DNA of 52,707 nucleotides from an uncultured Methylococcaceae bacterium (GTDB taxonomy: Bacteria > Pseudomonadota > Gammaproteobacteria > Methylococcales > Methylomonadaceae): positions 1 through 52,707 of the forward strand of contig CAIQNQ010000255.1 in NCBI GenBank assembly GCA_903873165.1, in the 5' to 3' direction. Positions 1-52,707 of this stretch are shown piece by piece; position 1 is the first letter of the stretch; the number at the start of each line of letters is the position of its first letter. A program made the position numbers and the translations under genes. The notes under the pieces were generated by a model that was not told the DNA's origin, did not search any database, and worked only from the letters and a program-made list of their open reading frames with translations.

Positions 1-1
1 A

Positions 2-82
2 CTGAACTGCAACGCTTTCCATCATCAACTGCTTAACTTACTCGGTGAGCGTTATGTTCTCTTATATGCTAATTCTGAATAG
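2..82 (+). CDS. Possible 3' end of a CDS entering from the left
   Basis: From base 2 one frame is open for 26 codons and stops at TAG 80-82, ending in YVLLYANSE. The integrase start with a good ribosome binding site follows 13 bases later, which is what a tightly spaced upstream gene would look like. The stretch is too short to identify and the product is unknown. If real, it is the last gene before the integrase in the integrated element to the left. It could equally be a chance open frame. Confidence 0.25.
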   Translation: MNCNAFHHQLLNLLGERYVLLYANSE

Positions 83-95
83 CAGGGGGTGCGGA

Positions 96-812
96 ATGTC
101 GGAAGACCTTATGGAGAAGTTTAAATTAGAAAAACTAACAGAGGGTTCAAGCAATAGCACGATTAACCGTTATTTGGGCGTTTTAAATGCGATCCTGAGA
201 AAAGCCAAAAATGAATGGGAATGGATAGAAAACATACCTAAAGTGACCTTACTCGCCGAACAAAGCAGACGATTACGCTGGTTATCACAAGATGAAGCTA
301 AAAGACTACTCAAAGAACTACCCGAACATCTAAACGCAATGGTGCGCTTCTCATTAGCGACAGGGTTACGGGAAGCCAATGTCTGCGGCCTACAATGGTC
401 TCAAGTGGATATACATAGAAAATGCGCGTGGATACACGCGGATCAAGCCAAAGCAGCCAAAGCGATTCCTGTCCCTTTAGGTACTGAAGCTTTAGCGGTT
501 ATTCGTGAACAGATTGGTAAAAATCATAATTACGTTTTCACCTATGAAGGCAAACCGGTTACCCGCGCAAATAATCACGCTTGGAGAAAGGCGTTACTTA
601 GAGCAGACATTCATGGATTCCGCTGGCATGACTTACGTCATACTTGGGCAAGCTGGCATGTACAAAACGGCACACCTTTAAATATACTAAAAGAGCTGGG
701 TGGCTGGGCTGATTTAAAAATGGTGATGCGTTATGCCCATCTATCGAGCGACCATCTAAAAGAATATGCAGATAACACAAATTTGAAAACTATTAGTAGA
801 GTGCTTCCTTAG
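96..812 (+). CDS. Tyrosine-type site-specific integrase, short N-terminus
   Basis: A tyrosine recombinase that would integrate or excise the element lying to the left. The protein starts with only the end of the core-binding domain (around NSTINRYLGVLNAILRKA). A complete catalytic domain follows: first Arg in ATGLREANV, HDLRHTWASW in the middle, a GGW turn, and the nucleophile Tyr in MRYAHL near residue 211. Start ATG 96 is chosen because AGGGGG lies 7 bases upstream; an in-frame GTG at 45 would add 17 residues, and an in-frame TGA at 3-5 blocks further extension. At 238 residues it is about 100 short of usual phage-type integrases, so the arm-binding domain is missing. The gene runs towards the 3' end of tRNA-Thr, the classic arrangement for a tRNA-integrated island. 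Catalytic residues are intact; activity is uncertain because of the short N-terminus. Confidence 0.88.
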   Translation: MSEDLMEKFKLEKLTEGSSNSTINRYLGVLNAILRKAKNEWEWIENIPKVTLLAEQSRRLRWLSQDEAKRLLKELPEHLNAMVRFSLATGLREANVCGLQWSQVDIHRKCAWIHADQAKAAKAIPVPLGTEALAVIREQIGKNHNYVFTYEGKPVTRANNHAWRKALLRADIHGFRWHDLRHTWASWHVQNGTPLNILKELGGWADLKMVMRYAHLSSDHLKEYADNTNLKTISRVLP

Positions 813-905
813 GTAAAAAGCGGAAGTGCTCAGCAATTGCGTGACAAATTTACTACACTGGCAAAATTTACTACAGGAAAAAAGCTCGTAAGCTATTGAT
901 AAATA

Positions 906-981
<76 letters not shown>

Positions 982-995
982 TTAATCTCATAATT

Positions 996-1069
996 TGGAG
1001 CGGGTGATGGGAATCGAACCCACGTGATCAGCTTGGAAGGCTGGAGTTCTACCATTGAACTACACCCGC
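996..1069 (-). tRNA. tRNA-Gly (TCC)
   Basis: Minus-strand cloverleaf with acceptor GCGGGTG/CACCCGC, anticodon loop CTTCCAA, T-arm GGTTCGATTCC and encoded CCA. It is the middle gene of the Tyr-Gly-Thr cluster and is probably processed from one transcript with its neighbours. Confidence 0.97.
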
Positions 1070-1092
1070 AGATAAATTTTACAAGTTTAAGA

Positions 1093-1177
1093 TGGTGGAG
1101 GGGGGAGGATTCGAACCTCCGAAGGCAGAGCCGGCAGATTTACAGTCTGATCCCTTTGGCCGCTCGGGAACCCCTCC
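1093..1177 (-). tRNA. tRNA-Tyr (GTA)
   Basis: Class II tRNA of 85 bases with a long variable arm on the minus strand. Acceptor GGAGGGG/CCCCTCC, anticodon loop CTGTAAA, T-arm GGTTCGAATCC and encoded CCA. First gene of the Tyr-Gly-Thr cluster, which in many gammaproteobacteria precedes tuf. Confidence 0.97.
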
Positions 1178-1188
1178 GATATCGGGTA

Positions 1189-1206
1189 AGCTGATTATTA
1201 TCAGCT
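1189..1206. other. Short inverted repeat upstream of the tRNA cluster
   Basis: AGCTGA-TTATTA-TCAGCT, a 6-bp stem with a 6-base loop between pth and tRNA-Tyr. It lacks a T-run on the minus strand, so it is at best a weak terminator or pause for the pth transcript. Confidence 0.3.
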
Positions 1207-1341
1207 ATTAGTATTACGATGTCAATAGCATATTCAAATTAATTACAATTCAAAAAACACCAAGCGCATTTTAATACTCAAAAACACTGCAATATAGCAT
1301 TAATCACGCAAGCATTTTACATTAAATTCTTATTCTAAACC

Positions 1342-1908
1342 CTAAGAATTTATTTTATTCATCACTAGGGATAAATCACCCGCCATCATCGACGGCATAT
1401 ATCCTAATCCAATATTCAAAGCCTTGGATATTTCAGTAAATTCTGCTTTTGAAGGCGCAGATAATACAAAATCAGCCACAATTTTTCCAATTGCCGGCCG
1501 CCCAATTCCTACTCGAAGCCTATAAAATTCTTTAGAATTCAAATGAAGAATAATATCCCTTAAACCATTATGACCCGCATGCCCTCCGCCTTTCTTAAGC
1601 TTGATTATCCCAGGATTAAAATCAAGCTCGTCATGAACCACGAGTATTTCCTCAGATTCAATTTTATAATACTTAGCAATTTTTGCAACCGACTGTCCAC
1701 TTCTATTCATAAAAGTGGTCGGCTTTAACAACATAACCCTAGTTCCAGCAATTACAACTTCTGAAAATAAACCCTCAAACTTTGACTGCATTGACCAGGT
1801 ATTTGCCGCGTCTCTTATCAATTCATCCAAAAACAAAAACCCGACGTTATGTCGGGTTTTCTCATAATTTTGACCTGGATTTCCTAAGCCAACGATAAGC
1901 TTAATCAT
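1342..1908 (-). CDS. pth: Peptidyl-tRNA hydrolase
   Basis: Recycles tRNAs by cutting the ester bond of peptidyl-tRNAs released from stalled ribosomes; a cytosolic, essential-class enzyme. The protein begins MIKLIVGLGNPG and has the catalytic His in KTRHNVGF, the FMNRSGQSV segment and the HDELDF segment, all diagnostic of the Pth family. At 188 residues it has normal length. ATG 1908 is preferred because MIKLIVGLGNPG is the conserved family N-terminus; the frame extends five codons to a TTG at 1923 that has no better ribosome binding site. It follows rplY closely on the same strand, the common prs-rplY-pth order. Confident call. Confidence 0.97.
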   Translation of the reverse strand: MIKLIVGLGNPGQNYEKTRHNVGFLFLDELIRDAANTWSMQSKFEGLFSEVVIAGTRVMLLKPTTFMNRSGQSVAKIAKYYKIESEEILVVHDELDFNPGIIKLKKGGGHAGHNGLRDIILHLNSKEFYRLRVGIGRPAIGKIVADFVLSAPSKAEFTEISKALNIGLGYMPSMMAGDLSLVMNKINS

Positions 1909-1929
1909 ATCTAGAGAAATCAATACTCA

Positions 1930-2532
1930 TTAATCTGCAGAATTGTCCTTAGTTGCTCTTGAAGCCAATATTGAAACAACTGATAGGTTATGCTCTTCGC
2001 CTTGAGCCAAAGCAACAATTTCAACACCTTGAGGTAAAACTATATCCGATAAGTGTATAGACTCACCCACATCTAATCCGCTTAAATCAACCTCAATAAA
2101 CTCAGGCAAAGCAGAAGGCAAGCAAGAAACTTCAATATCAGTTAATGAGTGAGCGGCTATGCCACCTTTTTTTACACCCACTGACACATGCTCATTAATA
2201 AAATGCAATGGAACATGCACTTTAAGAGCTTCAGCTTGACTTACACGTAAGAAATCTAAATGCAAAATTTGAACTCGGGCAGGATGACGCTGAACACCTT
2301 TAAGAATGGCCTGCTCAGCTTTTCCATCAACAACAACATCTAAAATATGCGAGTAAACTGCTTCATGATCAAGATGCTTGACCACCTCATTATGATTTAA
2401 AACCAACATTTGTGGAGCAGAAGATCCACCATAAATAACCGCAGGTACATTTCCATGACGTCGAGCTCTTCTTGCAACGCTTTTACCTGATTGCTCGCGA
2501 CTTTCAGCAATAAACTCAAATACTTTAGACAT
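1930..2532 (-). CDS. rplY: 50S ribosomal protein L25, long CTC-type
   Basis: Binds 5S rRNA in the large ribosomal subunit. At 200 residues this is the long form: an N-terminal L25 RNA-binding domain (roughly residues 1-95, with the basic RRARRHGNVPAVIYGG segment) followed by a C-terminal beta domain of the TL5/CTC type (from about residue 100, with SLTDIEVSCLP). It sits between prs and pth on the same strand with 21 bases to the preferred pth start, so the genes are probably co-transcribed. No anomalies. Confidence 0.96.
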   Translation of the reverse strand: MSKVFEFIAESREQSGKSVARRARRHGNVPAVIYGGSSAPQMLVLNHNEVVKHLDHEAVYSHILDVVVDGKAEQAILKGVQRHPARVQILHLDFLRVSQAEALKVHVPLHFINEHVSVGVKKGGIAAHSLTDIEVSCLPSALPEFIEVDLSGLDVGESIHLSDIVLPQGVEIVALAQGEEHNLSVVSILASRATKDNSAD

Positions 2533-2608
2533 CTTTCCTCACCATTTTCTGAAGTCCGTGCCCAAGAGCACCAACATTAAATTCTATCAAAAATTTTTTA
2601 TAATAATT

Positions 2609-3562
2609 CTAATCTACGTACAGTGAGCTTACTGACTCACCAACTGAAATACGCCTTATCGTTTCAGCTAACATCTCGGCAACACTCAATTGCCTAATCT
2701 TTCCTAATTCAGACGCTTCCTTACTCAAAGGTATCGTATCTGTAACGACTAACTCATCAAGCTCAGAATTTCTTAAGTTATTCATAGCAGCACCCGATAA
2801 AACAGCATGTGTACAATAAGCCACTACTTTTATCGCTCCGCGCTTTTTCAGTGCTGCCGCTGCATGACATAAGGTACCTGCAGTATCAACCAAATCATCT
2901 ATCATTACGCATGTCCTTCCTTCAACATCACCAATGATATGCATTATTTCTGATACATTTGCTTTAGGTCTGCGCTTATCTATAATAGCCAGATCCGCAT
3001 CATCAAGCCTTTTAGCTAATGCTCTCGCTCTAACTACTCCACCAACATCAGGAGAAACCACTATTAAATCTTTATATTGCTGACGCCAAACATCACCCAA
3101 AAGAATCGGTGATGAATAAACATTATCAACAGGTATATCAAAAAAACCTTGAATCTGATCAGCATGCAAATCAACAGTCAATATTCTATTTGCACCTGAT
3201 TGCTCAATCATTCTTGCTACCAACTTAGCGCTAATTGGCACTCGAGCAGATCGCGATCTTCTATCCTGCCTAGCATACCCATAATAAGGCAATACGGCAG
3301 TTATACGTGAAGCCGATGCCCTCTTAAGCGCATCAGTCATCACCAATAATTCCATCAAATTTTCGTTGGTTGGCGAGCAAGTTGGCTGAATAATAAATAC
3401 GTCTTTACCACGGACGTTCTCCTCAATCTCAACCGCTATCTCTCCATCACTAAACCTACCGACGGTAGCCATGCCAAGCCGCATATTAAGCTTTTTAACA
3501 ATGCCGTCAGACAGAGCGAGATTAGCATTTCCAGAAAACACCATCATAGAGGTGTCATTCAT
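2609..3562 (-). CDS. prs: Ribose-phosphate pyrophosphokinase
   Basis: Makes PRPP from ribose 5-phosphate and ATP for purine, pyrimidine, histidine, tryptophan and NAD synthesis. The protein (317 residues, normal) shows the flexible-loop region [18 protein letters not shown], the catalytic [12 protein letters not shown] segment and the PRPP-binding loop [17 protein letters not shown]. Start ATG gives [15 protein letters not shown]. The gene lies between tRNA-Gln upstream and rplY downstream, all on the minus strand. Confident call. Confidence 0.98.
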
Positions 3563-3601
3563 TCAAGCACTCCCATACGAATTTAACATAATGGATATAA
3601 A

Positions 3602-3676
3602 TGGCTGGGTCGCAAGGATTCGAACCTTGGTATGCGGAGATCAAAACCCCGTGCCTTACCGCTTGGCGACGACCCA
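3602..3676 (-). tRNA. tRNA-Gln (TTG)
   Basis: Minus-strand cloverleaf with acceptor TGGGTCG/CGACCCA, anticodon loop TTTTGAT, T-arm GGTTCGAATCC and encoded CCA. It lies five bases after the ispE stop and about 40 bases before prs, so it is probably cut out of the ispE-prs transcript. This placement is common in gammaproteobacteria. Confidence 0.97.
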
Positions 3677-3680
3677 ATAA

Positions 3681-4568
3681 TTATGAAATATAGTTCCAGT
3701 CTTTTAGCTTTGTCACTAAGGGAGATTCATTCAACCCTTTTGCTAAGTACATCTGCCACTTATTATTTTTAAGCGTATCATAAGCAACTTCAGCCAATTC
3801 TTTCGACTCAAATTGTCCAAAAACACAAGCCCCCGTGCCAGTCAATCTTGCCTCAGTAAAATCCGACAAGGCCAGTAACGCTTCTTTAACTTGAGCATAC
3901 TGTTCACTAACAACCTCAACACAATCGTTTTGGTGCTGACCCGCTATAAAGTCGGCTATTTTGATCGATTTACTGTTGCGTGTCAAATTTTTAGCTGAAA
4001 ATATTTCTTTGGTATTAACATGACAGCCTGGTTTAATCACTACACACCACTGCTCAGCAGGGGTGATTTTTTTTAAAACCTCACCAACGCCTTCAGCCCA
4101 GGCAGAATAACCATTAACAAATACAGGCACATCCGCACCTAATGCTAAACCCAACTCCATTAATCTTTCTAGTGGTAAATGTAAATTCCACAACTTATTT
4201 AACACAACTAACGTTGTTGCCGCGTCAGAACTCCCCCCTCCTAAGCCACCGCCCATGGGTAGATTTTTTTCAACTTCTATACAAACCCCAAAAGAGCAAC
4301 CCGTTTCTAATTTTAAACTATTTGCGGCTCTTATCGTTAAATCATCAGCTTCTGGCACGCCTGGCATGATATGTAGCAAACTAACCTTACCATCGTCAAC
4401 TGGATGAAAAGTAATCCAATCGCAAATATCTACAAACTGAAAAACCGTTTGCAACAAGTGATACCCATCACTTCTTCGACCTACAATTCTTAACATTAAA
4501 TTTAATTTAGCTACTGCAGGCCATCTTTCAGACCAAATTGCACTATCACTTTGTTTTTCTATCATCAA
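3681..4568 (-). CDS. ispE: 4-diphosphocytidyl-2-C-methyl-D-erythritol kinase
   Basis: Phosphorylates CDP-methylerythritol with ATP in the non-mevalonate (MEP) isoprenoid pathway. The GHMP-kinase fold is shown by the N-terminal AKLNLMLRIVGRRSDGYH segment, the ATP loop PMGGGLGGGSSDAA around residue 100, and the C-terminal LTGTGACVFG. Length 295 is normal. The 5' end overlaps lolB by 23 bases, indicating translational coupling. A start a codon or two downstream is possible because the frame begins MMIEK. Confident function. Confidence 0.97.
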   Translation of the reverse strand: MMIEKQSDSAIWSERWPAVAKLNLMLRIVGRRSDGYHLLQTVFQFVDICDWITFHPVDDGKVSLLHIMPGVPEADDLTIRAANSLKLETGCSFGVCIEVEKNLPMGGGLGGGSSDAATTLVVLNKLWNLHLPLERLMELGLALGADVPVFVNGYSAWAEGVGEVLKKITPAEQWCVVIKPGCHVNTKEIFSAKNLTRNSKSIKIADFIAGQHQNDCVEVVSEQYAQVKEALLALSDFTEARLTGTGACVFGQFESKELAEVAYDTLKNNKWQMYLAKGLNESPLVTKLKDWNYIS

Positions 4569-5136
4569 AATCCCACTGATCTATAACTAACTTCAACTTT
4601 AATTCCGTATTGGTGACAATTATTTTACGAGATACCTTATAAGTGTTAACCCATTGCATTTGCTCATATTCAACTACCCATTCAGCTTGCTTAAAACCAT
4701 TCATTGTGGATATAAAACTGGCATTAGGTTCTGGCACTCCAACCACCCAGTACCTTAATGAATGTACGGGAACAAACATGCCTATCTGTTGATTAATAAA
4801 TTGCTCAGGATGATCAGAAAATATAATCTTTCCATCACCACGATCTATAAAAACTTGATTATTAAGTAATCGTATAGCCGTAGCACCCTGACCCAAAGGC
4901 CCAGACAATTTAATATTTTCTTCATCACCTGAATGCTTCCAAGCAATATTGGCCTGCCAAGAATCCTTTTTGCTTTTTAAAGCCAATCTGCCAACAAAAT
5001 TCCAAGCATTTAAGCTGTACGCGCCTTCTTTAGCATCTTTTGAATACTGCTCATTTTCTTTAATGGGTTCCGACGAACACGCCCATAACAACACTGACAA
5101 TAAAACAACAACAACCTTTAGGAGATTTATAAACAT
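4546..5136 (-). CDS. lolB: Outer membrane lipoprotein insertion protein LolB
   Basis: LolB accepts lipoproteins from periplasmic LolA and places them in the outer membrane. The product has a hydrophobic N-terminus ending in the lipobox LLWACSS (Cys near residue 20). A LolB-like body follows, including NFVGRLALKSKKDSWQANI and a C-terminal SRKIIVTNTELKLKLVIDQW strand region. Length 196 is typical. It sits between a TPR lipoprotein and ispE; the lolB-ispE-(tRNA-Gln)-prs order is conserved in gammaproteobacteria and supports the call. Confidence 0.93.
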   Translation of the reverse strand: MFINLLKVVVVLLSVLLWACSSEPIKENEQYSKDAKEGAYSLNAWNFVGRLALKSKKDSWQANIAWKHSGDEENIKLSGPLGQGATAIRLLNNQVFIDRGDGKIIFSDHPEQFINQQIGMFVPVHSLRYWVVGVPEPNASFISTMNGFKQAEWVVEYEQMQWVNTYKVSRKIIVTNTELKLKLVIDQWDFDDRKTK

Positions 5137-5139
5137 CTA

Positions 5140-6897
5140 CTAACTTGCGCCCTTGAATAATCTTTTTTGCACAGCCTTAAGATACTCATCCGCAGGACTT
5201 TCACGCAATACTTTATTAAAAAACTTCTCTGCCTCATCTTTCTTTCCAGAAGCCCACAATACTTCAGTAATATGCGCAGCAATTTCAGTCTCTTTTTGTT
5301 TGGCATAAGCTTGCTGCAAATAACTCAATGCACTTTGCATATTACCTAGCTTAAACTGCAACCAGCCATAACTATCTATAATGACTGCCTCATTAGGTGA
5401 TAAATCTAACGCTTTTTTTAGGTAAATTTCTGCATCAGCAACTCTACCTGGCTGATTTAACAAGCTATAACCGATTGCATTGAGTGCTTGAGCATTATTG
5501 GGATCTACTGCCAAAACCTTTTTAAGATCCGCCTCAACCACATCTAACTTATTTAGATGATCTGCAATTAAAGCCCTTGCATACAAAAACTCTTTTTGAT
5601 CTGGATAATCAACCAAAGCCTTAGTTAGTATCTCAAAAGACTTGTCATATTTTTTTTGATGACTATATAACTCCGCTTGAATTAGCATTAAGCGAATTTT
5701 TTGTTTCGGAAATTTTTCCTGCAAATAAATTAGCCTTGAACTTGCTTCATCTATTTGCCCCTCATTTTTTAAAATTGAAATTGCCGAAATGGCAGCATCA
5801 AAAAGAAATGGGCCTTCAGAAACTTTATCGTAGAGAGTAAGAGCCATTTTAATATGACCCTGCTTTTCTTTTATTTTTCCTAAATAAAAATAAGCCTGAT
5901 ACTTCAACTCAGCTTGCTCTTCCAGTTTTTTAAAAATATTCTCCGCATGATCATCCTGATTCAACTGCAAATAAACCAAACCTTCTGCAAACTGACTCTC
6001 AACATCACTGGGATTATTAACAACTATTTTATGGTAAATATCTAACGCTTCTTTGTATTGCTCTGCCTTTACGAGTACTTGCGCCAGCATTTTATTGATT
6101 TTTATATTTTTTGGATACTTTGCGGAGGCTTGAAACAATAACAACCTGGCTTTTTTAAGATCATTAGCAAATATGGCAATCTGTGCTTGAAATATAAGTG
6201 CCTTATCCCATTCTGGCTTAAGGTTTAGGGCTTTGTTTATCTTAAGTTCAGCCATATTATTATCTTTCTGCTGTATTGCTAACAACGATTGCATAAAATA
6301 TATTTCAGCTCGATCTGGATGTTGAAGCAATAGCGCGTCCAGTATCTCTGTAATAGCACTTAATTTATTTTCTTTCTCAAGTACAGTGGTTAATTCAAGC
6401 AGAACACTCTCAAAAGCATCTGGGTCAAAGGCTAACATTGCGTTTAAATGCTCCAAAGCCACCGCCTTATTACCAGACCTTATCGCTAACAATGTGGCAA
6501 TTTTTTGTGCCGTTTGATTCTTAGGGTCTTGCTTCACCCACAAATCTAAAGCTTCATTAGTCTTTACATTATCCTTAACGTACATAGCGATCTGCACAGC
6601 TCTTTCTGCAAACTTAGCATCCTTTGTCTTCCTAGCCGCAATGAGATACCCTTCAAAAGCAATATCATACTGCCCTCTTTGACCAGCAATTTCTGCAGTC
6701 AATAAGGTATAAAGTACCTCAGGCTCGATAGATGTCTTTGGTTCTTTTGGTTCAATTTTTTCTTTGGCTTCAACAGTTTTATTAGCATCAACAGCTTCGC
6801 CCAACGCCTCAGACTTTGAAACAACCTGGCTACAGCCCACTAACAAAACTAAACTAGTGACAGAAAGCAATCTTAAAGTTAACACACGCAATCCCAA
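5140..6897 (-). CDS. TPR-repeat lipoprotein upstream of lolB
   Basis: A 585-residue protein with a hydrophobic N-terminus ending in the lipobox LLVGCSQ, so probably an outer membrane lipoprotein. A charged linker rich in Glu and Lys (about residues 30-60) is followed by tandem tetratricopeptide repeats to the C-terminus, for example around ALNLKPEWDKALIFQAQIAI and NAQALNAIGYSLLNQPGRVADA. TPR arrays are protein-interaction scaffolds; no enzyme motif is present. Only three bases separate it from lolB, so the two are probably one operon. The start is uncertain: the longest frame uses TTG 6897, while GTG 6885 has GGGA six bases upstream and keeps the lipobox. The partner proteins are unknown. Confidence 0.85.
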   Translation of the reverse strand: MGLRVLTLRLLSVTSLVLLVGCSQVVSKSEALGEAVDANKTVEAKEKIEPKEPKTSIEPEVLYTLLTAEIAGQRGQYDIAFEGYLIAARKTKDAKFAERAVQIAMYVKDNVKTNEALDLWVKQDPKNQTAQKIATLLAIRSGNKAVALEHLNAMLAFDPDAFESVLLELTTVLEKENKLSAITEILDALLLQHPDRAEIYFMQSLLAIQQKDNNMAELKINKALNLKPEWDKALIFQAQIAIFANDLKKARLLLFQASAKYPKNIKINKMLAQVLVKAEQYKEALDIYHKIVVNNPSDVESQFAEGLVYLQLNQDDHAENIFKKLEEQAELKYQAYFYLGKIKEKQGHIKMALTLYDKVSEGPFLFDAAISAISILKNEGQIDEASSRLIYLQEKFPKQKIRLMLIQAELYSHQKKYDKSFEILTKALVDYPDQKEFLYARALIADHLNKLDVVEADLKKVLAVDPNNAQALNAIGYSLLNQPGRVADAEIYLKKALDLSPNEAVIIDSYGWLQFKLGNMQSALSYLQQAYAKQKETEIAAHITEVLWASGKKDEAEKFFNKVLRESPADEYLKAVQKRLFKGAS

Positions 6898-7130
6898 TTA
6901 ATTTCACAAAATACATTTAACAATAGATTATCATAAAAAAACATGACAGTTTAGAAGGCTGATTTATAGGTGCTTAAATAATGTTATTATAGTGTTGGTT
7001 CATTTAACAAACGCTGCGGTGTTTTAACCTAAAACATCGCAACACATTCATCTATAAACATTTAAAAACAATATGTTAATAGGTTTACGTCTGTTTGTAC
7101 AACATCATCATTTAAACGCACAGTATTAAT

Positions 7131-8390
7131 ATGACTTTTCTTGCAGTAGGCATCAATTACAATACCGCTCCCGTTTCGATTCGTGAGCGCTTGTCATTTC
7201 CTACTGACATCCTAGCGACATCCTTAAAAGAACTCGTCCGAATAAAAGAAATTAGTGAAGCAGCCATACTTTCAACTTGCAATAGAACAGAGCTTTATTG
7301 CTCATCCAGTCACGATAATCAACAAACCATAATTGACTGGGTTGCTAACACCAAACAAATTAATACTGAAGATTTCGTCCCTTATCTTTATTTTCATACT
7401 GACAAATCAGTTTGCAGACATCTTTTTAGAGTAGCTTGCGGCTTAGACTCAATGGTTTTAGGTGAACCACAAATTCTGGGTCAAATGAAAACCGCTTACC
7501 AAGCCGCTTATGATGCTGGCGCACTTGGCAAAAACCTAGGCACCTTATTTCAACATACCTTTACTGCAGCCAAAAAAGTCCGTACGGACACCGCGATTGG
7601 TTCTAGTCCAGTTTCTGTCGCATTCGCTGCCGTGCAATTAGCTAAACAAATCTTTGATAAGCTCAGTGGTCAAACTGCTTTATTGATTGGAGCCGGTGAA
7701 ACTATTGAACTCACGGCACGCCACCTGTGTCAACAAGGCATTGGACGCATTATTATCGCTAATCGAACTTACGATAAAGCGCACGCTCTCGCTTCACAAT
7801 TTAATGGTTATGCCATTTCATTATCCGAACTCCCTGCACATCTAGCAGAAGCTGATATTGTCATTTCATCAACAGCAAGTCAATTACCCATTCTAGGTAA
7901 AGGTCGTGTAGAAAGCGCCTTAAAAAAACGCAAACATAAACCGATGTTCATGGTCGATTTAGCGGTACCCAGAGATATCGAAGCAGAAGTTGATCAATTA
8001 CGCGATGTGTATTTATATACCGTAGACGATCTGCAAAATACCATAGATCAAAACATGAACTCTCGTCGTCTTGCCGCAGAACAAGCTGAAGAAATTATTG
8101 ATACTCAAGTGGATTATTTTTTAACCTGGTTACGCGCTCAAAATGCCCAATCCACTATACTTGATTACCGTACCCAAGCCGAACAATCCCGAGATGAAGC
8201 ACTGCAAAAAGCCTTAGCACTGTTACAAAATGGCACACCCGCAGAAGTCGTCATCAATAGATTAGCACATAATCTAACCAATAAATTAATACACACACCC
8301 AGCACCCAAATAAGAGCAGCGGCAGAAAATGAACGCCATGATCTCATCAACGCTGCCAGAGAAATTTTTAAATTAACTAAATCTTCATGA
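7131..8390 (+). CDS. hemA: Glutamyl-tRNA reductase
   Basis: First committed enzyme of C5-pathway tetrapyrrole (haem) synthesis, reducing Glu-tRNA with NADPH to glutamate-1-semialdehyde. The N-terminal [19 protein letters not shown] and the catalytic Cys in [10 protein letters not shown] near residue 50 are seen. Also present are the [17 protein letters not shown] segment, an NADPH site around [16 protein letters not shown], and the helical dimerisation tail. Length 419 is normal. It is divergent from the TPR lipoprotein and overlaps prfA by four bases, the conserved hemA-prfA-prmC arrangement. Confidence 0.98.
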
Positions 8391-9472
8391 AACAATCCAT
8401 ACAACTTAAACTCGAAAGCCTCTGTGAACGCTATGATGAAATCGCAGCCCTACTCTCAGAACCTGAAGTACAAAACAACCAGAACAAATTTAGATCATTA
8501 AGTCAAGAATACGCCCAAATAGCACCCTTAGTAGATTGCTATAAACGCTATGAGTTAGCTCAAGAATCGTTAACATCCGCTCAAGAAATGGCTAATGATC
8601 CAGATCCTGAATTAAGAGAAATGGCGAAAGAAGAAGTCAAGGATGCCCAGGAAGTCATCGAATCATTAGACCATGAACTACAAATCTTATTACTCCCTAA
8701 AGATCCTAACGATAATCGCAATATCTTCTTAGAAGTAAGAGCCGGCACCGGCGGTGATGAAGCGGCTATTTTTTCAGGCGACCTGTCACGCATGTATCAA
8801 CGCTATTCTGAAAGAAAAGGTTGGCAGACCGAAATCATCAGTGAAAACCAAGGCGAACATGGTGGCTATAAAGAAGTCATTTTGCGTGTTTCAGGCCGAG
8901 ATGTTTACTCACAGCTAAAATTTGAGTCCGGCACCCATCGGGTGCAACGCGTACCTGAAACTGAATCACAAGGTCGTATTCATACCTCAGCGTGTACTGT
9001 AGCCATCATGCCAGAAGTCGAAGAAGTAGACGCTATCGACATTAACCCAGCCGATCTTAAAGTAGATACTTATCGGGCCTCAGGTGCGGGTGGACAGCAC
9101 ATTAACAAAACAGAATCCGCTATTCGTATTACCCACATTCCTACAGGAGTGGTTGTGGAATGCCAAGATGAACGCTCACAACATAAAAACCGTGCCCGCG
9201 CCATGTCATTATTAGCCTCGCGATTATTATCTGCCGAACAAGAAAAACATCATGCTGAACAATCATCCATTCGTAAACTGCAAGTAGGCAGTGGTGATAG
9301 ATCAGAGCGCATTCGCACCTATAACTTTCCTCAAGGTCGATTAACGGATCACCGTATTAATTTAACACTCTACAAACTAGATGACATTATGCAAGGTGGC
9401 TTAGAACAAGTCATCCAGCCGTTGATTAGTGAACATCAAGCCGAACTACTCACTCAATTAGGCGAAGATTAA
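8387..9472 (+). CDS. prfA: Peptide chain release factor 1
   Basis: Reads UAA and UAG stop codons and triggers hydrolysis of the finished peptide. The GGQ catalytic loop is in [16 protein letters not shown] near residue 230, and the codon-recognition tripeptide is PET in [16 protein letters not shown], the RF1 PxT form rather than the SPF of RF2. Length 361 is normal. The start overlaps the hemA stop (ATGA) and the modifying methylase gene prmC follows five bases later. Confidence 0.98.
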
Positions 9473-9477
9473 GCTTA

Positions 9478-10323
9478 ATGTCCAGCATCAATAATCTGCT
9501 CAGTTCAGCGGCAAGGCAACTTGCCACTAACTCAGAGTCAGCTCAATTAGATGCTGAAATATTACTGTGCCTAGCCATTAATAAACCCCGTAGCTTTCTT
9601 AGAGCCTGGCCAGATAACGAACTCACCCTCTCTCAAGAGGGCTTATTTAATCAGTATTTAGATGAACGACTGCTAGGTAAACCTATTGCCTATATTACGG
9701 GTTACAAAGAATTCTGGTCTCGCGATTTTAAAGTGACACCTGAAGTATTAATTCCAAGACCTGATACCGAGTTAATCATTGAGCTGTGTTTAGATTTAAT
9801 ACCCCAAAATGCCAACACAAATATTCTTGATCTCGGCACAGGCTCAGGCATTATAGGGATTACCCTAGCGGCCGAACGACCCAACGCCCAAGTAGTTGCC
9901 AGTGACTTTTCTGCCAGTGCCTTACACATCGCTCAGCTTAATGCCCTAAGTCATCACACAAGCAATATTGCGTTTTATCAAAGTGACTGGCTAACAAATA
10001 TTCCAAATCAGCAATTTGACCTTATTGTGAGCAACCCACCCTATATTGCTAAAGATGATGTACATTTAACTCAAGGTGACTTACGTTTTGAGCCTAGTAG
10101 TGCCTTATCAGCCAATGAAAATGGCCTAAGCGATATAAAAACGATTATAAATCATGCCCGAGATTACTTAGCCCCAAATGGCCATTTACTCATTGAACAT
10201 GGCTACAATCAACAAGAGGCTGTGCAAAGCATTTTTAGAGACTTTAACTATTACAATATTAATACCCACGTCGATCTCTCAGGACAACCTAGAGTTACAT
10301 GTGGACAATGGCAAACAGCTTAA
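9478..10323 (+). CDS. prmC: Release factor glutamine methyltransferase
   Basis: N5-methylates the Gln of the GGQ motif in RF1 and RF2 using S-adenosylmethionine. The SAM-binding motif DLGTGSGIIGITLA and the catalytic VSNPPYIA are both present, together with the N-terminal helical domain with LLGKPIAYITGYKEFWS. Length 281 is usual. It directly follows its substrate gene prfA. Confidence 0.97.
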   Translation: MSSINNLLSSAARQLATNSESAQLDAEILLCLAINKPRSFLRAWPDNELTLSQEGLFNQYLDERLLGKPIAYITGYKEFWSRDFKVTPEVLIPRPDTELIIELCLDLIPQNANTNILDLGTGSGIIGITLAAERPNAQVVASDFSASALHIAQLNALSHHTSNIAFYQSDWLTNIPNQQFDLIVSNPPYIAKDDVHLTQGDLRFEPSSALSANENGLSDIKTIINHARDYLAPNGHLLIEHGYNQQEAVQSIFRDFNYYNINTHVDLSGQPRVTCGQWQTA

Positions 10324-10340
10324 ATATTTAACTCAACATC

Positions 10341-10760
10341 ATGACCCAAGAAATACAACTACCCCGTAAACTAGCCAATCAACTATTACATCTTGCGCAA
10401 ATAGCACCTGACCAGGAAATTTGCGGTCTGATTAGTGCAAAGAATGGTCTAGCACAGCACTGCTATCCGATCCAAAATGTGGCTGAATACCCAGCTAAAC
10501 AATTTTTACTGGATGCACAACAACAAATTACTGCACTCACCCACATACGTGAAAATGGTGCAGCGTTATTTGCTATTTATCATTCACATCCCACTGCACC
10601 GGCACAACCATCTGAAGAAGATATTCGCCAATCAACGTATCCCGATGCACTGAATCTTATAATTTCCCTCAATACCAAGGGCATCTTAGAAATGCACTGT
10701 TTCAAATTTTTAGCAGACTCCGCTATTGAAATCCCTTTAACCCTACGAGATGACACATAA
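10341..10760 (+). CDS. JAMM/Mov34-type metalloprotease-like protein
   Basis: A 139-residue JAB/MPN+ protein. The zinc-site pattern is present: Glu in DQEICGLI near residue 25, then YHSHPTAPAQPSEEDI near residues 80-95, giving the E...HxHP...S..D metal ligands. Bacterial members cleave ubiquitin-like or sulfur-carrier fusions (for example Mec+/CysO type) or have unknown targets. It follows prmC by 17 bases and is probably the last gene of the hemA operon. No ubiquitin-like protein gene is seen here, so the substrate is unknown. Confidence 0.8.
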   Translation: MTQEIQLPRKLANQLLHLAQIAPDQEICGLISAKNGLAQHCYPIQNVAEYPAKQFLLDAQQQITALTHIRENGAALFAIYHSHPTAPAQPSEEDIRQSTYPDALNLIISLNTKGILEMHCFKFLADSAIEIPLTLRDDT

Positions 10761-10829
10761 ATTTTTAGGTATTTTTAATTTAAATATCTAATTTATAGCC
10801 TATAAAATCAAAAAGGCTGCACTAGATAA

Positions 10830-10858
10830 TTACAATTTTGTGAATAACCTAGTAAAAT
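10830..10858 (+). promoter_or_regulatory. Candidate promoter for ilvBNC
   Basis: TTACAA at 10830-10835 and TAAAAT at 10853-10858 are separated by 17 bases, a fair sigma-70 match about 150 bases upstream of ilvB. The 250-base gap between the JAMM gene and ilvB contains T-rich tracts but no clear terminator. Assigned by eye only. Confidence 0.4.
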
Positions 10859-11010
10859 GCCGAATGTTATATTGTCTACAAAAAAGACAATCATCTAAAA
10901 AGGTCTATTTACTATTTTTTTAAAGTCCAACACATTGAGCTGTCTATTTAAAAAAACCAGTCTTTTTGACTAAAATTATAAGAAATCATCATGTTTATTG
11001 AGGTGTTAGC

Positions 11011-12747
11011 GTGGAGCTAAACGGGGCACAAATCGTAGTTCAAAGTCTTATTGACGAAGGCGTAGAGTATATTTTCGGCTATCCTGGTGGAGCCGTATTA
11101 CATTTATACGATGCAATATTTCAACAAGAAGAACTCAAACACATACTAGTTCGCCATGAACAAGGCGCAACCCATGCCGCAGACGGTTATGCAAGAGCCA
11201 CCGGAAAACCCGGCGTCGTCTTGGTTACTTCTGGCCCTGGTGCAACCAATGCCGTTACTGGTATTGCAACGGCATACTTAGATTCAATTCCTTTAGTGGT
11301 TATTTCTGGCCAAGTCTCTTTGCCTGTGATTGGTAGTGATGCCTTCCAAGAAGTTGACATGGTAGGTATTACCCGCCCTTGTGTTAAACACAATTTTTTA
11401 GTGAAAGATGTCACTAAATTAGCTGAAACGATTAAAAAGGCGTTCTTTGTAGCGACCTCAGGTCGTCCTGGCCCGGTGGTTATTGATATCCCTAAAGATA
11501 TTACTGCACCCAACATTAAAGTACCTTACTCGTACCCAGAAAGTGTATCTATTCGATCTTATAACCCGGTGGTCACAGGACATAAAGGTCAGATTAAAAA
11601 AGCGGTTGATTTATTACTCAGTGCCAAAAGACCGATTATTTATTCGGGTGGCGGTGTCGTTTTAAGTGAAGCCAGTGAACACTTAATTGAATTTACACGC
11701 GCACTAGGCTATCCCATTACCAACACCCTAATGGGCTTAGGCTCATTCCCAGCAATTGATCCACAAAACTTGGGCATGTTGGGTATGCACGGAACTTATG
11801 AAGCGAACATGGCGATGCATGAAAGTGATGTCATTATCGCTATCGGCGCACGCTTTGATGACCGCGTCACGGGTAAATTAGATTTATTTTGCCCCTACGC
11901 AAAAATCATCCATATCGATATTGACCCCGCCTCTATCTCTAAAACAGTACGAGTCGCAATACCTATAGTAGGGGATGTTAAACAAGTACTAGAACAAATG
12001 CTTGGCCTGATTAAAGAAAGCAGCATTCAAATAGACGCTGAAGCGCTTGCCCAATGGTGGAAGCAAATCAGTGAATGGCAAGCCATTAATTGTTTAGATT
12101 TTGATAGAAGCAGTCCTTTAATCAAACCCCAACATGTTATCGAGCAACTATACGAAGTCACTCAAGGTGAAGCTTATGTAACCTCTGATGTGGGTCAACA
12201 TCAGATGTGGGCAGCACAATATTATAAATTTAATAAACCGCGTCGCTGGATAAACTCAGGGGGACTAGGCACAATGGGCTTTGGCTTACCTGCCGCTATT
12301 GGTGTTAAATTAGCTTTTCCAGAAGCTGATGTAGCCTGTGTAACGGGTGAAGCGAGTATCCAAATGTGTATACAAGAATTATCTACTGCATTGCAATATA
12401 AAACGCCGATTAAGATTCTTAATCTTAACAATCGTTACATGGGTATGGTTAGACAGTGGCAAGAATTTTCTTACGAAAGCCGCTATTCACATTCTTATAT
12501 GGACACTATTCCTGAGTTTGTTAAATTGGCAGAAGCATACGGGCATGTTGGACTGCGTATTGATAAACCAGAAGAAGTTAGACCGACCCTAGAAGCGGCA
12601 TTTGCTATGAAAGACCGTACCGTGTTTATAGACATAATGACAGACAGAACAGAAAACGTTTACCCCATGATTGAAGCCGGCAAAGGCCATCATGATATGA
12701 AACTACGCGTTGCCATCGGCACATCTACAGATAGAGAACTGGCATAA
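11011..12747 (+). CDS. ilvB: Acetolactate synthase large subunit
   Basis: ThDP-dependent synthesis of acetolactate or acetohydroxybutyrate, the first common step to valine, leucine and isoleucine. Seen are the N-terminal [16 protein letters not shown] with the catalytic Glu in [20 protein letters not shown], the central FAD-binding domain, and the C-terminal ThDP domain from [17 protein letters not shown] to [15 protein letters not shown]. Start is GTG with AGGTG just upstream. The ThDP metal motif reads GEA instead of the usual GDG or GEG; the acidic residue is kept, so activity is still expected. The stop overlaps the ilvN start by one base. Length 578 is normal. Confidence 0.96.
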
Positions 12748-13241
12748 TGATGAGACACATTATTTCAATTTTAATGGAAAATGAATCTGGCGCTTTATCA
12801 CGCGTAGCGGGTTTATTTTCTGCACGTGGTTACAATATTGAATCACTCACCGTTGCACCGACCGAAGATCCTAGTTTATCTAGAATGACGTTAGTCACAC
12901 GCGGCAATGATGAAATTATTGAACAGATCACTAAACAACTGAACAAATTAATTGATGTTGTTAAATTAATCGACCTTGCCGATTCATTTCATATCGAACG
13001 CGAATTATTAATGGTTAAAGTGAAAACTTCACCCGAAATGCGCGATGAAATTAGAAGCATGGCCGATATATTTCGCGGCAAAATTATTGACGTAACCCCC
13101 ACCACTTATATTATTGAAATGACAGGTCCATCAGAAAAGCTTGATGCTTTTATCGCGGCTATCGATCCAGAATCAATAATAGAAGCGGTACGCTCAGGCC
13201 CCACAGGAATTTCTAGAGGTGAGCTAGGCTTACATCTATAA
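12747..13241 (+). CDS. ilvN: Acetolactate synthase small regulatory subunit
   Basis: Regulatory partner of IlvB giving feedback control by valine. The N-terminal ACT domain (HIISILMENESGALSRVAGLFSARGYNIESL) and the C-terminal second domain (KTSPEMRDEIRSMADIFRGKIIDV) are both complete. Length 164 matches the IlvH/IlvN long type. It starts inside the ilvB stop (TAATG), so translation is coupled; a second ATG follows at once. Confidence 0.96.
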   Translation: MMRHIISILMENESGALSRVAGLFSARGYNIESLTVAPTEDPSLSRMTLVTRGNDEIIEQITKQLNKLIDVVKLIDLADSFHIERELLMVKVKTSPEMRDEIRSMADIFRGKIIDVTPTTYIIEMTGPSEKLDAFIAAIDPESIIEAVRSGPTGISRGELGLHL

Positions 13242-13252
13242 CCCTTTTATAA

Positions 13253-14296
<1,044 letters not shown>

Positions 14297-14317
14297 GCTC
14301 TAATAAACGTTAGGTTA

Positions 14318-14348
14318 AAAAAAGCCCATCACCTGATGGGTTTTTTTT
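14318..14348 (+). terminator. Rho-independent terminator of ilvBNC
   Basis: Stem CCCATC/GATGGG with loop ACCT, preceded by an A-run and followed by eight T, about 30 bases after the ilvC stop. The flanking A and T runs could let it act on both strands, though no gene converges on it closely. Confidence 0.92.
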
Positions 14349-14495
14349 GCGTATTAGATCAACTATCGCTCAATGATCAACCCCTAAAACCCAACCAAAC
14401 CGACCAATTTTCATTGAAACCGACTCTAACATTTTAATGTGTTTAAACGTCCAATTAATGATCGACAAATATTGGAACTTGTTTATCAATTGTTT

Positions 14496-15731
14496 TTAAT
14501 TAATACGTGGGTGATGACGAATTGAACAATTTAAACCTTTATTCCATTCAACTAACATCGCTGCACCTACCGTTTTAAAAAACTCATGGCGTTTCATATA
14601 ATCAGTTAATTCATAAGAGGCAGTTACTACGCCTTCTGCAACTTCTGCCATAAGTTCTTTTGCCCGGAATTCCGTTAAATTACAGTGCTGTTTTGCAAAC
14701 GTCATTAGCATTTTAGCTTTCGGCCAACGAGTCGTTCCTCCTAATGTTAATGCCAATGAATCATTTGGCATATAAACAGTCGTAGTAATAATATCGTAAG
14801 TAGGTGATAAACTAACGCTAGCATCAGTATTAGAATATAAAACCCCGAAGTTCTTTAAATGCGCATCGCCATTCATGACTGCACACGATAAAGCTAGGCT
14901 TTTAAAAAATGCCTCAAGAGCATTTGACACTTGCTCAGGAGAAACAAACTCTTTAATACCTCTAGTAATATTTTCATAAGTGCTTCTATATTTATCTTCA
15001 GATGATTTGGCATTGAGTACGCAAAAATCTTCAAACCCTAGATAACTATCATTTTCAAGATCAAATCGTTCAACAATTAGAAACTTGGCATTATTTGATA
15101 GCTCAAAATGTGGTACTTTCAGTTTGGCATATAAGGCTGCTCGCATACAAAAATACTCATTAGCTGCCAACTGGGGAAATTCATTTGGGTTCCAGGTTTT
15201 AACAATATGAGTTGCATCTTTATGGGTAATCCGATTAATGGTACCGTATTCACTATCCCGCACCATAACCTTGGGTTGTACGCCAGAAATACCCGAATAA
15301 ACCGCGTATCGATCTAACAAACTCTCAAACAAACCTTCCGCACCATCATGCAGCATCAGTTCGCTTAAACTTTGCGGCGGCACAACGACAGTACCTTTAT
15401 CCTCTAAATTGAAGCGTAACCTACCGATCTGGTGCTTTCCAAGAATTTTAAGCAACGCTAAATCATCAAAATCAGGCACTGCTTTACTGAATTGAATCCG
15501 AAGATGTTTCCGAAGCTCACCTTCTGGCAAGTTCATGTCAAAAATGGGATGTAATTGATGTTTATAATTGTATGGGTAGGGGTCAGTGACTACTGGCATC
15601 GTTAGCGAAACCGCATCTTTTGAAAGACAATTCACATCATAGCCAAAGTAAAAGACACCCCGCTCAAGCGTAGATTTAAATAAATTACCCACTGGGGCTT
15701 TATTGACAAAAACGTTAAGCATCTCTTCCAT
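14496..15731 (-). CDS. hipA: HipA-type serine/threonine kinase toxin
   Basis: Toxin of a HipBA module; known HipA kinases phosphorylate aminoacyl-tRNA synthetases such as GltX and induce dormancy. The 411-residue protein has the N-terminal HipA domain and the GISGVQPKVMV ATP-loop region near residue 150. The catalytic loop MNGDAHLKNFG lies near residue 290 and the metal-binding SPTYDIITT near 310, so it looks active. The gene overlaps hipB: the ATG at 15731 lies inside hipB, and a second in-frame ATG at 15722 overlaps the hipB stop. The target is not known. The module sits between ilvC and a decayed copy of the ilvC tail, which suggests it arrived by recombination. Confidence 0.92.
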   Translation of the reverse strand: MEEMLNVFVNKAPVGNLFKSTLERGVFYFGYDVNCLSKDAVSLTMPVVTDPYPYNYKHQLHPIFDMNLPEGELRKHLRIQFSKAVPDFDDLALLKILGKHQIGRLRFNLEDKGTVVVPPQSLSELMLHDGAEGLFESLLDRYAVYSGISGVQPKVMVRDSEYGTINRITHKDATHIVKTWNPNEFPQLAANEYFCMRAALYAKLKVPHFELSNNAKFLIVERFDLENDSYLGFEDFCVLNAKSSEDKYRSTYENITRGIKEFVSPEQVSNALEAFFKSLALSCAVMNGDAHLKNFGVLYSNTDASVSLSPTYDIITTTVYMPNDSLALTLGGTTRWPKAKMLMTFAKQHCNLTEFRAKELMAEVAEGVVTASYELTDYMKRHEFFKTVGAAMLVEWNKGLNCSIRHHPRIN

Positions 15732-15969
15732 CTCGCATTAACAACTGCTGCAATGTTGGACGCTTTGATTTTGGTTGAACAAGTAACTCAAGCCCAAGTG
15801 CATCACAAATAGACAATACTTTGCGTATGCCTATTTCAGAAATGGTGCCTTTTTCAATGCCCGAAATAGTAGCCCGACTCATACCGAGTTGTGCAGCTAG
15901 CGCGTCTTGAGTTATGTTTCTGGATTTTCTGGTCTGTTGAATAACAAGACCAATATCAACTAAGTACAT
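15715..15969 (-). CDS. hipB: HipB-type antitoxin, HTH-XRE regulator
   Basis: Antitoxin and autorepressor for HipA. The helix-turn-helix is ITQDALAAQLGMSRATISGIEKG (about residues 18-40 from this start), followed by a C-terminal strand region LGLELLVQPKSKRP. ATG 15969 is chosen because GGAG lies six bases upstream; ATG 15981 and TTG 15990 are further in-frame options. The upstream region holds two palindromes and tandem TATAAT boxes, fitting autoregulation. The 84-residue size is usual. Confidence 0.9.
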   Translation of the reverse strand: MYLVDIGLVIQQTRKSRNITQDALAAQLGMSRATISGIEKGTISEIGIRKVLSICDALGLELLVQPKSKRPTLQQLLMRDGRDA

Positions 15970-15988
15970 TACGCACTCCATACAATAC

Positions 15989-16040
15989 AATTTGGCAAAT
16001 TATACCTACTTTGCATTGTATTTAATACAAATTATACCTA
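15989..16040 (-). promoter_or_regulatory. hipBA promoter with palindromic operators
   Basis: Minus-strand TATAAT boxes lie at 15999-16004 and 16031-16036, each inside a copy of the 13-base direct repeat CAAATTATACCTA (15996-16008 and 16028-16040, exactly 32 bases apart). Between them is the perfect palindrome TTGTATT-T-AATACAA (16016-16030), and AATTTG-G-CAAATT (15989-16001) overlaps the proximal box. The proximal box is about 30 bases upstream of the hipB ATG. HipB proteins typically bind palindromes at their own promoters, so these are the candidate operators. Confidence 0.65.
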
Positions 16041-16096
16041 AATCCCATAATAGATTTTAATTCGCCCCACCACTCATTGCCTTATCACTAGCAATA

Positions 16097-16192
16097 AAGA
16101 AAGTCGTTATGCGATGCATGATGCCTTGGATCAAAGCGAATCAAATCGTTGATAAAGCTAAAAACTAAGCACTACTAAACGTTATAGTTAAT
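16097..16192 (+). pseudogene. Decayed duplicate of the ilvC 3' end
   Basis: 16097-16117 is identical to ilvC 14082-14102, and 16116-16170 matches 14244-14298 with one mismatch, including the ilvC stop codon. The intervening 143 bases of ilvC are missing, with similar sequence (GC-TGA-GCC) at both edges of the deletion. Downstream similarity continues weakly (TAAACGTTA). The copy lies on the same strand as ilvC, so 14.3-16.1 kb, containing hipBA, is bounded by direct repeats of the ilvC tail. Confidence 0.9.
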
Positions 16193-16219
16193 AAAAACAG
16201 TTAAATCCTAATCAGATAT

Positions 16220-16513
16220 CCTATTTGGCTTAATACATTTGTGATTAGCATTTTTACAAATGAAAAACCGCTTTTTGTAAATCTTATTGGCAGTTTTTAA
16301 TATCCTATTTTGCTTTTTTGATTTCCTATTTTACTTTTTTAATATTCTTTTTCGCTTTTTTAATATTCTTTTTTACTTTTTTGAAATACTATTTCGCTTT
16401 ATACACATCCTATTAGCAGTTTTTAATATTGGAAAATGCTTTTTTAATATCTCATTAGCAAAAGTACATTTATAATTCTGCCTTTTGTATATCTCAACAG
16501 CAAAATAGGATAT
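16220..16513. repeat. Degenerate tandem array of about 14 units, period exactly 21 bp
   Basis: Fourteen consecutive 21-base units can be laid out without a single insertion or deletion. The pattern is CCTATT, two variable bases, GC or AC, a T-run of 4-6, then AATAT or a variant. Individual units differ widely but the phase is kept. One frame is open for 62 codons in heptads rich in Phe, Ile and Leu, starting at a TTG without a good ribosome binding site; I treat it as a by-product of the period, not a gene. T-tracts every two helical turns predict curved DNA. Confidence 0.88.
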
Positions 16514-16584
16514 GTGTTTAACCAAATACAATAAGTGTCCCTGTAAACGGGTAAATCATAGTATAAAGCCATGATGCAAAAATC

Positions 16585-16610
16585 AAAAATCGCCCGCTTC
16601 GCGGGAAAAG
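16585..16610 (-). terminator. Terminator of the collagen-like gene
   Basis: On the minus strand CCCGC-GAA-GCGGG is followed by CGATTTTTGATTTTT, a compact rho-independent terminator about 30 bases after the stop of the collagen-like gene. Confidence 0.75.
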
Positions 16611-16633
16611 AAAAGAGTTAAATAGATAAATAG

Positions 16634-17861
16634 TTAAAAAGCCCGCACTGCCCGTACTGGGAGTGTATTGGCCTTAAAGTAGTTGTCCTGGAGGCCACTG
16701 AAGAAATTCTGGAGCCACGCGGTGTTAGCATCGAGCTCAGTAGAACTCCAGTAGTAGAGAGTAGCAAAACCACCAACACCGACTTTCAAAAGATTTTCAT
16801 ACATCAGCATTAACTCACCTAAAGACGGTAAAAACCATCCAGATGGTGCAGTGGGTGTTGAGTAATTTGTCGCTTCATTAGCCGCACCACTAGTGCAAAA
16901 TGCTAACATAGCCGCCGTATTGGACTGACCTTGCCCAACACCTTTAAGTTTCCAGTATTGAGCTATCGTAGGCGGGGTAGCATAGATAGACGTACCAGAA
17001 TTATTACACCATACAACACCAGCAATATCCGTTGGAGCGGCTTCCAAATAAGTAAAGCCAGGATATTCATCCTCTTTATCAACAAAAAATATCCAACCGC
17101 CACCAGGGCCGACAGCACCTACTTTGCAGGCATCTTTGCCACTTACCCCACAAGTCATTGAGTAGTTAAACCCACCACCTGCTGGCCCAGTTGCACCATC
17201 TGCACCATTGTCGCCTTTTATGCCCTGAATACCTTGTGGGCCAATCGATCCTGTATCACCTTTAGATCCTGTTAACCCAGTCAAACCTTGAGGACCTTGA
17301 TCACCTTTAAGTCCTTGTAATCCCTGAGAGCCTGTGTCGCCTTTTAAACCTTGTAGGCCCGTTAAACCCTGAATCCCTTGTGGGCCAACATTACCTTTTG
17401 CCCCTGTTAACCCGATCAAACCTTGAGGACCTTGATCACCTTTAAGTCCTTGTAATCCCTGAGAGCCTGTGTCGCCTTTTAAGCCTTGTAGGCCCTGAAT
17501 ACCTTTAGCACCAGTTGCACCAACATTACCCTGTATGCCTTGTGATCCAACTGCACCTGTATCACCTTTAAGTCCTTGAGGCCCAGCAACACCTTGTGGT
17601 CCTTGTGGACCTGTTGCTCCTAAGCCTAATACTTGCCAAGCGGTAGTTGCCGTACCAGGATTTTTATTCTTATTGGCGGCAATCAAAGATAAATTAAGTT
17701 TTATTACTAAAAGTAACCACATCACCCGCCGCATAAGTTACCGTTGCAGTCCATCCACCATAGTAAGAACCCAATTTAACCGCCGCTTGAGCTGTATGGA
17801 CATTAATACATAAACACATCAAAGCCGATAATCCGACGTTTCTCAGAAAAACATTTCGCAT
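16634..17861 (-). pseudogene. Secreted collagen-like protein with Lcl/DUF1566 domain, frameshifted near the start
   Basis: The main open part (16634-17734) encodes a collagen-like Gly-X-Y tract (GPQGPQG to GATGPAG, about 50 triplets) and a C-terminal Lcl/DUF1566-type domain (GGWIFFVDKEDEYPG ... SGWFLPSLGELMLMYENL ... YYWSSTE ... PVRAVRAF). Such proteins are surface adhesins. Upstream, from ATG 17861, another frame encodes a signal peptide (about MRNVFLRNVGLSALMCL to HTAQA) and then a carbohydrate-binding-like segment YAAGDVVTFSNKT, which ends at TAA 17694-17696. Removing one A there restores KTYLSLIAANKNKNP and joins the halves, so the intact gene would be about 400 codons. This is a disrupted gene, a phase-variable switch or a sequence error. 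Confidence 0.82.
17281..17495. repeat. Direct repeat of about 80 bp inside the collagen tract
   Basis: 17281-17360 and 17416-17495 are nearly identical and 135 bases apart (45 codons, in frame). They encode the same GLQGLKGDTGSQG-type segment. Such repeats change Gly-X-Y tract length by recombination. Confidence 0.8.
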
Positions 17862-18073
17862 AATTAAATCCTAGGAAAAAGGTAAGTTGACAAGGTAAAT
17901 TCCAGCGAATCCTAACTCAACCTTTAAATAATAGCAAATAAATTTGTAAAAACATTCTGCAATGACCACAACAATGACAATCTCAGAGTCTTAATGCCTT
18001 ATTTCCAATTTAACCTATAAATCAGAGCAATGAATCAACAACCTCTTTAGTTCACGCAATTAAGTACTATTCT

Positions 18074-20944
18074 TTATTCCATAACATCCTGCCAAACCCT
18101 TGTAACCTCTTGGCTTAACTCCGCCACCTCTTCGGCATTAATAAGCACTGTTTCACCCTGTAATACCAGCCGATGGACAGTATCTCGATAGGTACAATAG
18201 GCTTTGGTTAATAACTCCGCTTGTGCTTTAGTAAAGAACCCCGCTTTTTCTAGCTCAGCTAATAAACGCACATTATCGGTATATATTATCAATCCAGGCT
18301 GAAAAGCCGCACTTGCCAACACGCCAAACTGCACCATAAACTCTATATCGACCATGCCGCCCTGGCTGTGTTTTAAATCAAATTGATGCGCTGCTTTTGT
18401 CGCTAAGACCGTGCGCATTTTCTTACGCATGTCTCGGACTTCTGTTTTTAAACTCGATATCTCTCTGGGTAAACTTAGTATATTTGCGCGAATAGCCGTA
18501 AATGCTGTTTTTAAAGCTAAATCTCCGGCTATAAAACGACCACGCACTAAAGCTTGATGCTCCCATGTCCATGCTTCATTTCGTAAATACTGCTCGTAAG
18601 CATGAATTTCACTCACTAATAAACCCGATTCACCATGCGGCCTTATGCGCAAATCCACCTCATAAAGCACACCAGATAATAGTTTTGTATCTAATAATTG
18701 CCGAATTTTTAAGCCTAACCGTCCATAAAACTGGGTACAAGAAATAGGTTTATCACCCGCCGTTAAAGCATTGCCATCGGGGCAATCATAAACAAACACC
18801 AAATCTAAATCAGAACCATAGGCTAATTCGATACCACCTAATTTACCAAAACCTAATACTGCAAACCCTTTATGTTCACAATCACTATCGGGTGGTATGC
18901 CATGCTTATCAACTAACATTAACCACGCACTATCAATTACCTGCGCCACGATGCTTTCGGCAATATAAGTTAGATAATCACTCACGACCATGATCGGAAT
19001 GACATCCATAATATCGGCGGCTGCGACTTTTAAGACATGAATATGTTTAAACTGCCGTAACGTAATCATGATTTGCTCAAGGTCTTGCACCGCAATCGGC
19101 TTTAATAAATCGACTAACTGCGCATCTAAATCAGCTCTTTTAAGCGGCTCATACAAGGCACGGGGATCTAATAATTCATCGAATAATACGGGATACAAGG
19201 CCAAATAATCGCACACCCAAACACTCGCAGAAGCTAACTTTAACAACTGAGCCAAGGCATCCTCGTTTTCAGCTAACAACGCTAAGTACACATTTCTACC
19301 CGCTACCGCTTCAAATAAGGCTAATAAACGTTTTAAGGTAAGATCAGGGTTAGCTACTTTTTGCAAAGCCGTTATTAATGGTGGCATTAAGCGCTCTAAG
19401 GTTTGAGCGCCTTTAGTCGTTAAGTGCCGAATAGCCGGTGCTGATTTAAACTGCTGTATCGCAAATAAACTGGCGGCACTGTCTTTAAAACCATAGACCG
19501 TTAGCTGGGTTTCTAGCTCCACGGTATCTGCTAAGCCGGTCCAAATTTGGACACTTGTTTCATCCTTAATCGTTTGTTTGGATACAGAAAACACTTGCTC
19601 AAAAACAGCTTGCACCGCTTCTCTTACCCTATCTAACTCAGCTTTAAACGTATCCCAATCTTTATAATCTAAGGAATATGCCAGCCGCTGCTGCCCTACT
19701 TCCGTTGTCGGTAAATCATGCGTTTGCTGATCTTGATATTGCTGAATATGATTTTCTACACGACGCAAAAAACAATAAGAGGCCATTAACTGTTCAGCAT
19801 CCGTCTTAGGTAATAAGCCTAATACATTCAACTGATTCAACACTTCTAAAATAGGCCGAATTTGCAGAGACTTATCCGTACCCCCGCGAATTAACTGAAA
19901 AGCTTGGCCAATAAATTCACACTCTCGAATCCCACCTGGCCCTAACTTGATATTGTCTAAGCGATCTTTACGACGTAACTCTTGAGTAATTTGCATCTTT
20001 AATGACCGCAGTTCTGCAAACGCCCCATAATCCAGGTAACGCCGATAGACAAAAGCATTCAACATCGCCATCAGTTGCGCTCCTGCCTTAAAATCACCCG
20101 CCACTTGCCGCGCTTTGATCATGGCATAACGCTCCCATTCTCGCGCTTGGGTTTGATAATAATTCTCCATGCCCTCAAAACTCATAATCACGGGGCCACT
20201 ATCCCCAAACGGCCTTAAACGAATATCGGTGCGAAATACAAAACCATCCACAGTGATTTCATCTAACACCTTGACCAACCGTTGGCAGAGTCGGGTAAAA
20301 AATTCGCTATAGCTGGTGGCTTTTCTATCCGCTAACTCACCATTTTCTGGATAAGCAAAAATCAAATCAATATCAGAAGAATAATTCAGTTCATACGCGC
20401 CCAACTTACCCATACCCAACACGATAATCTGCTGAGGAGACCCGTCTGATAAGAGAGGCGTCCCTCGAAACGCACAGGCTTCTTGATATAAAAAGGCTAG
20501 AGCAAATTGAATACAGGCGTCGGCTAACCACGACAATTCGGCTAAAGTTTCTGCTAATGGCGCCCAACCCGCTAAATCTCGCCAGGCAATTCTGACCATT
20601 TCTTGACGACGAAAATAGCGCAGCTTTTGCATTAAATCAGCTTCGGATATGACCGATAACTGGGCTAATTGTTGTGCATAATGCTTTTGTGAATAGGCCG
20701 TAAATAAGTGCTTGCTAGTCACTAAATCGATGAGTAATTGAGGATACCGAATGCAACTATCAGAGACATATTGACTACCCACCCAAACTTTTATAAAGCT
20801 GGCCGATAGCTCAGGTGATAATGGTAAATTAAGATTTAGTTTGGTGAGTTGCTCATCCCATTGATCTAAAGCGATTATCACAGCGGCTTTTACAGCCTCT
20901 GGTAATCTATCAAGTTCCGATTTAAAGTACGCAGTTGAAGTCAT
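18074..20944 (-). CDS. glnE: Bifunctional glutamine synthetase adenylyltransferase/deadenylylase
   Basis: Adds and removes AMP on glutamine synthetase according to PII signalling. Two nucleotidyltransferase domains are visible. The N-terminal one carries GMGKLGAYELNYSSDIDLIF (about residues 178-197) and the C-terminal one GFGKLGGIELAYGSDLDLVF (about residues 690-710). Each has the GSD/SSD-x-D metal motif and is followed by a helical GlnD-PII-uridylyltransferase-like segment (for example LGPGGIRECEFIGQ and HSQGGMVDIEFMVQ). Length 956 is normal. It stands alone between the accessory island and a hypothetical gene. Confidence 0.97.
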   Translation of the reverse strand: MTSTAYFKSELDRLPEAVKAAVIIALDQWDEQLTKLNLNLPLSPELSASFIKVWVGSQYVSDSCIRYPQLLIDLVTSKHLFTAYSQKHYAQQLAQLSVISEADLMQKLRYFRRQEMVRIAWRDLAGWAPLAETLAELSWLADACIQFALAFLYQEACAFRGTPLLSDGSPQQIIVLGMGKLGAYELNYSSDIDLIFAYPENGELADRKATSYSEFFTRLCQRLVKVLDEITVDGFVFRTDIRLRPFGDSGPVIMSFEGMENYYQTQAREWERYAMIKARQVAGDFKAGAQLMAMLNAFVYRRYLDYGAFAELRSLKMQITQELRRKDRLDNIKLGPGGIRECEFIGQAFQLIRGGTDKSLQIRPILEVLNQLNVLGLLPKTDAEQLMASYCFLRRVENHIQQYQDQQTHDLPTTEVGQQRLAYSLDYKDWDTFKAELDRVREAVQAVFEQVFSVSKQTIKDETSVQIWTGLADTVELETQLTVYGFKDSAASLFAIQQFKSAPAIRHLTTKGAQTLERLMPPLITALQKVANPDLTLKRLLALFEAVAGRNVYLALLAENEDALAQLLKLASASVWVCDYLALYPVLFDELLDPRALYEPLKRADLDAQLVDLLKPIAVQDLEQIMITLRQFKHIHVLKVAAADIMDVIPIMVVSDYLTYIAESIVAQVIDSAWLMLVDKHGIPPDSDCEHKGFAVLGFGKLGGIELAYGSDLDLVFVYDCPDGNALTAGDKPISCTQFYGRLGLKIRQLLDTKLLSGVLYEVDLRIRPHGESGLLVSEIHAYEQYLRNEAWTWEHQALVRGRFIAGDLALKTAFTAIRANILSLPREISSLKTEVRDMRKKMRTVLATKAAHQFDLKHSQGGMVDIEFMVQFGVLASAAFQPGLIIYTDNVRLLAELEKAGFFTKAQAELLTKAYCTYRDTVHRLVLQGETVLINAEEVAELSQEVTRVWQDVME

Positions 20945-21260
20945 ATCAAAGAAAGGCTATTGTTTTAAGCAGCTTGTCAGGTGCTGTGTTCGAGCAACCT
21001 CTTCATTGGGTAGCAGTTTGCGACCTTTGCCTATATGTCCAATTCAAGATCATGAGGTTTAGGGGCTGAAGTAGTGAAGTAAAATATCATGACGCATATT
21101 GTCTATTATTTTATGATTTTTGCGTGAAAAAAGTTTAAAGAGGTAGGTGAACGGTTACCCTGAAGCATCAGAATTTACTTTCAGTGCTTCCAAAGTCTCA
21201 ACATTTTAATTTAGATAGTCTAAACTAGGAGACTACACAACAGATTTTATAGGATCACCC
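20945..21260. other. Intergenic region between glnE and a divergent gene
   Basis: This region carries the divergent promoters. An imperfect GAAGCA...TGCTTC repeat (near 21163-21190) and TAGTCT-AAACTAGG-AGACTA just before the 21261 gene are the only local structures seen. I could not recognise a gene. Confidence 0.4.
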
Positions 21261-21809
21261 ATGGCAGAACCCGGTTCACTTCCACAAGAACTAGAATTAA
21301 TCAGAGATGAAGTAATTGAGCTTGCGGTTGGCCGCGCAGACACTCAACCCAGTGAATTAGAAAAACTGCTTGCCTGGTTGGAAACAGACGGTTGGGAAGT
21401 TCTAATAGAGCCTGTAGATAAAGATACTTATGCCGTGGACACCGCCTATTTAGCCAATTTATATTTTAGTGATCATCATTTAGAAGCGTGGTGGGGCATC
21501 GATGCAACCGCCATTAATGATGCACTAAGACTTAAATTCGCTAGGGAAAGAATAAGCCACGTTTTCGATGATGAGGCGGGTGTGGTCAAGTCAATTTGTG
21601 CGGCTTATTTCGAAAACGACAATGAAGAAGCCGCATTTATCGGCGCTTATTTAGAATTCCAAGACCAAGGCGGCGCAGTACCATACTGGCTAGGGATATT
21701 TAGGGAGTACGAAAACTTCTTAGATAGCATTAAAGAATCAGAAAACTTAGTCCTATTAGAGGACTGCCCTAACCTAACTGACGAAGAACTCATCAAACTT
21801 TGGCGTTAG
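21261..21809 (+). CDS. Conserved-looking acidic hypothetical protein
   Basis: A 182-residue acidic soluble protein with no signal peptide or membrane segment. It begins MAEPGSLPQELELIRDEVIELAVGRAD and contains a Trp-rich stretch (LAWLETDGWEVLIEP ... LEAWWGIDA) and a C-terminal PNLTDEELIKLWR. I do not recognise the family. An ATG preceded by AGGATCACCC and consistent codon use support it as a real gene. It is transcribed alone, divergent from glnE and convergent with the cytochrome b gene. Confidence 0.7.
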   Translation: MAEPGSLPQELELIRDEVIELAVGRADTQPSELEKLLAWLETDGWEVLIEPVDKDTYAVDTAYLANLYFSDHHLEAWWGIDATAINDALRLKFARERISHVFDDEAGVVKSICAAYFENDNEEAAFIGAYLEFQDQGGAVPYWLGIFREYENFLDSIKESENLVLLEDCPNLTDEELIKLWR

Positions 21810-21879
21810 TAAATCTCAGCTTATAACGCTACCGTTAAGCAATTAAACTGACCCTCATCTGCGCGGGATGTTTATGTTT

Positions 21880-22515
21880 TCACTTATCTCTCGCCTTTTT
21901 TCCAGTCAACATTTCCTTAACAAAGTTTTCCTTATACAGCACAGTTGTAGCAAGCACACCCACTAAATGTAAAGCAATCAAAATTAGCATCAAATTGGTA
22001 TATCGTGCATGCAATTCTTTCCAATAATCCTCGCCGACTTCATCCTTCTCTTTTATTAAATATTGTTCAATATCGTCTTGAGCATAAGCGGAGGCAACAG
22101 GATTGATTGATGGCATTTGAACGGCTAATGGCTCCTCACCGCCTTGCACTGCATAAAGTTTTAAACCACTATAACTCAACATAAATAAGGTGATTAACAT
22201 CGCTATCACCATCCAACCACCCAAAGGATTGTGCCCGACATAACGCTTAGTTTTTTTACTAAAGAGACTTTTTACATACCGCTCCACGGCGGAATAGGAG
22301 GTGACAAAATTACTAAACCGAGCATGTCGACTACCCATAAAACCCCACACCACTCTAAAGATGATAAGTCCTAATACTGTGTAACCCGCATAGATATGAA
22401 TTTCATTTTTTTCAGTACGGGTTAAATACGCAGTTATGAAACTCACCACCAAAGACCAGTGAAAAATACGAATTAAAATATCCCAAACCTCTAAATTTTT
22501 CTGATAAATATTCAT
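21880..22515 (-). CDS. Cytochrome b561-type membrane protein
   Basis: A 211-residue di-haem cytochrome b of the b561/Ni-Fe-hydrogenase cytochrome b type. Four hydrophobic helices are seen, with likely haem His residues in RIFHWSLVVSF, NEIHIYAGYTVLG and LIALHLVGVL. An insert of about 50 residues before the last helix is rich in acidic residues. Such proteins pass electrons between quinone and a periplasmic partner, often a small cytochrome c. No partner is adjacent, so the electron acceptor is unknown. Confidence 0.85.
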   Translation of the reverse strand: MNIYQKNLEVWDILIRIFHWSLVVSFITAYLTRTEKNEIHIYAGYTVLGLIIFRVVWGFMGSRHARFSNFVTSYSAVERYVKSLFSKKTKRYVGHNPLGGWMVIAMLITLFMLSYSGLKLYAVQGGEEPLAVQMPSINPVASAYAQDDIEQYLIKEKDEVGEDYWKELHARYTNLMLILIALHLVGVLATTVLYKENFVKEMLTGKKARDK

Positions 22516-23164
22516 CTAACCATCCTATCAATACATTGCTAAGCTAAGCTTTAAAGTTACTATAAAGCTAATGCTGCTATTTAACTGCTTGCTATGCCCT
22601 GATAAACAGTGGGCAAGCATTTATACCTATCAGTTTTCCAGCTTTATTTAAATCTGCAACCGACTCGCCTAAAATATTTTTATTGTGTAATCAGTTTAAT
22701 AACCTCCCCTAGCAGATTGATATATGCCAGACCTGAAGGTATATTACCGAGTAATATACTCGACATTATTAGTTGGCTTAAGGGCTATTAGTGTATTAAT
22801 TTAACGTTACCAGTGCTGTTATTTAGACATAAATAAGGCATCACCTTTAATTACCTTTCAGATATCAATCTTAAGAAAGTTTTTATGAAAAGAGATACCA
22901 CCCATCTCATTACTAATCAGGAAGAATAGAATTGGTATCGAGTTACAAAAACCTTTTGATAAAAATAGTCTCAGTCATTTACCCTTAGACGCTCTTTGTG
23001 AAACCATTAAACTGCAGGCTCTTAACTTACGGGAACACCATAAATGCCCGAATACTGACGTTTAAAGTTACCCCTCCCTAGAAACAAATTTGACAATCAA
23101 GCAATTTAAGATAATTTGTACTCTTCAATAAAAATAATTAAAAACAATAACATGAGGACTGATT
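22516..23164. other. 650-base intergenic region, no convincing gene
   Basis: It holds the cytochrome b promoter at the left and the leader of the 23165 gene at the right. The main structure is the perfect palindrome at 22739-22759. A frame of about 55 codons from just after 22883 to about 23070 (ending HHKCPNTDV) has no usual start codon and may be a gene remnant. Confidence 0.4.
22739..22759. promoter_or_regulatory. Perfect 9-3-9 inverted repeat
   Basis: GTATATTAC-CGA-GTAATATAC. It is symmetrical enough for a dimeric repressor site or a short hairpin, but has no T-run and lies about 220 bases from the nearest start codon. Confidence 0.5.
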
Positions 23165-23551
23165 ATGAAACCAACACATTACCTTTGCCTACTTGGTTTA
23201 ATGCTAATTACCAACAACTCTTGGGCTTATGGCGGGGGTAGCAGTAGCACTAAAGCCTGTGCAAAACCTAAATTCAGTGAATTTGTGCCAGCTGAAAATA
23301 CTGAAGTAGCATCAGGCTCTGCTTTTTCTTTTATCGCTTCGAGTAACACACACCCAGAGAGTATAAAAGTAACGGCTAAAGGCCTAACGACTGCCATTAC
23401 CGTGACACCCCAAAATGCAGGAAGTAGTTTTAAAGTGAGTGGCACACTCCCTGAAGCATTAAAAGGTACTTACGCTAGAATTGCCATTGATGCTTCTGCC
23501 CAAAATAATTGTCCGGGGGCTGGAGGTTGGTTAATAAAAATCGCAGAATGA
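23165..23551 (+). CDS. Small secreted protein of unknown function
   Basis: A 128-residue protein with a clear signal peptide (MKPTHYLCLLGLMLITNNSWA, likely cut before YGGGSS). The mature part has two Cys (KACAKP and QNNCPG) and a beta-rich pattern, as in a small immunoglobulin-like or copper-binding-like fold, but no metal motif can be named. AGGACT lies before the ATG. It is monocistronic between two intergenic regions. Function unknown. Confidence 0.7.
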   Translation: MKPTHYLCLLGLMLITNNSWAYGGGSSSTKACAKPKFSEFVPAENTEVASGSAFSFIASSNTHPESIKVTAKGLTTAITVTPQNAGSSFKVSGTLPEALKGTYARIAIDASAQNNCPGAGGWLIKIAE

Positions 23552-23664
23552 ACCCGCATTGTGCATTACTATTTATGAGTATCTGCATTAAAAACCTAGT
23601 AATTTACTTTGTTTTTAAATACACTATTTAACACTATTGAACCTTAACCCACGAGGAACACATC

Positions 23665-24135
23665 ATGTTAGAAGTAAATCAAGCAGCACCTTTATTCAGC
23701 ACTCCAAACCAGTTAAACGAAGTCGTAAATTTAGCTGATTTTGCTGGCGAAAAAAATGTCGTTTTATATTTTTATCCTAAAGATGACACCCCAGGTTGTA
23801 CTATCGAAGCTAACGATTTTACCCGTTTAGCCGATGAGTTTGCCCAATTAGACACCGTTGTTATTGGCGTCAGTAAAGACACTTGTGAAAGCCATGTCGA
23901 TTTTATTAATAAGTTTGGTTTAAAAGTCATCTTATTAGCCGATACGACAGGTGAACTCTGTGAAAGTTATGGTGTATGGCGAGAAAGAGAAAAAAATGGC
24001 GTCAAAATGATGGCTATTTTCCGCTCTACTTTCATTATCAATAAGGCCGGTGTTTTAGCTGACGTCGAATATGGTGTTAATCATGAGGGTCATGCGGAAG
24101 CCGTGTTAGCAAAAATTAAAGCGTTAACTGTATGA
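23665..24135 (+). CDS. bcp: Thiol peroxidase of the BCP/PrxQ family
   Basis: Reduces hydrogen peroxide and alkyl hydroperoxides using thioredoxin. The peroxidatic Cys is in DDTPGCTIEANDF near residue 46. The resolving Cys found five residues later in E. coli BCP is absent (Asn/Asp there); another Cys in SKDTCESHVDF near residue 80 may serve instead. Length 156 is usual. The stop overlaps the following SDR gene by four bases. Confidence 0.93.
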   Translation: MLEVNQAAPLFSTPNQLNEVVNLADFAGEKNVVLYFYPKDDTPGCTIEANDFTRLADEFAQLDTVVIGVSKDTCESHVDFINKFGLKVILLADTTGELCESYGVWREREKNGVKMMAIFRSTFIINKAGVLADVEYGVNHEGHAEAVLAKIKALTV

Positions 24136-24902
24136 TTCCTGAACAAACTTTAAACTTAACGGGTAAAGTGGCTCTGGTCAGCGGAGCTGGCGTTGGTATC
24201 GGTAAAGCCGTCGCTTTGGCATTAGGTCAAGCAGGCGCTTTTGTCGGAATTCATTACCATTCTAGTAAAGCAGGTGCAGAACAACTGCGTGATGAACTGG
24301 TTTCAAAGGGCATTGGCTGCCTGTTGTTGCCAGCCGACCTTACTCAAGAAGCGGAAGCCAATGCTATTGTTGATCAGCTTGTTAACGAAACCGGCCGACT
24401 CGATATTTTAGTTAACAATGGCGGTGGTCTGGTAAAGCGAGCAAAAATAGAAGATTGCACCCTTGAGAACTGGAATAAATCCCTAGATCTTAATCTAACC
24501 AGTGCCTTTTTAGTAACCAAACAAGCAATCCCCCACTTACGTGCAACTGGCTCAGGTCGCATCATTAATATCTTGTCACTTTCTGTGCAAACAGGCGGTG
24601 CAAATGGCGGGGGATCTTATGCGGCGGCGAAAGGCGGGCTGATGGTTTTTACCCACACCTTAGCTAAAGAACTTGCTCCACACGTAAGAACCAATTCTGT
24701 CATGCCGGGCACGGTCGAAACACAGCATCATGAAATACATTCGACTGAAGAAATGATGGAAAATTACCGTAAACAAACCCCTTTAGGGCGTAATACTTAT
24801 GCCGAAGAAGTCGCTAGTTCTGTGCTGTTTCTTGCCAGTGATATGTCATCACATATCACTGGCGCATTAATTGATATTAGTGGCGGGCGTTTTTTGCGTT
24901 AG
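24132..24902 (+). CDS. Short-chain dehydrogenase/reductase
   Basis: A 256-residue classical SDR. The cofactor site is VSGAGVGIGKAVAL, the structural motif NNGGG replaces NNAG, and the catalytic Ser and Tyr-x-x-x-Lys are in ILSLSV and SYAAAKGG. It resembles 3-oxoacyl-ACP reductases (FabG-like) but the substrate cannot be told. It overlaps bcp, so the two are co-translated. No partner gene points to a pathway. Confidence 0.88.
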   Translation: MIPEQTLNLTGKVALVSGAGVGIGKAVALALGQAGAFVGIHYHSSKAGAEQLRDELVSKGIGCLLLPADLTQEAEANAIVDQLVNETGRLDILVNNGGGLVKRAKIEDCTLENWNKSLDLNLTSAFLVTKQAIPHLRATGSGRIINILSLSVQTGGANGGGSYAAAKGGLMVFTHTLAKELAPHVRTNSVMPGTVETQHHEIHSTEEMMENYRKQTPLGRNTYAEEVASSVLFLASDMSSHITGALIDISGGRFLR

Positions 24903-24962
24903 TCCACAGTCTGTCTATTAAATCATCCGCTCAGTTATTATATTAAATAATTCCGTCCTAAT

Positions 24963-24992
24963 CTCCGGTGCATGACTCAAATTGCACCGGAG
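24963..24992. terminator. Strong hairpin after the SDR gene
   Basis: A perfect 10-bp stem CTCCGGTGCA/TGCACCGGAG with a 10-base loop, 60 bases after the SDR stop. There is no T-run, so it may be a transcript-end stabiliser or rho-dependent end and not a classic terminator. Confidence 0.5.
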
Positions 24993-25160
24993 GTTGCTTC
25001 AATTAAGTATGGCAACTGCCTGCCACTACTTTCCAATAGACAATGTACTAATTCATTCGGTAGTTTTCTAATAAAACGGGTAAAATAAGCCCATTAAAAC
25101 CTTAATCATCGACAAATACACGTCAAGTTTTTTCCTTTATCAATCAATATTGAGTAAAAA

Positions 25161-27044
25161 ATGTCATCTAGCTCAAAAAATCAATCCAAAGAACAATTAA
25201 CCAAGCTGGCATTAGGCGCGATAGGCGTTGTTTTTGGTGACATCGGTACCAGTCCTCTCTACGCATTAAAAGAAGTATTTTTAAGTGGACTCACTATTGA
25301 CGAACCCCATGTACTAGGCGCTTTATCGTTAGTTTTTTGGACAATCACCCTCGTGGTCACTATCAAATACGCTATCTTCATTATGCGTGCAGATAACAAG
25401 GGCGAAGGCGGCATCATGGCACTAATCGCCTTAGCCTTACAAGGCTCCAAAGATAATCCCGAAAGAATGCGTTTTATTATTACCACGGGTTTAATTGGCG
25501 CCGTCTTATTTTATGGTGACAGCATTATTACCCCAGCCATCTCGGTATTAAGTGCCGTAGAAGGTTTACAAACCATCGCCCCTTCCCTAGAACGCTATGT
25601 GTTACCCATTACTATTACGGTATTAGGCGGCTTGTTTGTCATCCAAGCAAAAGGCTCGGGCAAAATGGGCAAATTATTTGCACCTATTATGTGTGTTTGG
25701 TTTGTACTGCTCGCTATTTTAGGCGTTGTTAATATCATTAAAGTACCCGATGTGTTATTTGCCATTAATCCAATTTACGGCGCACAACTATTGGCAGAAT
25801 CTGGCTGGCATGGCTTCTTAATCATGGGTGCAGTTGTGTTAACCATTACAGGTGCTGAAGCTTTGTACGCTGATATGGGACATTTTGGCCTTAAACCTAT
25901 CCGTTATGCTTGGTTTGGTTTAGTTTTTCCTGCTCTACTACTTAATTATTTTGGCCAAGGCGCCTTGCTTATTAGTAACCCTGAAGCGATTCAAAATCCA
26001 TTCTATTTACTAGCACCTACCTGGGCGCTCTACCCATTGCTGATATTATCAACGCTCGCTACGGTGATCGCCTCACAAGCCGTTATCTCAGGCGCATTTT
26101 CTATGACCCGCCAAGCGATACAACTTGGCTATTGCCCACGCATGACCATATTACACACCTCTGGAGAAGAAATTGGTCAAGTGTATGTGCCTGCCATTAA
26201 TTGGTTGTTAATGGTATCAGTCTTTATTTTGGTACTTAGCTTTAAATCTTCGACCGCACTTGCCTCTGCTTATGGCTTAGCCGTAACCATCACCATGGTA
26301 TCAACGACACTACTTGCATTTATCGTGATTCAAGAGTTATGGAAATGGAATAAATTTAAAAGTATCGCTTTTCTATCCGTCTTTTTAACCATAGACGGTA
26401 CTTTTATTTTTGCCAATAGTTTAAAGATTCATACTGGCGGCTGGTTACCTTTAATGGTAGGTGCCATACTATTTTTGATTTTAACCACCTGGATTAAAGG
26501 CCGCGCCTTACTTTCAAGTTACATGGATGAAAGACGTATGTTATTTGAGGAGTTTGAAGAAAAACAAAAGGATAAATTAGTCAATGTACCAGGTACTGCT
26601 ATTTATTTAACCCGCAGTTTACATGGCGTGCCTCAGGTGATGATGCAAAACCTGTCACATAACCATGTCATACATGAGCATATCATCGTACTATCAATCG
26701 TCACTACTAACGAACCCTTTGTTGAAGAAGAAAAAAGACTTAAAATTCGGGTGTTTGGCAAGAATCAAGGCTTTTATAGGGTCAAACTTTATTATGGCTT
26801 TAAAGAAAGTGCCGATGTGCGTCGCGCTTTAGAATTATGTATTCAAGAAGGTATGGATATTGACCCCAAAGCAACTTCATTTTTCATCGGTAGCGAACAA
26901 ATTTCTTTCCGAAACAAAAGCTCAATGCCAAAATGGCGCAGACCTTTATTTAGATATTTATTTCACAACTCATCCAGCGCTATTGAGTTTTTTAAAATTC
27001 CCGTCAATCAAATTATGGAACTGGGTATTAGGATCGAATTGTAA
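25161..27044 (+). CDS. kup: Kup-type potassium uptake protein
   Basis: Proton-coupled K+ importer of the KUP/HAK/KT family in the inner membrane. The N-terminal GVVFGDIGTSPLYALKEVF signature, twelve hydrophobic segments up to about residue 450 and a soluble C-terminal domain from about residue 480 are seen. Length 627 is normal. The stop overlaps the start of the MEKHLA gene (TAATG), so the two are translationally coupled. Confidence 0.96.
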   Translation: MSSSSKNQSKEQLTKLALGAIGVVFGDIGTSPLYALKEVFLSGLTIDEPHVLGALSLVFWTITLVVTIKYAIFIMRADNKGEGGIMALIALALQGSKDNPERMRFIITTGLIGAVLFYGDSIITPAISVLSAVEGLQTIAPSLERYVLPITITVLGGLFVIQAKGSGKMGKLFAPIMCVWFVLLAILGVVNIIKVPDVLFAINPIYGAQLLAESGWHGFLIMGAVVLTITGAEALYADMGHFGLKPIRYAWFGLVFPALLLNYFGQGALLISNPEAIQNPFYLLAPTWALYPLLILSTLATVIASQAVISGAFSMTRQAIQLGYCPRMTILHTSGEEIGQVYVPAINWLLMVSVFILVLSFKSSTALASAYGLAVTITMVSTTLLAFIVIQELWKWNKFKSIAFLSVFLTIDGTFIFANSLKIHTGGWLPLMVGAILFLILTTWIKGRALLSSYMDERRMLFEEFEEKQKDKLVNVPGTAIYLTRSLHGVPQVMMQNLSHNHVIHEHIIVLSIVTTNEPFVEEEKRLKIRVFGKNQGFYRVKLYYGFKESADVRRALELCIQEGMDIDPKATSFFIGSEQISFRNKSSMPKWRRPLFRYLFHNSSSAIEFFKIPVNQIMELGIRIEL

Positions 27045-27508
27045 TGAACTACCCTAACTCATCGAATCACTTTCAACGCGAACATGCCAAACTCATTAAT
27101 AATAGTTTTAAACACCTATTATTAAGAGATTTAATTGAAAAATCAGTCAGTGATACTGAATTAGCTCGGCAAATATTTCACGCGCCTTTTGCTATTCTTA
27201 GCCACAACGCTGAAAAAGATCCCTTTTTTAATTACGCTAATTTAAAAGCCCTGGAATTATTTGAATTAACCTGGAAAGAGTTTTTGCTTCTCCCTTCCAG
27301 ACTCTCCGCTGAACCCGTCAATCAAGCAGAGCGAGAACGACTACTAGCACTCGTTACTCAAAATGGTTATATCGATAATTATGCAGGTGTCCGTATTTCT
27401 AGTACAGGCAAACGCTTTATGATTAAAAATGCGGTTGTGTGGAATTTAGTTGATAACGGTATTTATAAGGGACAAGCGGCTTGTTTTACAGAATGGGAGC
27501 TTATTTAA
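27044..27508 (+). CDS. MEKHLA-domain protein coupled to kup
   Basis: A 154-residue soluble protein with a MEKHLA domain (PAS-like), seen in FAILSHNAEKDPFFNYANLKALELFELTWKEFLLLPSRLSAEP and RFMIKNAVVWNLVD. The domain is related to PAS folds and is thought to bind small ligands. It is read from the same transcript as kup with a one-base overlap, suggesting it senses a signal relevant to K+ uptake; this is inference. No DNA-binding or kinase domain is attached. Confidence 0.85.
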   Translation: MNYPNSSNHFQREHAKLINNSFKHLLLRDLIEKSVSDTELARQIFHAPFAILSHNAEKDPFFNYANLKALELFELTWKEFLLLPSRLSAEPVNQAERERLLALVTQNGYIDNYAGVRISSTGKRFMIKNAVVWNLVDNGIYKGQAACFTEWELI

Positions 27509-27567
27509 ATATTTCGAAATACCTGCGACAATTTGCCGCACTTCCTATAGACAAACCTATTTATTTA

Positions 27568-27758
27568 ATATACAATTTGCTCTCACTTAACAATGTATGG
27601 GTTGATGCGTTGTTAAGTGGATATGAGGGGGAGAACAGCGATCAGTTTAACTGAATAATAATAAAAACAATCGCGATAAATTAAAACTGCATTTTTCATG
27701 GTGCAGTCGATGTGTGATCATGGAAGCACAACGAAGCCTACTTTATGTAGGCTTTTTT
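27568..27758 (+). ncRNA. Candidate structured small RNA ending in a terminator
   Basis: Between kup-MEKHLA and the next gene lies a run of hairpins without a convincing ORF. They are: CACTTAACAA/TTGTTAAGTG (27584-27593 and 27610-27619, perfect 10 bp); a GCGAT...ATCGC pairing that encloses CAGTT-T-AACTG; ACTGCA/TGCAGT; and the terminator at 27735-27758. GGA triplets (GTGGATA, GGGGGAGA, ATGGAAG) are exposed between or in loops, as in CsrA-binding RNAs, but this is weak. It could instead be the 3' UTR of kup-MEKHLA. Confidence 0.45.
27735..27758 (+). terminator. Rho-independent terminator
   Basis: AGCCTAC-TTTAT-GTAGGCT followed by a T-run. A clear intrinsic terminator for kup-MEKHLA or the candidate small RNA. 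The rest of the gap to 27931 shows nothing recognisable. Confidence 0.88.
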
Positions 27759-27930
27759 ATGCCTTAAAATCTTCTGAAACCTTACATCATAGCTCCAGAA
27801 GCTTTATCCGTTAAAGTATCACTAAGATTAATACCAAGCCTAGAATTGCATAATACAACCTTGGAAACTTGTTTTCATACCCGCCGATTACCCAATAATA
27901 AGTGCAAGACCAATTCCTTAATCTTATTTT

Positions 27931-28227
27931 ATGCTGATTAATACCACTCAATTAAAATGTCTTTTAGTCTTTAGCGTGTTTGCAGTAATCGGTTTCGGCC
28001 CCATCTCACCAGGTTGCCTAATGGGTATGTTTATTGTCATCAAACGCCCTCAATGGTTTTTAACGCTAGCTGATAACATTTATATTATAAAATGTTTTTT
28101 GTGCTTATTCAGTTTATTTATTATTGATATAGCCCCAGTTCCTGTAACACCCGTTATTGCTTTTATCATTATCTTAAGCAGACCTGCCTGGTTTTACCGT
28201 ACTATAAAAGCGGTTTACAGCAATTAA
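27931..28227 (+). CDS. Small integral membrane protein
   Basis: A 98-residue protein with hydrophobic helices around residues 8-33 and 50-80, separated by a basic loop (IKRPQWFL). A second RPAWF motif near the C-terminus repeats the pattern RP-W-F, hinting at two similar halves. Family not recognised. No strong ribosome binding site is seen, so the start is tentative. It stands alone. Confidence 0.5.
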   Translation: MLINTTQLKCLLVFSVFAVIGFGPISPGCLMGMFIVIKRPQWFLTLADNIYIIKCFLCLFSLFIIDIAPVPVTPVIAFIIILSRPAWFYRTIKAVYSN

Positions 28228-28367
28228 TCTCTAGGTTATGGTATAGGGGTATAAACTGATAATTGACATCATTTGACCCATCTAATATTCAAGTTATATT
28301 GGGTAATGAAATAACATTAAGAGCTTTTATTTAAAAAAGCCAAAAGATAATAATAGAGGATTTCACT

Positions 28368-28901
28368 ATGCTACTTATGAACAAACAACTACAAAAAAAA
28401 CTCAGTCTAATTTCCATCGGAATCTTATTTTCCAGTAGTCAAGTATTGGCTGCAACCGATCTAACTGCGCAAGAAAACTACATTAAAGCTCGTGTTAAAA
28501 GTCTTGAAAAAACAATGGATCACTCTAAGCACTTTGAACCTATTGATAAAAGCCTAGACTTTCATGGTGTATTTTATGGTTATTTACCCTGTACAGACTG
28601 TAATGGCATTAAATCAACACTATCATTAAAACAAAAGAATAATTATTTGTTAGTCACCCAACCCGCTAAAGATTCTTCAAGAGAAACTTTCGAAAAAGGT
28701 AAGTACGAATGGAATGAAGGGACGCACAAGGTTATTTTAACCGCTCGTGATACGAGTAATAAACGCCAATATGAAATTAAAGATGAAGGCACACTTATTT
28801 TACTCAATACTGATGGCTCTCCCATGTCCAAAGGGAAAGCAGAAGAATACACTTTGCATCGTAGTGATAGCGCTAAAACCCGCGAAGTACATATACACTA
28901 G
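28368..28901 (+). CDS. NlpE-domain periplasmic protein
   Basis: The NlpE N-terminal (copper resistance) domain is marked by FHGVFYGYLPCTDCNGIKSTLSL near residues 65-90, with the CxxC motif typical of NlpE. In E. coli NlpE is an outer membrane lipoprotein that signals to Cpx. Here the N-terminus is a normal signal peptide (MNKQLQKKLSL to SSSQVLA) without a lipobox Cys, so the protein is probably soluble in the periplasm. The frame begins MLLMNK; the second ATG at 28377 is an equally good start. A His-rich end (REVHIH) could bind metal. Confidence 0.82.
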   Translation: MLLMNKQLQKKLSLISIGILFSSSQVLAATDLTAQENYIKARVKSLEKTMDHSKHFEPIDKSLDFHGVFYGYLPCTDCNGIKSTLSLKQKNNYLLVTQPAKDSSRETFEKGKYEWNEGTHKVILTARDTSNKRQYEIKDEGTLILLNTDGSPMSKGKAEEYTLHRSDSAKTREVHIH

Positions 28902-28922
28902 TTAATAATATTTCTACTATAA

Positions 28923-28956
28923 ATAGCCTCGAAACATAAGATAATCTCGAGGCTAT
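28923..28956. terminator. Bidirectional hairpin between convergent genes
   Basis: A perfect 10-bp stem ATAGCCTCGA/TCGAGGCTAT between the NlpE-domain gene and the convergent peroxidase gene. T-runs are weak on both sides. Confidence 0.6.
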
Positions 28957-28981
28957 CTACGTCATTAACCAAATAAAAAAG

Positions 28982-30673
28982 TTAATTAGTACCGGATTGA
29001 TTGTTAGTAACCGCTGTTGAAGATTGAAATGTAAGCACTTTTCGGCCACTAGGTAAAGACTTAGGAATTAAATTCGCCAGATTACTAGGCAGTGCATTTG
29101 TATCTAACAAAGCCACACTTAGAAAACTATAGAGATCATTAAATTCCTGTGTACTAAAGCTAATATCATCTAATGCCGTAATTCTTGAATCCAATCGTTT
29201 AAGTACTGGCGCAATAGGGCCTTTTCTAACCGTTAAATCTGCCGCCAATCCAGCTGCCTGAGCATTATAAGTTGGAGCAAGAGTAAGTGTATTTATATGG
29301 TAATTTAAAGCATCCTTTAAATTAGTAAAGGCACCATTGTGAAAGTAAGTAGGTTGTATAGCAATATTTCTTAAGGGTGCTGTTCTAAAAGCATAGCGAT
29401 CTATAGGATCCCCAGTTAAATCTTCACGACCAAAATCTTCATTTGTATTAGGCCCACTAAACTCATAACTGCCCTGAAAATCATTTGGGTTTTGTGGATT
29501 ACCACCCGATTTAAGCCCAAAACTGGCTGGGGCAATTTGTGGAATACCTGCAACATGCACCTGAAAATCACTAAACATTTCTTGTGACTCTCCAGCCACA
29601 CTATGACAAGACACACAACCCGCCTTTCCAAAGAATAACACCGCGCCACGTTTCTGACTGACACTCATAGCATCAACGTTACCTCTAGCAAATTGATCAA
29701 TCGGTGCATCCGCAAAGGTCAAAGTAAATTCAAACTCGGCAATCGCGGCCGCAATTTGAGCAAACGAGATATTTCCATTAGCCGCCGAAGGAAAAATTTT
29801 GCTAAATAATTTAACGTAGTTAGCATTACTATTGACTCGATCTAAAACCTTAGCTCGAATCGAATAGCTACGATCAATTGAATCCATAGGCGTCCCATTA
29901 GGCCCTGCAATCGCTGCTGGAACCGTATCTGACATTAACCCAGATGAAGTTATATGAGGAGATGAATACAGCCTATAATCCAAATTAGCCGGGTCATCTA
30001 CTGCAAAACCAGCCACTTCGATTAATTCCGTAGGCGGTAAATTACCATGCACGGCTAAAAGACTAGTGGTTACGCTGTTATCAAAAGAAGTTCCATAAAT
30101 ACTGGGGGCATTAGGCTTCCAAACAGTAGTTCCGCCTAAAAAGAATGGCACACGCACCCCTTCAGAAACATCAAAAGGATTATGAGATATTGCAGCAAAA
30201 CGGGAATTCCACATTAAACTAGGATAAAAAGCCGCATTGATGACGCCTGGTGCTCTTCGTTGATTTCTCGGGCCAGTTCGACCAGGCCCCACAATACCAT
30301 TATTTTCAACACCAATTGATATAGATTGCGTATCTCCAAAACCAGTCAAAGGTGAATGGCAACCCGAACAGTTGTTATCATTCCCTAAACTTAAAATACT
30401 ATCAAAAAATAATAAATTGCCTATATTCGCAAGTTTAGTATTGATAGGACGACCTAATTTGGTCGTCAATGTTGAATCGATTTGTCCAGTGAACCCCGCA
30501 TTCTGTAATAAACCGACTAACGTGTTATTTAAAGAGTTAATTGACGCACTTGAACTAGAATCAACAGTATTAGTAGTGACAACATCAGCAGCATATACAC
30601 ATTCAACATTAAGCGGAATCAATAATATCCCACAAATAATTGCCATCCTTAGTTTTATTAATTTATTTTTCAT
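28982..30673 (-). CDS. Di-haem cytochrome c peroxidase family protein
   Basis: A periplasmic di-haem protein of the CcpA/MauG superfamily. A signal peptide (MKNKLIKLRMAIICGILLIPL to VYAA) precedes two CxxCH haem sites, CSGCHSPLTGFGD near residue 100 and CVSCHSVAGESQEMF near residue 350. The C-terminal YAFRTAPLRNIAIQPTYFHNGAF segment is typical of the family. At 563 residues it is longer than CcpA (about 320), with inserts between the two haem domains, so it may be a MauG-like oxidase rather than a plain H2O2 peroxidase. No maturation or substrate gene is adjacent. Confidence 0.88.
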   Translation of the reverse strand: MKNKLIKLRMAIICGILLIPLNVECVYAADVVTTNTVDSSSSASINSLNNTLVGLLQNAGFTGQIDSTLTTKLGRPINTKLANIGNLLFFDSILSLGNDNNCSGCHSPLTGFGDTQSISIGVENNGIVGPGRTGPRNQRRAPGVINAAFYPSLMWNSRFAAISHNPFDVSEGVRVPFFLGGTTVWKPNAPSIYGTSFDNSVTTSLLAVHGNLPPTELIEVAGFAVDDPANLDYRLYSSPHITSSGLMSDTVPAAIAGPNGTPMDSIDRSYSIRAKVLDRVNSNANYVKLFSKIFPSAANGNISFAQIAAAIAEFEFTLTFADAPIDQFARGNVDAMSVSQKRGAVLFFGKAGCVSCHSVAGESQEMFSDFQVHVAGIPQIAPASFGLKSGGNPQNPNDFQGSYEFSGPNTNEDFGREDLTGDPIDRYAFRTAPLRNIAIQPTYFHNGAFTNLKDALNYHINTLTLAPTYNAQAAGLAADLTVRKGPIAPVLKRLDSRITALDDISFSTQEFNDLYSFLSVALLDTNALPSNLANLIPKSLPSGRKVLTFQSSTAVTNNQSGTN

Positions 30674-30860
30674 GGTGATTTAGAGGCTCTGAGTAAAAGA
30701 TTACTAAATACCTTTTTTACTAGACCTTGTCAAGAAAAAAATAACCAATAGAACCATGACTATCACTTCCCAGCTAATTATGAGAAATATAGCCTTATTA
30801 CTTGCAATATAAGGATAAATACCATGACAATTGAGCAATCCGCAAAAGGCACAAAAGACA

Positions 30861-30891
30861 AAGCCTAAGACACTTATAATGCCTTAGGCTT
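30861..30891. terminator. Hairpin downstream of the diflavin reductase gene
   Basis: A perfect 9-bp stem AAGCCTAAG/CTTAGGCTT about 40 bases past the reductase stop. The minus-strand side is followed by a broken T-run (TTTGTCTTTT), consistent with a terminator. Confidence 0.6.
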
Positions 30892-30929
30892 AATTGAATC
30901 TAAGAATTAATAACTAAAAACGACTTAAA

Positions 30930-32669
30930 TTAATAAACGTCTCTAACATACCGCTTATCTTTCTTAAGTTTGTTGACGTAACCAATCGCTTGTTGTTCTG
31001 ATAAATTGCCGTGCGTAGCAATAACAGCATGTAAGGCTTGATCTACATCTTTAGCCATTCGATAAGCATCACCACAGACAAAGAAATAACCACCCTGCTC
31101 TAACCATTGAAACAATTCCACACCTTGTTCGATCATACGATCTTGCACATATACTTTAGCGTCTTGATCTCTTGAAAAAGCTAAATCTAAGCGCGTTAAC
31201 AAACCTGATGCCTGATAAGCTTCTAATTCATCTCTATAAATATAATCCGTTGCTGCATTTCTATCACCAAAAAACAACCAATTTTTACCACTGGCTTTAC
31301 GGTAATCTCGTTCTTGTAAGAAAGCTCTAAATGGCGCTATACCAGTACCCGGACCGACCATAATCATGGGCAAACTATTATCATCAGGCACCCTAAATAC
31401 TTTATTAGGCGTGAAAAAAGTTCTGACTGGTGTTTCTGCACCTACTAAGTCAGCTAAGAATGTTGAACACACACCTTTATGATTACGCTCAAAACTATCA
31501 TACCTAACACTCGCTACGGTTAAATGCACAGTATCGGGATGCTGCTTTCCACTCGATGATATCGAGTAAGCTCTATGCTGCAAAGGCTTTAACAGATTTA
31601 CAAACTCAGCAGAAGTAAATTCAGCAATACGGTTTTGTAGCAATAAATCTAGAGTATCCCGCCCCCACAAATAATCGCTCAATTTATCTTTATCACCTGC
31701 AGCAATAATACCGTTTAATTCTTGATTACCTGATCGGGTAGCGAATTCTTCAATAAACTCTTTACTAGGGGTTTTAATCTCAAATTGGTTTTGTAAAGCG
31801 TCAGCCAATCCAATCAACTCACCACTAACATTGACTTCCTCATTACCGCTACAATTTAATGCTTTAATAATTTCAGCCACTAAATCAGGGCAATTAGTAG
31901 GAATTACGCATAAAGCATCCCCTGCTTCATAACTTAAACCAGACCCTGCAATAGAAATCTCATAATGCCGAGTTTCTTTTGAAGATGACGCATCCGTTAA
32001 TAAACGATTAACTAATAATCTGGCGGGAAAAGGATTTTTTCGATGATATTCTGGCTTATCACTTGCCCCAGCTTCACCTTCGATATTTGATACACCCGAA
32101 CCACCTGCAATTAACGGAATAACCGAACTAATCCAAGCCTGGGCAGGCTCTTCATAATCCACATCACAATCAACACGTTCATAAATGCGGGTTGCGCCTA
32201 ACTCAGCTAATTTGTTATCCCAATCAATACCCGCTTGGCAAAACAAATCATAACTAGTATCACCTAAAGCAAGTACTGAATAATTTACAGATTCTAAACG
32301 CGGCATACTCTCTGCACACACACTATCCCAGAGTAATTGTGCGTTATCAGGCATTTCACCTTCACCATAGGTACTGGTCACAATTAACAAATACTCAAAA
32401 GTTGCTATTGCTGACGCCTCAACTTCATCCATACTTTTAACGATGGGCGTCAAACCATAAGATTTTGCAATTGTCCCTGCTTCAATTGCTACAGTCTCAG
32501 CACTACCTGTTTGGCTACCATAAAGAATGGTAACTATTCGACTCTCAGTTGCGGAAGATACTCCTGCACTTTGAGACATATAAGACTGCATACCAGAAAA
32601 AAAACCATTTAGCCAAGCGCGTTGACCATCATTGTAAGGAGCATCAATAGGGAGATTAGATATTTTCAT
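30930..32669 (-). CDS. cysJ: NADPH diflavin reductase, CysJ type
   Basis: A 579-residue flavoprotein like the alpha subunit of sulfite reductase. The N-terminal FMN domain has ILYGSQTGSAETVA near residue 50 and STYGEGEMPDNA near 115. The FAD domain has HRAYSISSS near 365. The NADPH part has GPGTGIAPFRAFLQERDY near 435, FFGDRNAATDYIYRDE, and the C-terminal VCGDAYRMAKDV ... KDKRYVRDVY. In sulfate assimilation it feeds CysI, but no cysI is near. It lies 150 bases downstream of a long gltB on the same strand, so it might serve that enzyme; this is an inference. Confidence 0.92.
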   Translation of the reverse strand: MKISNLPIDAPYNDGQRAWLNGFFSGMQSYMSQSAGVSSATESRIVTILYGSQTGSAETVAIEAGTIAKSYGLTPIVKSMDEVEASAIATFEYLLIVTSTYGEGEMPDNAQLLWDSVCAESMPRLESVNYSVLALGDTSYDLFCQAGIDWDNKLAELGATRIYERVDCDVDYEEPAQAWISSVIPLIAGGSGVSNIEGEAGASDKPEYHRKNPFPARLLVNRLLTDASSSKETRHYEISIAGSGLSYEAGDALCVIPTNCPDLVAEIIKALNCSGNEEVNVSGELIGLADALQNQFEIKTPSKEFIEEFATRSGNQELNGIIAAGDKDKLSDYLWGRDTLDLLLQNRIAEFTSAEFVNLLKPLQHRAYSISSSGKQHPDTVHLTVASVRYDSFERNHKGVCSTFLADLVGAETPVRTFFTPNKVFRVPDDNSLPMIMVGPGTGIAPFRAFLQERDYRKASGKNWLFFGDRNAATDYIYRDELEAYQASGLLTRLDLAFSRDQDAKVYVQDRMIEQGVELFQWLEQGGYFFVCGDAYRMAKDVDQALHAVIATHGNLSEQQAIGYVNKLKKDKRYVRDVY

Positions 32670-32760
32670 TCAAAATTCTATCAATTAAATATTATTTAGG
32701 GTCTTAGCAAGATACTGGATCTCTAATACCATCCAGAGCTACATTAATCATTTGTTATAT

Positions 32761-32795
32761 ATCAAGATCAAACCTACTGCAGGTCTGATCTTGAT
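32761..32795. other. Long hairpin between gltB and the diflavin gene
   Basis: A 10-bp perfect stem ATCAAGATCA/TGATCTTGAT with an inner ACCT/AGGT stem, directly after the gltB stop. It lacks a T-run on the minus strand. It may end or stabilise the gltB transcript, so co-transcription with the reductase is not certain. Confidence 0.5.
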
Positions 32796-32816
32796 GAGTT
32801 GTTTATAAAAGCAACC

Positions 32817-35800
32817 TTAAGCCATTTCTTCGCTAAACATACTCTGAGCTATCGCTAAACCTAACAATCCCGCCAAATATTCTTGCACACAAGGAATATC
32901 CGCTAAGGCATTCTTATTAATCTTACTTTGCTCAATAATCCAAGCAGTAGAACCAATAGAATAAATACTTTGTACTGAACGATTAATCAAAGTCGTTTTG
33001 TAGTCATTTAGACGTTTATTGGCCAATAAAGCGGCCAAATGTTCATCAGTATAATTGCTATAAGCTTCTCGTGTACTTTTAACAAGTGCATCTTGCAACT
33101 TACGCGGTCTTTCTAAAATAAGCTTACGAGCAGCTCGTTCAATATCCACTTCTGTTCTTTGCGCTTCAGGCAAATGCTTTAGTAAATCTTTAGCCGTTTG
33201 CTGTGCTTTATCAAACACCGCGAAACTATTAATCAATTTAAACATTAAAGATTTATCGGTCGACCCATAACTTGGAACAGCTCCATCAAATAAAGGTTGC
33301 GCAGTTTGATACGCTTTTTTAACCTGCTCAATTTGTTGTTGAGCCAACGCAACCGATAATTCTTCAATCATTTCCTTACGATCGACTGATTCTTGTAAGC
33401 ATTGTAAGGTTTGAGTTTTATAAAGCCATAAAGGCAAAGCAAATTTAAAATGCTGACGCGCATTCTGCCAATCTTCTAATAAAGCCTTTGCTTTACTAGA
33501 GTTTGCATATTCTGCATGTTGTTCTAGCATAGTGAAAATAAATTGCTCATGCGCTTTAGCAGTCTCAGTATCTTCAGTCAAACTATGCAATTCAACCGAT
33601 GATTTATCGTAGAGTTTCTCTAATAAATTCTCAGGATCATATTGGTAGGCGTTACCTCCGGACATGCCATTACAGAAACCCTTACCAAAGCCGCCAATGT
33701 TTAATACTGCACCATTGGTCATATATTCGCACGCAAAATCACCGACACCTTCAACGACCGCCATAGCACCGGAGTTTCTTACTGCGAAGCGATCACCTGC
33801 CTCGCCATTAATATAGAATCTGCCTCCAGTAGCACCAAATAATGCAAAATTTCCAATCAATACATTATTACCCGGTGTTTTAATACCACCACCTGGAGAT
33901 TCAACTACCAGCGTACCGCCACAAGCTGATTTACCAACACCGTCGTTACAGGTTCCTAAATGCTCCATACGCATACCGTCATTTAAGAAGGCTGCATAAC
34001 TTTGACCCGCAGAACCGTGTGTTCGAATAACGATACTATCAGGTGCCAAATAGCGACGACCTTGAGAATGGGTATAGATAACTTTTGAATTTGCAACTTG
34101 CTGTTCAGTTAATTCGTAAGCCAAGAATCGCTCAATATCAATGGCAAGCTGCCCACCCACTGTTTTATTACAATTGCTCAGCTTATAGGCATCACCCTCA
34201 ATAAGCAATTGACTTGACTCACCTTTCTTAATAAAAGTTTTTACTGTATTAAGAACTTTATCATCTACCTTAAAACTAGCTTCTAAATAGACAGGTTTAG
34301 GGACAATGACCACATCCACATTAGCCAACATTTTAGTTAAATCAAGCTGGCCTATCATAGAGGGATGATTGATTAAATGTAGTAAGTCAGTTTTCCCACG
34401 TATCTCTTGTAAACTTTGATAACCTAATACAGATAAGACTTCTCTTACCTCATGTGCTAAGTTCATAAAATATTGCGCTAATACCCGAGAATCACCTTTA
34501 AACTCTTCGTGTTCTGTCGTCAAACCCGCTGGACACTTAATGTTACAGTTCTTTGCCATTACGCAACGTAACATCATTAAAACAGACGTACCAAACTCGA
34601 AAGAATCTGCCCCTAAAATAGCGGATTTAACCACATCAATACCACTCTGATGCGCACCACTGACTCGCAAGACAACTTTATCCCGCAAACCGTTTAGGGC
34701 TAATGCTTGGTGAACTTCGGCTATACCTATTTCGGGCGAACGTCCACTGTTTTTTAAACTAGTGACCGCTGCAGCACCCGTACCACCGGTATTTCCAGCC
34801 ACGTTAATAACATCCGCTCCCGCTTTAGCCACACCCACTGCGATTGTACCAATGCCTTCAGACGATACTAATTTAACGCCTACTTTAACGCGTGCGGCTT
34901 TAGCATCATGAATTAATTGACCTAAATCTTCAATAGAATAAGTATCATGATGAGGCGGGGGACTGACTAACTCAACGCGAGGAGTGCCTCCTCGTAAAGA
35001 GGCAATTTCTACAGAAACTTTTGCGGCTGGTAATTGACCACCCTCACCAGGCTTAGCACCTTGAGCAATCTTAATTTCAATTTCTTTAATATTAGGATCA
35101 GCTAAATAACCCGCCCAAACACCAAAGCGACCCGAAGCGAACTGTTTAATATTACAAGAGCGTAAGGTATTAAAGCGGCTAGAATGCTCTCCACCCTCAC
35201 CCGAGTTACTTAAAGCACCCACAATATTAATGCCTTCTGCGACAGCTTCATGAGCTTCAGCTAACAATGCCCCGTGACTCATAGCACCTGAAGCTAAAGT
35301 TGCCGTAATCTGATGCGCAGGCTGCACTGCTTTTAAAGGGATGGCTTTACGCGCAGTTTTTAAGCTACTTAGATAATTAGCCAATAAACTCTCGGTATCA
35401 GCCACTTTTAAATTAAGTGCAGCACCCAAAACTGTCACGTTAAAATCAGTATCAACAAAACGGGCTTTAAAGTGAGCCGCCAATTGCTCCAAGCGTTTTG
35501 CAGAAGAACTGGAAGTAAATGCGATAGTGTAATCTGCTTTAGTTACCTGAGTAACACTAATGCCTCTTACTAAATAATTGATATTACCCTGTAAGTTTTG
35601 CTTACCTAAAATTTTATCAAATTCTGCTATGGTATTAGCGTTACTAATATCCGCAGGAAAATCCATAATATCTCGCAAAGTTGCAGGTCTTGAATCTCTT
35701 TCAATATACAGATTTTTTGCAAAACTACGATAGGCTGGGGTAATACCAAAATTATCAATTTGGGCAGGCGTACGTTTTTCATAACCTGTTTCCAAATAAG

Positions 35801-38327
35801 CGGTATCACTAGCGACTGGAGATTTATCATGCGGTATATATAAAATGGCTTCATCAGTCATATTGATATACTCTCTTACTGCTGTATTGCCGTAAGAATG
35901 TCCCGCACCGTCTTGACGCTCTTTAAATAAGCCTAAAAACGGAATATCTTTTTCTTCACGAATAGTTAACGCTTTTTGATGCCACTCAACCACACTTGCC
36001 GCGATATCCGCATACCGCACACCACCCACAGATGCATTAATGTTTGGGAAATATTTATTTAAACGTGGCTCATCCGTGTCTAAGTAATTAGATTCAAAAA
36101 ACTCACCACCAATATAACTTTCTACTGTACAAAGACCAAATTTACCCATGGTCTTCATTAATGATTTTTCTGTACCTTTTTGGAACTTATATAAAACTTT
36201 TTGATGCTCAGCAACAGGGTATTGACTGACCACTCGATTATGCACACTAAGCGCACAAACAGCTGATGCACCAAAGCCTAACAAAGTCGCAATATCATGT
36301 GGACTAGCAATTTGTCCTGTTTCTGCAATGATTGATGAATTAAAACGTAAGCCTTGCTTAACTAAATGCTGATTAGCTGCCGCGATCATCAACAAAGCTG
36401 GAATAGGTGCTTTCTCTGAACTAATTTTAATATCACTTAAAATAACAATACCAATATTATTTCTAGCCGCTTGCTCAACTTCAACACAAACTTGAGCTAA
36501 CGCCGCCTCTAAAGCATCTTCATTCGCTTTTTCATCTGTTAAGTTAGGCCCATAAACCATATCTAATGTGATTGAGCTTACACTTAATTGTCTACGAATT
36601 TGCTCCAAATGGACCCTATTTAAAATAGGCGTCTCAATAACTAATTGCTTGCTATGCTCATCTGAGAAATTAGGTTTTGCACCCAACGCAACGCGCAAGG
36701 TCATCCCATCGCTTTCTCTAATTGAATCCAATGGAGGATTGGTTACTTGAGCAAAACGTTGACTAAAATAACGTGACATTCCCCCTTCAGCACTAGATAG
36801 AGCATTAGGCGCTAAGCCGTAGCCCATTGCCGATACTTTTTCCATACCGGACTGCAATATAGGGTCTAACAAAAACTTAAAGCTTTCTTGATTCAGTGCA
36901 TAAGCAGTATGTTGTTGATCAACAGACAGTTCATGTACATTACTTATTTCAGCTAAGTCAACTGAGTCCAAATCCGCTAAATTAATACGACGTTTAACCA
37001 ATAAAGTTTGATAATCCTGCTCACTTGCTAAGCGATTTAACACTTGTTGACTACTGTAAATCTCACCCGTGCTATGGTCAAAATAAACCATACCGCCAGC
37101 TTCGATACGACCACGCTTGATAACATCTTTTGGTGGAAAATCAATCTGACCGGCTTCAGACATAACCGCTAGATACTCATGCGTTTCAACCGAACGCAAT
37201 GGACGTAAGCCTAAGCGATCTAATCGCGCACCGACTCGAATACCGTCACTAAAAATTAAAGCCGCAGGACCATCATTCTTCTCTTCATAAAGACTGAAGT
37301 ATTCCAACATCGCACGAATTTCTGGCGACAGTGTTGTATCATTTTCCCAAGCAGGTGGCATCATCGCCAACACAGCAGTAACGATGTCCATATCATCTTC
37401 ATTAATACGACGGGTTAATGTCTGATCTAAACGACCAGAATCAGATTGGCCTTTAGGGAAAATAACATGTTTATTATGTTGTCTTGCTATGGCACTTTCA
37501 CTTAAGCGATTTTTCTTATCCGTATTTAACTCACCGTTATGAGCCATATACCTAAATGGCTGCGCCATCATGGTGGCTGGGGCGGTGTTAGTAGAGAATC
37601 GCGTATGAAAGAATAAGGTACTGATTTCATGATCAGTATCATACAAATCTTTAAAATAGGGAATCACTTCAAAAGAATTTAAGCGCCCCTTATAAACTTG
37701 AGTTCGGGAACTCATTGATAAAGGATAAAAGCCTGTTAACTCTTCACGGCTAAAACCTTCTACTTCAATGTTCAACAAAGCAGCTTGAATATGTTTTTCA
37801 AACTCTTTGTGAGTAGCATTTTTTAAACTTTCAGGTCTACCAAATACACACTGTTTAATCGGTAACTGGGCTTTAATTGACGCTTCATTAATCACTGTCA
37901 CATCAACCGGAACTGTGCGCCAAAGAATAATCGGTAAATTAAACTTTTTAAAATGTCGCTCAATTAACTCATTAGCAGCAGAATCATAATGATCGTGATC
38001 TTCTGGAAAGAAGAAATTAGCCACGCCAAACTGACCTAATTCAAGTGTTTCAATTCCAGTAACTTTACGAAAGAAATTTAGAGATAAATCGACATTAACA
38101 CCAGCACCATCGCCAATACCTTCAGCACTCATCCCTCCACGATGCGGAATAGTACATAAAGCCTCATGGGATTTTAAAAGTAGATCGTGTGTTTGTTTAC
38201 TTTGTTTGTGGGTTATAAAGCCAACACCGCAGCTATCCTGCGATAAATTAGCGTCATAAAGCATAGCGTTATTATTACCTGATCGGGAATCTTTAGTCAT
38301 TATCCAGCCCGTACTCTCTTTTTTCAT
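32817..38327 (-). CDS. gltB: Glutamate synthase large subunit, extended form
   Basis: Transfers the amide of glutamine to 2-oxoglutarate. In order: class II amidotransferase domain with the nucleophile Cys in SQDSCGVGF after a leader of about 30 residues; central domain; FMN synthase domain with GAMSHGALLAEAHEAVAEG, NSGEGGEHSSRFN, GAKPGEGGQLPAAKV and SPPPHHDTYSIEDLGQLI; an Fe-S region CVMAKNCNIKCPAGL (Cys spacing 5 and 3 instead of 5 and 4); and a GXGXG beta-helix domain near NDGVGKSACGGTLVVESPGGG. A C-terminal extension of roughly 280 residues is mostly helical and unlike standard GltB, making about 1836 residues versus about 1500. ATG 38327 is chosen; TTG 38360 and ATG 38300 are alternatives. 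No gltD is adjacent. Confidence 0.92.
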   Translation of the reverse strand: MKKESTGWIMTKDSRSGNNNAMLYDANLSQDSCGVGFITHKQSKQTHDLLLKSHEALCTIPHRGGMSAEGIGDGAGVNVDLSLNFFRKVTGIETLELGQFGVANFFFPEDHDHYDSAANELIERHFKKFNLPIILWRTVPVDVTVINEASIKAQLPIKQCVFGRPESLKNATHKEFEKHIQAALLNIEVEGFSREELTGFYPLSMSSRTQVYKGRLNSFEVIPYFKDLYDTDHEISTLFFHTRFSTNTAPATMMAQPFRYMAHNGELNTDKKNRLSESAIARQHNKHVIFPKGQSDSGRLDQTLTRRINEDDMDIVTAVLAMMPPAWENDTTLSPEIRAMLEYFSLYEEKNDGPAALIFSDGIRVGARLDRLGLRPLRSVETHEYLAVMSEAGQIDFPPKDVIKRGRIEAGGMVYFDHSTGEIYSSQQVLNRLASEQDYQTLLVKRRINLADLDSVDLAEISNVHELSVDQQHTAYALNQESFKFLLDPILQSGMEKVSAMGYGLAPNALSSAEGGMSRYFSQRFAQVTNPPLDSIRESDGMTLRVALGAKPNFSDEHSKQLVIETPILNRVHLEQIRRQLSVSSITLDMVYGPNLTDEKANEDALEAALAQVCVEVEQAARNNIGIVILSDIKISSEKAPIPALLMIAAANQHLVKQGLRFNSSIIAETGQIASPHDIATLLGFGASAVCALSVHNRVVSQYPVAEHQKVLYKFQKGTEKSLMKTMGKFGLCTVESYIGGEFFESNYLDTDEPRLNKYFPNINASVGGVRYADIAASVVEWHQKALTIREEKDIPFLGLFKERQDGAGHSYGNTAVREYINMTDEAILYIPHDKSPVASDTAYLETGYEKRTPAQIDNFGITPAYRSFAKNLYIERDSRPATLRDIMDFPADISNANTIAEFDKILGKQNLQGNINYLVRGISVTQVTKADYTIAFTSSSSAKRLEQLAAHFKARFVDTDFNVTVLGAALNLKVADTESLLANYLSSLKTARKAIPLKAVQPAHQITATLASGAMSHGALLAEAHEAVAEGINIVGALSNSGEGGEHSSRFNTLRSCNIKQFASGRFGVWAGYLADPNIKEIEIKIAQGAKPGEGGQLPAAKVSVEIASLRGGTPRVELVSPPPHHDTYSIEDLGQLIHDAKAARVKVGVKLVSSEGIGTIAVGVAKAGADVINVAGNTGGTGAAAVTSLKNSGRSPEIGIAEVHQALALNGLRDKVVLRVSGAHQSGIDVVKSAILGADSFEFGTSVLMMLRCVMAKNCNIKCPAGLTTEHEEFKGDSRVLAQYFMNLAHEVREVLSVLGYQSLQEIRGKTDLLHLINHPSMIGQLDLTKMLANVDVVIVPKPVYLEASFKVDDKVLNTVKTFIKKGESSQLLIEGDAYKLSNCNKTVGGQLAIDIERFLAYELTEQQVANSKVIYTHSQGRRYLAPDSIVIRTHGSAGQSYAAFLNDGMRMEHLGTCNDGVGKSACGGTLVVESPGGGIKTPGNNVLIGNFALFGATGGRFYINGEAGDRFAVRNSGAMAVVEGVGDFACEYMTNGAVLNIGGFGKGFCNGMSGGNAYQYDPENLLEKLYDKSSVELHSLTEDTETAKAHEQFIFTMLEQHAEYANSSKAKALLEDWQNARQHFKFALPLWLYKTQTLQCLQESVDRKEMIEELSVALAQQQIEQVKKAYQTAQPLFDGAVPSYGSTDKSLMFKLINSFAVFDKAQQTAKDLLKHLPEAQRTEVDIERAARKLILERPRKLQDALVKSTREAYSNYTDEHLAALLANKRLNDYKTTLINRSVQSIYSIGSTAWIIEQSKINKNALADIPCVQEYLAGLLGLAIAQSMFSEEMA

Positions 38328-38360
38328 GTTGTGTGCAGAGTTTAATATTTCGTATATCAA

Positions 38361-38722
38361 AGTTTACCAGAAGGATATTCACCCAACAAAGGCAAGCAAA
38401 ATGCCTCTAAAATTCCTTTAATACGCTTTAATGTTAGCACGACCAAGGGCATTTGTCATATTAGGTCACGCAAAATATTCCACATTTTCCTCGATTTTAA
38501 ACATCAAAACTCGAATTATTAGCAATTATCTAAATATCCAGACCATTGGTCTATTTTTTTAGTTTAATTAAAAATTAAACCATCAATATCGTAACTGTAT
38601 AAAAACAACCTATTTAAGAAACAGCCAACAACTAAGAATTACAGATGTAATTGTCATTATTTTTCTGTATCCTTCAAAAATTATGGTATCTTTTCTGAAT
38701 GAAGATCTATATTTACGGTTAA
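38361..38722. promoter_or_regulatory. Divergent promoter region with AGACCA-T-TGGTCT palindrome
   Basis: The 360-base gap between divergent gltB and the UbiH-type gene is AT-rich. A perfect 6-1-6 palindrome AGACCA-T-TGGTCT lies at 38540-38552, followed by seven T. Its place between two promoters suggests an operator for a dimeric regulator, though a small hairpin is also possible. No gene is seen here. Confidence 0.45.
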
Positions 38723-39949
38723 TTGATAGTGAAAGAAAAATTTGATGTAGTAATTATTGGTGGTGGCATGGTAGGCGCTGCAGTGGCTTGTAGTCTTGGT
38801 GATAGCTCACTTTCTGTTGCAATTATTGAAAGTGCATTGCCCGAAGCTTTTGATGCGGCTCAACCACATGACTTAAGAGTTTCTGCACTAAGCATTGCCT
38901 CAAAAAATATTATTGAAACTGTTGGCGCATGGAAAGGCATTGAAAACAAAAGACTCTGTCCATTTCGCAGGATGCGGGTTTGGGAAACCGCCGGCGATAC
39001 TGAATTTAATAGTGATGCTATTGATTATCCAGCACTAGGCTACATTGTTGAAAATCGGATTACCCAACTTGCTTTGATAGAGCGATTAACCGAATTTAAA
39101 AATATTCAACTTATTACCCCTGCAACTATTAAAAAGATAAATTATACGGTGGGTCAAGACAGTGAAATTGAACTAGAAGACCAGCGCATTTTAACTGCAA
39201 AAGTCTTAGTCGCGGCAGACGGTGGACAATCCAAAGTCAGGCAATCAGTTGGGATCGGTGTAACTAGTTGGGACTATAAACAACACGCATTAGTTATATA
39301 CATCTCAACAGAATATGAACAACAAGATATAACATGGCAACGCTTTGTACCCAGTGGCCCACAAGCATTTTTACCCTTAACTGGAAAATTCGGCTCCATT
39401 GTTTGGTACAACACACCTGATGAAGTTAAACGTTTAAAAAACCTACCTTATGAAGATCTAAAAGCTGAACTAATTACTACGTTCCCTGACTGCCTTGGCG
39501 AAGTCAACCAAGTGCTAGGTGTTGCTAGTTTCCCCTTAAAAAGACAACACGCCCAAAGCTATGCTAAACCCGGTGTTGTTTTAGTAGGAGATGCCGCTCA
39601 CATGATCAACCCCCTGGCAGGGCAAGGCGTCAACATTGGCTTACTGGATGCAGCAGCGTTAGGGGAAATATTGATAGAGGCCACTCAAAAAGGTGAAGAC
39701 ATTAGTGATATTTCAGTTTTAAAACGCTACGAAAAATTAAGACGCAACGAAAACTTAAAAATGATGACCGTCATGGATGTGTTTTATCAGGTATTTAGTA
39801 ATGATGTTTTACCTTTAAAATTTATCCGTAATTTAGGACTAGGACTTGCTGAACGTATCTTACCCGCTAAAAACAAAGTCATGCGTGCAGCTATGGGCTT
39901 AGAAGGTAACTTACCCAAATTAGCTCGAGGCGAAAAAATTATCAATTAA
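38723..39949 (+). CDS. FAD-dependent ubiquinone-pathway hydroxylase, UbiH/UbiF family
   Basis: A class A flavoprotein monooxygenase, probably hydroxylating the ubiquinone ring. The FAD site VVIIGGGMVGAAVACSL is at the N-terminus, ADGGQSKVRQSVGI near residue 165 is the DG motif, and GDAAHMINPLAGQGVNIGLLD near residue 290 is the family signature. Length 408 fits UbiH, UbiF or UbiI; which position is hydroxylated cannot be told from sequence alone. The longest frame starts at TTG 38723; GTG 38729 is also possible. It ends before a hairpin shared with the convergent gene. Confidence 0.9.
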   Translation: MIVKEKFDVVIIGGGMVGAAVACSLGDSSLSVAIIESALPEAFDAAQPHDLRVSALSIASKNIIETVGAWKGIENKRLCPFRRMRVWETAGDTEFNSDAIDYPALGYIVENRITQLALIERLTEFKNIQLITPATIKKINYTVGQDSEIELEDQRILTAKVLVAADGGQSKVRQSVGIGVTSWDYKQHALVIYISTEYEQQDITWQRFVPSGPQAFLPLTGKFGSIVWYNTPDEVKRLKNLPYEDLKAELITTFPDCLGEVNQVLGVASFPLKRQHAQSYAKPGVVLVGDAAHMINPLAGQGVNIGLLDAAALGEILIEATQKGEDISDISVLKRYEKLRRNENLKMMTVMDVFYQVFSNDVLPLKFIRNLGLGLAERILPAKNKVMRAAMGLEGNLPKLARGEKIIN

Positions 39950-39956
39950 TAAAGTA

Positions 39957-39994
39957 ACGACCTCACAAAGAAATAGACTTATCTGTGAGGTTGT
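39957..39994. terminator. Hairpin between convergent genes
   Basis: ACGACCTCACA pairs with TGTGAGGTTGT (11 bp with one G-T) just after the UbiH-type gene, followed by CATTTCTT. A likely terminator for the plus-strand gene and perhaps for the convergent secreted-protein gene. Confidence 0.65.
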
Positions 39995-40039
39995 CATTTC
40001 TTATATACGTATACGATATATAAAAATAAACCACTGTAA

Positions 40040-40603
40040 CTATTGAAGAATTGCTGTACCGAATGATGCTTCATAATCACCAGGGAGGGATCTAATAAAT
40101 ACTGTACCAGCTATGCCATCACAATTAAAATTTCCTAAGGTTAATGTTGGCCCAGTACCAGTTCCAGGTTTTATAATAAGCGAAATCTGCCCATGTTTTA
40201 GAGCATATCTATACTTTGATCCAGCCTTGGGACCACCACCATTACCGCTCCCATCAAGCTTATTGAAGGATATGAAAGTCGCAGTACTTTTTCCATCAAA
40301 ATTAATAACACCATAAGAAACAGATGACCCTGAATAATTATTACAGACGGTATTTTTAGGACAAGAAGCACCCTGCTTCAAAGATAATAAATTGCCATTA
40401 TTATCGTAATATCCATAAAAATTAGTGACGCCTGTTAATTGAAAAGCATAATCACCATTTAATTGATCAACACCTATTGGTGAATTGCTTGTTACACATT
40501 GTTTAGCAGTTGTACTCGATATTGCAAAAACATCTGAGCTGATAAACAAAAAACCTACAGAATACAGTAACGCGACTAAAACCCTAATCATTTGACTCTC
40601 CAA
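40040..40603 (-). CDS. Secreted protein of unknown function
   Basis: A 187-residue protein with a signal peptide (MIRVLVALLYSVGFLFISSDVFA from the second Met; the frame begins four residues earlier). The mature part is beta-rich with four Cys (KQCVTS, GASCPKNTVCNN, NFNCDG). It has the layout LNGDYAFQLTGV ... GVINFDGKSTATF ... GTVFIRS, as in small secreted proteins often annotated as hypothetical in gammaproteobacteria. No enzymatic motif. Function unknown. Confidence 0.7.
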   Translation of the reverse strand: MESQMIRVLVALLYSVGFLFISSDVFAISSTTAKQCVTSNSPIGVDQLNGDYAFQLTGVTNFYGYYDNNGNLLSLKQGASCPKNTVCNNYSGSSVSYGVINFDGKSTATFISFNKLDGSGNGGGPKAGSKYRYALKHGQISLIIKPGTGTGPTLTLGNFNCDGIAGTVFIRSLPGDYEASFGTAILQ

Positions 40604-40731
40604 AACAAAATAAAAAGTTTACTACACCACTAAAATAAACCAGTGCGCCCTACCAGGCTAAATATAAATCAAAAGTGCAATTGATGATATTATCATACAA
40701 AATATAAGGGATACATATTTGTTGATTATCT

Positions 40732-41133
40732 CTAATTCTTCAACTGAGTTTTAACAAATTGAGCGGCTTTCTCACAAGCGACTGCAGACTTTTTAACACG
40801 CTGAAGTAAGAAAAAACCGATACTGGCTCCATCGCTTTCTCGTTCAGCATATTCATTAAGCGGGCCACAAGCTTCTTGCATAGAGTACTCAGCTTTTGAT
40901 AAATTGATATTATCGTTTACATTGTCACTTTCTGATAACACTAACAACTCACTAGTAACGCTATTCTGTAGTCGAAATACCTCTTCCACATAACGTGCAA
41001 AATCACTATCTGACTGAGTTTTTACTAAAGCTCCCCCCATAAAAGGCATAGAACATCCCATTAATAAAGTGGTCATCAATACTAATACAAAACTTAAAAA
41101 ACTAATAGGACGATAGGCCATTTGCAATTCCAA
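40732..41133 (-). CDS. Small lipoprotein
   Basis: A 133-residue protein with a hydrophobic N-terminus and the lipobox LLMGCSM near residue 27. The rest is mostly helical (DSDFARYVEEVFRLQNSVTSELLVL ... EYSMQEACGPLNEYAERESDG) with two further Cys. MAYRPISF at the fifth codon (41121) may be the true start. It is divergent from the dynamin-like gene. Family not recognised. Confidence 0.65.
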   Translation of the reverse strand: MELQMAYRPISFLSFVLVLMTTLLMGCSMPFMGGALVKTQSDSDFARYVEEVFRLQNSVTSELLVLSESDNVNDNINLSKAEYSMQEACGPLNEYAERESDGASIGFFLLQRVKKSAVACEKAAQFVKTQLKN

Positions 41134-41420
41134 TTTAAAACGCTATTTTAATAGGGTAAACGAATTTTACTATTATCATGCATCGTCAGGTATAAAAAAC
41201 CAGCTTTTGAACAAATAGACTAGTCAAACAATAAACTTAAGAATACCCAATACTAGAACAAGCTGAATTATGTTGAACTTATATAGTGTCACAGTTTTTA
41301 ATTTTTCATAACCTGACATTGGCAGAATATAGCCCAGTTTTCTCTATTATCAAAACTATCTTAGGTGTATACTCAAGCCCATTTTACACCCTGAAACTTA
41401 GTAAAGAAGAGATCAATCTT

Positions 41421-42842
41421 ATGACTGAAAAGACAGCAAACAAATACCTAGACAACCTGGAGAAAAACTTTTCTCATGACAATCCGGTATTACTAAGATC
41501 TATTAAAATTTTTCATGATCTTGATCAAATTGAATATGAACTTGGACTTATCGAAGACGAAGAAACAACTGCTACTAAAAACTCATGGTCACCTATCATT
41601 AGTTTTATTGGCGGCAACTCAACAGCTAAAGCACGTTTTATTAATAGTTATTTAGGTGACCAACAAACCACTTCTGGGATTCAAGCCTCTACACATAAAT
41701 TCAGCGTTTTATTACAAAGCAGCCAAACAAACTTCGCCACACTGCCTGGCACTGCGCTTGATGTTGATCCTCGCTATCCGTTCTATCAAATCAGCAAAAA
41801 AATGGAACAACTCCAAAAAGGCGAAGGAGACAAAGTTAACTCTCACCTTGAACTTAAGGCAATTAACAGTGAGCGTTTAAAAGGTAAATTATTTATCGAT
41901 TCGCCAAACTTAGGCGCTATTCCTGAAACCCCAGTCAATTCTATGTTAATTAAACATATGATTGAAAACTCAGACCTGGTTTTAGTTTTTACTGACATTT
42001 TTGGCACTTCAACACCCTTACTTGATGAAGTCATTCAACACATTGAACAAGATCAAGACTCAAACAAATTTGTATTTTTAGTTGATGAACCCATTGCAGC
42101 AATAAACCCAGCTAAAGCTAATGAGATTATTCTGACCTGGCAAAGAAAATTAGCGGGTCTAAATATTACCACTGGACAATTTATTATTGCTCCAGCCCAA
42201 CAAAACAGTCTAAATCCTCAAAGTAAAATAGATTTCTCTGAAATTGATCAACGCATGACCAATGTTTCACTGGATAGAACATACCGTGTTCTAAATACCT
42301 TAGAAAAAAATATTAGAGACTTAGAAGAGATTGTGTTTTCTGAAGTTAGACAAGGCATTAGACTGTGGAAAGAACGTAGTAATTTATCAACGTTAGTATT
42401 TCTGAGCTTTATTGCTATTTTAGCTATTTTTGCCGAGATTGAATTGGGGATTTTGGAATTATTAATTGATCCAATTATTGGCCCAATATCGCTAGTGGTA
42501 CTCATAGCCATACTGATTCCAACCCATATTCTGATCAGTAAAGTTCACGCAAAATTCATCATTACAAAATTAAACGCCCGTCAAAAAGAATTACACTTAA
42601 TGGAAAATTTAGCGGGACTATTCGAAAAAAATATGAGTTTTACGCGCATGGTACTGCCCATATATGAATCAGCAGAATGGAACAAAAAAACAAAAGCGCG
42701 TCTAGCAGCTTTAACAGAAAAAACTAAAGACCTCGTGCAATCTCTTAATGATATTTTTGGTAACTATAGTGAACCAGTCGTACCACAAACCCAAACTATA
42801 GAAAATCAACCAAACTACCTTGATTTATCAAAATTTAAATAG
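41421..42842 (+). CDS. Membrane protein with a degenerate dynamin-like GTPase domain
   Basis: A helical N-terminal segment, then a P-loop-like ISFIGGNSTAKARFINSYLG near residue 65. A switch I-like TTSGIQASTHKFSVLL, a switch II-like LFIDSPNLGAIPET and VLVFTDIFGTSTPLLDEV follow. Near the C-terminus are two adjacent membrane helices (LVFLSFIAILAIFAEIEL and IGPISLVVLIAILIPTHILI) and then a coiled tail. The P-loop lacks the final GK[S/T] (AKA instead) and the NKxD motif is not visible, so GTP binding may be lost. ATG 41421 is chosen for its upstream AGAAGAGAT; a GTG at 41286 would add 45 unlike residues. A small membrane protein follows. Confidence 0.68.
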   Translation: MTEKTANKYLDNLEKNFSHDNPVLLRSIKIFHDLDQIEYELGLIEDEETTATKNSWSPIISFIGGNSTAKARFINSYLGDQQTTSGIQASTHKFSVLLQSSQTNFATLPGTALDVDPRYPFYQISKKMEQLQKGEGDKVNSHLELKAINSERLKGKLFIDSPNLGAIPETPVNSMLIKHMIENSDLVLVFTDIFGTSTPLLDEVIQHIEQDQDSNKFVFLVDEPIAAINPAKANEIILTWQRKLAGLNITTGQFIIAPAQQNSLNPQSKIDFSEIDQRMTNVSLDRTYRVLNTLEKNIRDLEEIVFSEVRQGIRLWKERSNLSTLVFLSFIAILAIFAEIELGILELLIDPIIGPISLVVLIAILIPTHILISKVHAKFIITKLNARQKELHLMENLAGLFEKNMSFTRMVLPIYESAEWNKKTKARLAALTEKTKDLVQSLNDIFGNYSEPVVPQTQTIENQPNYLDLSKFK

Positions 42843-42883
42843 CAGAACTGACATTAAAGCCAGACAAGGTTTTGTAAATTACA

Positions 42884-43387
42884 ATGTTAATAACTGAACT
42901 TATAAAACAATACCTGCCTTTGAGCTGGTATAAAAATCAGCCGTTACAACTCACTAGATCAGTAAGTTTTTTTAAACAAAACTTACTGTTCTATTTTGTT
43001 ATTGAATATTTTATGCAAGCTAACATGACGGACGACCCTTTTGAGTCTTTAACTGAAGTGTTAGTACAAATATTTCTTGCGCTCATCTTTGTCGCGCTGT
43101 TGTTAAAACTAAACAAGACTTTATATGCCTATATACAGGTAACGACGGCTATTTTGCTTAGCTCAAATGCAATAGCGTTATTCGTGGTACCCGTATTAAT
43201 TTGGTTAACAGTTGAAGAAGATATCCTAAGTTATTATAGTCTTGGCATCCTCTTCATTTGGGAGTTAACCGTCATCGGCTATATATTTAAAAAATCACTA
43301 TCTATAAATTCTGCCGCCAGCTTAGTCATTTCTTTATTGTATTTTATAATAACTTATTTAGGTGCATTTGCCTTAGGACAGATCTAA
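42884..43387 (+). CDS. Five-helix membrane protein, YIP1-like
   Basis: A 167-residue integral membrane protein with about five hydrophobic segments after an amphipathic N-terminus (QYLPLSWYKNQPLQLTRSVSFFKQNL). The layout resembles YIP1-domain proteins, but this is weak. It follows the dynamin-like gene by 42 bases and probably shares its transcript, so the two may act together at the membrane. Its 3' end overlaps the convergent MFS gene by four bases. Confidence 0.6.
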   Translation: MLITELIKQYLPLSWYKNQPLQLTRSVSFFKQNLLFYFVIEYFMQANMTDDPFESLTEVLVQIFLALIFVALLLKLNKTLYAYIQVTTAILLSSNAIALFVVPVLIWLTVEEDILSYYSLGILFIWELTVIGYIFKKSLSINSAASLVISLLYFIITYLGAFALGQI

Positions 43388-44775
43388 CTATTTAAATATT
43401 TCTCAATCACACTTTGTAATTGATCTCGATTTAATTGCTGGTTATCCACTTTAAGATAAGCAACACCCTCTTCAAATCTTAAGGTAACCTCTTCTACTCC
43501 ATTGATTTTTAAAATTTCGGATACGAAGTTATCAGCGACTACTTGTGTTGTTTTTTCCAAAGAGATTAATAGATTGGCCCAATAACGCGGGGGCTTCATG
43601 GTTAAGGAGAGTAAAAGCCAACTGAATCCAGCTAAAGCACAAAACATAAATACCCCAGCTGCACCAAACTGACCATAACACCAGCCACCAATTCCACCAC
43701 CTAAACCAGCACCCAAAAACTGACTGGTTGAATAAATACCCATCGCCGTACCTCTTAAATCTCCAGGCGCAGTCTTTGATATTAATGACGGTAAAGTCGC
43801 TTCTAATAAATTAAAACCAGTGAAAAACAACCAAAGAAAACCAATAATACCGATAAGATTATGACTAAATTGCATAAGCCCTATATCAGCCAATACCAGA
43901 ACCGCAATTGCACCAATAAACACCATTTTCATCTTGCGTTTCTTTTCGGCCAAAATAACGAAGGGGATGATTGCTGCCATAGATACCACAAAAACGGGTA
44001 AGTACACCTTCCAATGCTCGGCAGGTAAAAGGCCGGCATCACGCATCAATAAAGGTAATACGACAAAACTTGCCGTTAACGTAGCATGTAATATAAAAAT
44101 CCCATAATTAAGACGTAATAAATCAACATTCTTAAGAATATTTAAAAACTGTCCAGGAACGACTTCAGCATCACGATGCACTTTAGACTTTTCAGGATTA
44201 GGCACTAAATAAAGCACCACAAAAATAGCCATTATAGACAAAACAGCTATCAACCAGAATATACCATGTACACCAATAAAGCCTGCAATCACAGGCCCAG
44301 CAGTGATAGCAATACCAAAAGAGACACCAATACTTAGGCCTATTAAAGCCATCGCTTTAGTACGATGCACTTCTTGAGTTAAATCTGCCACTAAAGCCAT
44401 AATAGGCGCAGCAATAGCACCCGAACCTTGAATAGCACGACCTAATAATACGCCATAAATATTGGTGGATAACGCCGCCACCACACTACCGATCATAAAT
44501 ATGAACAGACCGATAATAATGATTTTCTTGCGACCTAAGCGATCAGATAAAATACCAAACGGAATCTGTAACAAGGCCTGACTAATACCATAGACCCCAA
44601 TTGCCATGCCAATTAATGAGGGAGTTGAACCTTCAAGTTGTTCAGCAAAGAGGGACAAGACGGGCATAATCAAAAACAAGCCCAACATACGTAAGGCATA
44701 AATACTTGCTAAAGACCATGTAGCACGTTTCTCCGATAGCGTCATCGGACTGGTAATATCCTGCATTTTTGTCAA
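43384..44775 (-). CDS. yajR: YajR-type MFS transporter
   Basis: A 463-residue major facilitator with twelve hydrophobic segments and motif A GILSDRLGRKKIIIIG after the second helix. The extra C-terminal domain (about residues 395-463, NFVSEILKINGVEEVTLRFEEGVAYLKVD) is a ferredoxin-like fold as in E. coli YajR. The substrate is unknown; drug or metabolite export is usual for the family. It lies 14 bases after the Nudix gene on the same strand. The MTKMQDITSP start is plausible. Confidence 0.88.
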   Translation of the reverse strand: MTKMQDITSPMTLSEKRATWSLASIYALRMLGLFLIMPVLSLFAEQLEGSTPSLIGMAIGVYGISQALLQIPFGILSDRLGRKKIIIIGLFIFMIGSVVAALSTNIYGVLLGRAIQGSGAIAAPIMALVADLTQEVHRTKAMALIGLSIGVSFGIAITAGPVIAGFIGVHGIFWLIAVLSIMAIFVVLYLVPNPEKSKVHRDAEVVPGQFLNILKNVDLLRLNYGIFILHATLTASFVVLPLLMRDAGLLPAEHWKVYLPVFVVSMAAIIPFVILAEKKRKMKMVFIGAIAVLVLADIGLMQFSHNLIGIIGFLWLFFTGFNLLEATLPSLISKTAPGDLRGTAMGIYSTSQFLGAGLGGGIGGWCYGQFGAAGVFMFCALAGFSWLLLSLTMKPPRYWANLLISLEKTTQVVADNFVSEILKINGVEEVTLRFEEGVAYLKVDNQQLNRDQLQSVIEKYLNS

Positions 44776-44789
44776 AACGGGTTGCTCCT

Positions 44790-45227
44790 TTACAACTTAA
44801 GTTCAGTTACTTGCCCTGTTTCACGATAGCGTTTGTAATCGGCAAGTACCTGAGCATGATCAAAAGCCAGTGGTTCTGGCAGTGCATCTAAACTGAATAT
44901 TTGATAATTTTTTGCGTCATCCGCAGCAACTGGCGTTCCTGAGGCTTCTGCGACATAAACGGCGGTTACCGTATGTCCGCGATCATCTCGAGCTGGATCA
45001 GAATAAATACCCAACAGCCCCAATAAGTTAACATGTAAAGTGACTTCTTCAAGTGCTTCACGCACAGCGGCTTGTTCAACAATCTCACCAACATCCACAA
45101 AACCACCCGGAATCGCCCATCCATAAGGCGGATTTGCGCGTTCAATAAGCACAATAGGTCGACCTGGAAAATCAATTAATTCAATAATAGTGTCCGCAGC
45201 AAGCAAGGGAGTTACAGGTTTATACAT
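44790..45227 (-). CDS. Nudix hydrolase
   Basis: A 145-residue Nudix protein. The Nudix box is [22 protein letters not shown] (about residues 40-62), with the REALEE metal ligands intact. The family hydrolyses nucleoside diphosphates linked to other moieties; here the substrate (for example ADP-ribose or a cell-cycle nucleotide) is unknown. It begins three bases after the lplT stop, so lplT, this gene and the MFS gene are likely one operon. Confidence 0.9.
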
Positions 45228-45230
45228 CGT

Positions 45231-46463
45231 TTATTTACCATCCTGATCATGTCCATGTTTTTTAGCCAACCATCCCATCGTTAAGGATATAAATAAGCCA
45301 AAAATAATGACAATGTGATTCACTGAAAAGCCCATCTTAATCATTAAAGCATAGGCACCTAACATGAGTAAAATACTCAAATTTTCATTAAAGTTTTGTA
45401 CCGCGATTGAGTGACCAGATCCCATTAATTGATGCCCCCTATATTGCAATAAGGCATTCATCGGTATTAAAAAACTACCCGCCAACATCCCTACCACTAA
45501 TAAGAACAACACGGAAACTCGCCAATCCGTTACAAAAATCATGCATAAAACGACAATACCCATTGCGATACCTAAAGGCAAGACTTTTACAGCATTCTCT
45601 AACGGAACTAACTTTGCAGCAATAGCAGCCCCAATGGCTAAACCTACCGCTACGACGGCGGTTAATTGCGTGGCTTGCTCTAAATCAAAATTTAGCACCA
45701 CCGCAGCCCAGGTTAAAACAATAAACCGTAAACTGGTACCCGCCCCCCAAAATAACGACGTGACCGCCAATGATACTTGCCCTAATGGATCTTTCCATAA
45801 CGCTAAAAAACTACTCCAAAAATCCAACACCAATGTCTTAAATGTTGGCCTTGATAAACTATGCTCAATAGGTAGTTTTGGGATATAACAATTGAGAACA
45901 GCCGCAACAAAATACAGCCCCAAAATAACCACAATTGCAAATTCTGCGGCTGTATTAATTCCAAAATTAAAGGGCAACGCAGTTAATTGATGCACAATCT
46001 GAGTTTCAACTCTATGTCCAATTAACACACCACCGAACACCGCACCCAGAATAATCGACGCAACCGTCAAGCCTTCCATCCATCCATTTGCCCAAACTAA
46101 CCGTTCAACAGGCAAACATTCAGTTAATATCCCATACTTTGCAGGTGAATATAAAGCCGCACCCACACCGACAACACCATAAGAAAGCAAAGGGTGTAGT
46201 CCAAATAACATGCCAATACAACCGATAATTTTAATACTGTTACTAATAAACATGACTTTACCTTTAGGTAAAGCATCTGAAAAAGCCCCCACAAATGGCG
46301 CTAACACAATAAAAGCAAATACAAAAAACTCTTGTAAAACTGGCGTTTCCCAATCAGGAGCATTAATATCTTTCAACAAGGCAATTGCCGCAAAAAGCAA
46401 AGCATTATCACTTAATGAAGAAAAAAATTGCGCAGCAAGAACAGTGTAGAAACTGCGATTCAT
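45231..46463 (-). CDS. lplT: Lysophospholipid transporter
   Basis: An MFS-type inner membrane flippase that returns lysophosphatidylethanolamine for reacylation. It starts MNRSFYTVLAAQFFSSLSDNALLFAAIALL, the usual LplT opening, and has about twelve helices with the motif GAFSDALPKGKVMF. Length 410 is typical. In E. coli lplT is followed by aas; here aas is absent and a Nudix gene follows, so the acyltransferase partner must be elsewhere. Confidence 0.9.
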   Translation of the reverse strand: MNRSFYTVLAAQFFSSLSDNALLFAAIALLKDINAPDWETPVLQEFFVFAFIVLAPFVGAFSDALPKGKVMFISNSIKIIGCIGMLFGLHPLLSYGVVGVGAALYSPAKYGILTECLPVERLVWANGWMEGLTVASIILGAVFGGVLIGHRVETQIVHQLTALPFNFGINTAAEFAIVVILGLYFVAAVLNCYIPKLPIEHSLSRPTFKTLVLDFWSSFLALWKDPLGQVSLAVTSLFWGAGTSLRFIVLTWAAVVLNFDLEQATQLTAVVAVGLAIGAAIAAKLVPLENAVKVLPLGIAMGIVVLCMIFVTDWRVSVLFLLVVGMLAGSFLIPMNALLQYRGHQLMGSGHSIAVQNFNENLSILLMLGAYALMIKMGFSVNHIVIIFGLFISLTMGWLAKKHGHDQDGK

Positions 46464-46580
46464 AAGATGATTTACCTAGAGAGTAGATGTGGATTTGACT
46501 GAATTATAGACTATAAATAGCTTAAATCTTGAATAAGATTTTGCCACCTTAAGTATAAATTAAAATGGCGTTTCTATAAA

Positions 46581-47372
46581 TCAATGTGCGCTTAACGCTT
46601 TTGGGGCTTCTACAACTTCCGTTGTTTCTATTTTATTCCATCTGATGAGTTCAAGAGTCCCATCAAAATGCTCGGCAATTGCCGTGCAACTTTCGACAAA
46701 ATCACCGGTATTAACATACAAAAAACCATTAATTTCTTTTATCTCAGCATGATGGATATGACCACAAATAACGCCATCTAAATCTCGATCAGTTAAAGTA
46801 CTAACAATGCTTTCTTCGTAATCTGAAATAAATTGCACGGCATTTTTAACTTTAAATTTTACATACGCTGCTAATGAAAAATTTGATCTAAAACCTATCC
46901 AACGTCGCACAATTCGCAACATACGATTTAGGGAAATCAATAAGTCATATCCTTCACTACCCAGCTTAGCCAGCCACTTATGGCATTGCGCAATCGTATC
47001 GTATTCATCACCATGCACAATTAAAAATCGCTTACCATCAACTGTTTCATGAATATCAGAGTTTTTTACCACAATATCGCCAAATACATAGTTATCGTAT
47101 TCTCTGACATTCTCGTCGTGGTTACCTGGCACATAAATAACCTGAGTACCATGCCTGGCTTTACGTAATATTTTTTGAATAACTGTATTATGCTCTCTAG
47201 GCCAGTACATTTTCTTAGACAAAGCCCAAAAATCAATGATATCGCCAACTAAATATAGCTTCTCACTGTCGTTGTACTTTAAAAAATCAAGTAGCATTTC
47301 ACTGTGGCACTGCGTTGAGCCAAGGTGTAAATCAGAAATCCAGATGGTTCGATAGTTTTTATTCATAATCAA
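46581..47372 (-). CDS. LpxH-like calcineurin-type phosphoesterase
   Basis: A 263-residue metallophosphoesterase with all five motif blocks: ISDLHLGS, GDIIDFW, PGNHDE, VHGDEYD and GHIHHAE. It resembles the UDP-2,3-diacylglucosamine diphosphatase-like branch rather than canonical LpxH, which is shorter (about 240). It may act in lipid A synthesis or on another pyrophosphate lipid. The frame begins MIMNKNYRT; the second Met (47366) is a possible start. It sits upstream of lplT, another envelope lipid gene, with a 120-base gap. Confidence 0.83.
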   Translation of the reverse strand: MIMNKNYRTIWISDLHLGSTQCHSEMLLDFLKYNDSEKLYLVGDIIDFWALSKKMYWPREHNTVIQKILRKARHGTQVIYVPGNHDENVREYDNYVFGDIVVKNSDIHETVDGKRFLIVHGDEYDTIAQCHKWLAKLGSEGYDLLISLNRMLRIVRRWIGFRSNFSLAAYVKFKVKNAVQFISDYEESIVSTLTDRDLDGVICGHIHHAEIKEINGFLYVNTGDFVESCTAIAEHFDGTLELIRWNKIETTEVVEAPKALSAH

Positions 47373-47537
47373 ACTTTAAAGAAAATTTATAAAATAAGCT
47401 TACGGAGAAAAATTCTAACAGACCAAAATGAAGGTATTGTTACAAGTAAAATACTCGTAACATAAAAGACACCTCAATCGACTTTAAAATTAACTGTTTA
47501 TTTTCATAATTAAGGAAGAATATAAAAAACGCACACC

Positions 47538-49856
47538 CTAATCTTTTACAGGTGCAGGTGCTAATACCACTCTTGAACCATTCGTTTCAGCAGGACTAAC
47601 AACACCAGCGACTTCCATCGCCTCAATCATAGTTGCTGCACGGTTGTATCCGACTTTAAAACGGCGCTGCACACTAGAAATGGAGGCCTTACGGGTTTCT
47701 GTTACAAACATGACTGCTTCATCATACAAAGGATCATTTTCAGAATGACTGTCGCCGCCATTTGAACTAAAACCAGACTCATTACCCTCACCCGAATCTC
47801 TCGTAATTTCTTCGAGATAATCAGGTGGTGCCGTTTGTTTTAAAAAGGCAACCACACGATGAACTTCATGATCATCCACAAAAGCACCATGTGCTCTAAT
47901 TGGGATACTGGTACCCGAAGGTAAAAACAACATATCACCTAAACCCAAAAGAGCTTCAGCGCCACCTTGATCCAGAATAGTACGCGAATCAATCCGAGAA
48001 GAAACTTGAAAGGAAATTCGAGTGGGGATATTGGCTTTAATCAACCCCGTTAATACATCAACAGAAGGTCGTTGCGTGGCCAAAATCAAATGAATCCCTG
48101 CGGCTCTCGCCTTTTGCGCTAAACGGGCAATTAACTCTTCGACCTTTTTACCCACGATCATCATCATATCAGCTAATTCGTCTATAACGATAACAATACT
48201 GGGTAATTTAGTTAGGGTAGGCATCGTGTGCCATTCTTCAAATGGATTAAGCATTTGATAAATAGGATCTCTAATGGTTTCTCCTCTCGCAGCAGCCTCA
48301 TCAATTAATTGATTAAAGCCCCCTAGATTTCTAACGCCCATTTTTGACATGAGCTTATAGCGTCTTTCCATTTCAGCGACCGCCCAACGCAATGAGTTAC
48401 TCGCTTCTTTAACATCCGTGACCACCGGTGTTAATAAATGCGGAATACCATCATATACTGATAACTCCAACATTTTTGGATCAATCATAATCATTCTTAC
48501 CTCATCAGGGGTTGCCTTATAAAGTAAACTAAGAATCATAGTATTGATGGCTACAGACTTTCCTGATCCTGTCGTACCCGCAACAAGCGCATGAGGCATT
48601 TTGCCCAAATCAGCCACCAAAGGCACTCCTGAGATATCTTTACCCATAGCGATAGTCAGTAAAGATTTTGCCTCCTTAAAAGCGGGGGAAACCAATAACT
48701 CACGTAAAGTCACCATTTCCCTTACTCTGTTAGGAATCTCGAGACCAACCACTGTTTTACCCGGAATAATCTCCACAATACGCACACTGGTAACAGACAA
48801 GGCTCTAGCCAAATCTTTAGACAGACCGGAGATTCGACTTACTTTTACACCCGCCGCAGGCTGTAGTTCAAAACGGGTAATAACGGGGCCAGGCAGAAAA
48901 TTGACGACCACAACAGCAACGCCAAAATCAGCTAAAATATTTTCAACTAAACGAGACATTGCTTCTAATTCTACTTTCGAATAACCGATTACCCGCGTAT
49001 CTCTTTCATCTAATAATGATAGAGTCGGCAATACATCTTCACCTTTTTTATATTTTGGTACGTCAGCTTTAGGTGATTGCTGCGCCGTCATTTCTTGAAA
49101 TGCAGTTGCGGTGGCTGGTTCCGTATCGTCCGACGCCATGAAGCCATCAGGCGTCTTTAGTAGCGAATTGCCTTTTACGCTTTTACTTTTAGATTCAGGC
49201 TCTAAGGTATTAATTTCTGACTGTTCAGATGATTCATATTGATAATCCTCATCTTCTTTAGCAGAATTAAAAGTAATGATATTAAAAAGATTAAAGGTAT
49301 ATTTGCCAATTGAATCAATTAAATTTAACCAAGACACTTCAGTCGCTAAAGTGATACCAGATAATAATAAGACAATTAAAAACATAGTCGCCCCAGAATT
49401 ACCAAACAAAAGTAACACAGCATCACCTATTTCTTGCCCTAAAATCCCCCCAGTACCACCCGGCAAGTCAACTCCTACTCTCAACACATACAGATACACT
49501 AATGCTGCACTGGCTACAACCGTTGCGAAGGAACCTAACCATTGCAAGAGAGTCGTAAGCTTATGCTGTTTTTGTCTCGCTAAAGCATAGAATTGATAAC
49601 CATGCCAAAACACCATAATGGGGAATAAATAGGCGCATAATCCGAAGAAACTAAAACTAAAATCTGCCAACCAAGCACCCGATAGACCACAGGCATTCGT
49701 AATCTTTTGACCTATACTGCTACTTTGTGTCCAACCCACGTCTGCTTTATTAAAGGTAAACAGCGATACTAAAAAAAATACTCCAAGCGCAAAGATACCT
49801 AAAACGGCAATTTCACGTAAACCTCGAGATGTTTTTTCTTCCATTACAACGGACAT
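47538..49856 (-). CDS. ftsK: DNA translocase FtsK
   Basis: Septal DNA pump that resolves chromosome dimers at dif through XerCD. The N-terminus has four or five membrane helices (residues about 15-175) and the acidic linker is short (about 195-280). The motor has the Walker [18 protein letters not shown] and Walker [13 protein letters not shown], and the C-terminal winged-helix gamma domain reads [26 protein letters not shown]. At 772 residues it is the short-linker form, unlike the 1329-residue E. coli protein. It stands alone. Confidence 0.96.
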
Positions 49857-50140
49857 AAATAGAACTCAGAAAAATAAATTAATGCGAATTTGATAACAAT
49901 TATAATCAACGATAAGTCATTCTACATTATAAGTTGAAATGTATTTATCAAATGCGTCATTTCAATAACATATTCCAATACTTTAATGAGATGTCCCAGT
50001 TGCCATTAATTAAAAAAGAGTGCTTTTAATTGACTAATCATTTAAACTAACCAATATAATTCAAGTATTAGCATCTAAATCCACTTAACACTGGATTTAT
50101 CCCAAGTTTTTCCTTTTCCAGCTTACAAAACTTTAATCAA
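49857..50140. promoter_or_regulatory. Divergent promoter region ftsK/SHOCT gene
   Basis: AT-rich, 284 bases. An inverted repeat ATTAAAA-AAGAGTGC-TTTTAAT near 50008-50030 is the only clear structure. No SOS-box-like CTG(T)...ACAG was seen. No gene found. Confidence 0.35.
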
Positions 50141-51007
50141 ATGAAACAACTTACGTCCGAAGGCCAGCAAATAATCAACAACATTGCTCAGCGTTATAAC
50201 TTCAGTTCCGATGCTGTATTCAGCATGTTGCAATCCGTCATCAATGGCAATGGCTCAATGGCTCAGTTTAGTCACCCTGAGTTTGGTGGATCAGGTCAAT
50301 GGATGCGCGGCGGGATGATCATGTTAGGCGACATGTTCAATAATGGCTTAAAAAATACCGTCGGTAATCTGTGCCAAGAACTAGCCAACTTAATTGCCAA
50401 TCAACCGGGCTTAATTCAAACGGGTAGCTTCCAGTCTCAAAACCAAGGCACTCAACAACAAAGCCACTATAACAATCATTTTCCGGCTAATAATCAACAA
50501 CAAAATAGCTTTAGTTCGACTAGCCCAGTGAGTTTGTTTGTACCCCCGCCGACAGGTAGCTCAGGAAACTGGTATCCGGCAGGTCTACAATTTCCAACCA
50601 GCTCTGGCGCACAAAATAATATGCGCTATGCTTATTTTGCCAGCATTCATAGACTCGCGATTGATATTAATGACCATGTGTCACTTTATGACACACTGGA
50701 TCATCAGATTAGTGGCTTTTCTCAACAACAATCGGGTGGCAGTTCGGTGACATTTACCAGTCAATATGGTCTCGTAGATATTAAGACCTTGCCACTAATT
50801 TCTGTTGATAACGTGCCAGTACAACCCACATTTCAAGCACAGCCTACTGCACCCCATGTTGCAGAAACACCTAATTTTAATCAAGATGCTAGTCAAGTCT
50901 CTGATATTTTTGAGGCGATTGAAAAATTAGCGACACTTAAAGACAAAGGTTTCTTAACGGATAATGAGTTTTCAGCAAAAAAAGCCGAACTTCTGGCTAG
51001 ATTATAA
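50141..51007 (+). CDS. SHOCT-domain protein with Gln/Ser-rich linker
   Basis: A 288-residue soluble protein. It starts MKQLTSEGQQIINNIAQRYNFS and has a Gly/Met-rich segment (GGSGQWMRGGMIMLGDMFNNGLK). A low-complexity Gln/Asn/Ser linker (about residues 100-155) follows, and the C-terminal SHOCT domain reads VSDIFEAIEKLATLKDKGFLTDNEFSAKKAELLARL. SHOCT modules aid oligomerisation and are often at protein ends. The conserved-looking start and final domain support a real gene; the function is unknown. It is the last intact gene before the decayed right-hand region. Confidence 0.8.
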   Translation: MKQLTSEGQQIINNIAQRYNFSSDAVFSMLQSVINGNGSMAQFSHPEFGGSGQWMRGGMIMLGDMFNNGLKNTVGNLCQELANLIANQPGLIQTGSFQSQNQGTQQQSHYNNHFPANNQQQNSFSSTSPVSLFVPPPTGSSGNWYPAGLQFPTSSGAQNNMRYAYFASIHRLAIDINDHVSLYDTLDHQISGFSQQQSGGSSVTFTSQYGLVDIKTLPLISVDNVPVQPTFQAQPTAPHVAETPNFNQDASQVSDIFEAIEKLATLKDKGFLTDNEFSAKKAELLARL

Positions 51008-51109
51008 GTCTGCAAGTTAATCCGTTGACAATAACTAAATAACGTAATAGTGCTTAGTTATTTATTGATAGCGCAAATAATCATTACCACCTAACATGCT
51101 GATTTATAA

Positions 51110-51142
51110 TTGTATTAATACAGAAACTGTGTATTAATACAA
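51110..51142. promoter_or_regulatory. Twin palindrome TTGTATTAATACA / TGTATTAATACAA
   Basis: A perfect 13-base inverted repeat with a 7-base loop (51110-51122 and 51130-51142). Each arm contains the self-palindrome GTATTAATAC, so it can also be read as two tandem operators 19 bases apart. The motif matches the hipBA promoter palindrome TTGTATT-T-AATACAA at 16016-16030 except for one central base. No intact regulator gene is adjacent. Confidence 0.75.
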
Positions 51143-51266
51143 CTATAGAAAAGTTATATTAAGAGTCGTCTCATATACTCTAATTTAAGCGCATCGCTTT
51201 AGCGGGAAAACTGATGTTAAAGGAAGTTGAGCTAGATACACTTTATTCAGATTTAAACAAACACCT

Positions 51267-51581
51267 CTACGGATAATCCTGCCGGGTTGGCCTGACCATT
51301 ATTTCACTAATGTGTACATGCGCCGGCTGGCTCACCATAAAATGGATAGTATTGGCGATATCTTCACCGATTAACAAGGGGCCGAATTTTTCGGTAAAGC
51401 CATTTACCATAGCCTCACTGTACCCCGCCGCCTCTTGAAACCCACTCAATAATAAACCTGGCTCAATTAATGAGACCCGAACACCTTTTGGACCCACGTC
51501 CAGCATTGTTCCGTTTCTAATGCAACTAACTTTCTGGCTTTCGAGATGGTTTCGTCGCCCGTTCGATTTTGTTACCTTCAA
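51267..51581 (-). pseudogene. C-terminal fragment of an SDR oxidoreductase
   Basis: The end of a short-chain dehydrogenase is clear: GPKGVRVSLIEPGLLLSGFQEAAGYSEAM ... IGEDIANTIHFMVSQPAHVHISEIMVRPTRQDYP. Before about residue 25 the sequence is unrelated, and the Rossmann half and the catalytic Ser-Tyr-Lys are missing. An intact protein would be about 240-250 residues, so roughly two thirds are gone. This is a remnant in a decayed tract, not a functional enzyme. Confidence 0.8.
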
Positions 51582-51716
51582 CCTGCTCAGCAGCGTGTCT
51601 ATACGGCTGTCGTCAATTCACCGACGTTCAATGGTGCTATCGCCGCGTAAACTGTCCGAAGTATTGTTAGTGCTGGATAAACAAACTGGGATTGAAGCGT
51701 TTGTTTAAGTCTAAAC
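51582..51716. other. Junction region with a short inverted repeat
   Basis: AAACAAAC pairs with GTTTGTTT (51680-51687 and 51700-51707) immediately before the 21-bp array. Short open frames on both strands end quickly; none is assigned. Confidence 0.4.
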
Positions 51717-52230
51717 AATTTTGCTATCAGTGCTGACAAAATTTTTTAGCCGCTAACAATTTTTCAAGCAAGCCTTACAAAATTTCTTCCGGTCTAAACA
51801 ATTTTGTAACCAGTGCTGACAAATTTTTTTTAGCAGTAAACAATTTTGTAAGCTGACTTTACAAAATTTTCTCGGATCTAAACAATTTTGTAACCAGTGC
51901 TGACAAATTTTTTTTAGCAGTAAACAATTTTGTAAGCTGACTTTACAAAATTTTCTCGGATCTAAACAATTTTGCAATCAGTGCTGACAAAATTTTTCAG
52001 CAGCCAACAATTTTTCAAGCAGTCTTTACAAAGTTTCTTCCAGTCGAAACAATTTTGCAATCAGTGCTGACAAAATTTTTCAGCGGCCAACAATTTTTCA
52101 AGCCGTCTTTGCAAAGTTTCTTCCGGTCTAAACAATTTTTTAATCGGTGCTCAAAAAAAATTTTAGCAACCAACAATTTTTCAAGCCGTCTTTACAAAGT
52201 TTTTTCCAGTCTAAACAATTTTATAACTCA
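51717..52230. repeat. Tandem array of about 24 units, period 21 bp, with 84-bp higher-order repeat
   Basis: Units of 20-22 (mostly 21) bases each start with CAA and an A-tract/T-tract core (CAATTTTG, CAAAATTTT, CAATTTTTC, CAAAGTTTC). Four unit types A-B-C-D recur in order, giving an 84-base super-unit about six times. A ends in CAGTGCTGA, B in CAGC-CAA, C in AAGC-CTTTA, and D in TCTAAA. The block 51799-51882 is nearly identical to 51883-51966. The short open frames across it read as heptads because 21 bases make seven codons, but 20-base units break the frame, so it is not a gene. Phased A4T4-like cores predict curved DNA. Confidence 0.93.
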
Positions 52231-52582
52231 CGGTTCGCCCATTTTGGTGTCTGCTTCCATGAATTGCAACGCCAGCCCTTGATAAATTGCAGTAGAGGAA
52301 CCCAGTAGTGCCAAAATGCGTGACTGCACTGCGTTTAGCGGACTCACACGGTGATGGTCTATTCCACCGGAACTGACAACGACCAAGCTGATGCCGACAA
52401 ATGCTCGAAGCATCATCTCGGTGGTCGGTCTGGCAATCGCCGATATAGAGCAGGCCGTGCTCGCCGAGGCTGGCCTGTACTTTGCGTATTTCCGGTACGT
52501 ACAACGGGTCGTCGGCACACTCGCCACTGACAATGGATAGGCTCAACGGCATACCCAGTGGATCTAATACTCGATGTTCAAG
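52228..52582 (-). pseudogene. Transposase fragment (IS1634/IS4-like), frameshifted
   Basis: One frame reads EHRVLDPLGMPLSLSIVSGE and then CADDPLYVPEIRKVQASLGEHGLLYIGDC, like the central part of DDE transposases of the IS1634 group (GMPL...VSGE.ADDPLY.P). Near 52430 the similarity moves to another frame (TTEMMLRAFVGISL ... VSPLNAVQ), so a frameshift has occurred. The fragment ends where the 21-bp array begins, and the N-terminal part is blocked by stops near 52590. It is a dead remnant; no terminal inverted repeats were found. Confidence 0.65.
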
Positions 52583-52707
52583 TTTTTAAGCGTATAAAAT
52601 CAGCTGGAAAACAGATCGACTAATCAATGATAGAATTAAACGTATTTCAATACCCTATTGATGTACGAACCCGCTGAATTTATAAAAACATTTGTCACAG
52701 ATATTGA
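52583..52707. other. Right edge of window, no gene assigned
   Basis: AT-rich. An ATG at 52661 opens a frame to the window end (MYEPAEFIKTF...), but no ribosome binding site is evident, so it is not called as a gene. Confidence 0.2.

What the first reader, a model, noticed from the sequence alone, without database searches (positions are those of the whole stretch)
51717..52230. 84-bp higher-order repeat built of four 21-bp subunits
Units A-B-C-D recur about six times, with the central two super-units (51799-51882, 51883-51966) nearly identical, which points to recent amplification of the 84-mer. The CAAAATTTTG cores are of the A4T4 type known to bend DNA, and their 21-base spacing adds the bends in phase. 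Iterons of plasmid origins have similar unit length, but no rep gene is seen.
Basis: partly seen in the sequence, partly recalled or inferred. Interest (0 to 1): 0.65.

Follow-up and report, generated by a model that had tools for sequence, protein, structure and literature searches.

The report
Fast-evolving phased DNA arrays beside orphan genes
The repeat is real and is one stray copy of a genus-wide system in methane-eating bacteria, in which members of two families of small unknown proteins sit next to a block of DNA repeats whose letters change quickly but whose repeat length stays at about two turns of the double helix.

Summary
In detail: 51711-52226 is six superunits of 83/84 bp, each made of four ~21-bp half-units in alternating orientation. 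Two neighbouring superunits are identical (84/84). It is neither a lone curiosity nor A-tract bending. Related arrays lie at five other places in the genome. One sits 217 bp upstream of a 214-aa gene with no database annotation (helical N-terminus, FN3-like C-terminus).

That gene belongs to a large accessory family (20 copies here; 26 of 35 congeners). Of 60 members with both flanks visible, 49 have a phased array on one side. Base periods are 19.9-22.0 bp in 61 of 62 arrays. The protein tree predicts period and side, yet unit sequences turn over completely (83% identical proteins at one locus, dS 0.35, unrelated arrays). A second, unrelated family shows the same arrangement (25/46 upstream, 0/42 downstream). 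Controls: 2/67 intergenic regions.

So geometry is conserved and sequence is not. My best mechanism is a double-stranded-DNA scaffold for a cooperative, helically phased nucleoprotein complex acting on the adjacent gene. Linkage and geometry are shown; binding and function are inferred. The window's copy is an orphan between an SDR fragment and probable IS1634 debris. I found no published description. Rep-iteron, CRISPR, coding and RNA-hairpin readings were tested and not supported.

The parts
51711..52226 (.). Phased satellite-like array: six 83/84-bp superunits plus a partial seventh; 12 inverted-repeat units of 41-42 bp; 24 half-sites about 20.8 bp apart in alternating orientation
51794..51961 (.). 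Two identical 84-bp superunits (51794-51877 and 51878-51961): a recent tandem duplication
51962..52210 (.). Three 83-bp superunits, 83-94% alike; this part is 88% identical to the G021:C104 array
51267..51581 (-). C-terminal fragment of an SDR oxidoreductase (NF038213 SDR_TniO family, E 6e-33), left flank of the orphan array; the intact gene abuts the related array in G021
   Evidence: L025
52211..52552 (-). Right flank: two overlapping frames with weak matches to IS1634 transposase (E 0.015 each), probable insertion-sequence debris
16226..16463 (.). Second phased 21-bp array of unrelated sequence (unit TTTTTAATATCCTATTTTGCT) in the same window, 3' of a collagen/Lcl_C gene

Best explanation
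The array is an orphan copy of a lineage-specific class of phased satellite arrays that normally flank genes of two small orphan protein families (A: ~205-215 aa, helical N-terminus plus FN3-like C-terminus; B: ~230 aa). SHOWN: linkage; period of 20-22 bp (two B-DNA turns); dyad-symmetric units; period and side predicted by the protein tree; complete turnover of unit sequence while the protein is under purifying selection. INFERRED: each array is double-stranded DNA on which a dimeric DNA-binding protein (the linked gene product, or a host protein working with it) sits once per two turns on one face of the helix and assembles cooperatively into a nucleoprotein complex. That complex controls, insulates or marks the adjacent gene. 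Selection acts on spacing and symmetry, while slippage and unequal crossing-over rewrite the letters, as in eukaryotic satellites. The window copy has lost its gene and lies in insertion-sequence debris. My confidence that the class and its gene linkage are real is about 0.9; the figure given below is for the whole statement including the inferred mechanism.
For: Dispersed homologous arrays. One lies 217 bp upstream of a family-A gene, with related leaders at C58, C56, C259 and C108. Of family-A genes, 45/71 have an upstream array at z>=6, all 45 with a phased period; 49/60 have one on either side and only 1 on both. Control 1-kb segments: 3/182 and 1/400; control intergenic regions >=350 bp: 1/15 and 1/52; Fisher p 4e-15 against intergenic. 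Family B, with no detectable homology to A: 25/46 upstream, 0/42 downstream. Free period search over 16-27 bp: 61/62 (A) within 19.9-22.0 and 25/27 (B) within 20.8-21.2. Period and side cluster on the protein tree: 25 changes against 40.3 shuffled, 0/200. Units unrelated between 74-83% identical proteins, e.g. L111/L158 at dS 0.35, dN/dS 0.27. Dyad symmetry: 41/64 arrays p<0.05, combined p 2e-41. No clear RNA-pair covariation, no purine strand bias, no consistent terminators.
Against: No DNA-binding domain is recognised in family A (Pfam, NCBIfam, PDB profile and Foldseek give at most FN3), and the model is of low confidence (pLDDT 64). Binding and regulation are untested. About a fifth of family-A members show no array at this threshold. 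Dyad symmetry is not detectable in about a third of arrays. Constant period could partly reflect how tandem duplications arise rather than selection, although within-array 20/21 alternation and clade-wise 20, 21 or 22 speak against that alone. The orphan copies in this window may have no function.
Confidence: 0.45

Rival explanations
1. The arrays are structured noncoding RNAs: the inverted units form hairpins and the RNA acts with, or on, the neighbouring gene.
For: Most arrays contain inverted repeats; some family-B arrays run close to the start codon and could lie in a 5' UTR.
Against: The 42-bp unit's stem shows no clear covariation (82.5% paired against 81.7% shuffled, 24 of 500 shuffles as high); many palindromes have no loop (GCAAGCTTGC, CTGCAG, GTTAAC); no strand bias; no consistent terminators; no significant Rfam match; the 21-bp mode fits B-DNA, not A-form RNA.
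Confidence: 0.15
2. The arrays are promoter-type variable-number repeats (contingency loci): copy-number change by slippage tunes or switches the neighbouring gene; the exact period is incidental.
For: Upstream position; recent exact duplication in the window; rapid turnover.
Against: Some clades carry the array downstream; period is restricted to 20-22 bp and follows protein clades; length is rather constant (middle half 328-464 bp).
Confidence: 0.15
3. Neutral or selfish satellites that ride with gene duplication: the gene's upstream region carried an array at birth and slippage rewrites it without function.
For: Complete sequence turnover; orphan arrays and decayed leaders; gene-array units dispersed without common neighbours.
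Against: Two unrelated protein families share it; dyad symmetry and two-turn phasing persist through turnover; random intergenic DNA of the same genomes rarely has such arrays.
Confidence: 0.15
4. Plasmid iterons or a partition centromere stranded in the chromosome.
For: 22-bp iterons exist in this genome: L062:10509-10687 lies 150 bp from a Rep_3 gene; the overall form resembles sopC (from memory).
Against: No rep or par gene recognised near this array; about 20 family-A units per genome; the linked proteins match no Rep or ParB model; no plasmid hit.
Confidence: 0.04
5. Intrinsically bent DNA (phased A4T4 tracts) acting as a nucleoid or promoter architecture element.
For: The window array has 0.94 A-tracts per 21 bp.
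Against: A third of sister arrays have almost no A-tracts, and several have GC near 0.5.
Confidence: 0.06

Closest known systems
Iteron arrays of Rep_3-type plasmids
   Same: Tandem ~20-22-bp units in helical register beside a gene; a likely example is in this genome (L062)
   Different: The linked gene is not a replication initiator, there are many copies per genome, and unit sequence turns over while period persists
sopC / ParB-type plasmid centromeres
   Same: About 12 tandem ~42-bp units each holding an inverted repeat (comparison with sopC's 43-bp units is from memory)
   Different: No ParA/ParB model matched; dispersed copies of differing sequence; linked to FN3-like proteins
BIME/REP clusters
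   Same: Extragenic, alternating orientation, tandem amplification
   Different: No fixed REP core shared between loci; period set by helical turns; linked to a specific gene family
Eukaryotic satellite DNA
   Same: Period constrained by a protein ruler while sequence turns over quickly
   Different: Bacterial, ~0.3-0.5 kb, gene-linked, two-turn rather than nucleosome period; analogy only
Promoter VNTR / contingency loci
   Same: Tandem repeats upstream of members of a paralogous family
   Different: Each member has its own unit; period locked near 21 bp; can be downstream

Membership tests
Plasmid iteron array | Adjacent replication initiator gene | tested here: not met
   No rep-type gene among the ORFs near the array; linked proteins have no Rep match. 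Positive control L062 shows Rep3 at 150 bp. The 480 bp to the contig end is all that can be seen on the right
Plasmid iteron array | Direct repeats of ~17-22 bp in helical phase | tested here: met
   Half-unit 20.8 bp, but alternately inverted
ParB/ParR centromere | parA/parB-type genes alongside | tested here: not met
   No recurrent neighbour other than families A and B; no ParA/ParB Pfam match in A or B
CRISPR array | Near-identical repeats separated by unique spacers | tested here: not met
   Contiguous degenerate units without spacers; a real CRISPR was seen at L076:1-420 for comparison
BIME/REP | Shared palindromic REP core at all loci | tested here: not met
   Units unrelated between loci
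Transposon / MITE | Constant ends or terminal inverted repeats | tested here: not met
   Homology of leaders stops at different points (C58/C56 ~280, C259 165, C108 93 bp); no transposase neighbour recurs
Intrinsic bent DNA | Phased A-tracts in all members | tested here: not met
   23/64 arrays under 0.25 A-tracts per unit
Structured RNA | Compensatory base changes | tested here: not met
   14 double changes against 9.8 shuffled, 39 of 500 shuffles as high; no significant Rfam match
Phased nucleoprotein array | A protein bound once per unit | not testable with these tools
   Needs DNA pull-down, EMSA or ChIP
FN3-domain protein (family A) | FN3 fold at C-terminus | tested here: met
   PDB profile hits to FN3 domains; Foldseek hits on a modest model

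The most novel reading that the evidence does not exclude
A previously undescribed bacterial genetic system: small orphan proteins (two unrelated families) each paired with a satellite-like DNA array in which selection preserves only geometry (two helical turns, dyad symmetry, length, side) while the sequence is replaced at satellite speed. It would be a bacterial counterpart of sequence-independent, geometry-read chromatin.
Probability: 0.5. Interest if true: 0.9.

Novelty: categorically new. Interest (0 to 1): 0.78.

Why it matters
DNA elements are usually recognised by sequence. Here the repeat length follows the linked protein's clade while the sequence is lost between close relatives. This makes a concrete test possible of whether bacteria read DNA by geometry. 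It also gives a first handle on two expanded, unannotated protein families in freshwater methane oxidisers, and a ready search rule (period 20-22 bp, within ~0.6 kb of the gene) for other lineages.

Tried and rejected
Coding repeat: rejected, since periods of 20, 22, 40, 41 and 44 occur and no frame is kept. RNA hairpin: no clear covariation, no consistent terminators, no significant Rfam match. Shared leader motif across families: only AT-rich 8-mers, no positional consensus. Shared neighbour genes: at most 5 of about 80 loci. Transposon ends: none constant. Homology of families A and B: none found. Plasmids, phages and viral contigs: no hits, apart from one short weak viral hit. Wider taxa: class and phylum samples (369 and 398 genomes) gave nothing outside the window's own genome for A, and the phylum sample gave nothing for B. 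Literature: nothing relevant in the open-access library. An early random-segment control was spoiled by runs of N and repeated without them. The Fisher value printed used a hand-entered control row; one search has the correct ones.

Full report
Observation. The repeat is real. TRF gives 51709-52226 with period 83 (6.2 copies) over a 42-bp subperiod. The superunits are 83 or 84 bp, and 51794-51877 and 51878-51961 are identical. Across nine arrays of this type in three genomes, 90 units were aligned (87 distinct); their spacing is 41 or 42 bp with a single in-phase 63-bp step, i.e. about 10.4 bp per turn over four turns.

Not a singleton. The window is contig C255 of a 3.46-Mb draft genome. The genome has related arrays at C295, C259, C108 and C263 and a truncated one at C58; two of 34 congeners have this sequence type. 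C295, C58, C56, C259 and C108 share a leader beside the array or its remnant. At C295 that leader is the upstream region of a 214-aa gene. In congener G008 (C234, L098) a 72% identical protein has a related array in the same place.

The gene. It belongs to family A: ~205-215 aa, helical N-terminal half, FN3-like C-terminal half. Pfam, NCBIfam and PADLOC give no confident annotation. G000 has 20 profile matches; 26 of 35 congeners have some, up to 25 per genome. It reaches two other genera of the order but was not seen outside the window's own genome in class and phylum samples. G029, a genome with the family, appears to be a Lac Pavin Methylococcales MAG (contig of the same length and match).

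Linkage. I fetched family-A loci from many genomes (80 distinct proteins) and scanned 1 kb on each side for periodic self-similarity. Upstream, 45 of 71 have z>=6 and every one of the 45 has a period that is a multiple of 20-22 bp. Of 60 with both sides visible, 49 have an array on either side and only one on both. Random 1-kb segments give 3/182 (G000) and 1/400 (G018) phased hits. Intergenic regions of at least 350 bp give 1/15 and 1/52. Fisher p is 4e-15 against intergenic DNA. Median array length is about 390 bp and the near edge mostly lies about 60-280 bp from the start codon. Two clades carry the array downstream instead.

Geometry conserved, sequence not. With a free search from 16 to 27 bp, 61 of 62 family-A base periods fall within 19.9-22.0, with a mode at 21.0. 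The C117/C92 clade has 22.0 in three genera, the C268/C275 clade 20.0 and mostly downstream, most others 21. On the protein tree the period-and-side labels need 25 changes against 40.3 for shuffled labels, 0 of 200 as low. Unit sequences are unrelated between most members, even for many pairs whose proteins are 74-83% identical; the closest pairs do still share units. For L111/L158, which share a ribA-type neighbour, dS is 0.35 and dN/dS 0.27 while the arrays do not align. Forty-one of 64 arrays have dyad symmetry beyond permuted columns (combined p 2e-41; related arrays are not fully independent).

Independent replicate. A noncoding repeat in the random G000 sample led to family B (P0001, ~230 aa). 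It has no detectable homology to A (HHalign probability about 1%) and occurs in 29 of 35 congeners. Upstream arrays: 25 of 46 phased; downstream 0 of 42 (p 1e-9). Base periods are 20.8-21.2 in 25 of 27.

What it is not. Not coding (periods not multiples of three elsewhere in the class). Not a general A-tract bend. No good evidence for RNA structure. Not CRISPR, not a transposon with fixed ends. A likely true iteron array exists in the same genome beside a Rep_3 gene (L062) and shows what that would look like; the window array has no such gene nearby.

Mechanism. The best reading is a double-stranded DNA scaffold for a helically phased, probably dimer-based nucleoprotein complex, coupled to the adjacent gene. 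Linkage, geometry, symmetry and turnover are shown. Binding, the identity of the binder and the effect on the gene are inferred. The lack of a visible DNA-binding domain is the main weakness; a host protein may bind and the small protein may act on the complex. RNA, contingency-locus and neutral-satellite rivals keep real weight.

The window copy. It has no leader and no family gene within 50 kb on the left or 480 bp on the right. It lies between an SDR_TniO C-terminal fragment and frames with weak IS1634 similarity. In G021 the most similar array (88%) abuts the intact SDR gene, on its other side. It is best read as an orphan.

Limits. Draft MAG assemblies, samples rather than whole-genome counts, a low-confidence structure, and an open-access-only literature search. 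'Categorically new' refers to the composite system, and rests on failing the membership tests listed and on not finding a description, not on a demonstrated function.

Noticed in passing
window 16226-16463 (and L068:1787-2157): Phased 21/42-bp noncoding arrays beside collagen/Lcl_C-type genes (window 16634-17734, 3' side; L068 2398-3447, 5' side), suggesting a third gene type with such arrays.
   Followed up: partly
L062:10509-10687 (G000 contig C67): 22-bp iteron-like array 150 bp from a Rep_3 initiator gene: probably a plasmid origin in the same assembly.
   Followed up: partly
L076:1-420 (G000 contig C277): CRISPR array with repeat GTCGCGCCCCGCGTGGGCGCGTGGATTGAAAC just upstream of a family-B gene.
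   Followed up: no
L020:1399-2754 (G000 contig C295): BrxA- and BrxB-like genes (BREX-type defence) directly beyond the array of the family-A gene.
   Followed up: no
L078:11148-11974 (G018): Phased 82-bp-period noncoding array in a complete congener genome with no family-A gene adjacent.
   Followed up: no
window 17268-17530: 135-bp coding repeat within the collagen-like gene.
   Followed up: no
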